A program made the translations under genes and the position numbers. The notes beneath the pieces were generated by a model. It searched no databases. It was not told where the DNA came from and worked only from the letters and a program-made list of their open reading frames with translations. A stretch of 45,107 nucleotides of DNA from a virus, in IMG/VR virus record IMGVR_UViG_3300025652_000138, positions 1 to 45,107 of that record, one strand, 5' to 3'. Below are positions 1 through 45,107 of this stretch, piece by piece (position 1 is the first letter of the stretch; every line of letters begins with the position of its first letter).

Positions 1-70
1 TACCCTCACAGCAATCTATTAGTGGGATATTCTTGAAATCAAAAGTGTTTGCGTTTTTAACTGATAGCAT
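1..70 (-). CDS. DNA polymerase family A, downstream fragment (partial, 5' end only)
   Basis: Only the first 23 codons are in the window. The ATG at 70-68 overlaps the TAA of the upstream UDG/exonuclease gene as TAATG. The visible residues include TFDFKNIPLIDCCEG. In Pol I-type proofreading domains a segment of this kind sits just before the Exo III motif (Y/C-x-x-x-D-x-x-x-T). That position, directly after an ORF ending past Exo II, is why I call it the rest of the polymerase. The polymerase domain itself would lie outside the window and was not seen. It could instead be the same protein reached by a frameshift or interrupted by a sequencing indel. Confidence 0.55.
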   Translation of the reverse strand, partial: MLSVKNANTFDFKNIPLIDCCEG

Positions 71-1104
71 TAGAACTTCTCATTAGGGAAGTAGTATTTA
101 GCAAGATCTGCGAGACTCTTAGGAATGTTCTCGTTAAGAAAATGCTGAAGGATCTTTGTATCGAAGACATTATACACATCCTCTACACCATAACGCTTTA
201 GGAACTTAAGGTCAAAGCCACAATTTTGAAGGACTTTACGATTGTTCTTATTACGCATTACTTCACAGATGAAAGACATGAATCTTCCCTTAGTTTTGTA
301 ACCTAGTTTAGCCTCCTTGTGATCAACGGGTACCACCAAGGTCCTACCTAAGTCCCCTGTCTCTCTATCTACCAAGGTCATTGATACAGTGTGGATGGAA
401 TCATTGTTAAAATCAAGACCTGTAGTCTCAATGTCTACCGCTACATCCAAGGAGGTGCTAGTAAACTCGTCCTTAACCTTATCCAACTCTTCAATACTCA
501 AACACATTGTGTATGGAGCATGAGACTCTATAGACATGTCTAACAAGTCATTTTCAATAGCGGCTTTGATATCGCCCCTGAAAAGAAAAGCATTCTTAGG
601 CTCCGCTACAACTTGGAAAGGATGAATAATAGGAACAACCTTAAACTCATGTCCGTTCTCGGTCTCCATAACATCCGTCTTACCTCTAACCTTTCCAGAC
701 TCTTTGTTCCTACCATAGAGCATGTTAGTAGCTACGCTACCACAAGCAAAAACTAAAGAAGGCTTCATGTGATCAAGAGTATCATGAAGGTGGACCTTAC
801 AAGCTTTCCTAACGGCAGATGACAGGTTATCAGCAGTGAATTGAGGGCACTTAACAGCAGTTGAGAACCCCACCTTCCATTCACCTAAACCCATACGCTC
901 TAGTTCGTTCTTAATAATCCTATACTCATTAGGACGAAACGCAGCATACTCCCCTTCGAACAACTTAGGGGAATCTGATAAGAACAGAATATCACAAGTG
1001 GATTCAAACTCGTAATCTAAGATAGTATGCTTAGGCAATGGAAGCTTTAAAGCAGGGCATTCGCCGCACTTAGGGTTGGCTCCTCGAAAACTGAGATCGC
1101 TCAT
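70..1104 (-). CDS. UDG-like domain fused to 3'-5' exonuclease: N-terminal part of a family A DNA polymerase
   Basis: 344 residues with two domains. Residues 1-190 resemble family 4 uracil-DNA glycosylases: four cysteines at 13, 16, 86 and 102 have the 4Fe-4S spacing (CxxC-x69-C-x15-C), followed by a CGSVATNMLYG helix at 121-131 and an HPF motif at 161-163. The usual GE(A/G)PG motif is SDSPK at 43-47, so glycosylase activity is doubtful. Residues 215-344 are a Pol I-type proofreading exonuclease with Exo I (D224, E226 in DIETTG), Exo II (N294, D298) and the conserved FDT at 314-316. Exo III is missing because the ORF stops after YYFPNEKF. SPO1-type phages carry a UDG domain on a family A polymerase, which supports the fusion. 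The likely role is replication and proofreading. The gene is divergent from the sigma gene, and a TATCAT box lies six bases before the ATG. Confidence 0.85.
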   Translation of the reverse strand: MSDLSFRGANPKCGECPALKLPLPKHTILDYEFESTCDILFLSDSPKLFEGEYAAFRPNEYRIIKNELERMGLGEWKVGFSTAVKCPQFTADNLSSAVRKACKVHLHDTLDHMKPSLVFACGSVATNMLYGRNKESGKVRGKTDVMETENGHEFKVVPIIHPFQVVAEPKNAFLFRGDIKAAIENDLLDMSIESHAPYTMCLSIEELDKVKDEFTSTSLDVAVDIETTGLDFNNDSIHTVSMTLVDRETGDLGRTLVVPVDHKEAKLGYKTKGRFMSFICEVMRNKNNRKVLQNCGFDLKFLKRYGVEDVYNVFDTKILQHFLNENIPKSLADLAKYYFPNEKF

Positions 1105-1121
1105 AGGACTATGATAGATTG
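1105..1121. promoter_or_regulatory. Divergent control region with an overlapping -10-like box
   Basis: Only 17 bases separate the polymerase ATG (1104, minus) from the sigma GTG (1122, plus). TATGAT at 1110-1115 on plus and TATCAT at 1116-1111 on minus overlap almost completely, and each is exactly six bases from its start codon. CATAG-GA-CTATG (1102-1113) is a small inverted repeat that spans the minus start codon. If these are -10 boxes, the two transcripts would start at or next to their start codons. No convincing -35 hexamer was seen. Confidence 0.4.
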
Positions 1122-1487
1122 GTGGCTAATTATATTGACAATAAAAAATTTGAAGACCTAATACAAGAATTCAAATCAGGTAACAAAGAACATGAGAATG
1201 AATTATTCAACATGTTCGATGTTCTTATTGATCGACTAATGTTATCTTTTAGATTTAACGTCGATCATGAAGAAGCAAAACAAGAATGCTTCTTACTTAT
1301 AATAAAGGTATTGAACAATTTCAAGAGAGAATCTGGTCAAGCCTTCAATTACTTTACTACCGTCATCCTTAATAACCTCCGACTCATTTACACTAAGAAT
1401 AAGAAGTATAATGAGAAGATGGAGGCTTATAAAAGATTTAAGGCCGGGAACTACATGCCTAGTTCCGCGCCGATAGAACCATTGTAA
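1122..1487 (+). CDS. Small sigma-70 region 2 protein, gp55-like late sigma factor
   Basis: 121 residues from GTG at 1122; a TTG at 1119 is an alternative. The centre, from HEEAKQECF to NNLRLIYTK, has the helical pattern of sigma region 2: an acidic helix for core RNA polymerase binding, a conserved NNF turn, then YFTTVILNNL, like the FAYFT segment of T4 gp55. There is no region 4, and the protein is shorter than T4 gp55 (about 185 residues). The expected role is to direct host RNA polymerase to late promoters, which fits the TATAAATA/CTAAATA motifs in the structural region. It lies alone on the plus strand between minus-strand genes, and its 3' end overlaps the convergent 123-residue gene by 37 bases. 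The main alternative is another small phage sigma-like regulator. Confidence 0.7.
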   Translation: MANYIDNKKFEDLIQEFKSGNKEHENELFNMFDVLIDRLMLSFRFNVDHEEAKQECFLLIIKVLNNFKRESGQAFNYFTTVILNNLRLIYTKNKKYNEKMEAYKRFKAGNYMPSSAPIEPL

Positions 1488-1822
1488 GTTACCACTCGCG
1501 GAAATGACTTATGAATAACAACCATCATTGGTAGCTGATCATAAGACTGCAAGCACGCAGTGGAAATGGTTTCTCTGTGAGATTTAATCGCAGACCTAAT
1601 TACTCCCAAAGGATTACGAACATCAAAAATGTCAATGACATTTAAATCCGTAGTACCGTCAGAAGGCAATTGATCATTAAAGTAGTTACACACGTCATCC
1701 CACTTATTTACAATGAGATAATATGCGTAATTCCTATCTTCTATATTGCTAACCACAGTAGACTCTAATTGCTTAGAAGTCTTAAGGTTAACAACACTGA
1801 AATTATTCTTTACTTTGCTCAT
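1451..1822 (-). CDS. Unknown 123-residue protein
   Basis: Not confidently recognised. The sequence is a mixed alpha/beta polypeptide. A strand-like YAYYLIVNK is followed by a segment ending LPMMVVIHKSFPRVVTYNGSI. The Pro-strand-NG pattern recalls the cis-Pro half of thioredoxin folds, but no CxxC is present, so that is only a guess. The start ATG overlaps the end of the upstream 103-residue gene by 20 bases, suggesting co-transcription and translational coupling. Its 3' end runs 37 bases into the convergent sigma gene. Confidence 0.7.
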   Translation of the reverse strand: MSKVKNNFSVVNLKTSKQLESTVVSNIEDRNYAYYLIVNKWDDVCNYFNDQLPSDGTTDLNVIDIFDVRNPLGVIRSAIKSHRETISTACLQSYDQLPMMVVIHKSFPRVVTYNGSIGAELGM

Positions 1823-2114
1823 CTGCGACTTCTACTTGTGGCTCTTCGGTTACAGCTTCGGGTGATCCCTCTGCCTTAGATTGCTGGTGTTGCTCCACGA
1901 GAGTCCTAATCTGCTCTGTCATTGTATTACACCCGGCAAAGAAAACCTGCTTATAAAAATCCTCATCACCTAACTCTGGTGGCTTGAGCTTGCAGAAGTT
2001 CTTAAAGCCTTCCGCTTCTTCCTTACTTAACTTAATCTGAATCTTCATACGACCTCTACTCCTTTCGGTTAATTTAACTTTAGCATCCTTCAACTTAAAC
2101 GATACTTTATCCAT
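1803..2114 (-). CDS. Unknown 103-residue small phage protein
   Basis: Not recognised. A basic N-terminal half (RSRGRMKIQIKLSKEEAEGF) leads to a helical middle (FYKQVFFAGCNTMTEQIRTLVEQHQ) and a Glu-rich tail of about 25 residues. The size, the basic/acidic split and the position next to a gp55-like gene would fit a transcription accessory protein such as a gp33-like co-activator, but no motif establishes this. The ATG at 2114 is preceded six bases upstream by TATAAT. It is the first gene of a two-gene minus-strand unit with the 123-residue gene and is divergent from the nuclease gene. Confidence 0.7.
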   Translation of the reverse strand: MDKVSFKLKDAKVKLTERSRGRMKIQIKLSKEEAEGFKNFCKLKPPELGDEDFYKQVFFAGCNTMTEQIRTLVEQHQQSKAEGSPEAVTEEPQVEVADEQSKE

Positions 2115-2142
2115 GAGCCTATTATAGTCATGGAACTAAAAT
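2115..2142. promoter_or_regulatory. Divergent control region between the 103-residue gene and the nuclease gene
   Basis: On the minus strand TATAAT (2126-2121) lies six bases before the ATG at 2114. On the plus strand the same AT-rich palindrome reads TATTAT (2120-2125), 17 bases before the nuclease ATG. An out-of-frame ATG at 2130 would encode only seven codons and overlaps the nuclease start. Promoter function is inferred from position and -10 similarity only. Confidence 0.4.
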
Positions 2143-2655
2143 ATGAAAGATGATTTTGACATTAGTCCTTTAACAAGGAAGAAGAAACTTAACTCTAGAG
2201 CGAAAGGAAATAGATTCGAGAATAAAATAGCCAAGATGCTTAATGAAAGATTTGAAACTAATGAATTCTGTAGAAGCCCTGGTTCTGGAGCATTCGCTAC
2301 TACTCATAACTTACCTTCATATTTAAAAATATATGGAGACCTTATAACTCCCGAGAAGTTTAAATACGTCATTGAAATAAAGAAAGGATACAATGACGAA
2401 AGAGTAAGTGATCTACTTAATCCTAAATCTCAAATATTTAATATGATAGGACAAGCTCACAGAGATTCTAAAAAATCTTCTAGAAAGTTTATTTTAATTA
2501 TTGGTCAGGATCGTAGAGATCCAATGGCTATTACTAATGAATTAAACCTTCCAGTAAGGGGATCTAAGGTTTCTGGGGTATTTAATGACGTTCAAGTAGA
2601 GATGTTTAAGTTAGCAGATCTACTAAGCATCGCTAATAGCTACTTTCTTTTTTAA
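2143..2655 (+). CDS. PD-(D/E)XK nuclease, Holliday junction resolvase-like
   Basis: 170 residues. Visible motifs in order are RAKGNRFENKIAKML with E26, CRSPGSGAF at 43-51, YGDLI with D66, and VIEIKKG with E78 and K80. The E...GD...ExK layout, with an Arg/Pro/Gly-rich segment between, is typical of archaeal-type Hjc/RecB-like phage nucleases that cut branched DNA. It probably acts in recombination-dependent replication or in trimming DNA before packaging, like T4 gp49 although from a different fold. The gene is on the plus strand. Its last 33 bases overlap the 3' end of the convergent 823-residue gene. A restriction-like endonuclease role cannot be excluded. Confidence 0.75.
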   Translation: MKDDFDISPLTRKKKLNSRAKGNRFENKIAKMLNERFETNEFCRSPGSGAFATTHNLPSYLKIYGDLITPEKFKYVIEIKKGYNDERVSDLLNPKSQIFNMIGQAHRDSKKSSRKFILIIGQDRRDPMAITNELNLPVRGSKVSGVFNDVQVEMFKLADLLSIANSYFLF

Positions 2656-5094
2656 AGATACTAAAATACTTTCTATTAAACTTAAGGCTTTAATAACCGT
2701 AGACTCTTCCTTAGGGCTTTTAGAATTGTTAGAGTACTTGTTGTAGTTACTTATTGTTTTCTTTCCGTAGTGTACTGAGTAGCTATTTGAATACGTTCCG
2801 TTAGACTTTCTAGATACTACTGCTTCCAGGGAGATTGTGTTACCGTTATCGTCCTCTAAAGTTATGGTAGTTGAACCCGGTTTACCTTCGTTTATCTTCC
2901 ACTTAGACCCAGGTTTCCCTAGATTCGCAAACGCATCTTCTAACGGTTGATTATGCTTAAATCCAAATATTTCATTGTTCTTAATATCTCTAATTTCTAA
3001 TCCTAAATCCCTGGTGCTATCCCCACCTACTCTCATCATTTTTAATTTAAGAGCATTAACTGCATTTTGATCTCCACTATTTATTTTAGACATTAACGAT
3101 TGCTTTTCAACGTATAGTGCAACCTTTCTCTTTATCTTGTCTGGAGGGTCGCCTTTATACTCTTCAATAATCTGCCTTAAATTGTTTGCTTCTGGTGACT
3201 CAGGGAGATACCCTACCGCATCAATTAGAGAATCTACTACAATATTACCGGCGGTATCAAATACGTTAGAAGTGACTTGTTCTCCGTTTACTTGAACGCT
3301 AACTTTTTCATTATTAATTAAGAATCCATTTAAATCAGATCCCTCTTTTAATATTTTTGCTGCTTCTCGGTAAGATTTTTTATCTAAACCTATGAAGTCT
3401 TTGTATGCTTCTTCAGAGTTTACAATGTCATTCTCCGCGTCAGTTAATTTTTCTCCCCTAAGTATCTTATCTACAATTTCAACAGTCCTAGCTTGAGATC
3501 CTCCTGTTTGTGACCCGGCAGTAATCCCTTTAGAAAGTCCAATATAATTTTTAAGACTTGTGTTAATAATGCACACTGTTTTTTCTTCTTCGGGAGAATC
3601 CTCGGACAAGCCTTTCAACTTGTCAGATCCTTTTAAGCACTTTAAAGATTCTTGGTGATCATCCGATAGATCTGAAATTGGGGTTAGTACGGGATCAACA
3701 CCAAGCTTACTGGCTGCATCTTTTGCGTCATCACAGTTGTCGAATACCTCTATAACATCTTGTCTCTTTCCCCCTCCCGTGTCTGTACCGGCTGGTAAAG
3801 CCATGACTGACCCTCTCTTGGCTATTTCTTTTCCATAAGGAATCATTGATTTAACTAATTTAGTTGTAAAGCTTCCTTCTTTAGACCCTACTTGTGTAAC
3901 TAATTCTTGAGCCATAGCAACGGTAGCAGCGTCTTCAAGGTCTAAGCCAGTTTGCTTCTCACTTTCAGTCCATGTTTCAGTTTGTTCGGTCAGCTTATCA
4001 ACTTTTCTTTTTATGTCAGTGACCAGTTTTGTTAATTGATTACCTAAACAATCGACCATTGCTTCGTCTTCATTAGCTTTTGCTTCTTGAATGAGATTAA
4101 AAAGATTTAAAACTTGAGGCAATTCTTCAAAGGTAAATCCTCGGTTTGCGTTCGCTCCTCCCGCCTTGTCCGTGTATAAATCAACTTCATCAGGAGAAAC
4201 TCTTTTATTACATTGAGTAAACGCTTTTTTAAGAACCCCTTCATATAATCCCGTTTGATCCGACACTACAATAGAGTCATTATCTAAAACATTATTATCT
4301 GCTGCTACAATTAAAGATCTATTGCCCTCTGAACCCGTCATTGCAAATTCATTTCTAAGTTTTTTACAATAACCTTCGTTGGTGGTTTTTTTATTTCCGT
4401 TAGCCAACTCTGTTAAATTGGCTAACTTATCTGCAATCTTAGATCTTAATTCTGCGTCGGGCTTAGAGTCTACTTTTATAAGTTTTCCATCTTTATATAT
4501 GAGTTTAAAAGATAGGTTAGTTAATCGAGATTCTAAAGATTGCTGTCCTCCACCTGTAAACCAGCTAAGAGCACCTTGAGGTGTCATTCCGACAGACTTA
4601 GCTAACTTCACAAACCATGTCCTGTTCACACAATTGTCTGACACTGTTTTAAAAGATTTAAGTATTGAGTTTGCAATTTCTTTCGTAAGACCACTCAATG
4701 TCTGAGTCATTCTTTCGATGGCCCATTCCCCAGGACTCTTTGATCTTTTAGTTTCAAATTTGGTTACACCTTCTTCCTCACCTACAATAGCTGTTAATAA
4801 TGCTTTAAATTTTTGGTTGTTTCCTTTAGAAGGAGCAAGAATACTATTTTTTGGATCGTATACTCCAGTTCCATTAGAAATTATTAATGATTTTGATTGA
4901 GTGCCTGCATACCATCGAGCTTGCTTGCCATTAACTGTAGCTACTTGTCCCTTAGGACCTTCAGGATTCCATTGAGAATTCTTTAAAATATCTAAAGCTT
5001 TAGGTACTCTAGGGTCTTCTTCTTGCTCCAGTAAACTAAGCCTTCGACCTGTAATTCGACTGAAACTCTCCAGTAATTCTTTATAGAAATCCAT
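2623..5094 (-). CDS. Large unknown protein (823 aa), possible virion-internal protein
   Basis: Not recognised. It is hydrophilic and mostly helical, with no signal peptide or membrane segment. The N-terminus (MDFYKELLESF...RRLSLLEQEE) is an amphipathic helix ending in an L-x-E run of the kind cut by T4-type prohead proteases, so it could be a capsid-targeting peptide. This is inference. Middle stretches are Lys/Asp-rich. The last 60 residues contain a Ser/Asn/Tyr-rich linker and a final helix. It follows the tube gene, where T4 has its portal gene, but nothing portal-like was seen. A hairpin and CTAAATA/TATAAT boxes just upstream suggest separate expression. The 3' end overlaps the nuclease gene by 33 bases. 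Confidence 0.75.
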   Translation of the reverse strand: MDFYKELLESFSRITGRRLSLLEQEEDPRVPKALDILKNSQWNPEGPKGQVATVNGKQARWYAGTQSKSLIISNGTGVYDPKNSILAPSKGNNQKFKALLTAIVGEEEGVTKFETKRSKSPGEWAIERMTQTLSGLTKEIANSILKSFKTVSDNCVNRTWFVKLAKSVGMTPQGALSWFTGGGQQSLESRLTNLSFKLIYKDGKLIKVDSKPDAELRSKIADKLANLTELANGNKKTTNEGYCKKLRNEFAMTGSEGNRSLIVAADNNVLDNDSIVVSDQTGLYEGVLKKAFTQCNKRVSPDEVDLYTDKAGGANANRGFTFEELPQVLNLFNLIQEAKANEDEAMVDCLGNQLTKLVTDIKRKVDKLTEQTETWTESEKQTGLDLEDAATVAMAQELVTQVGSKEGSFTTKLVKSMIPYGKEIAKRGSVMALPAGTDTGGGKRQDVIEVFDNCDDAKDAASKLGVDPVLTPISDLSDDHQESLKCLKGSDKLKGLSEDSPEEEKTVCIINTSLKNYIGLSKGITAGSQTGGSQARTVEIVDKILRGEKLTDAENDIVNSEEAYKDFIGLDKKSYREAAKILKEGSDLNGFLINNEKVSVQVNGEQVTSNVFDTAGNIVVDSLIDAVGYLPESPEANNLRQIIEEYKGDPPDKIKRKVALYVEKQSLMSKINSGDQNAVNALKLKMMRVGGDSTRDLGLEIRDIKNNEIFGFKHNQPLEDAFANLGKPGSKWKINEGKPGSTTITLEDDNGNTISLEAVVSRKSNGTYSNSYSVHYGKKTISNYNKYSNNSKSPKEESTVIKALSLIESILVSLKKKVAISDA

Positions 5095-5099
5095 ACTTT

Positions 5100-5105
5100 A
5101 TTATA
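5100..5105 (-). promoter_or_regulatory. TATAAT box five bases before the 823-residue gene
   Basis: TATAAT on the minus strand is followed by AAAGT and the ATG at 5094. The spacing matches the boxes before the 103-residue and polymerase genes. No good -35 lies 17 bases upstream. Promoter activity is inferred. Confidence 0.4.
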
Positions 5106-5111
5106 GACAAA

Positions 5112-5143
5112 TAGCCTTCCCTCTTATTTAGAGGAGAAGGCTA
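5112..5143 (-). terminator. Hairpin after the tail tube gene
   Basis: A 12-bp stem with one bulged A (arms 5112-5123 and 5131-5143) encloses a 7-base loop. On the minus strand the stem is followed only by TTTG, so the U-tract is weak. It sits 22 bases after the tube stop codon. The loop reads TAAATAA and, with the flanking C, contains CTAAATA, the 7-mer found in other intergenic gaps. The element could be terminator, processing site, promoter, or a combination. Confidence 0.5.
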
Positions 5144-5165
5144 CCGTAGTAAGAGTATTAGACCG

Positions 5166-5753
5166 TTAGTTAAGTCGGTCGTAGTCAATGAAGTCGTATC
5201 GGAAACTTACTTCAATCGTTGAGAAATCGTTTGTAGCGTAGTTCTTTTCCGAGAAGGTAACCCCTGTAGGATAAACACCGTAAACTTCTACATAAGAGTG
5301 AGGTTCGTTAGTGTTGTCCAACTCTAGGATAGTCATCTTAGCAGCCTTGAAAGACTTGTTGCCAGGACCACCAGGAGCAGCCAGTTGAGTTAGGTCCCCT
5401 GTCATAGGATCGTAGATAGACTTAAACCAGTTCCAAAGTGCAGGAGTATTACGAGACAACAATTGGTTATCAAAAGTTATCGTAAGAGGCTGTGGAGTAA
5501 ACTTGCCAGGGTAGTAAACTTTATCATTTAAACGATCTACTACAATATCTTCTACAGCACCTCCAATAGGACTAACTCTCTTAGCAGCAGAAGTTAATTC
5601 TTGTTGCTGCAATCTAAACTCTGCCGGTAATCCGAAAAACTTAACTTCAAACTGGTAGGCTCTAATAGCATCCAACTTGGTGGAAACCTTAGGAAGAGTC
5701 TTCCCAGGCTCAAAGTTTGCTCTGAAATCATTCTTTAAAAAACTATCTACCAT
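5166..5753 (-). CDS. Tail tube protein (gp19-like)
   Basis: 195 residues, about the size of T4 gp19 (163 aa) with extra length. It shows the tube-protein pattern: YQFEVKFFGLP near residue 33, a middle LTITFDNQLL strand followed by a WNWFKSIYDP segment, and a C-terminal VSFRYDFIDY strand. It is directly downstream of the sheath gene with a 5-base gap, the standard sheath-tube order in T4-type phages. It would stack as hexameric rings that form the inner DNA conduit of the contractile tail. A hairpin follows the gene. Confidence 0.88.
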   Translation of the reverse strand: MVDSFLKNDFRANFEPGKTLPKVSTKLDAIRAYQFEVKFFGLPAEFRLQQQELTSAAKRVSPIGGAVEDIVVDRLNDKVYYPGKFTPQPLTITFDNQLLSRNTPALWNWFKSIYDPMTGDLTQLAAPGGPGNKSFKAAKMTILELDNTNEPHSYVEVYGVYPTGVTFSEKNYATNDFSTIEVSFRYDFIDYDRLN

Positions 5754-5758
5754 AATTA

Positions 5759-7735
5759 TTATCCATTAATTGTTGCTGATTGACTCGTAAGGTTAACTTC
5801 GAATACAATTGTTTCAGCAGCCTTAGTAGGCTTAATTGTTACCGAACACCAAAGTTCATTTCTGTCAACTCTTGCAGGAGTGTTAATAGTTGAGTCACAC
5901 TTTACAGCACCTTCAAGGATTGCTCTTCTAGCTAGAAGATCATCAAGGAAAGGATTAATCGCATCTTCAATTAACTCCCAAGTGAGTTGATCATTAGGCT
6001 CAAACTGGAATGGCTTGCCAAGCTCAAGTAATACCTTTCGGATGTAGATCATTAGTCTACGAACATTAACTCTATCAAGTGCCGTTGGTGCTCTCTGAGT
6101 AGTTCTTTGACCAAAGATCGTAATGCCTGTAGTAGGATCATTCGAAATAGGGTTTACTGAGTTTGAGTATAGAGCATCCCTGTCGCCTTGATTAACGACG
6201 ATCTCTGTGGCAGTAGGCTTGGATAGGCGACCTCTTCTAAAGCCAGCAGGAGCGAACCACGGCTCTGACACAGCATCTGTGAAGACACACTGTCTAGCAG
6301 CAAAGATTGCAGGATCATACCATTGTTCTGCTGAAGCAAAAGGATTAAACACTTGAACCCAAGGCCAGTAAACCGCAGCATACGAAGAGTTTAAAGCAGC
6401 CGTTCTAGTAGTTGGATCTTGACCGTTAATCCATTTTACCGCATCTTGAACTTCATTCAATGCGTATGGAGGGGATACAATTGCCATGAAGTTCTTAGAA
6501 GTTTCAGCCAAAGATACAAAAGCATTCTGAACGGAATCATCCGTGATGCCAGGGATCAGCCCGATAGAGATATTTAAACCATCATCGTCTAAAGCATAAA
6601 TACCCGTCTTAGTAGTCTTTGATCCAATTAGATTAGTAGCAGCCGAAGCTCCACTTTCTCCATTAGCAAGATTGTAGGTTCCTTGAATAGGCTTTACAAA
6701 TCTTGGAGTTCCAACAGGAGAATTCTCGGTAGCGTTTGCAAACCCAGCCGCTGTTGCAGTCACTCCGAACTGATCAGGAGTAACGTAAGCGTCAGCACCG
6801 CTCAAAAGTTCTGCAAACACATACTCGGATTGATTATTTAATAGTTCTGAATTTAATATAAACTCAACAGATTCAATCCCAGAAGGAGATAACTCAATTG
6901 GAGAGAAGGACTCAGCTTGAGCACCATCACTGTTTACAATAATTCTATCTTTAGTGGATAGGTTGGCTACCTCAACTGACACACCTTGGGTACTACCATC
7001 TCTAAGGGCTGTTACATTGTAAGCAGTTCCTGGATAAATTGAGTTTACAACCAAGTCTACGCTAGAAGAAGTGTATCCGTTACGAGTAATGTTATTAGCT
7101 TCACCCGTGGCACTGACAGCACCTAAGATATTAACAGGTCTAAAGCCCATACCAGCAGCGGCAGACAGTTGTAGAGTTGCACCCGATCCGGCAAACTTAG
7201 AAGCTAAGAAAACATTGTCACCTTCAACATAAGCAAACACGTTTTGATCCGATGTAATAGAAGGGTTAAAAGCGTTTTGAATTATAGCAGAGGAGGTTGT
7301 GAAGTCTGTAGAGCTTGCAATTTCAACCGTAGCCGTTACAGCAGTGTTGGTAGCATTATCAGTAATTGAATAGTATATTGAAGACGCATGAGTAGGATTG
7401 TATCCGCTGACTACGAGAGCAGGAGAAGCTCCCACAGCTACATTAGCAGAAGCGTATGCTAGCACCTTATTAGGATCAATACCTCTTACAAAGTAAAGTT
7501 GGTTGGTAGCTTCTAGAATCTCTAAAGCACCCTCAAGACCCTGGCCTTCGAGAGCGGTGTCTGGCTTTCCAAAAAGTCTTAAAAGGTTTTCTTGGCTTGT
7601 AATAAGCGTAGGCTCATTAACAGGACCCTTATTAGCGAACCCTACTAAACCTACAACACTTGAATTGATATTCGGAGTGTATATTGAAATATCGTTTTCA
7701 ATAACTACAACGGATGGACTGGTTGGTATTGCCAT
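5759..7735 (-). CDS. Contractile tail sheath protein (gp18-like)
   Basis: 658 residues, matching T4 gp18 in size (659 aa). The N-terminus has the typical sheath start PSVVVIENDISIYTPN followed by VVGLVGFANKGPVNEPTLIT. The C-terminal third carries conserved core segments: WPWVQVFNP, FAPAGFRRGRL, IFGQRTTQ, RVNVRRLMIYIRKVL and the final VTIKPTKAAETIVFEVN strand used for inter-subunit linkage. The middle (about 100-340) is a Ser/Ala/Thr-rich surface insertion. It forms the contractile sheath around the tube. It is coupled to the upstream 85-residue gene by a 2-base gap. Confidence 0.95.
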   Translation of the reverse strand: MAIPTSPSVVVIENDISIYTPNINSSVVGLVGFANKGPVNEPTLITSQENLLRLFGKPDTALEGQGLEGALEILEATNQLYFVRGIDPNKVLAYASANVAVGASPALVVSGYNPTHASSIYYSITDNATNTAVTATVEIASSTDFTTSSAIIQNAFNPSITSDQNVFAYVEGDNVFLASKFAGSGATLQLSAAAGMGFRPVNILGAVSATGEANNITRNGYTSSSVDLVVNSIYPGTAYNVTALRDGSTQGVSVEVANLSTKDRIIVNSDGAQAESFSPIELSPSGIESVEFILNSELLNNQSEYVFAELLSGADAYVTPDQFGVTATAAGFANATENSPVGTPRFVKPIQGTYNLANGESGASAATNLIGSKTTKTGIYALDDDGLNISIGLIPGITDDSVQNAFVSLAETSKNFMAIVSPPYALNEVQDAVKWINGQDPTTRTAALNSSYAAVYWPWVQVFNPFASAEQWYDPAIFAARQCVFTDAVSEPWFAPAGFRRGRLSKPTATEIVVNQGDRDALYSNSVNPISNDPTTGITIFGQRTTQRAPTALDRVNVRRLMIYIRKVLLELGKPFQFEPNDQLTWELIEDAINPFLDDLLARRAILEGAVKCDSTINTPARVDRNELWCSVTIKPTKAAETIVFEVNLTSQSATING

Positions 7736-7737
7736 GA

Positions 7738-7995
7738 TTAATTACTCTTAAATTTTGTGAGAGGTTTCTTGCTCGGTAATGGAAGAGCAGGAACAACAGT
7801 AGGAACAGGAGTCACGTCAGGAGAATAAACCATTCTTACCATCCTTCTACGTACTAAATTTTTAACAATTTTACTATCCCAATTATCAGGAACTTGGACG
7901 TTCTGATTAGGGGCTAGAAACAAGTATTTAACTCCTTGAGGAGTTTTAAAAGGTATACTAATACCTTGCATACTTGTGTTGGTTATGGTGTTCAT
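7738..7995 (-). CDS. Small pre-sheath protein, unknown function
   Basis: 85 residues. The first 55 form a small beta-rich domain (ISIPFKTPQGVKYLFLAPNQ...VQVPDNWDSKIVKNLVRRRMVRMV), followed by a Pro/Val-rich tail. Short proteins with this type of ending in NLVRRRM are seen just before the sheath gene in some T4-like marine phages; I cannot assign a role. The start is set by AGGAG eight bases upstream, and the gene has its own upstream TATAAATA motif. It is probably a minor virion or assembly protein. Confidence 0.75.
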   Translation of the reverse strand: MNTITNTSMQGISIPFKTPQGVKYLFLAPNQNVQVPDNWDSKIVKNLVRRRMVRMVYSPDVTPVPTVVPALPLPSKKPLTKFKSN

Positions 7996-8025
7996 ATTGT
8001 TTCTCCTACTGTATTTACTAATAGA

Positions 8026-8033
8026 TATTTATA
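8026..8033 (-). promoter_or_regulatory. T4-type late promoter box TATAAATA
   Basis: A perfect TATAAATA on the minus strand, in a 45-base gap and about 30 bases before the ATG of the 85-residue gene that begins the sheath-tube unit. A second TAAATA lies 12 bases further on, before the AGGAG ribosome binding site. T4 late promoters have this same -10 sequence and no -35, and a gp55-like sigma is encoded in the window. Confidence 0.65.
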
Positions 8034-8040
8034 AAAATGG

Positions 8041-8529
8041 TTAATTTGCTTGCAAAGATAAATTAGTAATTGTTAATGTGTTACCTGCGGTTATATTTGT
8101 TTCCTCAGGTCCAATATCCCACCAAGCATATATCTCTGCTCCAGATGCGTCGAATGTTCCAGCAGGAGTATTTGCAAACTCTGTCAACAGAACATATTTA
8201 GCACCCGTGATAGTTCCCGAGTATTGATACACATCCCCCGCAGTTTGTAGGACTGCTCTAGCCGCACTTGCAGCAGGCGTTATTTGCAGCCAACTAGAAA
8301 CATCAAATCCTGAAGAGTCATTAGTTGATCTAGGAACAAGTAAACCTGAGGTTCCAACTTCCAATGCGGATACTAAAACTACTTGAGAAGTGCTACTGAC
8401 GTTTGCACCCCACTGAGAATTGCCATCTGGAACAGTGGCTGAGGCTAGTTGCAGCCTAAAATCAGTAGCCACGCTACTAGCTTCGAAAAACTCTTCGAAC
8501 ATTCTTTGCTTACCTCTATTAGTCCACAT
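8041..8529 (-). CDS. Small Ser/Thr-rich virion protein, decoration- or fibre-like
   Basis: 162 residues. The N-terminus MWTNRGKQRMFEEFF, followed by FRLQLAS, is the start typical of short phage structural proteins of unknown role in aquatic myoviruses. The rest is beta-rich and low in charge (YVLLTEFANTPAG, AWWDIGPEE), as in compact beta-sandwich decoration or fibre-tip proteins. It has a good AGGAG site and a CTAAATA box upstream. It lies between the repeat protein and the sheath unit, so it probably belongs to the virion. The exact location is not known. Confidence 0.7.
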   Translation of the reverse strand: MWTNRGKQRMFEEFFEASSVATDFRLQLASATVPDGNSQWGANVSSTSQVVLVSALEVGTSGLLVPRSTNDSSGFDVSSWLQITPAASAARAVLQTAGDVYQYSGTITGAKYVLLTEFANTPAGTFDASGAEIYAWWDIGPEETNITAGNTLTITNLSLQAN

Positions 8530-8547
8530 AATATATAACTCCTACTT

Positions 8548-8554
8548 TATTTAG
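8548..8554 (-). promoter_or_regulatory. CTAAATA late-promoter-like box
   Basis: CTAAATA on the minus strand in the 61-base gap before the 162-residue gene, upstream of AGGAG. It is the same 7-mer as before the scaffold, gp25 and 823-residue genes and differs from T4 TATAAATA only at the 5' end. Confidence 0.5.
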
Positions 8555-8590
8555 CTATTAAGGTTAATTAAAACGCTCTTAAATTATTAC

Positions 8591-9625
8591 CTAAGGATCG
8601 ATATCTGGAGGAGTCACCATGTCATCAGGAAGCGAGAATATAAGGTCGGTGTTCAAGGATAGGACATTAGCCTCAAGATCAGTTTCAACCGTTGCAAGAT
8701 TTCCAATATCAGTGGCGAGTGATAGACCACTAGCTTCAAGGTTTGTCTCAACAAGACCTAAAGCTTTCCTTTGATTATCTGTTGCCAAGAAGTCTGCGGT
8801 AACAGTGAGGGTACTTGAAACATTTCCAAGAACTATTCGGTCGGCCAAGGAGATACTGCTAGCTGTTAAGACGGTGAACACATTTCCTAGGTTAACGTCA
8901 GCCCTGACAGACATTGAGCTTGCTTCAAGAGAAACATCTACGCTACCTAAATCCTTCCTTTGATTCTCCACACCCTCGAACTCTCCATCAACTGTGAGAG
9001 TACTTGAAACATTTCCAAGGTTTAACTGTTCAGCCAAGGAGATACTACTTGCCGACAACGTAGTGAATACATTTCCGAGGTTAGTATCGATTCCAACAGA
9101 CATTGAGCTTGCTTCAAGAGAAACATCTACGCTACCTAAATCCTTTCTAACATTTGCTATAGCTAAGAAACTACCATCGACCGTTAGAGTGCTGGATAGG
9201 TTTCCAAGATCTTTTCGTAGATTACTTGTAGACAGGAAATTAGAATCAACAGTAAGGGTAGTAGACACATTCCCAAGATCTTTTCTAACAGCATTATTGC
9301 TAGTAGTAAACTCTGCGCTAGCGGACAAAGTAGACGATACAGAACCTAGATTCAGAGGAGTGTTTAAACCTCTTAAGCCTAGGTTTAAAATGCTAAGAGT
9401 TAGTAACGCCGGATCAAGAGATAGTGTTACAGGCTTTTGTACAGGATCAGAAGGCGATGGTTCTACAATTTCATCTACACCTCTGGTAAGGTTTCTAAAT
9501 ACGTCTGGTCTCCCACGCTCTTCTATTTCAGCTATGAAGGTAAGAGTCCCTCGATTGGAAGTGGGCCTTGCTGGTCTAGCATTGGGACGAGCACGAGGAT
9601 CGTCAATGTTAATATTAATCGACAT
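8591..9625 (-). CDS. Tandem-repeat beta protein of the tail cluster, unknown function
   Basis: 344 residues. The first 35 are Arg/Pro-rich and basic (DPRARPNARPARP). Residues from about 92 to 330 are a chain of 20-23-residue units beginning LGNV or LGSV, such as LGNVSSTLTVDGEF and LGSVDVSLEASSMSV. They form a higher-order block of three units (63 aa, 189 bp). Two blocks are nearly identical in DNA (8907-8956 equals 9096-9145). The regular hydrophobic alternation suggests a beta-solenoid or stacked beta-strands, possibly a fibre or whisker. It lies between the gp15-like gene and the 162-residue virion gene. No family was recognised. Confidence 0.8.
   Translation of the reverse strand: MSININIDDPRARPNARPARPTSNRGTLTFIAEIEERGRPDVFRNLTRGVDEIVEPSPSDPVQKPVTLSLDPALLTLSILNLGLRGLNTPLNLGSVSSTLSASAEFTTSNNAVRKDLGNVSTTLTVDSNFLSTSNLRKDLGNLSSTLTVDGSFLAIANVRKDLGSVDVSLEASSMSVGIDTNLGNVFTTLSASSISLAEQLNLGNVSSTLTVDGEFEGVENQRKDLGSVDVSLEASSMSVRADVNLGNVFTVLTASSISLADRIVLGNVSSTLTVTADFLATDNQRKALGLVETNLEASGLSLATDIGNLATVETDLEANVLSLNTDLIFSLPDDMVTPPDIDP
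8907..9145. repeat. 189-bp coding tandem repeat
   Basis: Within the repeat-protein gene a 50-base stretch at 8907-8956 is identical to 9096-9145, offset 189 bases (63 codons). Flanking parts of the 189-bp unit are similar but diverged, as expected from duplication followed by drift under coding selection. Confidence 0.85.
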
Positions 9626-9633
9626 CGATCTTA

Positions 9634-10287
9634 TTAAACACCAAACTCTTTAATCTCCCCAGTATTGGTAAAGAAGAATTTAGGACTAGGTATGTACGTT
9701 TCTAGCGTCACACTAATAGCTTTTTGAAGTACTCTATCACTGGTATCTGCGGCAGTTACTGTTCCTACTTCCCTCTCACTATTGATGAAAGCTTTGTTAT
9801 GAACTGAGAATTGAGTTTCTACATTTAGATCAGGACTAAACATAGAGAATATGCTGGATCTGAGCATGTCCATATCAGCCTTGTATTTGGCCCATACGTT
9901 GATCTCATAAGTAATATTAATAGGTCTAGGAGGTAGGCTTAGGACTCTGGTAGCCCTCCTTTTATCAGCGTCCCATTCAGTTTCACTGACAATACTTTGA
10001 TACCGCATTCTCTCAGGATCGCTTACTGTCTGTGTTTCAACAATAGTAAGCATAGGAAGAACTAGAGTATTGTCTGACTTGATACGGCCTGCTATTCTTT
10101 CTGGATTTCCATGAGAACAATTAACCTTAATACGATTACTGTTGCCATCAAGGTAGTACATGTTACCGAAAGTATGTAACATACTCCTCAGGCTTTCTTT
10201 ATAGACGTTATCAATTACTGGTAAAATCTTAGTGGTCGTGAGATCGACAATCTGATTCCTAATGTATAAGCTGTCTTTATCTCTCAT
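9634..10287 (-). CDS. Tail completion / sheath terminator protein (gp15-like)
   Basis: 217 residues, compared with 272 for T4 gp15. The T4 gp15-type order is visible: IKVNCSHGNPERIA, a strand LVLPMLTIVET, the signature PPRPINITYEINVWAKYKADMDMLRSSIF (positions about 113-141), a P-D-LNVETQF turn and a closing VTLETYIPSP strand. gp15 forms the hexameric ring that caps the sheath and tube and joins the tail to the neck. It begins within a TAATG overlap from the 181-residue gene. Confidence 0.8.
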   Translation of the reverse strand: MRDKDSLYIRNQIVDLTTTKILPVIDNVYKESLRSMLHTFGNMYYLDGNSNRIKVNCSHGNPERIAGRIKSDNTLVLPMLTIVETQTVSDPERMRYQSIVSETEWDADKRRATRVLSLPPRPINITYEINVWAKYKADMDMLRSSIFSMFSPDLNVETQFSVHNKAFINSEREVGTVTAADTSDRVLQKAISVTLETYIPSPKFFFTNTGEIKEFGV

Positions 10288-10832
10288 TAGTATCTCCCTC
10301 CAATCTGGTCGGGACGATCAAAGGAGTCTTGATTATGTATATCCTCAGTATCTCTAAGAAGTTTAGCATGAACCATTAAATGGTAAACACCATATGCTTC
10401 AAAACTATCTTCTTGAACTTCGTATACTTCAAATTTCATTTCTTGAAAATCAGGACGTATGATATCTCCAATGGAAATAGCCCTTCCCAAGGTATTCTCA
10501 ATGTATGACTTGTTAAATATAAAGACTTGATCTATCTGCATCTCTACGCCAAACTGAGATAGGTTCTCTTCCACAGGTCGAGGGTCATAGTGTGCCCACA
10601 AAGTGACAGGCTCCGAAGCTATTGTCTTTTGACGAGACTCTTGATAGACATCATCAATATCGTTAGAAGGAATATACTCAAACACCTGAACTCTAGATCC
10701 TGATAATTTTATATTTTCAGAATCTATTAAATTAAATAGATTCTTATCGTTCTTCTTATTGAATAAAGATAAACGAGTATCCCTGTCTTTAGGGAAGTTG
10801 GTAGGAGGAGTGTTAACCTTGAATCTAGTCAT
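10287..10832 (-). CDS. Neck / head-completion protein (gp14-like position)
   Basis: 181 residues. The order neck protein, this gene, gp15-like terminator matches T4 genes 13-14-15. Visible segments are a VTLWAHYDPRPVEEN stretch and an F-x-x-x-IGDIIRPDFQEMKFEVYEVQE beta region, typical of small head-tail connector proteins with a beta-barrel core. It likely seals the neck between portal and tail terminator. The start and end are both TAATG overlaps with neighbours. The assignment rests mostly on position and fold-like patterns. Confidence 0.65.
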   Translation of the reverse strand: MTRFKVNTPPTNFPKDRDTRLSLFNKKNDKNLFNLIDSENIKLSGSRVQVFEYIPSNDIDDVYQESRQKTIASEPVTLWAHYDPRPVEENLSQFGVEMQIDQVFIFNKSYIENTLGRAISIGDIIRPDFQEMKFEVYEVQEDSFEAYGVYHLMVHAKLLRDTEDIHNQDSFDRPDQIGGRY

Positions 10833-11695
10833 TAGAATATATCAAACAAAGGAGGAGCTTCAATGGAAGATAATAACTCTTCTATTAACATCTCTTTCTC
10901 ATCTTTAGCTTGGTAGGCTAATTCATTTCCATTTAATCTCGTACCTCCTCCTGGCCCAGGTAGAGTCTGATACTTACCTCTGATCCCTGCTAATATCTCT
11001 TTGGACAATGCTAGGGTATATCTCTGCAACCAACTTTTATAAGCGTGATGTAGAGTGGTCGGATCAAAAGCTCTAAACTCTAACAGAACCTCCTCTCCGT
11101 TTGATTCTGGCTTAGGCCAAAGGTGCAGATATTTATTGTTAACCAACTGCCACGTAGCCATCTGACCTAATACATTTTTTACCTGCTTAAGGTATTGTTG
11201 CATTAGAAGATACTGACTAACATTATAGTTATTAAATAAACCAGTATTCGTAAAGAACATGATAGAAAAATCATATTCCAATGATCCTGGTGAAGCTCCG
11301 AATTTAAAAAAGTCTCTCTTATACCAAACATCATTTAAATTGTCCGCTACTTCTTGAGGAAGCTCGTATACGTTTACACCAGCAGATGCAGAGAAAGTTG
11401 CATATTGAGTCATCCAATCAGGGGCATGATACTCTAATTTAGACTTAGCTTCGTCTAAACAAATTTGTATTTGAAAGTCATCTAGTTCAACGTCAATTAC
11501 GGGATGACCTAACTTAGCCAATACGTAATCTCTAATAGTGCTGTTGAAGTCGTTAAACTCATTTACACCCTTAGCATCTTTATTGTTAAGACTAGTGTCC
11601 TTAGGGCTTTTATAATCTTTTAATCTACTTCCACCGTAAGTTCCGTAAGATGATCCGTAAGATGTAACAATCGGTATTCCTATTTTATCACCCAT
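10832..11695 (-). CDS. Neck protein (gp13-like)
   Basis: 287 residues, near T4 gp13 (309 aa). After a Gly/Tyr-rich N-terminus (GSSYGTYGG) it has FNSTIRDYVLAKLGHP, a VYELPQEV turn, the LHLWPKP segment, and the diagnostic C-terminal block: a helix with ALSKEILAGIRGKYQTLPGPGGG followed by LNGNELAYQAKDEKEML. These are hallmarks of the T4-type neck protein family. It probably binds the portal and the gp14-like protein to close the head. It is the first gene after the capsid terminator. The ATG has no clear Shine-Dalgarno but a GTAAATA box ends eight bases upstream. Confidence 0.82.
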   Translation of the reverse strand: MGDKIGIPIVTSYGSSYGTYGGSRLKDYKSPKDTSLNNKDAKGVNEFNDFNSTIRDYVLAKLGHPVIDVELDDFQIQICLDEAKSKLEYHAPDWMTQYATFSASAGVNVYELPQEVADNLNDVWYKRDFFKFGASPGSLEYDFSIMFFTNTGLFNNYNVSQYLLMQQYLKQVKNVLGQMATWQLVNNKYLHLWPKPESNGEEVLLEFRAFDPTTLHHAYKSWLQRYTLALSKEILAGIRGKYQTLPGPGGGTRLNGNELAYQAKDEKEMLIEELLSSIEAPPLFDIF

Positions 11696-11703
11696 ATCAA
11701 ATA

Positions 11704-11710
11704 TATTTAC
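11704..11710 (-). promoter_or_regulatory. GTAAATA late-promoter-like box before the neck gene
   Basis: GTAAATA on the minus strand ends eight bases before the ATG at 11695, between the capsid terminator and the neck gene. With T4-like spacing, transcription would start two or three bases before the ATG, giving a nearly leaderless mRNA. No ribosome binding site is visible. Confidence 0.4.
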
Positions 11711-11722
11711 CCATGGAATAGA

Positions 11723-11753
11723 AAAAGGGTTCAGATATAATCTGAACCCTTTT
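11723..11753 (-). terminator. Strong terminator after the major capsid gene
   Basis: A near-perfect inverted repeat: GGGTTCAGA (11727-11735) pairs with TCTGAACCC (11741-11749), extended by four A-T pairs on the outside and one inside. On the minus strand the stem runs into TTTTTC. It lies 24 bases after the capsid stop codon, and the flanking A and T runs make it potentially bidirectional. It would cap the abundant capsid transcript. Confidence 0.85.
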
Positions 11754-11776
11754 CAATTTTAACCTCTAAAGTTTAA

Positions 11777-13462
11777 TTACTTTCTAGAGTACTGACCGTT
11801 ATCAAACGAATTACCATGGAACGCGGTGTTTCTCATGATCTCCGGCGTGAGGTAATCAACACCCGTACCAATCAATCGAATCACACGGTAGAATCTTGAA
11901 GCAGGCATAACTGCTGCCTTACCGTAACGAGTCAGGATACCCTTTCTCGGTTGGAAGGTCTCAGGATCCGTAACCGTATCCAATGGCATCATAGGAACGT
12001 AAGGGCAGTAGAAGAAGCCTGCATCCATTGCGTTCGAACCCTTGTAACCGACGATGATCTCATCTTCAGGGAACATAGGATCGACAACCAGATCGTACTT
12101 ACCAGCAAACTTACCAACGTATTGGATTTGGTTGCCAGTCATGTTAGTAGGACCATCCTTCTCAGGAAGACCACCTTCAAGCTTCGCAGCTGACTCAAGC
12201 ATCGATGCGATGACAGGAGACGTGATAAGGACATTACCCGGACCACGCAGGGTCGTACGGTAGATATCCGTGCTAGCAAAGTTAATCAGTGCCAGGACAT
12301 TCGAGTAAATGTGACCCAGAGTTTGCGGAGCAAAATTCGAGGTACCTTGCTCACCCGTGAATCTCTTAAGATCCATCACGTAGATGTTCGAGTAACGGTT
12401 ATGAATACCGTTAACCGCATCAGCACCTGTCAAGGACTCTTCAAGCTTCATATCGGCACTAAAGTCATACTCGTAAGAACCAGCCACAAAAGTTCCACCG
12501 TTTAAAGCTTCGTCAGGATTAGTAGCCGTTACATCGCCGCCTAAGCCAGTGAATGAATCTGCTCCACCTTGGTAAAGACTTTCGATTCTCCAACCCTCAC
12601 CAGATCCAATAGCACCAGGGCCGTAAGCGATCATTCGAATGTCTTCAATGAGTTCACGGTCGATTTCAAGGTTCATTTCCTTTGACAAGAGGTCAGTTAA
12701 TTCTGATTCCATGTCAAGGTTGTGATATGCCTTAAGGTCTTGAGCAGCCTCAAGAGTCCAAAGTGCTCTCATCTTACGCTCACGAGCTTGAACGGTTTGC
12801 TTCTGGATGTGAAGGTTAACTTCAGGAATGCCAGTAGTAGCTAATCGCTCGCCTGCGGAAACAGAGTAACCAAGGATCGACTTCTCGTTAGGATAAGAAG
12901 CAAGCTTGCCACCCATGGTGCCCGAAGGATGCCCTGCACCAGCAGTCGGACCATCAAATAAACCAAGAACATTGGAGGTATCAAACCCGTCTTTTGCACC
13001 AGCGTAAGTTAACGCACTCGTTCCGTCAATAGGGTCGAAAGCAACCGGAGGGTAACCAGCAACGCCACTCTGGGATCCAATCTTCTCTGCAACTAGGTTG
13101 CGAGGAGTGATTCGGAACTTGGAGTACATTGTTTGACCCACATTCGCGTGAGCACGCGAGTTACCCATGTAGAAGATTTGCGAAACCGGGCCGTCCATGG
13201 TCTGGGTGGCACCAATCTTATTGAAAACCAACTCAGGGTACATACGACGAATCATCGGGAATGCGAACTTTTGGAAAGTTCCAATCTTACCCGTAGTCGT
13301 GCCACCAACGCCGATAACTTCCTCATTAAGGTTGTTAGTTTGGAAAGCCTTAGCTTGGTTTTCCATCAATCTAGCGGTTTGATATGCGATGTGATCATCT
13401 CCGATCCCTTCAAGGAGTGGTTCCCAACGCTTCAGTAATTGATCTCTGTCTATTGCAGTCAT
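11777..13462 (-). CDS. Major capsid protein (gp23-like)
   Basis: 561 residues (T4 gp23 is 521). Diagnostic segments are FQKFAFPMIRRMYPELVFNKIGATQTM, SQIFYM, a long E-loop/insertion with YEYDFSADMKLEES, and the C-terminal part with VITSPVIASMLE, VGYKGSNAMDAGFFYCPYVPMM, and TRYGKAAV followed by FYRVI. This is the HK97-fold T4 capsid family. The gene lies directly after the scaffold gene, as in T4. The N-terminal 47 residues are Gln/Asn/Leu-rich and include LME (32-34) and LNE (45-47), possible sites for the gp21-like protease; cleavage after E47 would parallel gp23 maturation. A TGAGGAAA ribosome site precedes the ATG. Confidence 0.95.
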   Translation of the reverse strand: MTAIDRDQLLKRWEPLLEGIGDDHIAYQTARLMENQAKAFQTNNLNEEVIGVGGTTTGKIGTFQKFAFPMIRRMYPELVFNKIGATQTMDGPVSQIFYMGNSRAHANVGQTMYSKFRITPRNLVAEKIGSQSGVAGYPPVAFDPIDGTSALTYAGAKDGFDTSNVLGLFDGPTAGAGHPSGTMGGKLASYPNEKSILGYSVSAGERLATTGIPEVNLHIQKQTVQARERKMRALWTLEAAQDLKAYHNLDMESELTDLLSKEMNLEIDRELIEDIRMIAYGPGAIGSGEGWRIESLYQGGADSFTGLGGDVTATNPDEALNGGTFVAGSYEYDFSADMKLEESLTGADAVNGIHNRYSNIYVMDLKRFTGEQGTSNFAPQTLGHIYSNVLALINFASTDIYRTTLRGPGNVLITSPVIASMLESAAKLEGGLPEKDGPTNMTGNQIQYVGKFAGKYDLVVDPMFPEDEIIVGYKGSNAMDAGFFYCPYVPMMPLDTVTDPETFQPRKGILTRYGKAAVMPASRFYRVIRLIGTGVDYLTPEIMRNTAFHGNSFDNGQYSRK

Positions 13463-13482
13463 AATACTTGTTTCCTCAATTA

Positions 13483-14130
13483 TTACTTATTATTGAGCTT
13501 GTCTAACACGCCTTGATTTATCCATTCGTTACCGGGGACAGCGTGGTTTTCATTTAACTTTTCACTAGCTTCCTTCACTTTGAAGTTATCTTCACTAATG
13601 ACGAGTGCCTTACCAGAGAGGTTTCTCTCTGCGCTATCAGATTCCTTAAGGCTTTCGACCTGAGTCTTAACCTCTTGTAAAGTTTCTTCTAGCTTTTGAT
13701 TCTTATCTTGGGCAACCTTGCTACTACGCTTCAAGCTGACGTTCTCCTTTAGGAGCTTGTTGACTTGACGTAGGAGGGCCTCGTTCTTCTCTTCCTGTTG
13801 CTCACCTAGAGTTGCAAGGGCTTGCATACCATTCATTTCATCATTCGTGGTATTCTCTAATGCAAACATGGATCGAACGGTTTCAAACATTTGAGCATTA
13901 CGGAACGTCTCGTTCTGTAGTTCAAGCTCCTTAAGTGCTTGCTCCTTTAACTTATCAATGTTACCACGAATGAATGATTGTACTTTCGTGGTTAGATCCT
14001 CAGTTCTTTCTTGAACTTTCTCATTAATAGTTACAGCAACTAATGTAGCTATCTTCTCAAGGGTAGCTTCATCGAGATCTTCGGGAAGATACTCGGCAAC
14101 GGAATCTAAAACTTCTTTACTCTGTGACAT
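13483..14130 (-). CDS. Prohead scaffold protein (gp22-like)
   Basis: 215 residues, highly charged, with almost continuous predicted helix and coiled coil (about 30-75 and 110-170, with heptads such as LLRQVNKLLKENVSLKR). T4 gp22 has the same composition, size class and place, immediately before the capsid gene. It would form the inner core on which the capsid assembles and then be digested by the gp21-like protease; L-K-E-S near residue 165 is a possible cut site. The ATG has a good AGAGG site. A CTAAATA box in the 46-base gap suggests a separate promoter for scaffold and capsid. Confidence 0.82.
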   Translation of the reverse strand: MSQSKEVLDSVAEYLPEDLDEATLEKIATLVAVTINEKVQERTEDLTTKVQSFIRGNIDKLKEQALKELELQNETFRNAQMFETVRSMFALENTTNDEMNGMQALATLGEQQEEKNEALLRQVNKLLKENVSLKRSSKVAQDKNQKLEETLQEVKTQVESLKESDSAERNLSGKALVISEDNFKVKEASEKLNENHAVPGNEWINQGVLDKLNNK

Positions 14131-14148
14131 GTTTAACCTCTATATAGC

Positions 14149-14155
14149 TATTTAG
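14149..14155 (-). promoter_or_regulatory. CTAAATA late-promoter-like box before the scaffold gene
   Basis: CTAAATA on the minus strand, about 20 bases before the scaffold ATG and upstream of the AGAGG ribosome site, in one of the few gaps of the head operon. A promoter here would raise scaffold and capsid output over the upstream protease genes. Confidence 0.5.
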
Positions 14156-14176
14156 TTGTTTGTAACTAATTTACTG

Positions 14177-14605
14177 CTAATTATTTTCAGACGGTGGCTT
14201 TCCTTTCTTTTTACCTAACTCATCAGTTTCGGGAGACTCAGAGATTATAGTCCTTAAGTTCGCCATGAAGGAAGTTACCAATAAAGTCAGTAAGGCGGAA
14301 GCCACTGAAATTTGTGATTCAGGAATAGCACCGCAGGCCAAGGCGGTAACAAAACCACCCACCAGGATACAGAGGTAGAGTGGCCCCACCACTGCAATGT
14401 GGGATTGGGCCTTGCTCCTAGCCGATTGTTGTAGCTTTAACTTAGAAATCTCTAACTTTGCAATCTGTTTTTGATGCTCTACGGTTGCGTTATATTTAGC
14501 ACGCTCATTTTTAGCTTCTTCTCGTTTCATATCTATTTCTGACTTTGTATCACGAATGATAACCGTAGGAGAACCTTCAGATTCGTTAGACTTTTTTACT
14601 GCCAT
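14177..14605 (-). CDS. Two-helix membrane protein inside the head operon
   Basis: 142 residues. A charged helical N-terminus with coiled-coil character (about 22-66) is followed by two hydrophobic spans at about 70-93 (VVGPLYLCILVGGFVTAL) and 99-121 (ISVASALLTLLVTSFM), then a polar, basic tail. Both tails would be on the same side of the membrane. It sits between the protease and scaffold genes with a good GAGGAAA site, so it should be made with the capsid. It could anchor the initiating prohead at the membrane, as T4 proheads are membrane-bound, or be a holin-like protein. The sequence does not decide between these. Confidence 0.75.
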   Translation of the reverse strand: MAVKKSNESEGSPTVIIRDTKSEIDMKREEAKNERAKYNATVEHQKQIAKLEISKLKLQQSARSKAQSHIAVVGPLYLCILVGGFVTALACGAIPESQISVASALLTLLVTSFMANLRTIISESPETDELGKKKGKPPSENN

Positions 14606-14618
14606 AAGTTATTTTCCT

Positions 14619-15860
14619 CTATCTTGTAACATTTGAATTAGGTCTTTTAGGTTGCATAGTAACGGGACCATTCTTGGGACCTCGAATCTGTCCTGTTTTC
14701 TTATCTATTCGCGCCTTAGCTAACTCCGTTTCCGCCGTAGTCTTGTCCGGTGTTTGTTTCTTTTTAGGATATAAAGGTGTATTAATTATGTCCTCTCCTG
14801 ACATGCCGTCATAGTTTGTTCTTGCCTCTTCAAACTTATGTTTAATCTTGCTGATAACTCTCTCATTGAATGACATAGAAGAATCCTCTCTTGGTAAGGG
14901 TTTGGCATTAGGTAAGGGTTTGGGTTTGGCATTAGCAGCATTAAGTCTAGCTTTTTCTTCCCTCTTCTTCTTAGCAGCCACAAGTCTAGCGTTTTCTCTG
15001 TCCTGTCTTGCCTCTCCGGTTAAATCATACCCCTCTCTGGTCTTCTTCTTACCTTTCTTACCTTTCAGCTTACCCACGAGAATGTCAGCAAATGTAGTCT
15101 TATCATCGCGGTTCAGATCAGGGAACTCACTCTTCTCACCCACCGAACCTTCACCTTCCGAACCTTCATCTGTATCTGAATCGCCTCTCATCATTTTAAA
15201 ATCCTTCTTATTGATCTTTTTATTTCCATCCTTGTCAAGCTCCTTCTGGTTGCCCTTAAGGGCTTCGTTAATCTTGCTTTCAAGCATCGTGAGAAGAACT
15301 CTATCCTTCTTATGCTTTGAAACAATCCTTTGAGCACGCTCACTGTTCTCTCTCATGGATTCACATAGCCCAGGAAAAGCTCCTTTAGTCGAAGGATCAG
15401 ATACAAGGTCAAACGTCACAAGCTTAAAGTCTTCGTTAACAATCTTACCTTCAGAGCCTTCCGATACACTGCCTAAACCTCTGCTTGAGATACCGATCTT
15501 AACACCGTCATTAATAAGAGCTTCGACAATCTTACCGTTAGGAGTGGATAGGATTTCACACTCACCCATAACATCCCCATTCTTCTCTACCCATAACTTG
15601 GTGATTAAGTGAGAAGCTTGAGACAAGTGAATAGCATCATTAGCAGGGTGGTCAAGAGCACCTACGAGAGAGCGATCTCCGATCTTTTCTTGAATAGTCT
15701 TTACTTGGTTTTCAAGAACCTTTCTAGGGTATACTCTGCCGTTGTTATTTTGTTCATCGCACTTTTGGAACTTGCCAAGCAACTTAAGCTTGGTAATTCC
15801 ATTCTTACTTTCATTAATAACTTTGACCTTATCTAAGACGCTGTACTCTACTAATAACAT
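14619..15860 (-). CDS. Prohead core protease (gp21-like) with a long charged C-terminal extension
   Basis: 413 residues; T4 gp21 is 212. The ATG at 15860 is chosen over an upstream in-frame TTG because AGGAA precedes it. The protease domain (1-170) has NNNGRVYPRKVLE, GALDHP with likely catalytic His71, and VKIGISSRG with the likely Ser at 125/126, as in the T4 prohead protease family. It would digest the scaffold and trim capsid proteins. Residues 171-413 are low-complexity, rich in Lys/Glu/Asn, and contain two EF-hand-like loops (209-220, DKDGNKKINKKD; 248-259, DLNRDDKTTFAD). Neither is expected in gp21. Confidence 0.9.
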   Translation of the reverse strand: MLLVEYSVLDKVKVINESKNGITKLKLLGKFQKCDEQNNNGRVYPRKVLENQVKTIQEKIGDRSLVGALDHPANDAIHLSQASHLITKLWVEKNGDVMGECEILSTPNGKIVEALINDGVKIGISSRGLGSVSEGSEGKIVNEDFKLVTFDLVSDPSTKGAFPGLCESMRENSERAQRIVSKHKKDRVLLTMLESKINEALKGNQKELDKDGNKKINKKDFKMMRGDSDTDEGSEGEGSVGEKSEFPDLNRDDKTTFADILVGKLKGKKGKKKTREGYDLTGEARQDRENARLVAAKKKREEKARLNAANAKPKPLPNAKPLPREDSSMSFNERVISKIKHKFEEARTNYDGMSGEDIINTPLYPKKKQTPDKTTAETELAKARIDKKTGQIRGPKNGPVTMQPKRPNSNVTR

Positions 15861-15868
15861 TATGATTC

Positions 15869-16273
15869 CTATTTCTGGTCCCGAGACCAATACTTATTGC
15901 TTTTGAATTTATCAGTATTTTGTTTGCCGTGACGCAATAAAGTTCTCACAGCATACTTCTTGACATCAGAAAACTTAGATGGTATTGTTCCAGAAGAGAA
16001 TCCCTTTGCGACTCTGCCTCCAACTTCCTGCTCATCATCGCTTCCCCATTTTCTTTTAGTAATTACGTAAAGTCTATCTGAGTTTTTAGTGGAGAACATT
16101 TGACCAACATAACCGTTGCGTAAAGCATCAGTAATTGAGTCGTATACTTTCACACGAGACTTAGAGGATTTAGAGTGTGATTTCTTACCAGACCCCAATC
16201 CTTTAGCCCTTCCTTCGGCAGAACCTTCGCCACTCTCGGCTTTAGCCTCTTTAATTAAGTTAACGAGATCCAT
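15869..16273 (-). CDS. Small basic protein of the prohead cluster
   Basis: 134 residues, strongly basic. An N-terminal helix (MDLVNLIKEAKAESGE) is followed by a Gly/Ser/Lys linker and a compact C-terminal half (VKVYDSITDALRNGYVGQMFSTKNSDRLYVITKRKW). K-A-E-S near residue 13 could be a prohead protease site. The location just before the protease gene corresponds to T4 core genes 67/68, so it may be a core or internal DNA-associated protein, but no family was recognised. The ATG overlaps the end of the 143-residue gene by 14 bases. Confidence 0.7.
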   Translation of the reverse strand: MDLVNLIKEAKAESGEGSAEGRAKGLGSGKKSHSKSSKSRVKVYDSITDALRNGYVGQMFSTKNSDRLYVITKRKWGSDDEQEVGGRVAKGFSSGTIPSKFSDVKKYAVRTLLRHGKQNTDKFKSNKYWSRDQK

Positions 16274-16691
16274 ACTTTTTCTTCTTTTTCTTTTTAGGAG
16301 AAGTTAGACTAGGAGGATAAGAATCGTCTCTTCTCTTCATTCCCATACTAGTTTCCTGAGCGGCACCAAGGCAACCAGCGGAAGTTAATTCTTGCATAAC
16401 TTCTCTAGCTTCTCCTAGCAAGCTCTTAAGCCTACCCACAAGTGAACCCAGCTTCTCTTTTAAAACTTTAGCTTCATCAATAGATTCAGCTTTCGGAGTT
16501 TCTAAAGTTTTAGGGGCAGAAGATTCATTCATCTTTCCTGCAAACCCAAGAATAGTATCAATATATGAGTCGGGAACAACAACAGCTTTTAGACCATCAT
16601 CTACAAGTTCCGACTTAGGAGAAGCAACTTCCGTAACCGGAGGTTGCGACATGATATTTTCTGAAATAGCTAATAGGCTTTTGGTATCCAT
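16260..16691 (-). CDS. Small prohead-cluster protein with a C-terminal lysine run
   Basis: 143 residues. It has a motif VVVPDSYIDTILGFAGKMNES (about 35-55) similar to one in the upstream 109-residue protein, then a helical EAKVLKEKLGSLVGRLKSLL segment and a tail with seven consecutive lysines. M-N-E-S may be a protease site. The likely role is prohead core component, as for T4 gp67/gp68 at the same locus; this is inferred from place and composition. No Shine-Dalgarno is visible before the ATG, 12 bases after the previous stop. Confidence 0.7.
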   Translation of the reverse strand: MDTKSLLAISENIMSQPPVTEVASPKSELVDDGLKAVVVPDSYIDTILGFAGKMNESSAPKTLETPKAESIDEAKVLKEKLGSLVGRLKSLLGEAREVMQELTSAGCLGAAQETSMGMKRRDDSYPPSLTSPKKKKKKKYGSR

Positions 16692-16703
16692 AATAAATTA
16701 CGA

Positions 16704-17033
16704 TTACTTCTTAGGCTTTTTTTCCTCTTCTTCGTCATCGTCTAATTCTTCATCATAGTCCTCGTCATCACAGCTACTCTTTTCGCTAAGGTCTTCTCCG
16801 ACTTCAGCACTAGACTCGTTAATAGCTTCTAGGATCTTGTCAACACAAGCGGACCAAGACTCGTCAGAAATAGCCTCATCAAGTGAAGATTCACATAAAG
16901 GGCATACATGCTCGGAAATCGTTTCTTCAATTTCCACAACTTCCGAAGACTCCTCAAGAGTCGTTGACTCGGCTAACTTGTTGGCCGAAAGAATATTTGC
17001 GACGTAATCGTCGTCTACAGTTAGATATTTCAT
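16704..17033 (-). CDS. Small acidic protein, gp67-like position
   Basis: 109 residues. The start YLTVDDDYVANILSANKLAES resembles the motif in the next gene. A CPLC pair with a third Cys 19 residues on lies in the middle, and the last 20 residues are almost all Asp/Glu before a short KKPKK end. T4 gp67, an essential prohead core protein, has the same kind of acidic tail and is also encoded just before gp68-gp21. L-A-E-S may be a protease cut site. A GGAGC ribosome site precedes the ATG after a 54-base gap. Confidence 0.7.
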   Translation of the reverse strand: MKYLTVDDDYVANILSANKLAESTTLEESSEVVEIEETISEHVCPLCESSLDEAISDESWSACVDKILEAINESSAEVGEDLSEKSSCDDEDYDEELDDDEEEEKKPKK

Positions 17034-17087
17034 AATAAAGCTCCGTTAAATATATGTATTGTTTCCACGTAAATATGCGTAATAAAA

Positions 17088-19643
17088 TTAACGATCCACT
17101 GACCTTAAGTCTTTTCTATTAGAACTGTTAACTATAGTCTTTGAATCGCTAGGTAATAGAGATACAGGGTTATTCGATGACCTTTGAGCATTTTTAACAT
17201 GTATCCCGTGCCTATACCCGTTTGCTATTAGGTCCATAAACCCCTCTGGCATGTCATACATTAGCTCACCAACCTTAGATAAGGGCATCCTGCTAAACAC
17301 ATCAAACCATACTATAGAGGATGGATTATGCTCGTCTTTTATAAAATCCAATACGTCCTTCACCAGATATGAGGAGCCATAAGAAGATACAGGGGAAGAA
17401 CTGGTTGATACCGATCCATCAGAATAAAATGAATTATAATAGTTGCTAGGGACATATCGATACCCAAAGTTATGGAAATCCTCTTCTTCATTGAAGCCTA
17501 TTCTTTTAGACCCGTCATCATTATAAAGATTATAGAATTCAAAGTTGTTGCTTTTTTCCTTAGAAATTGAGGTATTGATGGGGGGTCTAAGAGTAATCTC
17601 CCTAGTTACAGTATCCGACATCTCAGTCACTGTGGACCTACCGTTGAAAGGATTGAAGTTAGAACCCCTACTAGGAATAATTATAAAAGCAAATGGAATA
17701 TTCTTTACGAAGTTATCTTCCCCTAAAACAACAGGGTTAGACTCAAATCCTTTATTACTTAAATCTTTAGACTCCATGTCAAAAGAAGAAGCATCTAGAA
17801 TGTATCTGTATAGAGGGTCTCTGTAATCCAAGTACACCTCAGGAATGCTAAGAGCGTTGTTATTTATATGCTGCTGAATACTAGACGGTTCCGTAATTCT
17901 AGAATAGGTGGAGGAATAAGACTCTACTGTTCCGTTGTTAAACGAAAAGCTAGAGACAGAAGCTAAATTTGCTCCAAAGTACAAAGGCTCCAAAACACTT
18001 GTTCCTGTGTCGCCGCTAACAAATTCATTCTTACTAACTAAAGACTTTGCTTTTATCGTGTATTCAAAGCTAGAATCAACAACCTCTAGTAGGGCCGATC
18101 TCACTGAAGCAGGAGCGTAGTAAGATGTTTTAGAAGAGTTTGAGGTAGCTACCGGGATTTGATTATCATCAAGAACTCTTGACGCAAAATAGTAACCGCC
18201 CCCGTCTCCTATGTTTAGTAATTCTGGAGACCCAACGCTAGGAGGAGTTGAAGCACTTTTACTAGCCAAGAAGTTTATGGGTATCCCCTCGTTTGGAACA
18301 GACAAGTCAACCTTGGAACCATCTTCTTTTGTTATACCCAGAGAAACATTCAAATCTTCGTTTAAAAATCTAAACCTTCCCATTTCAATTAACTTTTGTC
18401 CTTGCCTAGGAGTGTTTGATAAGTTGAATTCTGAATCTTTTAAATACAGTAGAGAGAATAATTCATTAGAACTCTTACTCTCAGACTTAGCAAAGCTAAC
18501 AAATTTATTAGACTTCTGTAGCTGGTAACTTCTTAGGTAATATTCAGGATTAAACTCATTCAGAGTTCCTGTTACAATATGTTTTCTAACAACCTCTAAG
18601 AAAGAAGATAGTCCAATAACTTTACCCGTTATGTCTCTAAGATTATTGAAAGCTTCTACTAGGTTAGAGTTTAAGCTAAATATTAATTTTTCATCAGTTA
18701 GATTTTGAATAGCGGTCTCTTCCCACTCTCTATTAATAGTGCTTTGATAACGAAGTAAGCTATTAACTTCCTTAGCCACAGACTGCCTAAACACATTTCT
18801 ATAAGAGTTATTGACTGAGCTTTCTATTTCAGTGGTAACAGCTACCTTGAAGAAATTTTTCTGAGGATCATAAAGAGAAGGAGTATAAACATTACTATAC
18901 AAGTTTGCTTGGAACCTGGGAAGTAGAGATTTGTCAACACTTATTTCGTTTCCATTGCTAGTGTTTTGATTTTGTTGATTAATCTCTATCTCGGATAAAG
19001 TTTGTCTAACATAATTCTGAGGAGGCTCAGAACCTCCTCCTCCACCGCCGCCGCCTCCTAAGGGTCCACAAGTTACAGAAAATACCGATTGAGGAGGCAC
19101 ACAAGACTGAGCACACTGCTGTTGAGTTTTAAGACCTCCAAGGACAATGACATATCCTTCGTTACCTTGCATCCCTGACGCAATAACTCCTGGGCCTAGG
19201 CCAGGAAACTCTTCGACGCAATTACGAAGAATTGACCTTACCCTTTGTTGACTTAACGGTCTCTCTAAATCTTCTGGACAAATGAATCTAATCTCTTGGC
19301 ATCGATACATTTTCGCAGGACCTCCTGTTGACGGACCCGTTGGACCTGTTGTGGTTGGACCTGCGGGACCTCCTGTTGACGGACCCGTTGGACCTGTTGT
19401 GGTTGGACCTCCTGTTGACGGTCCTCCAGGTCCTGGGAACTGAGGGTTTGGAGTGGTTGGACCTCCAGTTCCTGGGCCGGGAGGATCTCCGTTGGGAATA
19501 AAAACAGGGAATGCAGGCTTAGGTTCTGAAGGCACCAGAATGACTGGGCTAGATCCCGGCTGAGAAGGCCCTACAGGGTTTTGAAAGCCGGGAAGGATTG
19601 CCGTTCGACATCCATTATATATTAAATAATTAAATCCCGTCAC
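17088..19643 (-). CDS. Large tail-associated protein with collagen-like N-terminal arm
   Basis: 851 residues from GTG at 19643, supported by AGGA five bases upstream. Residues 21-110 are Pro/Gly/Thr-rich with imperfect G-P-x repeats (a 16-residue unit duplicated). A small Cys-containing domain (about 112-195) follows, then nine consecutive glycines, a helical region (about 225-390) and a Ser/Asn/Tyr-rich C-terminal half ending in VWFDVFSRMPLSKVGELMYDMPEGFMDLIANGYRHG. No enzyme motif was seen. It follows the 856-residue gene and is probably a virion fibre or appendage protein with a flexible stalk. The family is not known. Confidence 0.75.
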   Translation of the reverse strand: MTGFNYLIYNGCRTAILPGFQNPVGPSQPGSSPVILVPSEPKPAFPVFIPNGDPPGPGTGGPTTPNPQFPGPGGPSTGGPTTTGPTGPSTGGPAGPTTTGPTGPSTGGPAKMYRCQEIRFICPEDLERPLSQQRVRSILRNCVEEFPGLGPGVIASGMQGNEGYVIVLGGLKTQQQCAQSCVPPQSVFSVTCGPLGGGGGGGGGSEPPQNYVRQTLSEIEINQQNQNTSNGNEISVDKSLLPRFQANLYSNVYTPSLYDPQKNFFKVAVTTEIESSVNNSYRNVFRQSVAKEVNSLLRYQSTINREWEETAIQNLTDEKLIFSLNSNLVEAFNNLRDITGKVIGLSSFLEVVRKHIVTGTLNEFNPEYYLRSYQLQKSNKFVSFAKSESKSSNELFSLLYLKDSEFNLSNTPRQGQKLIEMGRFRFLNEDLNVSLGITKEDGSKVDLSVPNEGIPINFLASKSASTPPSVGSPELLNIGDGGGYYFASRVLDDNQIPVATSNSSKTSYYAPASVRSALLEVVDSSFEYTIKAKSLVSKNEFVSGDTGTSVLEPLYFGANLASVSSFSFNNGTVESYSSTYSRITEPSSIQQHINNNALSIPEVYLDYRDPLYRYILDASSFDMESKDLSNKGFESNPVVLGEDNFVKNIPFAFIIIPSRGSNFNPFNGRSTVTEMSDTVTREITLRPPINTSISKEKSNNFEFYNLYNDDGSKRIGFNEEEDFHNFGYRYVPSNYYNSFYSDGSVSTSSSPVSSYGSSYLVKDVLDFIKDEHNPSSIVWFDVFSRMPLSKVGELMYDMPEGFMDLIANGYRHGIHVKNAQRSSNNPVSLLPSDSKTIVNSSNRKDLRSVDR
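19319..19429. repeat. 48-bp coding repeat of the collagen-like arm
   Basis: The unit starting CCTCCTGTTGACGG at 19321 recurs at 19369 with a 48-base offset (16 codons, GPSTGGPAGPTTTGPT). A partial third copy follows, starting near 19410. It encodes the Pro/Gly/Thr stalk of the 851-residue protein and could change copy number by slippage. Confidence 0.8.
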
Positions 19644-19653
19644 TTAATCCTGC

Positions 19654-22224
19654 TTAGAAATTAATGTAAGAGTTTCCGTTTCTGATACTTAAAGTAGAAA
19701 CTTCTTCGGATGGCCCCATTCCTCTTGCGTACATGCTATTAGACAATGCTATAACTTCCCAAGTAACCGATGGGTATAGAATAGGAGTTATGGCGTTGTA
19801 CTTTTCAATGTCGCTAGTGTCGATATTAGACTGTTTAAACATCCCCTCATAGTCTGCTGTCTGGTTACTTATTACATCATCCTGAAGTACAGAAAGATAA
19901 TAGTCGTAAGAATCGTCTAGGTTATTGAGAGACGAATCAAAAGAAGGAAGCATAAACCCGCTATACTGCCTAGCAGAATCTCTGCTCTTCCAGGGCTTGC
20001 CTGCGTCTGTGGGGTCATACTCGTCACCGTTATATAACCTAGAAAACAGCCCATCATTAGGCCAAGCAACATTTATTATAAAATACTTAGGATGCTTTAC
20101 AACCCATATTCCTGCTGGTTGTTGATGAGTTTGATTCTCACCCATTCTTGATCCTAAATCTGTTAGAGGTACACAGTTTAAAAAGTTAACATTAACATGG
20201 TAGTTAGATGCAGGATTAGCAGGCATATTAATTCTTTTTGAAACAAAGAATACTTCATTATGTTTGAATCTTGAATTAAGGTCTTGACCACCGCCCCTAT
20301 GATTATGGTATCTAAACGCTTTACCCCATCCCATGTTACCTAGATTACCGTTAAAATTAGGATTAGACGAGAAACCATTCTTCTTTGTACCATTCCAGGG
20401 AGGCATCTGTTCAGCGATTGGGTTCCCGTGGCGTACAAATGTAGTATCTCCTACATTAATAAAGTCCGTAGCTGCTTCCGATCCAAAAGTTCCCTGGTTG
20501 TCTAAATACCACCTTGCATGATCCCACATGGCCCTGTCTTCTACTGAGTTAGGATAATATCCGAACTCTTCTATGACACTAGTTTTCATTTCTTCAAGAG
20601 TAGCGTTTTGCCGTGCTCTTTGACGCATTAAAGCCCCCTCAGGACCATAATCAAACCCGCCAGTAATTACTCCCGCAGCTATGATACCTGTTTCAATATC
20701 TGGGTCAGGATCACCACCAGGAGGAGTGTTATTATTTACAACCTCTCTCCTTAAATCATTATAAATTTCTGATTTAGCCATCTCCAAATGAGCTTCCGTC
20801 ACGACAGGGTTAGCTATAGAAATTTGAGGAGTTGCCGCTGCAAGTCCTGCTCTTTCGTTATATGCAAGCTCTGTTGTTCTAAAGAAGGGTCTAATGTCTA
20901 GAACATGGTCTTTGGTAATAAATTCATTTGACACAAGCTCACTACCCTTTTCAACTAAAATATAAGCTACGGGCAGGATAGTTTGTCCTATCAAAGCATA
21001 AGAATCTGTTTCTAAATTTTCAGAAAGAACAGGAGCTAGGTTAAGTAAGTCATCAGGGGAGGGGAATGAACCTCTGATAACTCCCATGGCAGAAGTTGTA
21101 AATCCTATGTGATCTCCAGTTTGATCACCAGGGTTAGCCAGCATTAAAGGCATACCGTCTAAACTAGTTAAATCAACTGTGTCTTCGGTACCCAGATTGT
21201 TAATTGAAGTTTTCTTAGATACTCCTAGGCCAGCACCTTTAAGAACTCCCAGAACCGGCGTGGTCTTAGGAGGCTCTACATTTCCAAGAGAGTCGAACTT
21301 TGCGATGGTAGTATCCACTTCATCGACAGCTTTTGAATATATAAATACTAAATCAATTCTTACATTAGAATCTACATTAGTTTTATCTCCTGCCTCATTA
21401 GTGTAAAAGAAGTCATCACCAACAAACGGAGGAATCTCTATTTGAAGCTCATCAGGAACATCTACAACAGAAGTTCTAATAGCTCCTCTCCATCTCTTTA
21501 TAAACTCAGACTCAGTTCTACCTTGTTGCCCTCCAAAACGAGGGGTAGTAGGAGCATATAAATTCTTAACAAGAGTTAGATTTCTAGTTAAATCCTCCGT
21601 CATACTCTTTATTAACGCTCCAATGACGTTAGGGTATAAAGGCTTATCATCCCTTGCTAAATTGCCCCCGTAATCTAAATTATTGGTTACGTTAAGTAGA
21701 TTAGGAGTTGTGAGGCTTTCTCCATCCTCAGTGTCAATAGGCCATACAAAAGATCTTTCAAAAAGACCATTCATATTTAAAGCAATACCTTCTCTTCCTC
21801 TGGTAAACTCGTTTAGTATTCCTGATACATAGGAACCTCTATTGGTCTCAGTTTGCCAAGTGTTAGATTCTCCACTTACAGCATTACCTAACCCGAACAC
21901 TTGATCGACAACTTGCAAGGGTGTTAAGGAGTAAGCGTTATTTATACGAGAAGTGTAACGTCCAGGCTTTACCCTTACTACCCTGTCATTACCTACAACG
22001 TAAGGTTTAAGTTCGCTAAATCCACTTCTATCAATCTCAGCGGTTTCTTCAGTCTTGTTAACTTCATCTAGAAGACCATCTACCTGATCCTTTAAAAAAT
22101 TGTTACTCTCTTCTAATTGCTTAATTGGAATGTTGTCAACTTCAAAGTAATAGGGATCGTTAGCCTTAAAGTATCTAACAGGGTTGATAAAAGTGTAATT
22201 AGTGTCGTAGTATTTAGTAGCCAT
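19654..22224 (-). CDS. Large virion protein, tail fibre/appendage family
   Basis: 856 residues. The N-terminus has YFKANDPYYFEVDNIPIKQLEE followed by a helix LKDQVDGLLDEVNK. The E-x-DN(I/L)P pattern is shared with the neighbouring beta-helix protein and looks like a virion-attachment module. The middle is mixed, with VVRVKPGRYTSRINN. The C-terminal part has compact beta-rich segments (FKHNEVFFVSKRINMP, GIWVVKHPKYFIINVAWP, YPSVTWEVIALSNSMYARG). No catalytic motif was seen. It starts in a TAATG overlap with the 1173-residue gene and probably is a tail or fibre protein made together with it. Confidence 0.75.
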   Translation of the reverse strand: MATKYYDTNYTFINPVRYFKANDPYYFEVDNIPIKQLEESNNFLKDQVDGLLDEVNKTEETAEIDRSGFSELKPYVVGNDRVVRVKPGRYTSRINNAYSLTPLQVVDQVFGLGNAVSGESNTWQTETNRGSYVSGILNEFTRGREGIALNMNGLFERSFVWPIDTEDGESLTTPNLLNVTNNLDYGGNLARDDKPLYPNVIGALIKSMTEDLTRNLTLVKNLYAPTTPRFGGQQGRTESEFIKRWRGAIRTSVVDVPDELQIEIPPFVGDDFFYTNEAGDKTNVDSNVRIDLVFIYSKAVDEVDTTIAKFDSLGNVEPPKTTPVLGVLKGAGLGVSKKTSINNLGTEDTVDLTSLDGMPLMLANPGDQTGDHIGFTTSAMGVIRGSFPSPDDLLNLAPVLSENLETDSYALIGQTILPVAYILVEKGSELVSNEFITKDHVLDIRPFFRTTELAYNERAGLAAATPQISIANPVVTEAHLEMAKSEIYNDLRREVVNNNTPPGGDPDPDIETGIIAAGVITGGFDYGPEGALMRQRARQNATLEEMKTSVIEEFGYYPNSVEDRAMWDHARWYLDNQGTFGSEAATDFINVGDTTFVRHGNPIAEQMPPWNGTKKNGFSSNPNFNGNLGNMGWGKAFRYHNHRGGGQDLNSRFKHNEVFFVSKRINMPANPASNYHVNVNFLNCVPLTDLGSRMGENQTHQQPAGIWVVKHPKYFIINVAWPNDGLFSRLYNGDEYDPTDAGKPWKSRDSARQYSGFMLPSFDSSLNNLDDSYDYYLSVLQDDVISNQTADYEGMFKQSNIDTSDIEKYNAITPILYPSVTWEVIALSNSMYARGMGPSEEVSTLSIRNGNSYINF

Positions 22225-25200
22225 TAGTCATCCTTCTTAAGATCGAAGTTATTAACTGATAATAGTCCTTGTCCGTATTGTGAAACAGTATCAGAGTCGC
22301 CTCCAAATCCCTTAGTAGGGTAGAAGATATTAACACGCTTTCCTATTAAGGATTTGTCAACTGAATTATGTTTCGCGTTTGCAAATGCGTTAGCCCCAGA
22401 ATCATCTACGATTACCAAGGTTGTATCTGGATTTGATACCATTTCAGAAGGATAGTAAAATCCAGAAGCCACCCAAGTATTAGTTTCAACACCATTGACA
22501 AGTTTCTTTCTAAGTAGAGAGGTGTAGTTTGCGCTAGCTCCGTAGAAAGGGTTATCAGTGGCTGATACAGCACCGGAAAAACTATAGCCTTGTGAGAATA
22601 CCTGAGGAATAACTCCTGACAAAGATCCTCCAGCAGCATCAAGGAATTTAGCAACTGGGTCAACAGAGAAGTACAATCGGAAAGCTCCAAGATTTTGAAC
22701 AGAGGGTCTGCCTAAGAAAGGATTAGCCGTATTCACTCCATAGTAATCTAAAATAGATAGTCCGCTAGTATCAGGAGTTGTACTAGGGGCACCATAGTGA
22801 TCACTCCAAGTTCCCGAAGGACCGTGATAAGGAGCATCAACTGGATGAACTCCCGATATAGATAAGTAGGAAGCCTTCAGTAAAGAAGTATCGGCAATAT
22901 TCCAAATGTGCAACCTGCTACATACAGGACCCAGAAGAGGAGCCGTACCATCGAAGTCGTATACTACACCAGAGCAGTTAGGCCATCCACAAGGGAAGTG
23001 AACATTAGTAGCCTCTACTAAACTATCTCCAACCGCCCTTACAGACATTCCACCTGTTGTAACAGCAGAAGGAGTAGCGTCAAGACTGGCGTAAGCGTTT
23101 AGATACCTGTACCCTAGAATACTCGCTTCCGATGCAAAAGCATATCTTGCACTTACAGTTTTAGCGGGAAGGTTTGCTGGCTTGTAAGGAATTTGAGTCG
23201 GGCTTCTGCTTAAGTTTGCATTAGGATATAACTGCATCCATCCACCACTTACGCAAAGTTCTTTTTGATCGCTAAGTAGATAAGTGTAAGTATCATCTCG
23301 GCCACTAACGCTAGGACTATTTTCATATAAAGTAGTATAACTACCTAAATCAGTCATACTGATTTTAGATTGTTGATTAGCGACTAGACATGCTCTTACA
23401 GAGTGCAGTTCAACTCTACTATGGTTTGACGAGTCAGAAGATAAATCAAAAGAGGATACTAGTAATTCATTTTCAGTATTTCTGTGAGGTCCGAAATCAA
23501 TAATCGAGTTCCCCTCAGCCAAAGCATCAACACCCACCATAGCTATGACAGTAGGGCCTTGAAATGCTACCTTAGAATTGTTCCCAGCATACACGGCGGC
23601 TAAAGGATGTGACTTCGCCCTACTATCAGGACCCAACATGACGTTAGCATATCGCTTAGTTCCCCTACAAACAACTGTTGAATTGTCGGTTGCCTTAATC
23701 ATTGCTCCGTAGCAAGCTTCTGAATTTCCTGTTAAATCATCTTCTATTTCGGACCTATCAATATGAGCACCGATCAAATCTAATTTAGAGTTATTAGTAG
23801 CTTCAATAGAAGGAAGCAAGACAGTGCCATCGCTGCCTACTGTCTTATCAGACTTGCCAAAAGAGGAAGCAGTGTAAACCGCTTGATAAAGGCTAGGCAT
23901 AGAACTCGCATACAAGGGAGATATGGTTGAGTTATAACATTCTATATCCTTGTTATTTGAAGCACCTAAAACTTGCGAAAGTAAATGTGTCTCAATCCCT
24001 ACTTCCTGAGATACTCCCATAAGATATCCGGCATACAAATCTTTATTGTATACGAACTCAGAATTTACAAACTTATATCCTGTTGCTTGATTATACCTAG
24101 CTGCTACCGAATCGACGAAAACCTTTGAGTTAGCAGAATCAAGACCAAAATAATTTCCATCCAGTAGTAATCTACCACTATAATCTACAACACTATTTTC
24201 TAATCGTATACCGGCTTCAGTATTAAGCTCAGAAGTTAATGCAATAGCGTCATTCCAGGAGGTAGGAGAAATTCCGTTTAGCTCAGTTCTTCCGCCTGTT
24301 AAGGTAGAGTTGACAGCATGGATGCCTATGTCGTTTCTAGACAAGCAGTAAATAGCTTCTAAGGAAGGAAGAGGAATGCCTGATGCTCCTGCTGCCGCTG
24401 CCCAATTAGCATAGTAAGGAGCAGCCGAAGCTTGAGAAGACTTTTCAATATCTCTAGAATAAGTAGACTGTATATTTACAATAGAATTAATTGCGTAAAT
24501 TCCTGCACCGTAAGAGTCTTGACTAGCGTAGCTTTCTCTCTTGTCTGCAAAAGGCACACCTGTCCTCACTAGGTTAATTAATTCGTAGTTTCTAAATGAA
24601 ACAAACCCTCTTAATAAATTAACTTCAGAGCTATCTACATGTAATCCTGCCTTGTTAGCTCTAGAGACTGAACATCTTTCTAAATTAACCTTAGAGTTTT
24701 TTACTTCAATTCCCCTGTCCTTCGCATGTTGACTATCCACATTGAAATTTCTAATATAGACAGGACCATTGCAATTGTTAACCTTAATATAATCTAGGCT
24801 ATTAAAGTAAGCAAAAGCAGTCATAGGACTGTTGTTACTTAAGCCACCCCATTTTATCTCATCGCCAGATAAGTGGTTTACGGTGCTCACGTCATAAGTA
24901 TCTTTCTCAGCAGTTCTACCCTTATCAAAAGGAGTAAACTTAAATTTAGAAGCAACAGTAACACTCGTAGCCGCAACATCCCAAGGGGCTTCAGTGCTTG
25001 CAAGAGCAGCCGTTAATCTACCTAAAGAAGGGGCATTAAAATCGGTTTTCTTACAGAATACATAAGGATTTACAAATCTAGCATCCGCATACGAACTAGG
25101 TGAAACACCCGAAGAAATAAATATTTCTTCCCCATTACTACCCTTAGTAAGAAGTCTAGCATTCTGAGCATCGTTAGCTAGCAGAGGACATGCAGATCCC

Positions 25201-25745
25201 GCTGTCAGAGCAGCAGCTATAGAAGCGGTATTGCCATTGCTAATTGAAGAAACTAAAGAGTAATCTGTATAATCCGAATCAAAAGTAGCATAAGACATCT
25301 TATTGCTACCCGCACCACTAGCGGTAGTAGGCGATCCAAAAGAACTGTTTCTATTTACAATTTCAATAGAACCTCTAGGACCAAAAGACTTATTAGATAA
25401 CTCTAAACCTCCTAGGTTGCCAAAGCTTGCAACTTCTACAAGAATAGGATAATTAATAACCTCTGGTAACGCAGCCACACAAGCACTAAGAGTAGTGAAG
25501 TACAAAGGGTTGCAAGAGTCTGTAGCGTCTGCGGATACAATAAATGACATGCCTGTCAATGCTGAGGTAGGGTGACCAAACTTCTCCCAAGCTAAATGAG
25601 TACGCTCATCTAAATCATATAAAGGCAGGTTGTCTTGCTCCCAGTTATAAAAGGAGCTAGCGTCATACTTCGTAACCTTATCAGTCCAACAGACTAATAG
25701 CTTATCTGAGCCACCTTCAACATACACGTCACTTGGGTTTAACAT
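22224..25745 (-). CDS. Right-handed beta-helix tail fibre / tailspike-like protein
   Basis: 1173 residues. Residues 30-55 carry YNWEQDNLPLYDLDERTHL, similar to the adaptor in the next gene. Residues about 80-130 (NPLYFTTLSACVAALPE..., SIEIVNRNSS) have the start typical of pectate-lyase-like beta-helices. From about 318 to 560 and again 640-770 there are many rungs such as GIEVKNSKVNLERCSV, AGLHVDSSEVNLLRG and GIHAVNSTLTGG: short strands with Asn/Ser turns. The C-terminal third is a separate domain. Such proteins bind or cut host surface polysaccharide. Catalytic residues cannot be picked out, so enzyme activity is open. It is the likely receptor-binding spike or fibre. Confidence 0.78.
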   Translation of the reverse strand: MLNPSDVYVEGGSDKLLVCWTDKVTKYDASSFYNWEQDNLPLYDLDERTHLAWEKFGHPTSALTGMSFIVSADATDSCNPLYFTTLSACVAALPEVINYPILVEVASFGNLGGLELSNKSFGPRGSIEIVNRNSSFGSPTTASGAGSNKMSYATFDSDYTDYSLVSSISNGNTASIAAALTAGSACPLLANDAQNARLLTKGSNGEEIFISSGVSPSSYADARFVNPYVFCKKTDFNAPSLGRLTAALASTEAPWDVAATSVTVASKFKFTPFDKGRTAEKDTYDVSTVNHLSGDEIKWGGLSNNSPMTAFAYFNSLDYIKVNNCNGPVYIRNFNVDSQHAKDRGIEVKNSKVNLERCSVSRANKAGLHVDSSEVNLLRGFVSFRNYELINLVRTGVPFADKRESYASQDSYGAGIYAINSIVNIQSTYSRDIEKSSQASAAPYYANWAAAAGASGIPLPSLEAIYCLSRNDIGIHAVNSTLTGGRTELNGISPTSWNDAIALTSELNTEAGIRLENSVVDYSGRLLLDGNYFGLDSANSKVFVDSVAARYNQATGYKFVNSEFVYNKDLYAGYLMGVSQEVGIETHLLSQVLGASNNKDIECYNSTISPLYASSMPSLYQAVYTASSFGKSDKTVGSDGTVLLPSIEATNNSKLDLIGAHIDRSEIEDDLTGNSEACYGAMIKATDNSTVVCRGTKRYANVMLGPDSRAKSHPLAAVYAGNNSKVAFQGPTVIAMVGVDALAEGNSIIDFGPHRNTENELLVSSFDLSSDSSNHSRVELHSVRACLVANQQSKISMTDLGSYTTLYENSPSVSGRDDTYTYLLSDQKELCVSGGWMQLYPNANLSRSPTQIPYKPANLPAKTVSARYAFASEASILGYRYLNAYASLDATPSAVTTGGMSVRAVGDSLVEATNVHFPCGWPNCSGVVYDFDGTAPLLGPVCSRLHIWNIADTSLLKASYLSISGVHPVDAPYHGPSGTWSDHYGAPSTTPDTSGLSILDYYGVNTANPFLGRPSVQNLGAFRLYFSVDPVAKFLDAAGGSLSGVIPQVFSQGYSFSGAVSATDNPFYGASANYTSLLRKKLVNGVETNTWVASGFYYPSEMVSNPDTTLVIVDDSGANAFANAKHNSVDKSLIGKRVNIFYPTKGFGGDSDTVSQYGQGLLSVNNFDLKKDD

Positions 25746-25746
25746 T

Positions 25747-26364
25747 TTATCCGAATGATATTGTCCATCTAAACACTAGACCGAAATCTGATGTTTTTCT
25801 AATATTGCTAAAGTACCTGTAAGCTGCTAAAATAGAAGTCTCAGGTGAACTTGCTTTTGGATTCTTTACAAACAACCCAATTTCATTTAAACTAGCCTCA
25901 GAGACTCCTGGTCTAGAAAGGTTATTACAAGAATCCTCATCAATGAATATAGTGTATCTTACAGTTCTTTCATCTACCTTTGTAACCTTGCTGTAAGGTA
26001 TCTTAGCATACCATCTTGGAGTGGCCGGAGCGTCATTGTTTTGCCATTGATACCCTGATACGGCAGCTAGGTTGCTATCACCAGTAGAGGTGTATTCCGC
26101 AGCAGAAGATAGGGATCCAGAAAGATCGGAGGTGGAGCTTACCTGAAGTGCTTCAGATCCGCTAACACCTAACTTGAACCTGTCGATTTGGTAATCAGTA
26201 ATGGTGTCTGATCCCACTCTACCGTAAAGATGAGCTAACGCCCATCCGAAGCCCGATACAATGACATTATCTTCGTCATAAAGTAGCTCTTCCTGATCAT
26301 CCTTTACCTTGTGGATAGTGAGATGACCTTTAATACCCAATTGACTTGATAGTGATTTATTCAT
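25747..26364 (-). CDS. Tail/baseplate protein of unknown function (205 aa)
   Basis: 205 residues from ATG at 26364, one base after the previous stop; the in-frame TTG further upstream is less likely. LTIHKVKDDQEELLYDEDNVIVSGFGWALAHLYG resembles the N-terminal domain of small phage fibre-base proteins, where a beta-hairpin is followed by an N-x-VV/IVSG-G helix. A later beta region (RTVRYTIFIDEDSCN, SLNEIGLFVKNP, ILAAYRYFSNI) matches the same class. It probably joins a fibre to the baseplate. The evidence is pattern similarity and its place between tail and fibre genes. Confidence 0.65.
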   Translation of the reverse strand: MNKSLSSQLGIKGHLTIHKVKDDQEELLYDEDNVIVSGFGWALAHLYGRVGSDTITDYQIDRFKLGVSGSEALQVSSTSDLSGSLSSAAEYTSTGDSNLAAVSGYQWQNNDAPATPRWYAKIPYSKVTKVDERTVRYTIFIDEDSCNNLSRPGVSEASLNEIGLFVKNPKASSPETSILAAYRYFSNIRKTSDFGLVFRWTISFG

Positions 26365-26365
26365 A

Positions 26366-27478
26366 TTATTTAAAATCAAATATTATAGAAACGAGAGGTC
26401 CTGCTTGGTCGAGATAATGATATATTGTTGTACCAAAACTTACCGATGTTCCTACATTAAGTAAATCTTGCAAACCCGACAATATAACACAGTCTCTATG
26501 CATCAAAGGATCATGTATAGTGGTTACTTTTGCCACGAGTTTATATTTTCTAATATTATTTAGGGCATCCCATTTATAAGGCGGTAATAATCCTTCTGAT
26601 AGCATCTTCTTAACATCCATGCAATAAACCCCTATGTGTTTAACTCCTCCGAAAGCAGCTAGGCTCACTGCGTCACCATTTCTAATGGTGGAACACAACT
26701 TTATAAGACCCCCAGAAGGGTGTACAGGAACCCCTATTAACTCATTAAACCCTTCGGTAGCAGCACTAACTAAAATAGGTCCGTTATCATACCTAGAAGC
26801 AGGCCCGGAAGGACCTAATCCTGAAGGATTCATGGTTAAGTATCCGTCTTTATCTAACAGGGAATTAGCATTATAATAGCTACTAAGAGTACCACTAAAT
26901 AACGGAATTAAACCTCCTCCGCCTCCGTAATAAAAGTCATACTTAGTGTTTCCAGAGACGGGATATCCTCCTACTTTATTCCAAATACTACTTAGTTGAG
27001 GATCTACAGCAGCATTAGGATAGTGGCCTAAGTCTGGTAATGCACTGGGGATATAGAATGAAGATACAGGAGTGTTTAAGGTAGAGCCTCTTTCTAATCG
27101 AGTATCTGATATACTTGGATAATTAGGTACTGAGTTATACGTCGAGGAAAATTCAACATAAGTAGCTGAAGTAACATAAGAACTTACAGTACCAGCAATT
27201 CCGGTTGCAGGATAAGCGTAGTTTATAACACCAAAAAGCTGGCCGTCGTAAGAGGACGCTCCGTTTGAAATAGCACCATTAACCCACCCTGTTGCAGCAT
27301 TGTTTATAATTGCGTGTGAATGAAAACCTCTAAACCCGTCTGCATCTTTTCCATAGGTTATAGCTTGGAAAGTGTAGTTAGAGGTGTCCAGTATTGCACT
27401 TGCTGAAGGAAGGTCAGCAAGTGCAGGGTTCACCGTAAGAGCATCAGTTAATACTTCTCCAAATCCTTGAGTAATCAT
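26366..27478 (-). CDS. Unknown baseplate/tail-tip protein (370 aa)
   Basis: 370 residues. The N-terminal half (LPSASAILDTSNYTFQAITYGKDADGF...) and the C-terminal half (YKLVAKVTTIHDPLMHRDCVILSG, VSFGTTIYHYLDQ) are beta-rich with a Gly run (YYGGGGGLIPLFSG) and a GPSGP linker between them. No known domain recognised. It is linked to tail protein I by TAATG and to the 205-residue gene by a one-base gap, so it belongs to the baseplate/fibre operon. Confidence 0.65.
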   Translation of the reverse strand: MITQGFGEVLTDALTVNPALADLPSASAILDTSNYTFQAITYGKDADGFRGFHSHAIINNAATGWVNGAISNGASSYDGQLFGVINYAYPATGIAGTVSSYVTSATYVEFSSTYNSVPNYPSISDTRLERGSTLNTPVSSFYIPSALPDLGHYPNAAVDPQLSSIWNKVGGYPVSGNTKYDFYYGGGGGLIPLFSGTLSSYYNANSLLDKDGYLTMNPSGLGPSGPASRYDNGPILVSAATEGFNELIGVPVHPSGGLIKLCSTIRNGDAVSLAAFGGVKHIGVYCMDVKKMLSEGLLPPYKWDALNNIRKYKLVAKVTTIHDPLMHRDCVILSGLQDLLNVGTSVSFGTTIYHYLDQAGPLVSIIFDFK

Positions 27479-30400
27479 TATGAATAGAATATAATCTCTA
27501 AATGTAGTATAGGATTAAGTAAATGTCTCCCTCCGACAAACTCATCCGTAAACACATAGTTAACTTTTGAACCTCCCCGAGGTCCCATTATAGTCTCAGT
27601 CTTATCTTTGTCTCTGCTAGCATAAGGGATCGCAGCATTCTTTCCTGACAAGTTATTAAAATGCTTTAAAACATCAAACAAATCTTTCTTAGAAAGCTCC
27701 ACCCTATACTCCTCACAACCGTATTTAAATTCACTTAAGCTGCATAGAGGATCAGATAGAGTTCCTGCTGCAAATACTTCTGACAAAGTTTTTAATGTTA
27801 AGTCTTGAATACTAACCTTGTCAATCAACATAAATTCATCGGGTTGGGATCCTGGAGCCATAAATACTTCAACTACATACTCTTGAGTTAACCTGTGAAT
27901 CTGTCCATAAGAGCTTTGGTAATCTTTCGGAACTATTAACTCTCTGTTCCTAGTATCAAAGTGAATCTCAAAGTTCTCAAAATCATCTTCACCTAATCCA
28001 ATCACTGGAGAAGTCCTAGAGGTCCCCGTATTATCGATACACTCTAGACCAGGAGTATTAGTAGATTCAGGATCATTTGGCTTATAAGCTAAAGACTTGA
28101 TATGACCGTATCTGGACATTAAGTGTGATCTGCTAACCCGTTGATCATGATGGATCCACTTACCATACTTATCGTAAGTCCACATTTTTCCCGACTCAGG
28201 CTTAGTGTGGATCCAAACCCCTACTCTTCGCCCTCCCAAGAAAGTTCCCGCATCATTGCTAATAATACTGTTTAAATCAATTTTAAAGTCGTGATCAGGA
28301 GTTAAGAAGTTCTTAGAGATAGGATGATTGTAAGGTTCTTCATACTTAGAAATATCAAATCTAATCCTTGTAAGAGCACCAAATCCTGACCTCATTAATA
28401 GCAAAGTTTTATCAAAGAGGAAAGTTTCCTCATACGATTTCTTCGAACTACCAGGAACTTTAATTATAGAAAAAGAATTATTCTCGCTTGTAGCTGAAGC
28501 TAGTACAAGCTCAACTCCATCTATTATGCCAGAAGATACCCTTTCAGGAGTATCCAAATACATACTCTCTGGCGACGAAGCAGCGAAGGATCCTGCTCCT
28601 GTAAAGGGAGTGCTAGTAACACTTATCTTAGCAGGAGAAGCAAAAGAGGTTGATACTAATTCCGTTACGTTTCCTAATTTTTCAAAATTATGATTGTATA
28701 CTAAAGGTCCAAAAACATGAGAGAATAAGTTTGCACCATCTAACTCTTGTACCTCAGGACTTAACCTGTGCCACTTGAAGTTGTCTTTATACTGATGGTA
28801 AAGCCTGTGTAAATCTCTTCCAAACTCAAAGTTATAATAATCACTAGTGGATTCAGGGAATGCGTATCCTACTACAGAAGAGTTGCTAAACCCGTTAGCA
28901 TACGACTGAAGTATACCTCTAGTTTGATTTGTTAGCAAATCTCGTAGGGTATTTAACTCAGTTTCATCAGTAGTAATAGCTATTTGATTTTTAAGTGCAA
29001 TAGGACCGCTAACAAGATAAGATCTTAAATACTTTTCATTCTCACTTATTCTATGCATTGAAGCATATATTCCTGGAAGCTGCCCTCGATCAGTAGTATA
29101 GTCTGAATTACTTTGGAACGTGGACGCTATGCCTCTTACGTTTTGAGTATTACTAACATCATACTCGTAATAAGAATTAGTAGAATTCAATCCTTCGCAT
29201 TGCGCCCAGATAGCAGGAAGATTAACATGGCTAGTAACAGGAGTGTATCCCAAAGAACTAGGGACTAACCCTAAAGGAATACCGCTTAAACCTGATGCCA
29301 TGCTAAATCCAACAGGCATATTAAATCCGGTCCTATCGTAATACCCATTAAATGGCATTACTTTCTCATAGGATCTTCTTCTAGAAGTATTTCTAGGTAT
29401 TGCACCTACTACTGATTCTGTTAGAAACTCAGGAGATACCAAGCTTTCGGTAGCAGATCTTTGAATTTCGTTTCCCCCAGGATTAACTCCTCTCTTATAA
29501 CTGTTAAAAGAGAATCCCTTAGTGAAGTAATTATTTCCAGCACCAACATCTATCTCTGTATCGTCGTAGTATATTAAAGGAAGGGAACTACCCTCCAAGG
29601 ACACTAAGTCAGGTTCTCCTGAAACTTCTAAGGATATTAAAGGTATGGAGTGAGCAGGAGCACTCCTAAGCACAGACTGAGATAAAAGTCCAATAGCATC
29701 CCCGGAGTCAACGCCAGTCAATCCTTTCTTAGTAAAATCAAATTCAGAAGCATCTAAAACAAGTTTAAAGTGAGAAGATTTACCTGACCACAAGCTAGCG
29801 TAATCAAACCTGTTATCGTTAAGGTTCAATAAAAGGTTATCAAGATTTGGAGGAGAATTATAACCTGACGTAAATAATAGCCATGACCCTGCACGAGGTT
29901 CATCATCGACGTTCAATGCATTAGAAGATATGTAGGAGCTAACATCTAAAGCAAACTCCTGTCTAACTCCAAAGCAAGCTAATCTATCAGCTATAAAGCT
30001 GATCATATCTTGGTTTAGCTCTACGTTAACATAGTATGGATACTCTTCAAACGGAGGAATAGGATATACTCTTCCTCTGTAATTAAACGATAAACTTGAT
30101 TGTTCAATCCAATAAGTTAGGGAGAAACTATCAGGGAACTGCTGGACTGTTTCTAGTAGAATCCTATCGACAGCCATCCTAATGTTTTCATCCATGCTGT
30201 TGGTTGAGTAACCTTCAACATCCATGTTTTCAGCTTCGTCACGATTCCATGTCTGGAAGTCTTTAAACTTATCGGACTCCGTAGCTAAAGCGTAGTAAAT
30301 TAGATAAGGAACATAAGACTCCCACATCTCAGTAATCCTACTTTCAATGGGAAATTTATCTTTAGGAAAAACAGTATTTACAGTACGTTGAATTGCTTTT

Positions 30401-31449
30401 TTAGTTCCAATAGTTTTATAAATTGAAACAGCGTTTCTTAGTTGTAACCTCCATTTATTCGCATCATCCCCATATAAATCCCAACCAATTAATTGAGCTA
30501 CAAGAGGAAGGTAATCATCAGGACAATCATCTATATCGTATAGAGAAGCAATCTCCTCAGTTTGATTGTTGATGTCAAAAGCTAGGAAAGATAAAGACCT
30601 AATCAATCTGGCGAACGGACCACTTTCAACCTTATCAGTATACTTTATACTGTTTTCAGAAAAGGTTTTAAATCTATCTCTAACAGTAAAGTCGGATTTG
30701 TCAGCATAAAGAGGGGAGTAAGCTACATCAACCCAGGTCTTTAACTTATCTAATTGCTGTGTCCCACTCAAAGAAGCAGATGATCCAGGGGCAAACAAAC
30801 TTGAAGGATAGTAGTCCCCCATTTCGTTTCTCCATACAAACTCCGTCAATCCCTTGATACCGTCACTAATGCTTACAGGATTGCCTACAAATAAACTACT
30901 TGTTATTAAACCCTTGACATAAGAAGAGGGATCAAAAGAATCTCCTGAAGTATTTAAAAAATACATCCAAGATAATTTATTTATTAAATAATTGTGTATA
31001 GCGGAGGTGGATCCTATACTTCCAAAGTAAGTAGAGTCAGGATTGTTTAAGTTTATAGCTGGAAGTAAAGTATCCTCTAGGAACTGGTCAAACTCATTTA
31101 AGTTCTCAAAACTAGCAAACGTCCTGTCAAAATAAGTAAGAACATCATCTTCGAACTCTTGAGTAGTAATGTTGGTTAGTTGATTTTGCTTTACAAAAAA
31201 TGGAGCTATGCCCTTAAAGGAATCTATGGAACTGTACAAGCCCTGCGAAACAGCACTAACATGTAACACAGAAGATATGTTATTAGCGATATCTAAATGA
31301 GAGTTGATTAAAGTGTCAACTACATCAACGTCCTTAGCGGTTCCCTCGATATCATCTTCATAGAGATACTCAGGAAGAATGTACTTTAATGCTTTAAAGT
31401 AATTTGGCTTAAAGTATGTTTGATTTCTTAAATAAGTCTTACCCGACAT
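27478..31449 (-). CDS. Giant tail protein I (P2 gpI family) baseplate wedge protein
   Basis: 1323 residues; a typical gpI is about 180-250. Residues 301-361 hold the diagnostic block: SLYDIDDCPDDYLPLVAQLIGW, WRLQLRNAVSIYKTIGTKKAIQRTV, matching the phage tail protein I core. The segments before it are helical and tail-like. The rest of the protein, about 950 residues, is beta-rich with many Ser/Asn and a conserved-looking GGRRVGVWIHTKPESGK region near residue 1080. gpI is the wedge protein next to gpJ, as here, where it begins in a TAATG overlap with gpJ. The extension could replace separate fibre-attachment or gp7/gp10-type wedge parts. Confidence 0.85.
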   Translation of the reverse strand: MSGKTYLRNQTYFKPNYFKALKYILPEYLYEDDIEGTAKDVDVVDTLINSHLDIANNISSVLHVSAVSQGLYSSIDSFKGIAPFFVKQNQLTNITTQEFEDDVLTYFDRTFASFENLNEFDQFLEDTLLPAINLNNPDSTYFGSIGSTSAIHNYLINKLSWMYFLNTSGDSFDPSSYVKGLITSSLFVGNPVSISDGIKGLTEFVWRNEMGDYYPSSLFAPGSSASLSGTQQLDKLKTWVDVAYSPLYADKSDFTVRDRFKTFSENSIKYTDKVESGPFARLIRSLSFLAFDINNQTEEIASLYDIDDCPDDYLPLVAQLIGWDLYGDDANKWRLQLRNAVSIYKTIGTKKAIQRTVNTVFPKDKFPIESRITEMWESYVPYLIYYALATESDKFKDFQTWNRDEAENMDVEGYSTNSMDENIRMAVDRILLETVQQFPDSFSLTYWIEQSSLSFNYRGRVYPIPPFEEYPYYVNVELNQDMISFIADRLACFGVRQEFALDVSSYISSNALNVDDEPRAGSWLLFTSGYNSPPNLDNLLLNLNDNRFDYASLWSGKSSHFKLVLDASEFDFTKKGLTGVDSGDAIGLLSQSVLRSAPAHSIPLISLEVSGEPDLVSLEGSSLPLIYYDDTEIDVGAGNNYFTKGFSFNSYKRGVNPGGNEIQRSATESLVSPEFLTESVVGAIPRNTSRRRSYEKVMPFNGYYDRTGFNMPVGFSMASGLSGIPLGLVPSSLGYTPVTSHVNLPAIWAQCEGLNSTNSYYEYDVSNTQNVRGIASTFQSNSDYTTDRGQLPGIYASMHRISENEKYLRSYLVSGPIALKNQIAITTDETELNTLRDLLTNQTRGILQSYANGFSNSSVVGYAFPESTSDYYNFEFGRDLHRLYHQYKDNFKWHRLSPEVQELDGANLFSHVFGPLVYNHNFEKLGNVTELVSTSFASPAKISVTSTPFTGAGSFAASSPESMYLDTPERVSSGIIDGVELVLASATSENNSFSIIKVPGSSKKSYEETFLFDKTLLLMRSGFGALTRIRFDISKYEEPYNHPISKNFLTPDHDFKIDLNSIISNDAGTFLGGRRVGVWIHTKPESGKMWTYDKYGKWIHHDQRVSRSHLMSRYGHIKSLAYKPNDPESTNTPGLECIDNTGTSRTSPVIGLGEDDFENFEIHFDTRNRELIVPKDYQSSYGQIHRLTQEYVVEVFMAPGSQPDEFMLIDKVSIQDLTLKTLSEVFAAGTLSDPLCSLSEFKYGCEEYRVELSKKDLFDVLKHFNNLSGKNAAIPYASRDKDKTETIMGPRGGSKVNYVFTDEFVGGRHLLNPILHLEIIFYS

Positions 31450-33053
31450 TAGATGTAATTTACCTTGACAGTTAAGTTATTAAGCTGTATGATTTCATTA
31501 AAGCCTACTGTAATTGCAGATTCCACATTGTCAACCGTTGCGTATCTAATATTAGTTTCATCCTCTAGAACAGTTCTAATAAGATCCTGAGGAACGAAAG
31601 GCTCCGCAAAGTCAGTATTATCAATGTTCATGTAGTTTTCAATGGACGCTCTTGCACTCTGAATTAAAGGAGCTTCATTTCTTCTGAATTTAGAATCTAC
31701 AGTTAAAGTTACTATCAAATCTAAAGTTCTGATTAATCCGTCAACGATGACAACCTCATCCGTAAGCATCTTCTTGTCTTGTATCTCAGCCAGAAGCTGT
31801 CTCTTATACTCCTTCGTAGCACGCCTCAGTTGCCTGTCTGAGGCTCGTTCTAATACAAACAAGTCTATCATATTAGCGGAAGAATAAGCTCGTCTAACGG
31901 TGGCTGTGACCTTCCCAGTGCTTCCGTAGTTAGAGGCAAACAAATTAGCAAACCCCTTATAATCAGAAAGAGTTACAAGCCGGTCCTGACTTCTAAACAC
32001 TAGTGGCGCATATCTTTTAGCTTGAGCTATAGACTCGGCACCTCTTCCTCCAGTTCCTACACTAGTATTTTCCAAGGTTCCTTGAATCTGCTCCGTAGCT
32101 GCGCCAAGCGTGGAAGTAATGGTTATAGGAATGTTTAAAGATCCATTTGCGATATTACCTCTAGTTCCTCCTCCAACTCGATAAGTGACAGTATATTGAT
32201 CTCCTATAGAAGGGCTTTGACCAATACTGTTATCCCCGAACAAAAGAGAAGCCCTAAAAGTTTCATCAGTAGTTACCTGAAAAACCTTATCTGTGCCGCC
32301 GGAGGCGAAATAGATATTTTCTTCTTCCTTATAAATTCCCTCGGTTAGAGGATTTCCTTCTAGGTACACCTGAGCACTTTTCTCAATGTAAGGGGCTTGA
32401 CCTAGATTGATTGATTGGATAGATTCAGGAGACGTAAAGGTCCCCCTCTCTCTTACCAAAGCTCCTTCCAACAATACCGCATCCGTAACCAAGACTGTGC
32501 CGCCTGAAGAAGAAACTTCAAATTCTAAATCAACTGAAGGAGTGGTTAAGTCTACAGTTCCGTTTGAGTTTACTTTGTATAACGTATAACTTAACGTAGC
32601 TCCATCCTCAGGAGACGTAATTGATTTAACTCTATCAACAGCCGCTACTGTCATTGAAGAAGGAGCAGCAACAGCGTTCGTAGTGTATGTAACGGATGCG
32701 TTAGCAGCAGCAGCAATAGGACCCTTCATCCGAACCCCTATAAGCTCCATCAATCTCTTTACACTATCCCTACTACGTGCCGTTCCAATGTAGTTTTCGT
32801 TAGCAAGGTAATCAGACTTATTCGATTGAATGTGCCCTACCGCTGCCATCATCTCAAGTAATAACATTCCAAAGTCAGAGCTTTCAAAGTTATTATAATC
32901 TAAAGGAAAATTAGCTTTTACATACGATAACAGATTAGATCGTAAAGAATTAAAGTCCGACGAAGCGAAATTTATGAGTCCCTGCTTATTGTCCAGTTCA
33001 GAAGGAAGTTTCTTTAAAAAATCTGATTGAACCGTTCCTGAAAATACTACCAT
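31449..33053 (-). CDS. Baseplate J-like wedge protein (gp6/gpJ family)
   Basis: 534 residues. Seen in order: an N-terminal helix block with NFASSDFNSLRSNLLSYVK and FESSDFGMLLLEMMAAVGH, an all-beta middle, the GGGTRGNIANGSLNIPIT segment, and the C-terminal gpJ-type core with GGRGAESIAQAKRYAP, RLVTLSDYKGFA and GKVTATVRR. These are the landmarks of the baseplate J family, which forms the wedge ring of contractile tails. It is coupled by TAATG at both ends: upstream to gp25 and downstream to tail protein I, giving the W-J-I order of P2-like and T4-like baseplates. Confidence 0.9.
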   Translation of the reverse strand: MVVFSGTVQSDFLKKLPSELDNKQGLINFASSDFNSLRSNLLSYVKANFPLDYNNFESSDFGMLLLEMMAAVGHIQSNKSDYLANENYIGTARSRDSVKRLMELIGVRMKGPIAAAANASVTYTTNAVAAPSSMTVAAVDRVKSITSPEDGATLSYTLYKVNSNGTVDLTTPSVDLEFEVSSSGGTVLVTDAVLLEGALVRERGTFTSPESIQSINLGQAPYIEKSAQVYLEGNPLTEGIYKEEENIYFASGGTDKVFQVTTDETFRASLLFGDNSIGQSPSIGDQYTVTYRVGGGTRGNIANGSLNIPITITSTLGAATEQIQGTLENTSVGTGGRGAESIAQAKRYAPLVFRSQDRLVTLSDYKGFANLFASNYGSTGKVTATVRRAYSSANMIDLFVLERASDRQLRRATKEYKRQLLAEIQDKKMLTDEVVIVDGLIRTLDLIVTLTVDSKFRRNEAPLIQSARASIENYMNIDNTDFAEPFVPQDLIRTVLEDETNIRYATVDNVESAITVGFNEIIQLNNLTVKVNYI

Positions 33054-33496
33054 TATATCCTTACACCGACATTAAATGAAGTCGAAGTTAAATTTCTATA
33101 GTTGCAAAAGAGATTTACTTTTAAGTTAGAATCTACAGTTTCAAACACTTGAACCTTTCCTAAAGAAACTGTGCTAAGGTATCTACGTATGGCAATGACA
33201 ATCTCTTCTTTTATCAGTGAAAAGGTCACAGCATCTAAAGGCTCCATTAGAAACTTACGCAAATTGCACCCGTAATCAGGTCTCATAAAACGCTCGCCTC
33301 TTTCCGTCTTTAAAATAGACCTTAAATTAGACTTAACTAATGATAGTCCCGACATCTTGCTGAAGTATCCGTTTTTAGGGTCAACAGGTACAGGGTACTC
33401 TAAACCTACTAATCTAGGATCCTGACCTGTAACGGGTCTCTGCATAGGCCCCGGAACTAAATTTCCAAAAGTTGTTGTGTTGCTTGAAATTGCCAT
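33053..33496 (-). CDS. Baseplate wedge protein (gp25-like)
   Basis: 147 residues (T4 gp25 is 132). The family signature is clear: LVKSNLRSILKTERGERFMRPDYGCNLRKFLMEP, followed by a helix and the strand VFETVDSNLKVNLFCNYRN. gp25 is a lysozyme-like-named but structural protein that nucleates the sheath on the baseplate. It begins the W-J-I wedge operon; J starts in the TAATG at its end. CTAAATA lies about 35 bases before the ATG. Confidence 0.93.
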   Translation of the reverse strand: MAISSNTTTFGNLVPGPMQRPVTGQDPRLVGLEYPVPVDPKNGYFSKMSGLSLVKSNLRSILKTERGERFMRPDYGCNLRKFLMEPLDAVTFSLIKEEIVIAIRRYLSTVSLGKVQVFETVDSNLKVNLFCNYRNLTSTSFNVGVRI

Positions 33497-33529
33497 TTTA
33501 AAATATTCAGAAAAATGTATCTGTATAGA

Positions 33530-33536
33530 TATTTAG
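33530..33536 (-). promoter_or_regulatory. CTAAATA late-promoter-like box before gp25
   Basis: CTAAATA on the minus strand in the divergent gap between gp25 and the plus-strand 776-residue gene, followed by TCTATA. It would drive the W-J-I-fibre operon. If functional, it supports the ATG at 33566 rather than 33515 for the plus-strand gene, because the box would otherwise lie in its coding region. Confidence 0.5.
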
Positions 33537-33565
33537 AGGCAGTATACAAATTACCTCAATATACC

Positions 33566-35896
33566 ATGGCTAGAATATCAAGAGAGCATCACGACGATTT
33601 TGTCCCAAGAACTCCTAATTACGGATACATTAACTCAGAAGAGTTTCCACTTGGCGGAGAGTCTATTAACGCTTCTGCCGATTACGGACCTCAACTTACT
33701 AGAACAAATCAAAAATCACTTACTAATCTGCAATCACGTCCAAAAGTAGATACTTCTAGTTTAAGCATTAATAACACTAGGAGAGCGTTTTTTGAAGACG
33801 AATACCATTTTGTAACAGGAAGATTTCAAGCATCAGCTTGGGATGATGTAAAATATTTCGGATCAGGAACTCTAGCTTCTGATGAGGTTTCAGCCCTTTT
33901 AGACTTTAATGACACTGACCAAGGATTTGGGGGAGAAGCTATTAGGCACGGATACGGTACTAACAGGTGGGGATTTGATTATGACAGAGTTTTATCTTGG
34001 TATTTTGACTGGTATAAGCCCTACAAAGAAGGAACTCAGTCTAAGTACGCGGGAGATAACGTAATCACTATTGGTAATAACACTTTATTGGTAGATGAGA
34101 ATAGTGGTCGGATGGTTGACGTTTGGATAAGCAAACCATCGGCAGAGTGTGAGAATGCCGATGGGGCAATCATTACGCAACCAGATGGACTTTTCGGATA
34201 CGGGGCGCAATCCTATGGCGATTATCAAGTACAAGACTCCTTTAGAGCCTTTTATGATTTCCTTGCGTCTTACGCAATCTCAACTGGTACTAGTGAGGAG
34301 GATTACGCTCTAAAGGATCTATACTTTGACCCTCCCCTTCCCCTAACATACTACAACCCTATTCCAGGATCAGCAATGGGCCAGTTAATGTATAGACAAG
34401 TTAAAGGCATTACTCAAGCTAGGTCATTTACTCCAGAAAAGATACATGGTTTTTTTCAGCAGTCAAACGCCGTAGGATGCTACTCTAAAGTAGATATTGA
34501 TGGAGACTCAGGAAGTATAAAAGCTGGCATGTATCCTGTGGATTTCGGAGGAGAACTGAAGGGAGGTGGTGCAACTTCAGGGGATCCTACTGCGTTCCCC
34601 TATTATTTATATCCGTTCACTTACTCCAATAGTTCCGTAAGTGATTATTGGGATTCGAAGGGTGTAGGAAAAGGATTTTTAGATACACCAATTAATGCTA
34701 CAGAAAGAGGAGCAGTGGATACAAATCAAATATTTAACGGAGGTCAAAGACTATACCTCCAAAAAGATGTGAATCATAATGGAGTAGAAGGAGTACACAG
34801 AGAGTTATATGGGGTATACTTATCTTCCAAGTTTAGTATTGATAATTACAGAAATTCAGATGTTTATTTAAAATCTAATGATGTAAAACTATCAGATAAA
34901 ATTAAAAACAAAGTATTTGATACTATGAAGTATTGGCATGAGTCGCAAGCTGATTTTGCGGGAACAGGGGGGACTTATAACTCCCTTTTAGGAGGAACTA
35001 TAGACGGAAGAATGAATGAAATGTATGTTTATTCTCCTGAAAATAAAAGAAAAATAAAGTTGTCGGGACTGCCTGTTCATAAGATTACTTTCTCAAACGG
35101 AACCAGCGTCTCTGGGCAGGAAGCTCTTGAATTAGGAGTAACTTTTAGTGCTTTCCCTCCTCTTCAGGCATCAAGTCAGTTTCGGCAAGCGTTAAAAGTT
35201 ATTTACAACTACAAAGGAGATAATACTCAAGGAGCAGATGCTTCTGGAAACTTTATGAGTCTTGCACAAGTAGTAACAAGCGGTGCGGACGGATATGTTA
35301 AGTTTACTTCTAAATTTGAAGGATATACAGACTCTACATCTATATATGGAGTTTCTCCTTCTGAGCACTGGCTAGGAAGTAGAAAGGTTATGGTAATACA
35401 AGAAAGAAATGATGATGCTCCTGGAGATCTATCTTCTGTAGCAGTAGGAAAATACTACGTAATGTCTCCTAATAAAGGAAATAGTCCTTCAAATGTCGCA
35501 AGTAATTGGATGTACCCTACAGATATTATCAGTGATATTACTAATTATGCTGTAAGTGGTACCATAACTGATGATGGCACGGCAAACAATGGGGATGCTA
35601 GGGCTACTAAATTTAGTAGAGGTTTATGGGATAACGACCCTTACGGCCAAAAGATGTACATGGGTATGCAATACGGAAGTATATATGCAGGAATAAACAG
35701 TACTCCTTTTGTCCCTCAAGGATGGACTGTCTATCAAAATTTAGTGATTGTAGGAACCTCAGCAGATGACGTAATTAATAAGTTAGAAAACTACTTAAGC
35801 AATTACACCTATGAAGAGTCTTTAAATGCGGAAGAAGTATTGCCAGCAGCAATGATTAAACATAATCATATTGCTAAAGGGGGAAGGGTATACTAG
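33566..35896 (+). CDS. Unknown large protein (776 aa), only plus-strand gene of the structural region
   Basis: 776 residues from ATG at 33566 (MARISREHHDDF). An ATG at 33515 would add 17 residues but overlaps the likely gp25 promoter. Neither start has a ribosome site. The protein is rich in Tyr, Gly, Asp and Ser, with segments such as RVLSWYFDWYKPYKEG, an SLLGGTIDGRMNEMYVYSPENKRKIKL region near residue 490 and a C-terminal MIKHNHIAKGG. No enzyme or membrane motif was seen. The composition resembles the tail proteins around it, so a virion role is likely. It shares a palindromic CTAG stop with the convergent GH5-like gene. Confidence 0.75.
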   Translation: MARISREHHDDFVPRTPNYGYINSEEFPLGGESINASADYGPQLTRTNQKSLTNLQSRPKVDTSSLSINNTRRAFFEDEYHFVTGRFQASAWDDVKYFGSGTLASDEVSALLDFNDTDQGFGGEAIRHGYGTNRWGFDYDRVLSWYFDWYKPYKEGTQSKYAGDNVITIGNNTLLVDENSGRMVDVWISKPSAECENADGAIITQPDGLFGYGAQSYGDYQVQDSFRAFYDFLASYAISTGTSEEDYALKDLYFDPPLPLTYYNPIPGSAMGQLMYRQVKGITQARSFTPEKIHGFFQQSNAVGCYSKVDIDGDSGSIKAGMYPVDFGGELKGGGATSGDPTAFPYYLYPFTYSNSSVSDYWDSKGVGKGFLDTPINATERGAVDTNQIFNGGQRLYLQKDVNHNGVEGVHRELYGVYLSSKFSIDNYRNSDVYLKSNDVKLSDKIKNKVFDTMKYWHESQADFAGTGGTYNSLLGGTIDGRMNEMYVYSPENKRKIKLSGLPVHKITFSNGTSVSGQEALELGVTFSAFPPLQASSQFRQALKVIYNYKGDNTQGADASGNFMSLAQVVTSGADGYVKFTSKFEGYTDSTSIYGVSPSEHWLGSRKVMVIQERNDDAPGDLSSVAVGKYYVMSPNKGNSPSNVASNWMYPTDIISDITNYAVSGTITDDGTANNGDARATKFSRGLWDNDPYGQKMYMGMQYGSIYAGINSTPFVPQGWTVYQNLVIVGTSADDVINKLENYLSNYTYEESLNAEEVLPAAMIKHNHIAKGGRVY

Positions 35897-37974
35897 CTTA
35901 TTACCACTGGGGTTTGGGTAACTAAGTAGCTCGATACCCTAGGATCTCCTAATGCTTCTAGATAACTTTTTAAGCTATTATTAGCTTCAACGTAAGCATT
36001 ATACAAATATGCCGACCAATAGAAGAAATCAGTGTCGTAAGAGGACCAATCAATTTTTGTATTTAAGATATCAGTATATTCCGTATCCATGGTCCCTACA
36101 GTAATAGCTGCACTGTAGTCACAGCATCCGCTGGCGAATTCTGCCCCCGAGGGCCTATTCCAATAACAAAGAGGTTTATCTAATTCGGTAACTGATTGCC
36201 TGTACCCTCCATCAGAAGGAGATAAGTTTGAAAGAAGTTTAGGACTCCCCACTAAAGGACTCTTATTGTACTTACTAGTTTTAGTAAGGGACGTTGGCAA
36301 ATACCCCGAAGCATAAGTCTGCACATTATTTTGAGTAGCAAAAGACACTAAACTTGGTATAGAATACCCTTCGCTATTGTGAAAATTATGTCCGAATGTC
36401 ATGTCCAAGTCTTGGGTTAGCCTTATAAGCTTTGCCAGCATTTTAGATCCCTGCTTATCCCTTTCTACAGGATCGGATATATGTTGGAATAGTTTCCAGC
36501 TTGCGAAGTTCTGGTTCCCATACTGGTCCCAAAGTTTAAGACTTGAAAATAAATAATTACTCTCATAACCGTAGCCTAACCCATCTCCTACGACTCCCCA
36601 TCCGTTCTTGGTAGACGATACTGAAGATGCCATGGGCAGATAACCTATAGGCGTTCCCGAAAACTCAGGGTACCCCTCATGAGCCTCATGAATCGAAGAA
36701 AAGGTCCAATAACCAAAGTCACCATGAGCTTCAAACCTCTCAAAGCTAGAAGCTACTTTACTATACAGATTGTTGAAATCAGTTTTCTCGGAAGGTAAAC
36801 TTAATTTAGTGAACCCTATGCCGTCATTAGATGCCTTAGATTTTACAGCACTAGCGTCAACACTTCTTCTGCAAGACCCGTCATCATACAAAATACCTTT
36901 CGTATCATTGTTAGGCTTTCTACTCATGGCTCGATCAACCATGCCTTCACAAATAACTCCAACATTGAAATCTTTTGCAAAAGTAAAGAATTCAGAAGGA
37001 GTCAATAAAGACTCATTAAAAGAATCTATCAGCATAAAAGGCTTTTTAGTTTTAGAAGAAAAATCAAGTAATCTCCTGTAAGAATTTATAAAGCCTAAAA
37101 TTGTAAAATTAATTGTTAGCTCGCAAGCGTAGTCAAGTAAAGGAATTACTTGCTCTATTAAGGTGCTATCGTATACATCGGGTGTACCATTAGACCCCTT
37201 AGTACTATACGCATTTAAGTATTTTGACGAAATTGTAGTTTTTTGATTTGCAGTCTTTAACGAATTCACCTTGTTTATGGCAGCAATTAAAAAAGAATAT
37301 GCATTAGTCTCAGTATCAAGAATGTTGACATCGTGCATTACTTCCCACGACAATGCCGATCTGTACTTTCCAGCGGTTGACAACATATCAGATATGTAAG
37401 ATTCTACTTTAGGAGATAATGAGGAACCTGATCTACTAGGAATGTCCTCCACTAACTTAAAGTAATCTCTGGTTCCGCTAATGCTATTCTCGTTAATAGT
37501 AGGGCACCTCTGCCATCTACGAATTCCCCAAGACATCGCCTCAGGGATAGTAGAGGGATCTAGATACCCTAATGAATGATTGGTAGAAGGAGTATCGTCT
37601 TGAGTATATCCATCAAATAATACCCATTGAATATACATTTTTTTGGAGTTGCATAGTTTTGCTAGAGACTCTACCGATTGCAAATATCTACTACCTAAAG
37701 CATCCCAGGTAAACAGGTCTGCGTATACCCTTATTAGATTTACCCCTATTTTAGATAAATAATCTAGTTGACTGTTAGCTTCGTCATCATTCCAATGAAG
37801 CCAATTAGAAGTTTTAGTAGACCCTGCAAAGGTCATGTAATCCTTATCGTAATCAACTGTGACTGGTTGAAAAGGAGTGCTCATCCTAGGAAGACCTCCT
37901 GACTTATCCCACTCATCAGTATGGACTTTATTGAAAGTTGCCCCTCTACAGTTTACAAAATACTTATCTACCAT
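35893..37974 (-). CDS. GH5-like TIM-barrel tail protein, probably non-catalytic
   Basis: 693 residues. The first 350 look like a clan GH-A barrel: FVNCRGATFNKVHTDEW, a helix with NSQLDYLSKIGVNLIRVY, KKMYIQWVLFDG, then SWEVMHD (209-215) at the site of the usual W-x-x-x-NEP and KPFMLID (311-317) at the site of the nucleophile strand. In both places the catalytic Glu appears to be Asp (D215, D317), and the Asn before the acid/base is His. The protein may therefore bind polysaccharide rather than cut it. The C-terminal half is Ser/Tyr/Asn-rich and unassigned. It lies next to the LamG-like gene with a two-base gap, so a tail-tip adhesin is likely. Confidence 0.7.
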   Translation of the reverse strand: MVDKYFVNCRGATFNKVHTDEWDKSGGLPRMSTPFQPVTVDYDKDYMTFAGSTKTSNWLHWNDDEANSQLDYLSKIGVNLIRVYADLFTWDALGSRYLQSVESLAKLCNSKKMYIQWVLFDGYTQDDTPSTNHSLGYLDPSTIPEAMSWGIRRWQRCPTINENSISGTRDYFKLVEDIPSRSGSSLSPKVESYISDMLSTAGKYRSALSWEVMHDVNILDTETNAYSFLIAAINKVNSLKTANQKTTISSKYLNAYSTKGSNGTPDVYDSTLIEQVIPLLDYACELTINFTILGFINSYRRLLDFSSKTKKPFMLIDSFNESLLTPSEFFTFAKDFNVGVICEGMVDRAMSRKPNNDTKGILYDDGSCRRSVDASAVKSKASNDGIGFTKLSLPSEKTDFNNLYSKVASSFERFEAHGDFGYWTFSSIHEAHEGYPEFSGTPIGYLPMASSVSSTKNGWGVVGDGLGYGYESNYLFSSLKLWDQYGNQNFASWKLFQHISDPVERDKQGSKMLAKLIRLTQDLDMTFGHNFHNSEGYSIPSLVSFATQNNVQTYASGYLPTSLTKTSKYNKSPLVGSPKLLSNLSPSDGGYRQSVTELDKPLCYWNRPSGAEFASGCCDYSAAITVGTMDTEYTDILNTKIDWSSYDTDFFYWSAYLYNAYVEANNSLKSYLEALGDPRVSSYLVTQTPVVIS

Positions 37975-37976
37975 CC

Positions 37977-40598
37977 TTACTCACTTATGACAGATTCCCA
38001 ATCCTCTTTTAGAGATATATTCTTGAAGAAATTCTTAGTAGCGTTATAGTTATTTAGTACCTCACCATCACTAAGTGGCTTTGAATAAAATCTACTACAA
38101 CCTACGTAACCCTTCAGGCCACTAACCTTTCCTCCATACTCTCCTCCCATGAAGTTTCCTGCTGAGAACCCGTCCGTATAACCGCCTCCTATAATCCAAG
38201 GAGTAAAGTAAGAATCTAGATAAGGTCCTGCCGAGTATTCAAAGGAATTATCTTGGTATACGGAAGGAGCCTTGAATGTTGAATTAACCTTGGTTGTTCC
38301 AAATACTCCTTGGTAGCTAGACGTGGATAGCAAAGTACCATCAAGATAAACGCTAATCTTATCCTCAACAGGATCTAAGGATACCGATAACTGGCAAAAC
38401 GATTCTCCGCAACTAGATAATGACTTGTTGTTTATTATTTGCCACACAGGAATCGTCATCCCGTAGTAGGAATCCTTATTGCAGTTTGCTGTTCTATTAG
38501 CAATAAATCCTGCGCTAGAAGAATCATAGGATTGAGTTGGTGCTAAAACTAAAACGCTGTTTTCAACGCTATTGTCTGAATCACTATTACTAGGCTCTAA
38601 CCCTTGTGTGAATCTTCTATCTCTTGTGAAACCGTATACTAAACCTCTTACAACATCCGTTCCAGAATCTAAATTTAAATTATCTATGTCTGGCTGAGGT
38701 TCCTTGCCTTGCGCTATTCCTACATTCTCGTTAGCTAATATGAGGCGATACAATCCCATCGTACTATTGTCATTGACGTTCCAGCCTGCATTGGCGTTAT
38801 CTAAGCTAGGAACATATATCCAGTTCTCAAGGCTTGCACCCTCGCTGTTATACAAGAAGTCTTTAAACTCATTCTTAGAAGGAAGCTTAACATAAGATCC
38901 CATACTTGCAATCACTGAGTTATCATCCTTACTAGGCAACGCTACCCCGCTTAAGAAAGGTATACCTAGACCCTTATTAAAGACGCTAGATACCGACCCA
39001 ATTATTTGAGAAGCGTAACCTCCTCCTAATCTACTGCTATTATGAACTCCAAAGTCAGTTCCCGAAGGTAAACTTGATTGCACAGTCAGATAGTTGTACA
39101 AACCAATTAACCCATCTTCCGATATACGATCATTAATATGGAGAGTAGGAGCAGCAGGACTAGAAGGATTACTAATTATTTCTCCCTTAGCCACATTACT
39201 CAATAGAATATGATCCAACACTACAGGATCATTAGTCTCAATCTTGTCAGTATACTTAATCTCTAAAGGCAAGACAACGCCTGTAACATCTGCTTGATCT
39301 ATAGTAATGCTTCTTTGATTTTCAATATCTAGTAAAAAGTTTGACCCAGCTAAGTAAGAGAAATCATTTACAGGAACATTGCCAGGAGTGAATTGAGGTC
39401 CATTACCTAAGAAATTAGGAACCTTAACAGCAAGCTCAATTTGCTTCTTACGTTTATTTATCTTATCCTGGAAATGAGAGGTCTCAGACAGCATAACTTG
39501 ACGAAGATTAGATATCACCGCCTGTGACTCCCCGTCATCTATTAGCTCTTGAATCTCAGATGAAACATCAAATACCTTTCTATCCTTCTGCCCTTCCAAA
39601 GACAATAAAAGCTCATCCGCATTATAGAAGTTTAATAATGCTTGAGAATTATCTAATAACTTAGGATCTAGGATACTATTGAAGTAATACTGTAGCTCAT
39701 CTGAAGTTGTCGGAGCACCCCTACCACCCAAGCTAGGATCATATTCTAGTTTCCAAAGGTCAGGATTATCAAACCCTCCCTCATCAAGAAGATCTAGATC
39801 CTTCTTTCTATTATCTAACTCAAGCAACGCCGGAGTAATCCCATCTGTCTTGGAGTCATAATACAGACCATCAACAGAGAGAACAAACTTACCAAGGGTA
39901 GACTTAGGAGGTCCAGCTTCCAAACGGAATACTGACTCTACAACTTCATCAGGCAAATCTCCAGGCTCTAAAGAAGGGTTTAAAGTTCTTTCTAATAAGA
40001 TTCCATCAATAACATCTAGTTGATCCTGACATTCATCGCTAAATTGTTGAGCTTGCTGAGATTGCTGAAAGTAAACTCCAAACTGGGAGTTTATCATATT
40101 ATCGTATCCAGTAGGTTCAAGGGCAGCTAACTCCGCTCTTCTCTCTCCTGCATTTCCATTCTGAAAATCTAAAGACTTTTTAAAGGCAGCGAGGCAATCA
40201 ACAGCTTGCTGATATCTCCCCATTAATTCTTCAGCGGCTTGCTGTATTGCCTGCGCGAAAGCAGCAAATCCAGCTATGGCACCTACGATTCCAGAAAGAA
40301 CATCCATCTTAAATCTGGAGAACTCAGAGAAGTATCCTTTAAACCCATCTCTGTCAGGGAATAATGAAATACCTAATAAATCCCTAATGTATGAATTAAT
40401 TCTTTTAATAACAGCGTCTGCTAATGCTTGAGCAAACTCAATAGCTTGCCTCATCGCCAAGAGGATAGGAGCAGGTATAAGACCTAATACATCGGCTGCT
40501 AGACCTAACATACAGCTAGGCAATCCAAAGCTAGCCCCTAAACCTCCTAAACTATTACTAGGATCTGATTCTAAAAATGTTTTTGCGTCAAAAGCCAT
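37977..40598 (-). CDS. Large baseplate/tail protein with C-terminal LamG-like domain
   Basis: 873 residues. The N-terminus has hydrophobic, Ala/Leu-rich helices (about 27-65 and 95-135), then coiled and acidic segments. Residues about 725-855 form a concanavalin-like LamG fold: CQLSVSLDPVEDKISVYLDGTLL, PWIIGGGY, and GYVGCSRFYSKPLSDGEVLNNYNATKNFF, the classic last strand-helix of Laminin_G_3. The domain commonly binds sugars. It starts in a TAATG overlap with the spike gene and is followed by the GH5-like gene, so it is part of a host-binding tail tip or baseplate. Confidence 0.75.
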   Translation of the reverse strand: MAFDAKTFLESDPSNSLGGLGASFGLPSCMLGLAADVLGLIPAPILLAMRQAIEFAQALADAVIKRINSYIRDLLGISLFPDRDGFKGYFSEFSRFKMDVLSGIVGAIAGFAAFAQAIQQAAEELMGRYQQAVDCLAAFKKSLDFQNGNAGERRAELAALEPTGYDNMINSQFGVYFQQSQQAQQFSDECQDQLDVIDGILLERTLNPSLEPGDLPDEVVESVFRLEAGPPKSTLGKFVLSVDGLYYDSKTDGITPALLELDNRKKDLDLLDEGGFDNPDLWKLEYDPSLGGRGAPTTSDELQYYFNSILDPKLLDNSQALLNFYNADELLLSLEGQKDRKVFDVSSEIQELIDDGESQAVISNLRQVMLSETSHFQDKINKRKKQIELAVKVPNFLGNGPQFTPGNVPVNDFSYLAGSNFLLDIENQRSITIDQADVTGVVLPLEIKYTDKIETNDPVVLDHILLSNVAKGEIISNPSSPAAPTLHINDRISEDGLIGLYNYLTVQSSLPSGTDFGVHNSSRLGGGYASQIIGSVSSVFNKGLGIPFLSGVALPSKDDNSVIASMGSYVKLPSKNEFKDFLYNSEGASLENWIYVPSLDNANAGWNVNDNSTMGLYRLILANENVGIAQGKEPQPDIDNLNLDSGTDVVRGLVYGFTRDRRFTQGLEPSNSDSDNSVENSVLVLAPTQSYDSSSAGFIANRTANCNKDSYYGMTIPVWQIINNKSLSSCGESFCQLSVSLDPVEDKISVYLDGTLLSTSSYQGVFGTTKVNSTFKAPSVYQDNSFEYSAGPYLDSYFTPWIIGGGYTDGFSAGNFMGGEYGGKVSGLKGYVGCSRFYSKPLSDGEVLNNYNATKNFFKNISLKEDWESVISE

Positions 40599-41749
40599 TA
40601 AATTGCTCCTAAAGGATCTCCGTAATCATTAGCTGTAATATCAGGAGGTGATGCTGCAAGAGGAGGTGGAACTGGGAAAGGAGCAATTGCACTATTCGTA
40701 TCTACAGTAGCACCAGCGAAATTGTCATCACTAGTGTTCTTAAAGTAATTTGTAGCCTGCGTAGATATAGCCATACCGGCGTAAGAATTTACGGATCCCG
40801 CCAATGATGTTAAGTTGATATCCCCTGTGTTAGATGTAAAATTCATAGATCCAATAGTATTAAAATTTAATCCACCTGTAGATAGTATTTTTATATTACC
40901 TAGTCCGTCAACCTGTATGTTAGCTCCAGGTGTAATTATATTTACATTACTAGTGGGAGAACCTGCTACTAAGTCTATATTACGAAACCTACTTTTTAAT
41001 CTAATATTTCCAAACCATTTGCCCAAAGATCGAAGACCAGCAGAATTGTTTTCAATATTTACGTCGCCACCCTCAAGAATTCTCATGTTAATATCTGAGT
41101 TAACACATTTGTATTCTTGAGGACCAGTAGTCTCGATGTATAGTCCCCTCTTTGCATACATGTCATTCTTTGTAGCACCTGTTAGAACTACGGAGTCCCC
41201 TTCCTCATTTGATATCTGAACTCCTAAACTACCTACGTTTACTTCGTTTCCTCCTTCCGACTTTAAAGTGACATCATTAGCTATCGGTACTTTTTCGAAA
41301 TCCCTGTGAATGTATAATCCTGCTCCCGCAGTGTTAGTGAATGCTTGAGTTACAGGCTTTTGATTTTTTCCATAAATCTTAGCTTTAGTATCGTTATTAT
41401 TAAACGGAGTAAAGTTTGGATTTATCCTAATGCGAGATTGCTTTCCTGAAGAAGGGTTTGTCAAGAATTCATCCGAACCTCCTCTAGCCTTTGCTGATAT
41501 TACGCACGATAGGTAGTAGTAGTTACTCTCTCCACGTCTCGGATTTTTATTATGAAGCACAAGTATCTCCGCGCCGACCTCCGGGATTGCCACTATCCCC
41601 CCCGTATTCATTCTATAGTAAGGGGAGGTGTAGGTTACCTCTGTTATGTATTCTTGATCAGGGTCCGATTCTTTAGGGATGATGACCTGAAGTACTCCCG
41701 TCTCGGTAGTGTCTTTATTATTCTCTACTTTTCCTACTACAACATTCAT
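40598..41749 (-). CDS. Baseplate central spike protein, OB fold plus beta-helix (gp5/gpV-like)
   Basis: 383 residues. The first 115 form an OB-like domain (VVVGKVENNKDTTETGVLQVIIP, GGIVAIPEVGAEILVLHNKNP, ESNYYYLSCV) as in gp5 and gpV spikes. Residues about 150-345 are short repeated strands (VNVGSLGVQI, DINMRILEGGDVNIENN, NIRLKSRFRNIDLVAG, NIKILSTGGLNFNTIGSMNFTSNTGDINLTS), the triangular beta-helix of membrane-piercing spikes. The C-terminus is Pro/Ala-rich. No lysozyme domain is present, unlike T4 gp5. It is nine bases downstream of the hub gene, the expected hub-spike order. Confidence 0.85.
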   Translation of the reverse strand: MNVVVGKVENNKDTTETGVLQVIIPKESDPDQEYITEVTYTSPYYRMNTGGIVAIPEVGAEILVLHNKNPRRGESNYYYLSCVISAKARGGSDEFLTNPSSGKQSRIRINPNFTPFNNNDTKAKIYGKNQKPVTQAFTNTAGAGLYIHRDFEKVPIANDVTLKSEGGNEVNVGSLGVQISNEEGDSVVLTGATKNDMYAKRGLYIETTGPQEYKCVNSDINMRILEGGDVNIENNSAGLRSLGKWFGNIRLKSRFRNIDLVAGSPTSNVNIITPGANIQVDGLGNIKILSTGGLNFNTIGSMNFTSNTGDINLTSLAGSVNSYAGMAISTQATNYFKNTSDDNFAGATVDTNSAIAPFPVPPPLAASPPDITANDYGDPLGAI

Positions 41750-41758
41750 TATGGTTAC

Positions 41759-44608
41759 CTAATTTAATCCGTTCCGTTTTTCACGTATGAGTCTTTCTTG
41801 GTTTTCATTAGTTGGAGGACCAGCAGGGTTAATGGAAAGCAAATTTAGAACCGTTCTATCTTTTTCGTTTTTAACGAAGTCTGTGGAGAACACCTCATCC
41901 ATAGATTCCTGTAACTGCTTAGAGAATAATTCAAAAGCATTAGAACTAATCTCTGCTTCTGAGTTAGTCCCATCTCTCATGAGCTTAAAACTAGACGAGG
42001 ATTCAGAAGGAGATATTTTGTGAGAATACGACACTATCTTGTAAGAATTTGTATAAAAAGCATCTACTACTGAAACTTTTTCTCTAAGATCATTAGAACC
42101 TATTATAGTATTAGGCTTACCAAACAAAACGCATTGCCGTCCAAGATGACAAGGGATATTAAAAAAGGGTAAAGTTTTTATGTCAACATTAATAATATAC
42201 TTGTTAATGTTCTTAAGAATCTCAGCTTCACTCTTAAGCCTGCCCCCAGAAATACTTTTTAACTTCTTGGAAGATTTAGTAGAAGCTTTTATAATAACCA
42301 AATCTAGAAAAGTCTTATCAGATATCCCTCTGGATTCTTCGGGAATCTTTAAATAAAGTCTTCCAGCCACTTCCGTAGACATAGCTTTTTTTATGGTAGA
42401 AAGGACAGTTTTTCCGTAGTTATTAGAAGAAGATAAACGGCTAGAAGCTAAAGTAGTAGATATGTAATTAATGTAGTCTGCCATCGGGCCGGTATTTAAA
42501 CTTTGACTACCCAAAATTTGACCGGAATTTCCGAATACCTCATCTAAAAGTCTATAAGAACTTTCCGCTTGATAACTTAGAAGTTGACCTTTATAAGGAC
42601 TGCTATCAAAACTTAAAGACAAAACATTAGAGTTGGTAACATTGTGAGTAAAAACTACAGGGTCATCTTTATCTTTCGTAAGTTCTTTAATAGGAGAAGA
42701 GTATGGTCCCATACCTTCATTAAACGAAGATGTTCGAATAGAATACTTTACTTTGAAAGCCTCCTGAAATGTTTTAATATAGTTTTGAAGTTTTTGCCTT
42801 TGATCAGCCAATTCCATTCTGTTAACACCACCCTCTGTTCCATACACTCCTATTACCTCATTTCTTTTTAGCAACTTTTCCCCATAGTCGGGGTCATAAT
42901 CTTTGTTAGGAAATTCTGAATTGTAAAGTGTCTTAGAATTTCTGTTTACAAGAGGATTATCAGAAGGTTTAACCCCATATCTTTCTACACCAAAAACGCT
43001 TTTCTCACTGGGAGAAGGATAAATTGAATGTTTTATAAATGCTGATCTCCCAAAGATTACCACAGGAGAGGTTTCATCCTTAATCAGTTTGCTTTCTTTT
43101 AACAGCTTTACGACACGCATGTCATTCTCCTCGAATATAGTAAAGTCATTAGGTAGATCGCCGAAATCAGACAAACATTTAGCAAAAGTATATAATGGCT
43201 TTAAAGAGTTTAACACATTTTTAGAATCATTTTTATTAGTCTCATCAATTACACCTCCCATGGACAATACAAAGTGAGTCAATTCAGAAATATCATAAAA
43301 TGATGTTTGAAGTTCTTCAGGATTAGAGGAATAACCCTGTGATAATCTATCTCTTTCCTTCTCAGCAAGTTCTGTGAGGCTTTTCGTTTCAAAGGGTCCT
43401 AATCCAATATCTAAGGGAACAGGTTTGGGGGGAGGTAATCCAGCGACTTTTATCTGACCTTTTCGGTCTTTAACAGACTCCTCTAACTTAGAAATCCGTC
43501 TGAGCAAACTGTTAGCTCTTTTTTCATAAAAATTTTCTCTTTCGGAGGTAGTAGCATCAAAAAACTTTTTTTGTTGTACCTTGTAATCCTCTTTTAATTC
43601 TTTTATTTTATTATTAAGATTTTTTATTTCAGAAGACTTATTCTCTATTATTTTTTCTGTTATCTGAGTGAGTTCCTTTTTAGTTTTTTCAGGGGGATAT
43701 AATTTAGGCCAAGATACGTTGATGTCTATCCCTAATTTTCCTAAGCAATGTCCATATCTACTATTTATAAGAGGTTTAGAGAATCTTGAAACGGTTGATA
43801 TTTTCCCAATAGTATCCATGATGCTTTTTATACCGTCAGGAATAAGTACTAAAACATTTCCTCTAGGAACCGTGGTAAACCTGTCGCTTATGTAGGAAGA
43901 TATTAGATCTCTTACTATACTATCAAAATTTTCAGCAGGCTCATTAGCCTCCTTGTTTTCTGATAATTTATATTTTTTCTTAGTTGCGATTACAACTTCA
44001 TCATTAAACCTAGTGTCAAAAATAGAGTCGGATTGAGCATACTGATAGTCGTTGAAGGATTTATTCGTAAACACTTCAAGAGTATTTAAAGTAGGACTAA
44101 ACATTAGCTCTAACTCCCTAATTCCATCGGAAGTTATTGATATGTTAGCGTCTATTAGTTCTAAAGTGAAAGGACCAGCCCATTCCGAAGTATCATCGCC
44201 AATGCCGTAAGATAGATAAAATCTCGGCCTTGCTCCCTTCAGAATATTGTCAACCAGTAATTCATCAGCACCCCCTCTAAGAGCTAGATTTACTTTTGCT
44301 TTACAGTTTAAGGCTTCTTGAAAAGATTCTGTGGTGATACTAAAGTACTCTAGTAATTCAGAAGTTTCTAATAACTTCAAGACCACAAACTTTGACTTTG
44401 GATCCCCTTGGGGGAAATTAACATCAAGGCTTAAAAAATTACGGTTAGATAAAGGAGATACTATAAAAGATTCTTCTCTCTCTTCGGAAGTTAAGGAAGA
44501 TAGCTTACTACTAAAGCTAGTCACCCCCGTTATCTTATCGAAAAATAAACGGTCTATAACTGTAGGATCCTTAGTAAGGATTACATTATATGGATAGGAT
44601 TTAGACAC
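41759..44608 (-). CDS. Large baseplate hub-like protein with coiled coil
   Basis: 949 residues. The N-terminal 170 residues (SKFVVLKLLETSELLEYF, KGARPRFYLSYGIGDD, AGPFTLELIDANISITSDGIRELELMFSP) look like the beta-rich opening domain of gpD/gp27-type hub proteins. A long coiled coil at about 306-386 (KKELTQITEKIIENK... through RRISKLEESV) is an unusual insertion. The C-terminal half ends with a hub-like beta region (FNIPCHLGRQCVLFGKP, YKIVSYSHKISPSESSSSFKLMRDG). It sits directly before the spike gene and after the gp53-like gene. Hub identity is inferred from order and pattern. It is much larger than gp27 (391 aa). Confidence 0.65.
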   Translation of the reverse strand: MSKSYPYNVILTKDPTVIDRLFFDKITGVTSFSSKLSSLTSEEREESFIVSPLSNRNFLSLDVNFPQGDPKSKFVVLKLLETSELLEYFSITTESFQEALNCKAKVNLALRGGADELLVDNILKGARPRFYLSYGIGDDTSEWAGPFTLELIDANISITSDGIRELELMFSPTLNTLEVFTNKSFNDYQYAQSDSIFDTRFNDEVVIATKKKYKLSENKEANEPAENFDSIVRDLISSYISDRFTTVPRGNVLVLIPDGIKSIMDTIGKISTVSRFSKPLINSRYGHCLGKLGIDINVSWPKLYPPEKTKKELTQITEKIIENKSSEIKNLNNKIKELKEDYKVQQKKFFDATTSERENFYEKRANSLLRRISKLEESVKDRKGQIKVAGLPPPKPVPLDIGLGPFETKSLTELAEKERDRLSQGYSSNPEELQTSFYDISELTHFVLSMGGVIDETNKNDSKNVLNSLKPLYTFAKCLSDFGDLPNDFTIFEENDMRVVKLLKESKLIKDETSPVVIFGRSAFIKHSIYPSPSEKSVFGVERYGVKPSDNPLVNRNSKTLYNSEFPNKDYDPDYGEKLLKRNEVIGVYGTEGGVNRMELADQRQKLQNYIKTFQEAFKVKYSIRTSSFNEGMGPYSSPIKELTKDKDDPVVFTHNVTNSNVLSLSFDSSPYKGQLLSYQAESSYRLLDEVFGNSGQILGSQSLNTGPMADYINYISTTLASSRLSSSNNYGKTVLSTIKKAMSTEVAGRLYLKIPEESRGISDKTFLDLVIIKASTKSSKKLKSISGGRLKSEAEILKNINKYIINVDIKTLPFFNIPCHLGRQCVLFGKPNTIIGSNDLREKVSVVDAFYTNSYKIVSYSHKISPSESSSSFKLMRDGTNSEAEISSNAFELFSKQLQESMDEVFSTDFVKNEKDRTVLNLLSINPAGPPTNENQERLIREKRNGLN

Positions 44609-44609
44609 T

Positions 44610-44900
44610 CTAGATGCTCACTATTCTTATTCGGTCACCAACATTCAATTGCTGAAAAGGGTCTGATATATTGTTAGTCCAACATATCAACCAATCAAGA
44701 TCGGGAGTATTATAAAATAAATTTGATATCTTGTCAGCACGATGCTCGAATCCAGGAGGTATTGTTCCTACCTTAGCCGGAAGGTTTTGAATATCTTTCA
44801 TAGACTCCTTAAATTCCACAGAGTTTAAAGAAGTTACTACTGTCTTCCCTTTGTGTATCAATTCATTATAGCCTAGCTTTAAATGATTAGTGTAGTTCAT
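44610..44900 (-). CDS. Baseplate wedge protein (gp53-like)
   Basis: 96 residues. The C-terminal half, HRADKISNLFYNTPDLDWLICWTNNISDPFQQLNVGDRIRI, has the LysM-like gp53 pattern: a YxxPxLxW core and a final VGDxI strand. T4 gp53 is 196 aa, so this is a short form that lacks the extra N-terminal part. It joins wedges to the hub. The ATG overlaps the stop of the upstream partial gene as ATGA, and its stop lies one base before the hub ATG. Confidence 0.8.
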   Translation of the reverse strand: MNYTNHLKLGYNELIHKGKTVVTSLNSVEFKESMKDIQNLPAKVGTIPPGFEHRADKISNLFYNTPDLDWLICWTNNISDPFQQLNVGDRIRIVSI

Positions 44901-45107
44901 TGTAGACCTGATCCAAATTGGTTGGGCTGACCGATAACCCCATTACAAGGGTCCATGTTATTTTCCTCTATAACCGACTCCCAACCAGTTATGTTATCTC
45001 CAAACTCAACTTCACCAGATTGAAAATTTCCAAAGTTTCCAGTTCGAGATTCAACTAGGTTAAGAGTTATATCTATCTTTTTAGGGGTTAGCGTAGCGAC
45101 ATCATGA
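44897..45107 (-). CDS. Unknown baseplate-cluster protein (partial, C-terminal 69 codons)
   Basis: An open frame continues from the right edge to TGA at 44899-44897. The visible end has segments DVATLTPKKIDITLNLVES, GNFGNFQSGEVEFGDN, and a final MDPCNGVIGQPNQFGSGLQ. The start lies outside the window. The TGA overlaps the gp53-like ATG (ATGA), so it is in the same operon. No family could be assigned from this piece. Confidence 0.75.
   Translation of the reverse strand, partial: HDVATLTPKKIDITLNLVESRTGNFGNFQSGEVEFGDNITGWESVIEENNMDPCNGVIGQPNQFGSGLQ

Follow-up and report, generated by a model that had tools for sequence, protein, structure and literature searches.

Family A DNA polymerases are textbook single-chain enzymes. 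At the edge of the 45,107-nt stretch of viral DNA analyzed here (the whole of which we call the window), however, a gene with family A polymerase features stops partway through its 3'-5' exonuclease domain, raising the question of how the rest of the enzyme is encoded and whether it is one protein at all. The edge gene, ORF1, matches the Pfam families UDG (2.2e-7) and DNA_pol_A_exo1 (1e-13). A first-pass annotation had placed Exo I (D224/E226) and Exo II (N294/D298) in ORF1, with the frame ending before Exo III, and we find these residues exactly where it put them. ORF1 ends in a TAATG at window positions 72-68, in which the TAA (72-70) overlaps the ATG (70-68) of the next frame, ORF2. The coordinates of these and the other features are collected in Table 1.

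Table 1. Coordinates of the polymerase locus and associated features. Positions refer to the window unless another contig is named.
Feature	Position	Strand	Description
ORF1	70..1104	(-)	344 aa; UDG-like domain at the N-terminus, followed by the initial portion of a DEDD 3'-5' exonuclease, with Exo I and Exo II
UDG-like domain	535..1104	(-)	ORF1 residues ~1-190; Pfam UDG; Foldseek best 1ui0, 4zby
Exo I D224-x-E226	427..435	(-)	Kept in all alignment rows covering the site (48/49, one gap)
Exo II N294-x3-D298	211..225	(-)	N in 48/49, D in 49/49 alignment rows
ORF2 start, 23 codons	2..70	(-)	MLSVKNANTFDFKNIPLIDCCEG; frame runs off the window; remainder and ORF3 read from L002
ORF2	L002 7035-7565		176 aa; Exo III aspartate D27 and first half of thumb
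ORF3	L002 7555-8619		354 aa; second half of thumb and palm/fingers; PF00476 (DNA_pol_A) 1e-73
Insert regions between ORF1 and ORF2 (examples)	L094 5477-5992; L201 5028-5456; L104 4952-6007; L200 3330-4118; L145 3928-4551		
T4-like structural module	5759-7735, 11777-13462, 14619-15890, 31449-33053		Sheath, major head protein, head protease, baseplate wedge

The N-terminus of ORF1 carries four cysteines, C13, C16, C86 and C102 (window 1104-799), which we take to be the iron-sulfur pattern of family-4 uracil-DNA glycosylases (UDGs), with HP161-162 alongside. Each cysteine is present in 42-43 of 49 alignment rows and the HP pair in 48 of 49. The AlphaFold2 model of ORF1 (mean pLDDT 77.5) shows a UDG fold and exonuclease strands, and Foldseek matches it to family-4 UDGs and to the exonuclease domains of Klenow and the apicoplast polymerase. 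The best Foldseek matches are family 4, and this domain may be a family-4-like UDG with putative glycosylase activity.

Past the window edge, the polymerase locus is carried onward by L002, an IMG/VR contig with 96% DNA identity over window positions 1-7104 that extends ~1.5 kb further, and by about 100 other contigs. The 23 residues of ORF2 inside the window had been thought to lead into Exo III, and in L002 the next residues, NAKD, hold the Exo III aspartate. An ORF2 profile aligned to Klenow by hmmsearch (2e-17) places D27 on that aspartate, and its C-terminal part aligns with the thumb's first half. The following ORF3 supplies the polymerase motifs (in L002, motif A D121; motif B R170, K174, F178 and Y182; motif C D296), and its homology to DNA polymerase family A is certain. 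The three proteins cover the DNA polymerase family phrog_17 contiguously, ORF1 over positions 547-785, ORF2 over 800-922 and ORF3 over 930-1236. Thus, the expectation that the next ORF would continue the enzyme held, and so did the proposed break at the TAATG (junction 1). Missing from the annotation is a second break, in the thumb (junction 2), beyond the window edge: the family A polymerase of the window phage is encoded by three tandem genes. The breaks correspond, by our own placement on Klenow numbering, to approximately residues 475-483 of E. coli Pol I, in the loop before the Exo III helix, and to ~618-629 in the thumb.

Single contigs often contain homopolymer and frame errors, and an indel of sequencing or assembly in the window could make one gene look like several. 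Searches with ORF1, ORF2 and ORF3 turned up 48 distinct loci, and a wider IMG/VR scan yielded 447 viral matches (80 of them retained), together with one contig from a Prochlorococcus single-cell genome. The final census holds 102 distinct loci, all metagenomic or single-cell with no isolate among them; many are close relatives rather than independent observations, and the most distant differ by 50-70% in protein sequence. The same architecture recurs in these 102 loci, down to ~30-50% protein identity, and we therefore reject an indel error as a practically negligible possibility, in agreement with the annotation's preference for coupled genes. ORF1 and ORF2 are fused in none of the 102. Junction 2 is split in 95, such that the thumb is divided between ORF2 and ORF3 and the single-chain thumb-palm-fingers architecture is not kept; in the other seven, ORF2 and ORF3 are one gene.

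The genes meet at junction 1 with a 1-nt overlap in 71 of the 102 loci (69 TAATG, one TAGTG and one TGATG), and with TAATATG in one more. TAATG had been described as the normal operon junction of this phage, and the seven cases cited in its structural genes are exact (10287, 10832, 22224, 27478, 31449, 33053 and 40598). As the bare 5-mer occurs 169 times in the window, the motif by itself is no proof; the TAATG at junction 1 nevertheless goes beyond chance because it is conserved across relatives.

Overlapping frames could also mean that programmed frameshifting or readthrough yields one continuous polymerase and that the ORFs are only apparent. This reading would suit the overlaps, which in most loci measure 1 nt at junction 1 and 8-14 nt at junction 2, and the constant relative frame (+1) at junction 2 in 40 of 41 three-piece loci. 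However, 30 of the 102 loci have unrelated genes, in some cases on the opposite strand, inserted between ORF1 and ORF2, which rules out frameshifting or readthrough at junction 1 of those loci. The frame relation also differs in L028 (at junction 1) and in L090 (at junction 2, where ORF3 begins after the ORF2 stop), and the inserts and changed frames together argue for separate translation. Moreover, the ORF2 tail and ORF3 head include residues superfluous to a fused product, and inspection of both junctions by eye revealed neither a slippery heptamer nor a +1 slip site. We consider a frameshifted or read-through product highly unlikely; as a means of joining the frames, which the annotation had entertained, it is largely excluded by the inserts and the differing frame relations.

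The inserted genes include a full saccharopine dehydrogenase, a glycosyltransferase and, on the opposite strand, genes that are small or lipoprotein-like. Inserts of at least 10 kinds occur across the 30 loci, in either orientation, and the junction between ORF1 and ORF2 resembles a landing site for cargo genes.

Phage polymerase genes are also classic intron sites, and a mobile intron or split intein might join the pieces at the RNA or protein level, as could be suspected from a relative, Bacillus phage Goe26, whose polymerase is interrupted by an intervening ORF. In the present loci, by contrast, nothing intervenes at the TAATG or at junction 2, no flank of intein size is present, and 71 of 102 loci have no intervening sequence at junction 1; where genes are inserted, they are of several unrelated kinds. 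A search for Rfam introns at the gathering score found none, with low power, as the Goe26 control itself scored 16.6 bits against RF00028. Splicing at either level thus seems to us a very slight possibility.

Shine-Dalgarno-like matches of at least 4 nt precede ORF3 in 38 of 41 loci and ORF2 in 12 of 41, compared with 39% of internal ATGs. The few matches at ORF2 would be expected if it relies on reinitiation, and in the window phage we think that ORF2 most likely starts by termination-reinitiation at the TAATG. ORF3, whose start codon across the loci is frequently GTG or TTG, would most likely start by reinitiation as well, aided by a Shine-Dalgarno-like GAGG within the end of ORF2. As this GAGG also codes for a conserved Arg-Gly, we treat the signal as supportive rather than as proof, since its conservation could be due to coding only.

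At junction 1, no residues are lost relative to the single-chain phage proteins that combine UDG, exonuclease and polymerase domains (UDG-Exo-Pol). Between fixed anchors at junction 2, split enzymes have 65 residues vs 34 in the fused two-piece ones, and the ~30 extra residues are mostly predicted helix on the ORF2 side. Such additions would fit newly formed docking ends.

Purifying selection is strong on each of the three ORFs, with median dN/dS values, taken over pairs that are not independent, of 0.039 (ORF1), 0.033 (ORF2) and 0.023 (ORF3). The D/E of polymerase motif A, the R/K/F/Y of motif B and the aspartate of motif C are conserved in every covering row. Likewise, the four exonuclease carboxylates are invariant where covered, although they lie on two chains: D224, E226 and D298 on ORF1 and D27 on ORF2. 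This distribution supports the annotation's suggestion that the proofreading site would be built from two polypeptides, which, judged from the residues, it probably is. The annotation overlooked a change within the site. The Exo III tyrosine, whose place is four positions ahead of the aspartate, is a glycine in 102 of 102 split loci and is present in all eight single-chain phage relatives compared. We therefore class the composite exonuclease as DEDD-like rather than DEDDy (PF01612), and given the lost tyrosine its proofreading may be weak or altered.

The missing tyrosine might instead mean that the pieces work apart, with ORF3 (together with ORF2) an exonuclease-free polymerase and ORF1 a stand-alone repair protein bearing an inactive exonuclease remnant. 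That ORF1 is uncoupled from ORF2 by inserts in 30 loci would fit this as well. But ORF1's Exo I and II carboxylates and ORF2's Exo III aspartate, of no use singly, are jointly invariant, junction 1 cuts within the exonuclease domain, off any domain border, and ORF3 on its own is without half its thumb. The C-terminus of ORF1 is, in addition, predicted to be unfolded in isolation: residues 318-344, the part that would pack against ORF2, have pLDDT <50. ORF2 modelled alone reaches a mean pLDDT of 57.8 from a thin alignment (21 sequences), with weak Foldseek matches, the best of them to Bst Pol I. These poor models would fit chains that depend on a partner, and for ORF2 the thin alignment would be a fit too, so we take them as weak evidence. 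On balance, independent function of the pieces appears unlikely.

Collectively, our data favor a model, to which we assign a probability of roughly 0.86, in which three separately translated polypeptides assemble into one family A replicase whose proofreading site is composite. ORF1 would contribute Exo I and II, with the exonuclease segment around them, and the UDG-like domain. The Exo III helix, which completes the metal site of the exonuclease, would come from ORF2 along with the thumb's first half; ORF3 would add the other half of the thumb, together with the palm and fingers bearing motifs A, B and C. The assembled complex would have both polymerase and proofreading activity. A more speculative extension, which we hold to be doubtful, is a heterotrimeric replicase with a two-chain, tyrosine-less exonuclease in which proofreading and UDG form a detachable subunit, such that assembly toggles the enzyme between high-fidelity and exonuclease-free states. 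Many relatives have moved the ORF1 gene away from ORF2, which is why an independent supply of ORF1 comes into consideration here.

A tree of the polymerase domain separates all split enzymes from the others by a branch with 100/100 support. The simplest order of events is a single-chain UDG-Exo-Pol enzyme broken at junction 1 and then at junction 2. The split enzymes comprise two three-piece clades and a two-piece clade, and the three-piece enzymes form one group in 38% of bootstrap trees; the two-piece clade could represent either the older state or a re-fusion. A single origin of the split at junction 2 is favored because ORF2 tails and ORF3 heads match in both three-piece clades. The iron-sulfur cysteines of ORF1 are retained in the three-piece clades and lost in the two-piece clade.

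Outside the split group, tblastn against 50,697 phage genome records yielded distant homologues only, each <60% identical. In those records, the L002 ORF2 protein had no match and the ORF2 protein of L201 had weak matches only. The homologues examined from phage genome records are single-chain or broken at other places. One of them, Vibrio phage D69 (OZ195729.1, 187 kb), has a family A polymerase seemingly in several ORFs (740-4499), with small ORFs between and break sites unlike those of the present split, and it is unannotated as such.

The structural genes of the window are T4-like, with a major head protein, head protease, tail sheath and baseplate wedge, and are here paired with a family A rather than a family B polymerase. 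In the related records searched, which are fragments of up to 91 kb, neither PolB nor Pol III alpha turned up, and no additional PolA. A candidate backup polymerase, a weak extra PF00476 match in the record G013, proved to be the ORF2 part of the split gene. Beside ORF1 lies a small divergent gene (window 1119-1487, plus strand) that also occurs in L002-L006 and L201 and is conserved in all relatives examined. It resembles Pfam sigma-70 region 2 weakly (E 0.0025, below cut-off) and is possibly a phage late sigma factor. L201 itself (QCKN01000003.1, 130604 bp) is a relative found within a contig of the Prochlorococcus single-cell genome AG-409-P03, and its neighboring genes include ribonucleotide reductase and, by eye, ferredoxin-like and iron-sulfur assembly-like genes. 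This contig makes Prochlorococcus a possible host lead.

We thus describe a family A polymerase that is cut twice, in the domain of the exonuclease active site and in the thumb, and whose pieces have been kept apart over long divergence. As one-, two- and three-piece enzymes form a graded series, the growth of docking ends is directly testable, and the natural break points may be of use in split-polymerase design. Surveys that rely on annotation or on PolA as a marker, and assume a single gene, would misread or miss this group, for which one scan gave 447 IMG/VR matches.

Split phage polymerases are already known. In the open-access full-text literature we found no precedent for a three-piece family A polymerase or for a proofreading site divided over two genes. 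The nearest unsplit counterparts are single-chain UDG-Exo-Pol family A polymerases such as gp205 of phage PaBG (PMC7412058). Others occur in Myoviridae sp. ctfzr933 (Manatee Spring), Serratia phage Serbin, Lysinibacillus phage LysYB1 and Pseudomonas phage PMBT14, among others. They share the domain order of the split loci and have detectable homology to each of the three ORFs, at ~22-30% identity to ORF1 and ~30% to ORF3, but are one chain of ~785-942 aa and keep the Exo III tyrosine (8/8). The OM43 phages MEP401/402 also encode a family A polymerase on separate ORFs, an arrangement conserved in most of their phage group (PMC10580990). There, however, the break falls at PF00476 positions 132/154 in the polymerase core, leaving the exonuclease intact on the first of two pieces, with a small ORF between; its authors report no UDG domain and suspect that an intron is involved (PMC10580990). 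The DNA polymerase III alpha core of jumbo phages is likewise divided over proteins thought to reassemble, but it is of family C, its genes are distant and its proofreading site is unsplit (PMC7824862). Finally, gene 43 of Aeromonas phages 25 and 44RR provides another phage replicative polymerase in pieces, differing in that it is of family B and in two pieces, with intercistronic sequence or a seg homing endonuclease between them (PMC2988022). Its 43A and 43B products, in Aeromonas phage 25, co-purify and have activity (PMC2988022), and this assembly of a split polymerase from another family supports the model proposed here.
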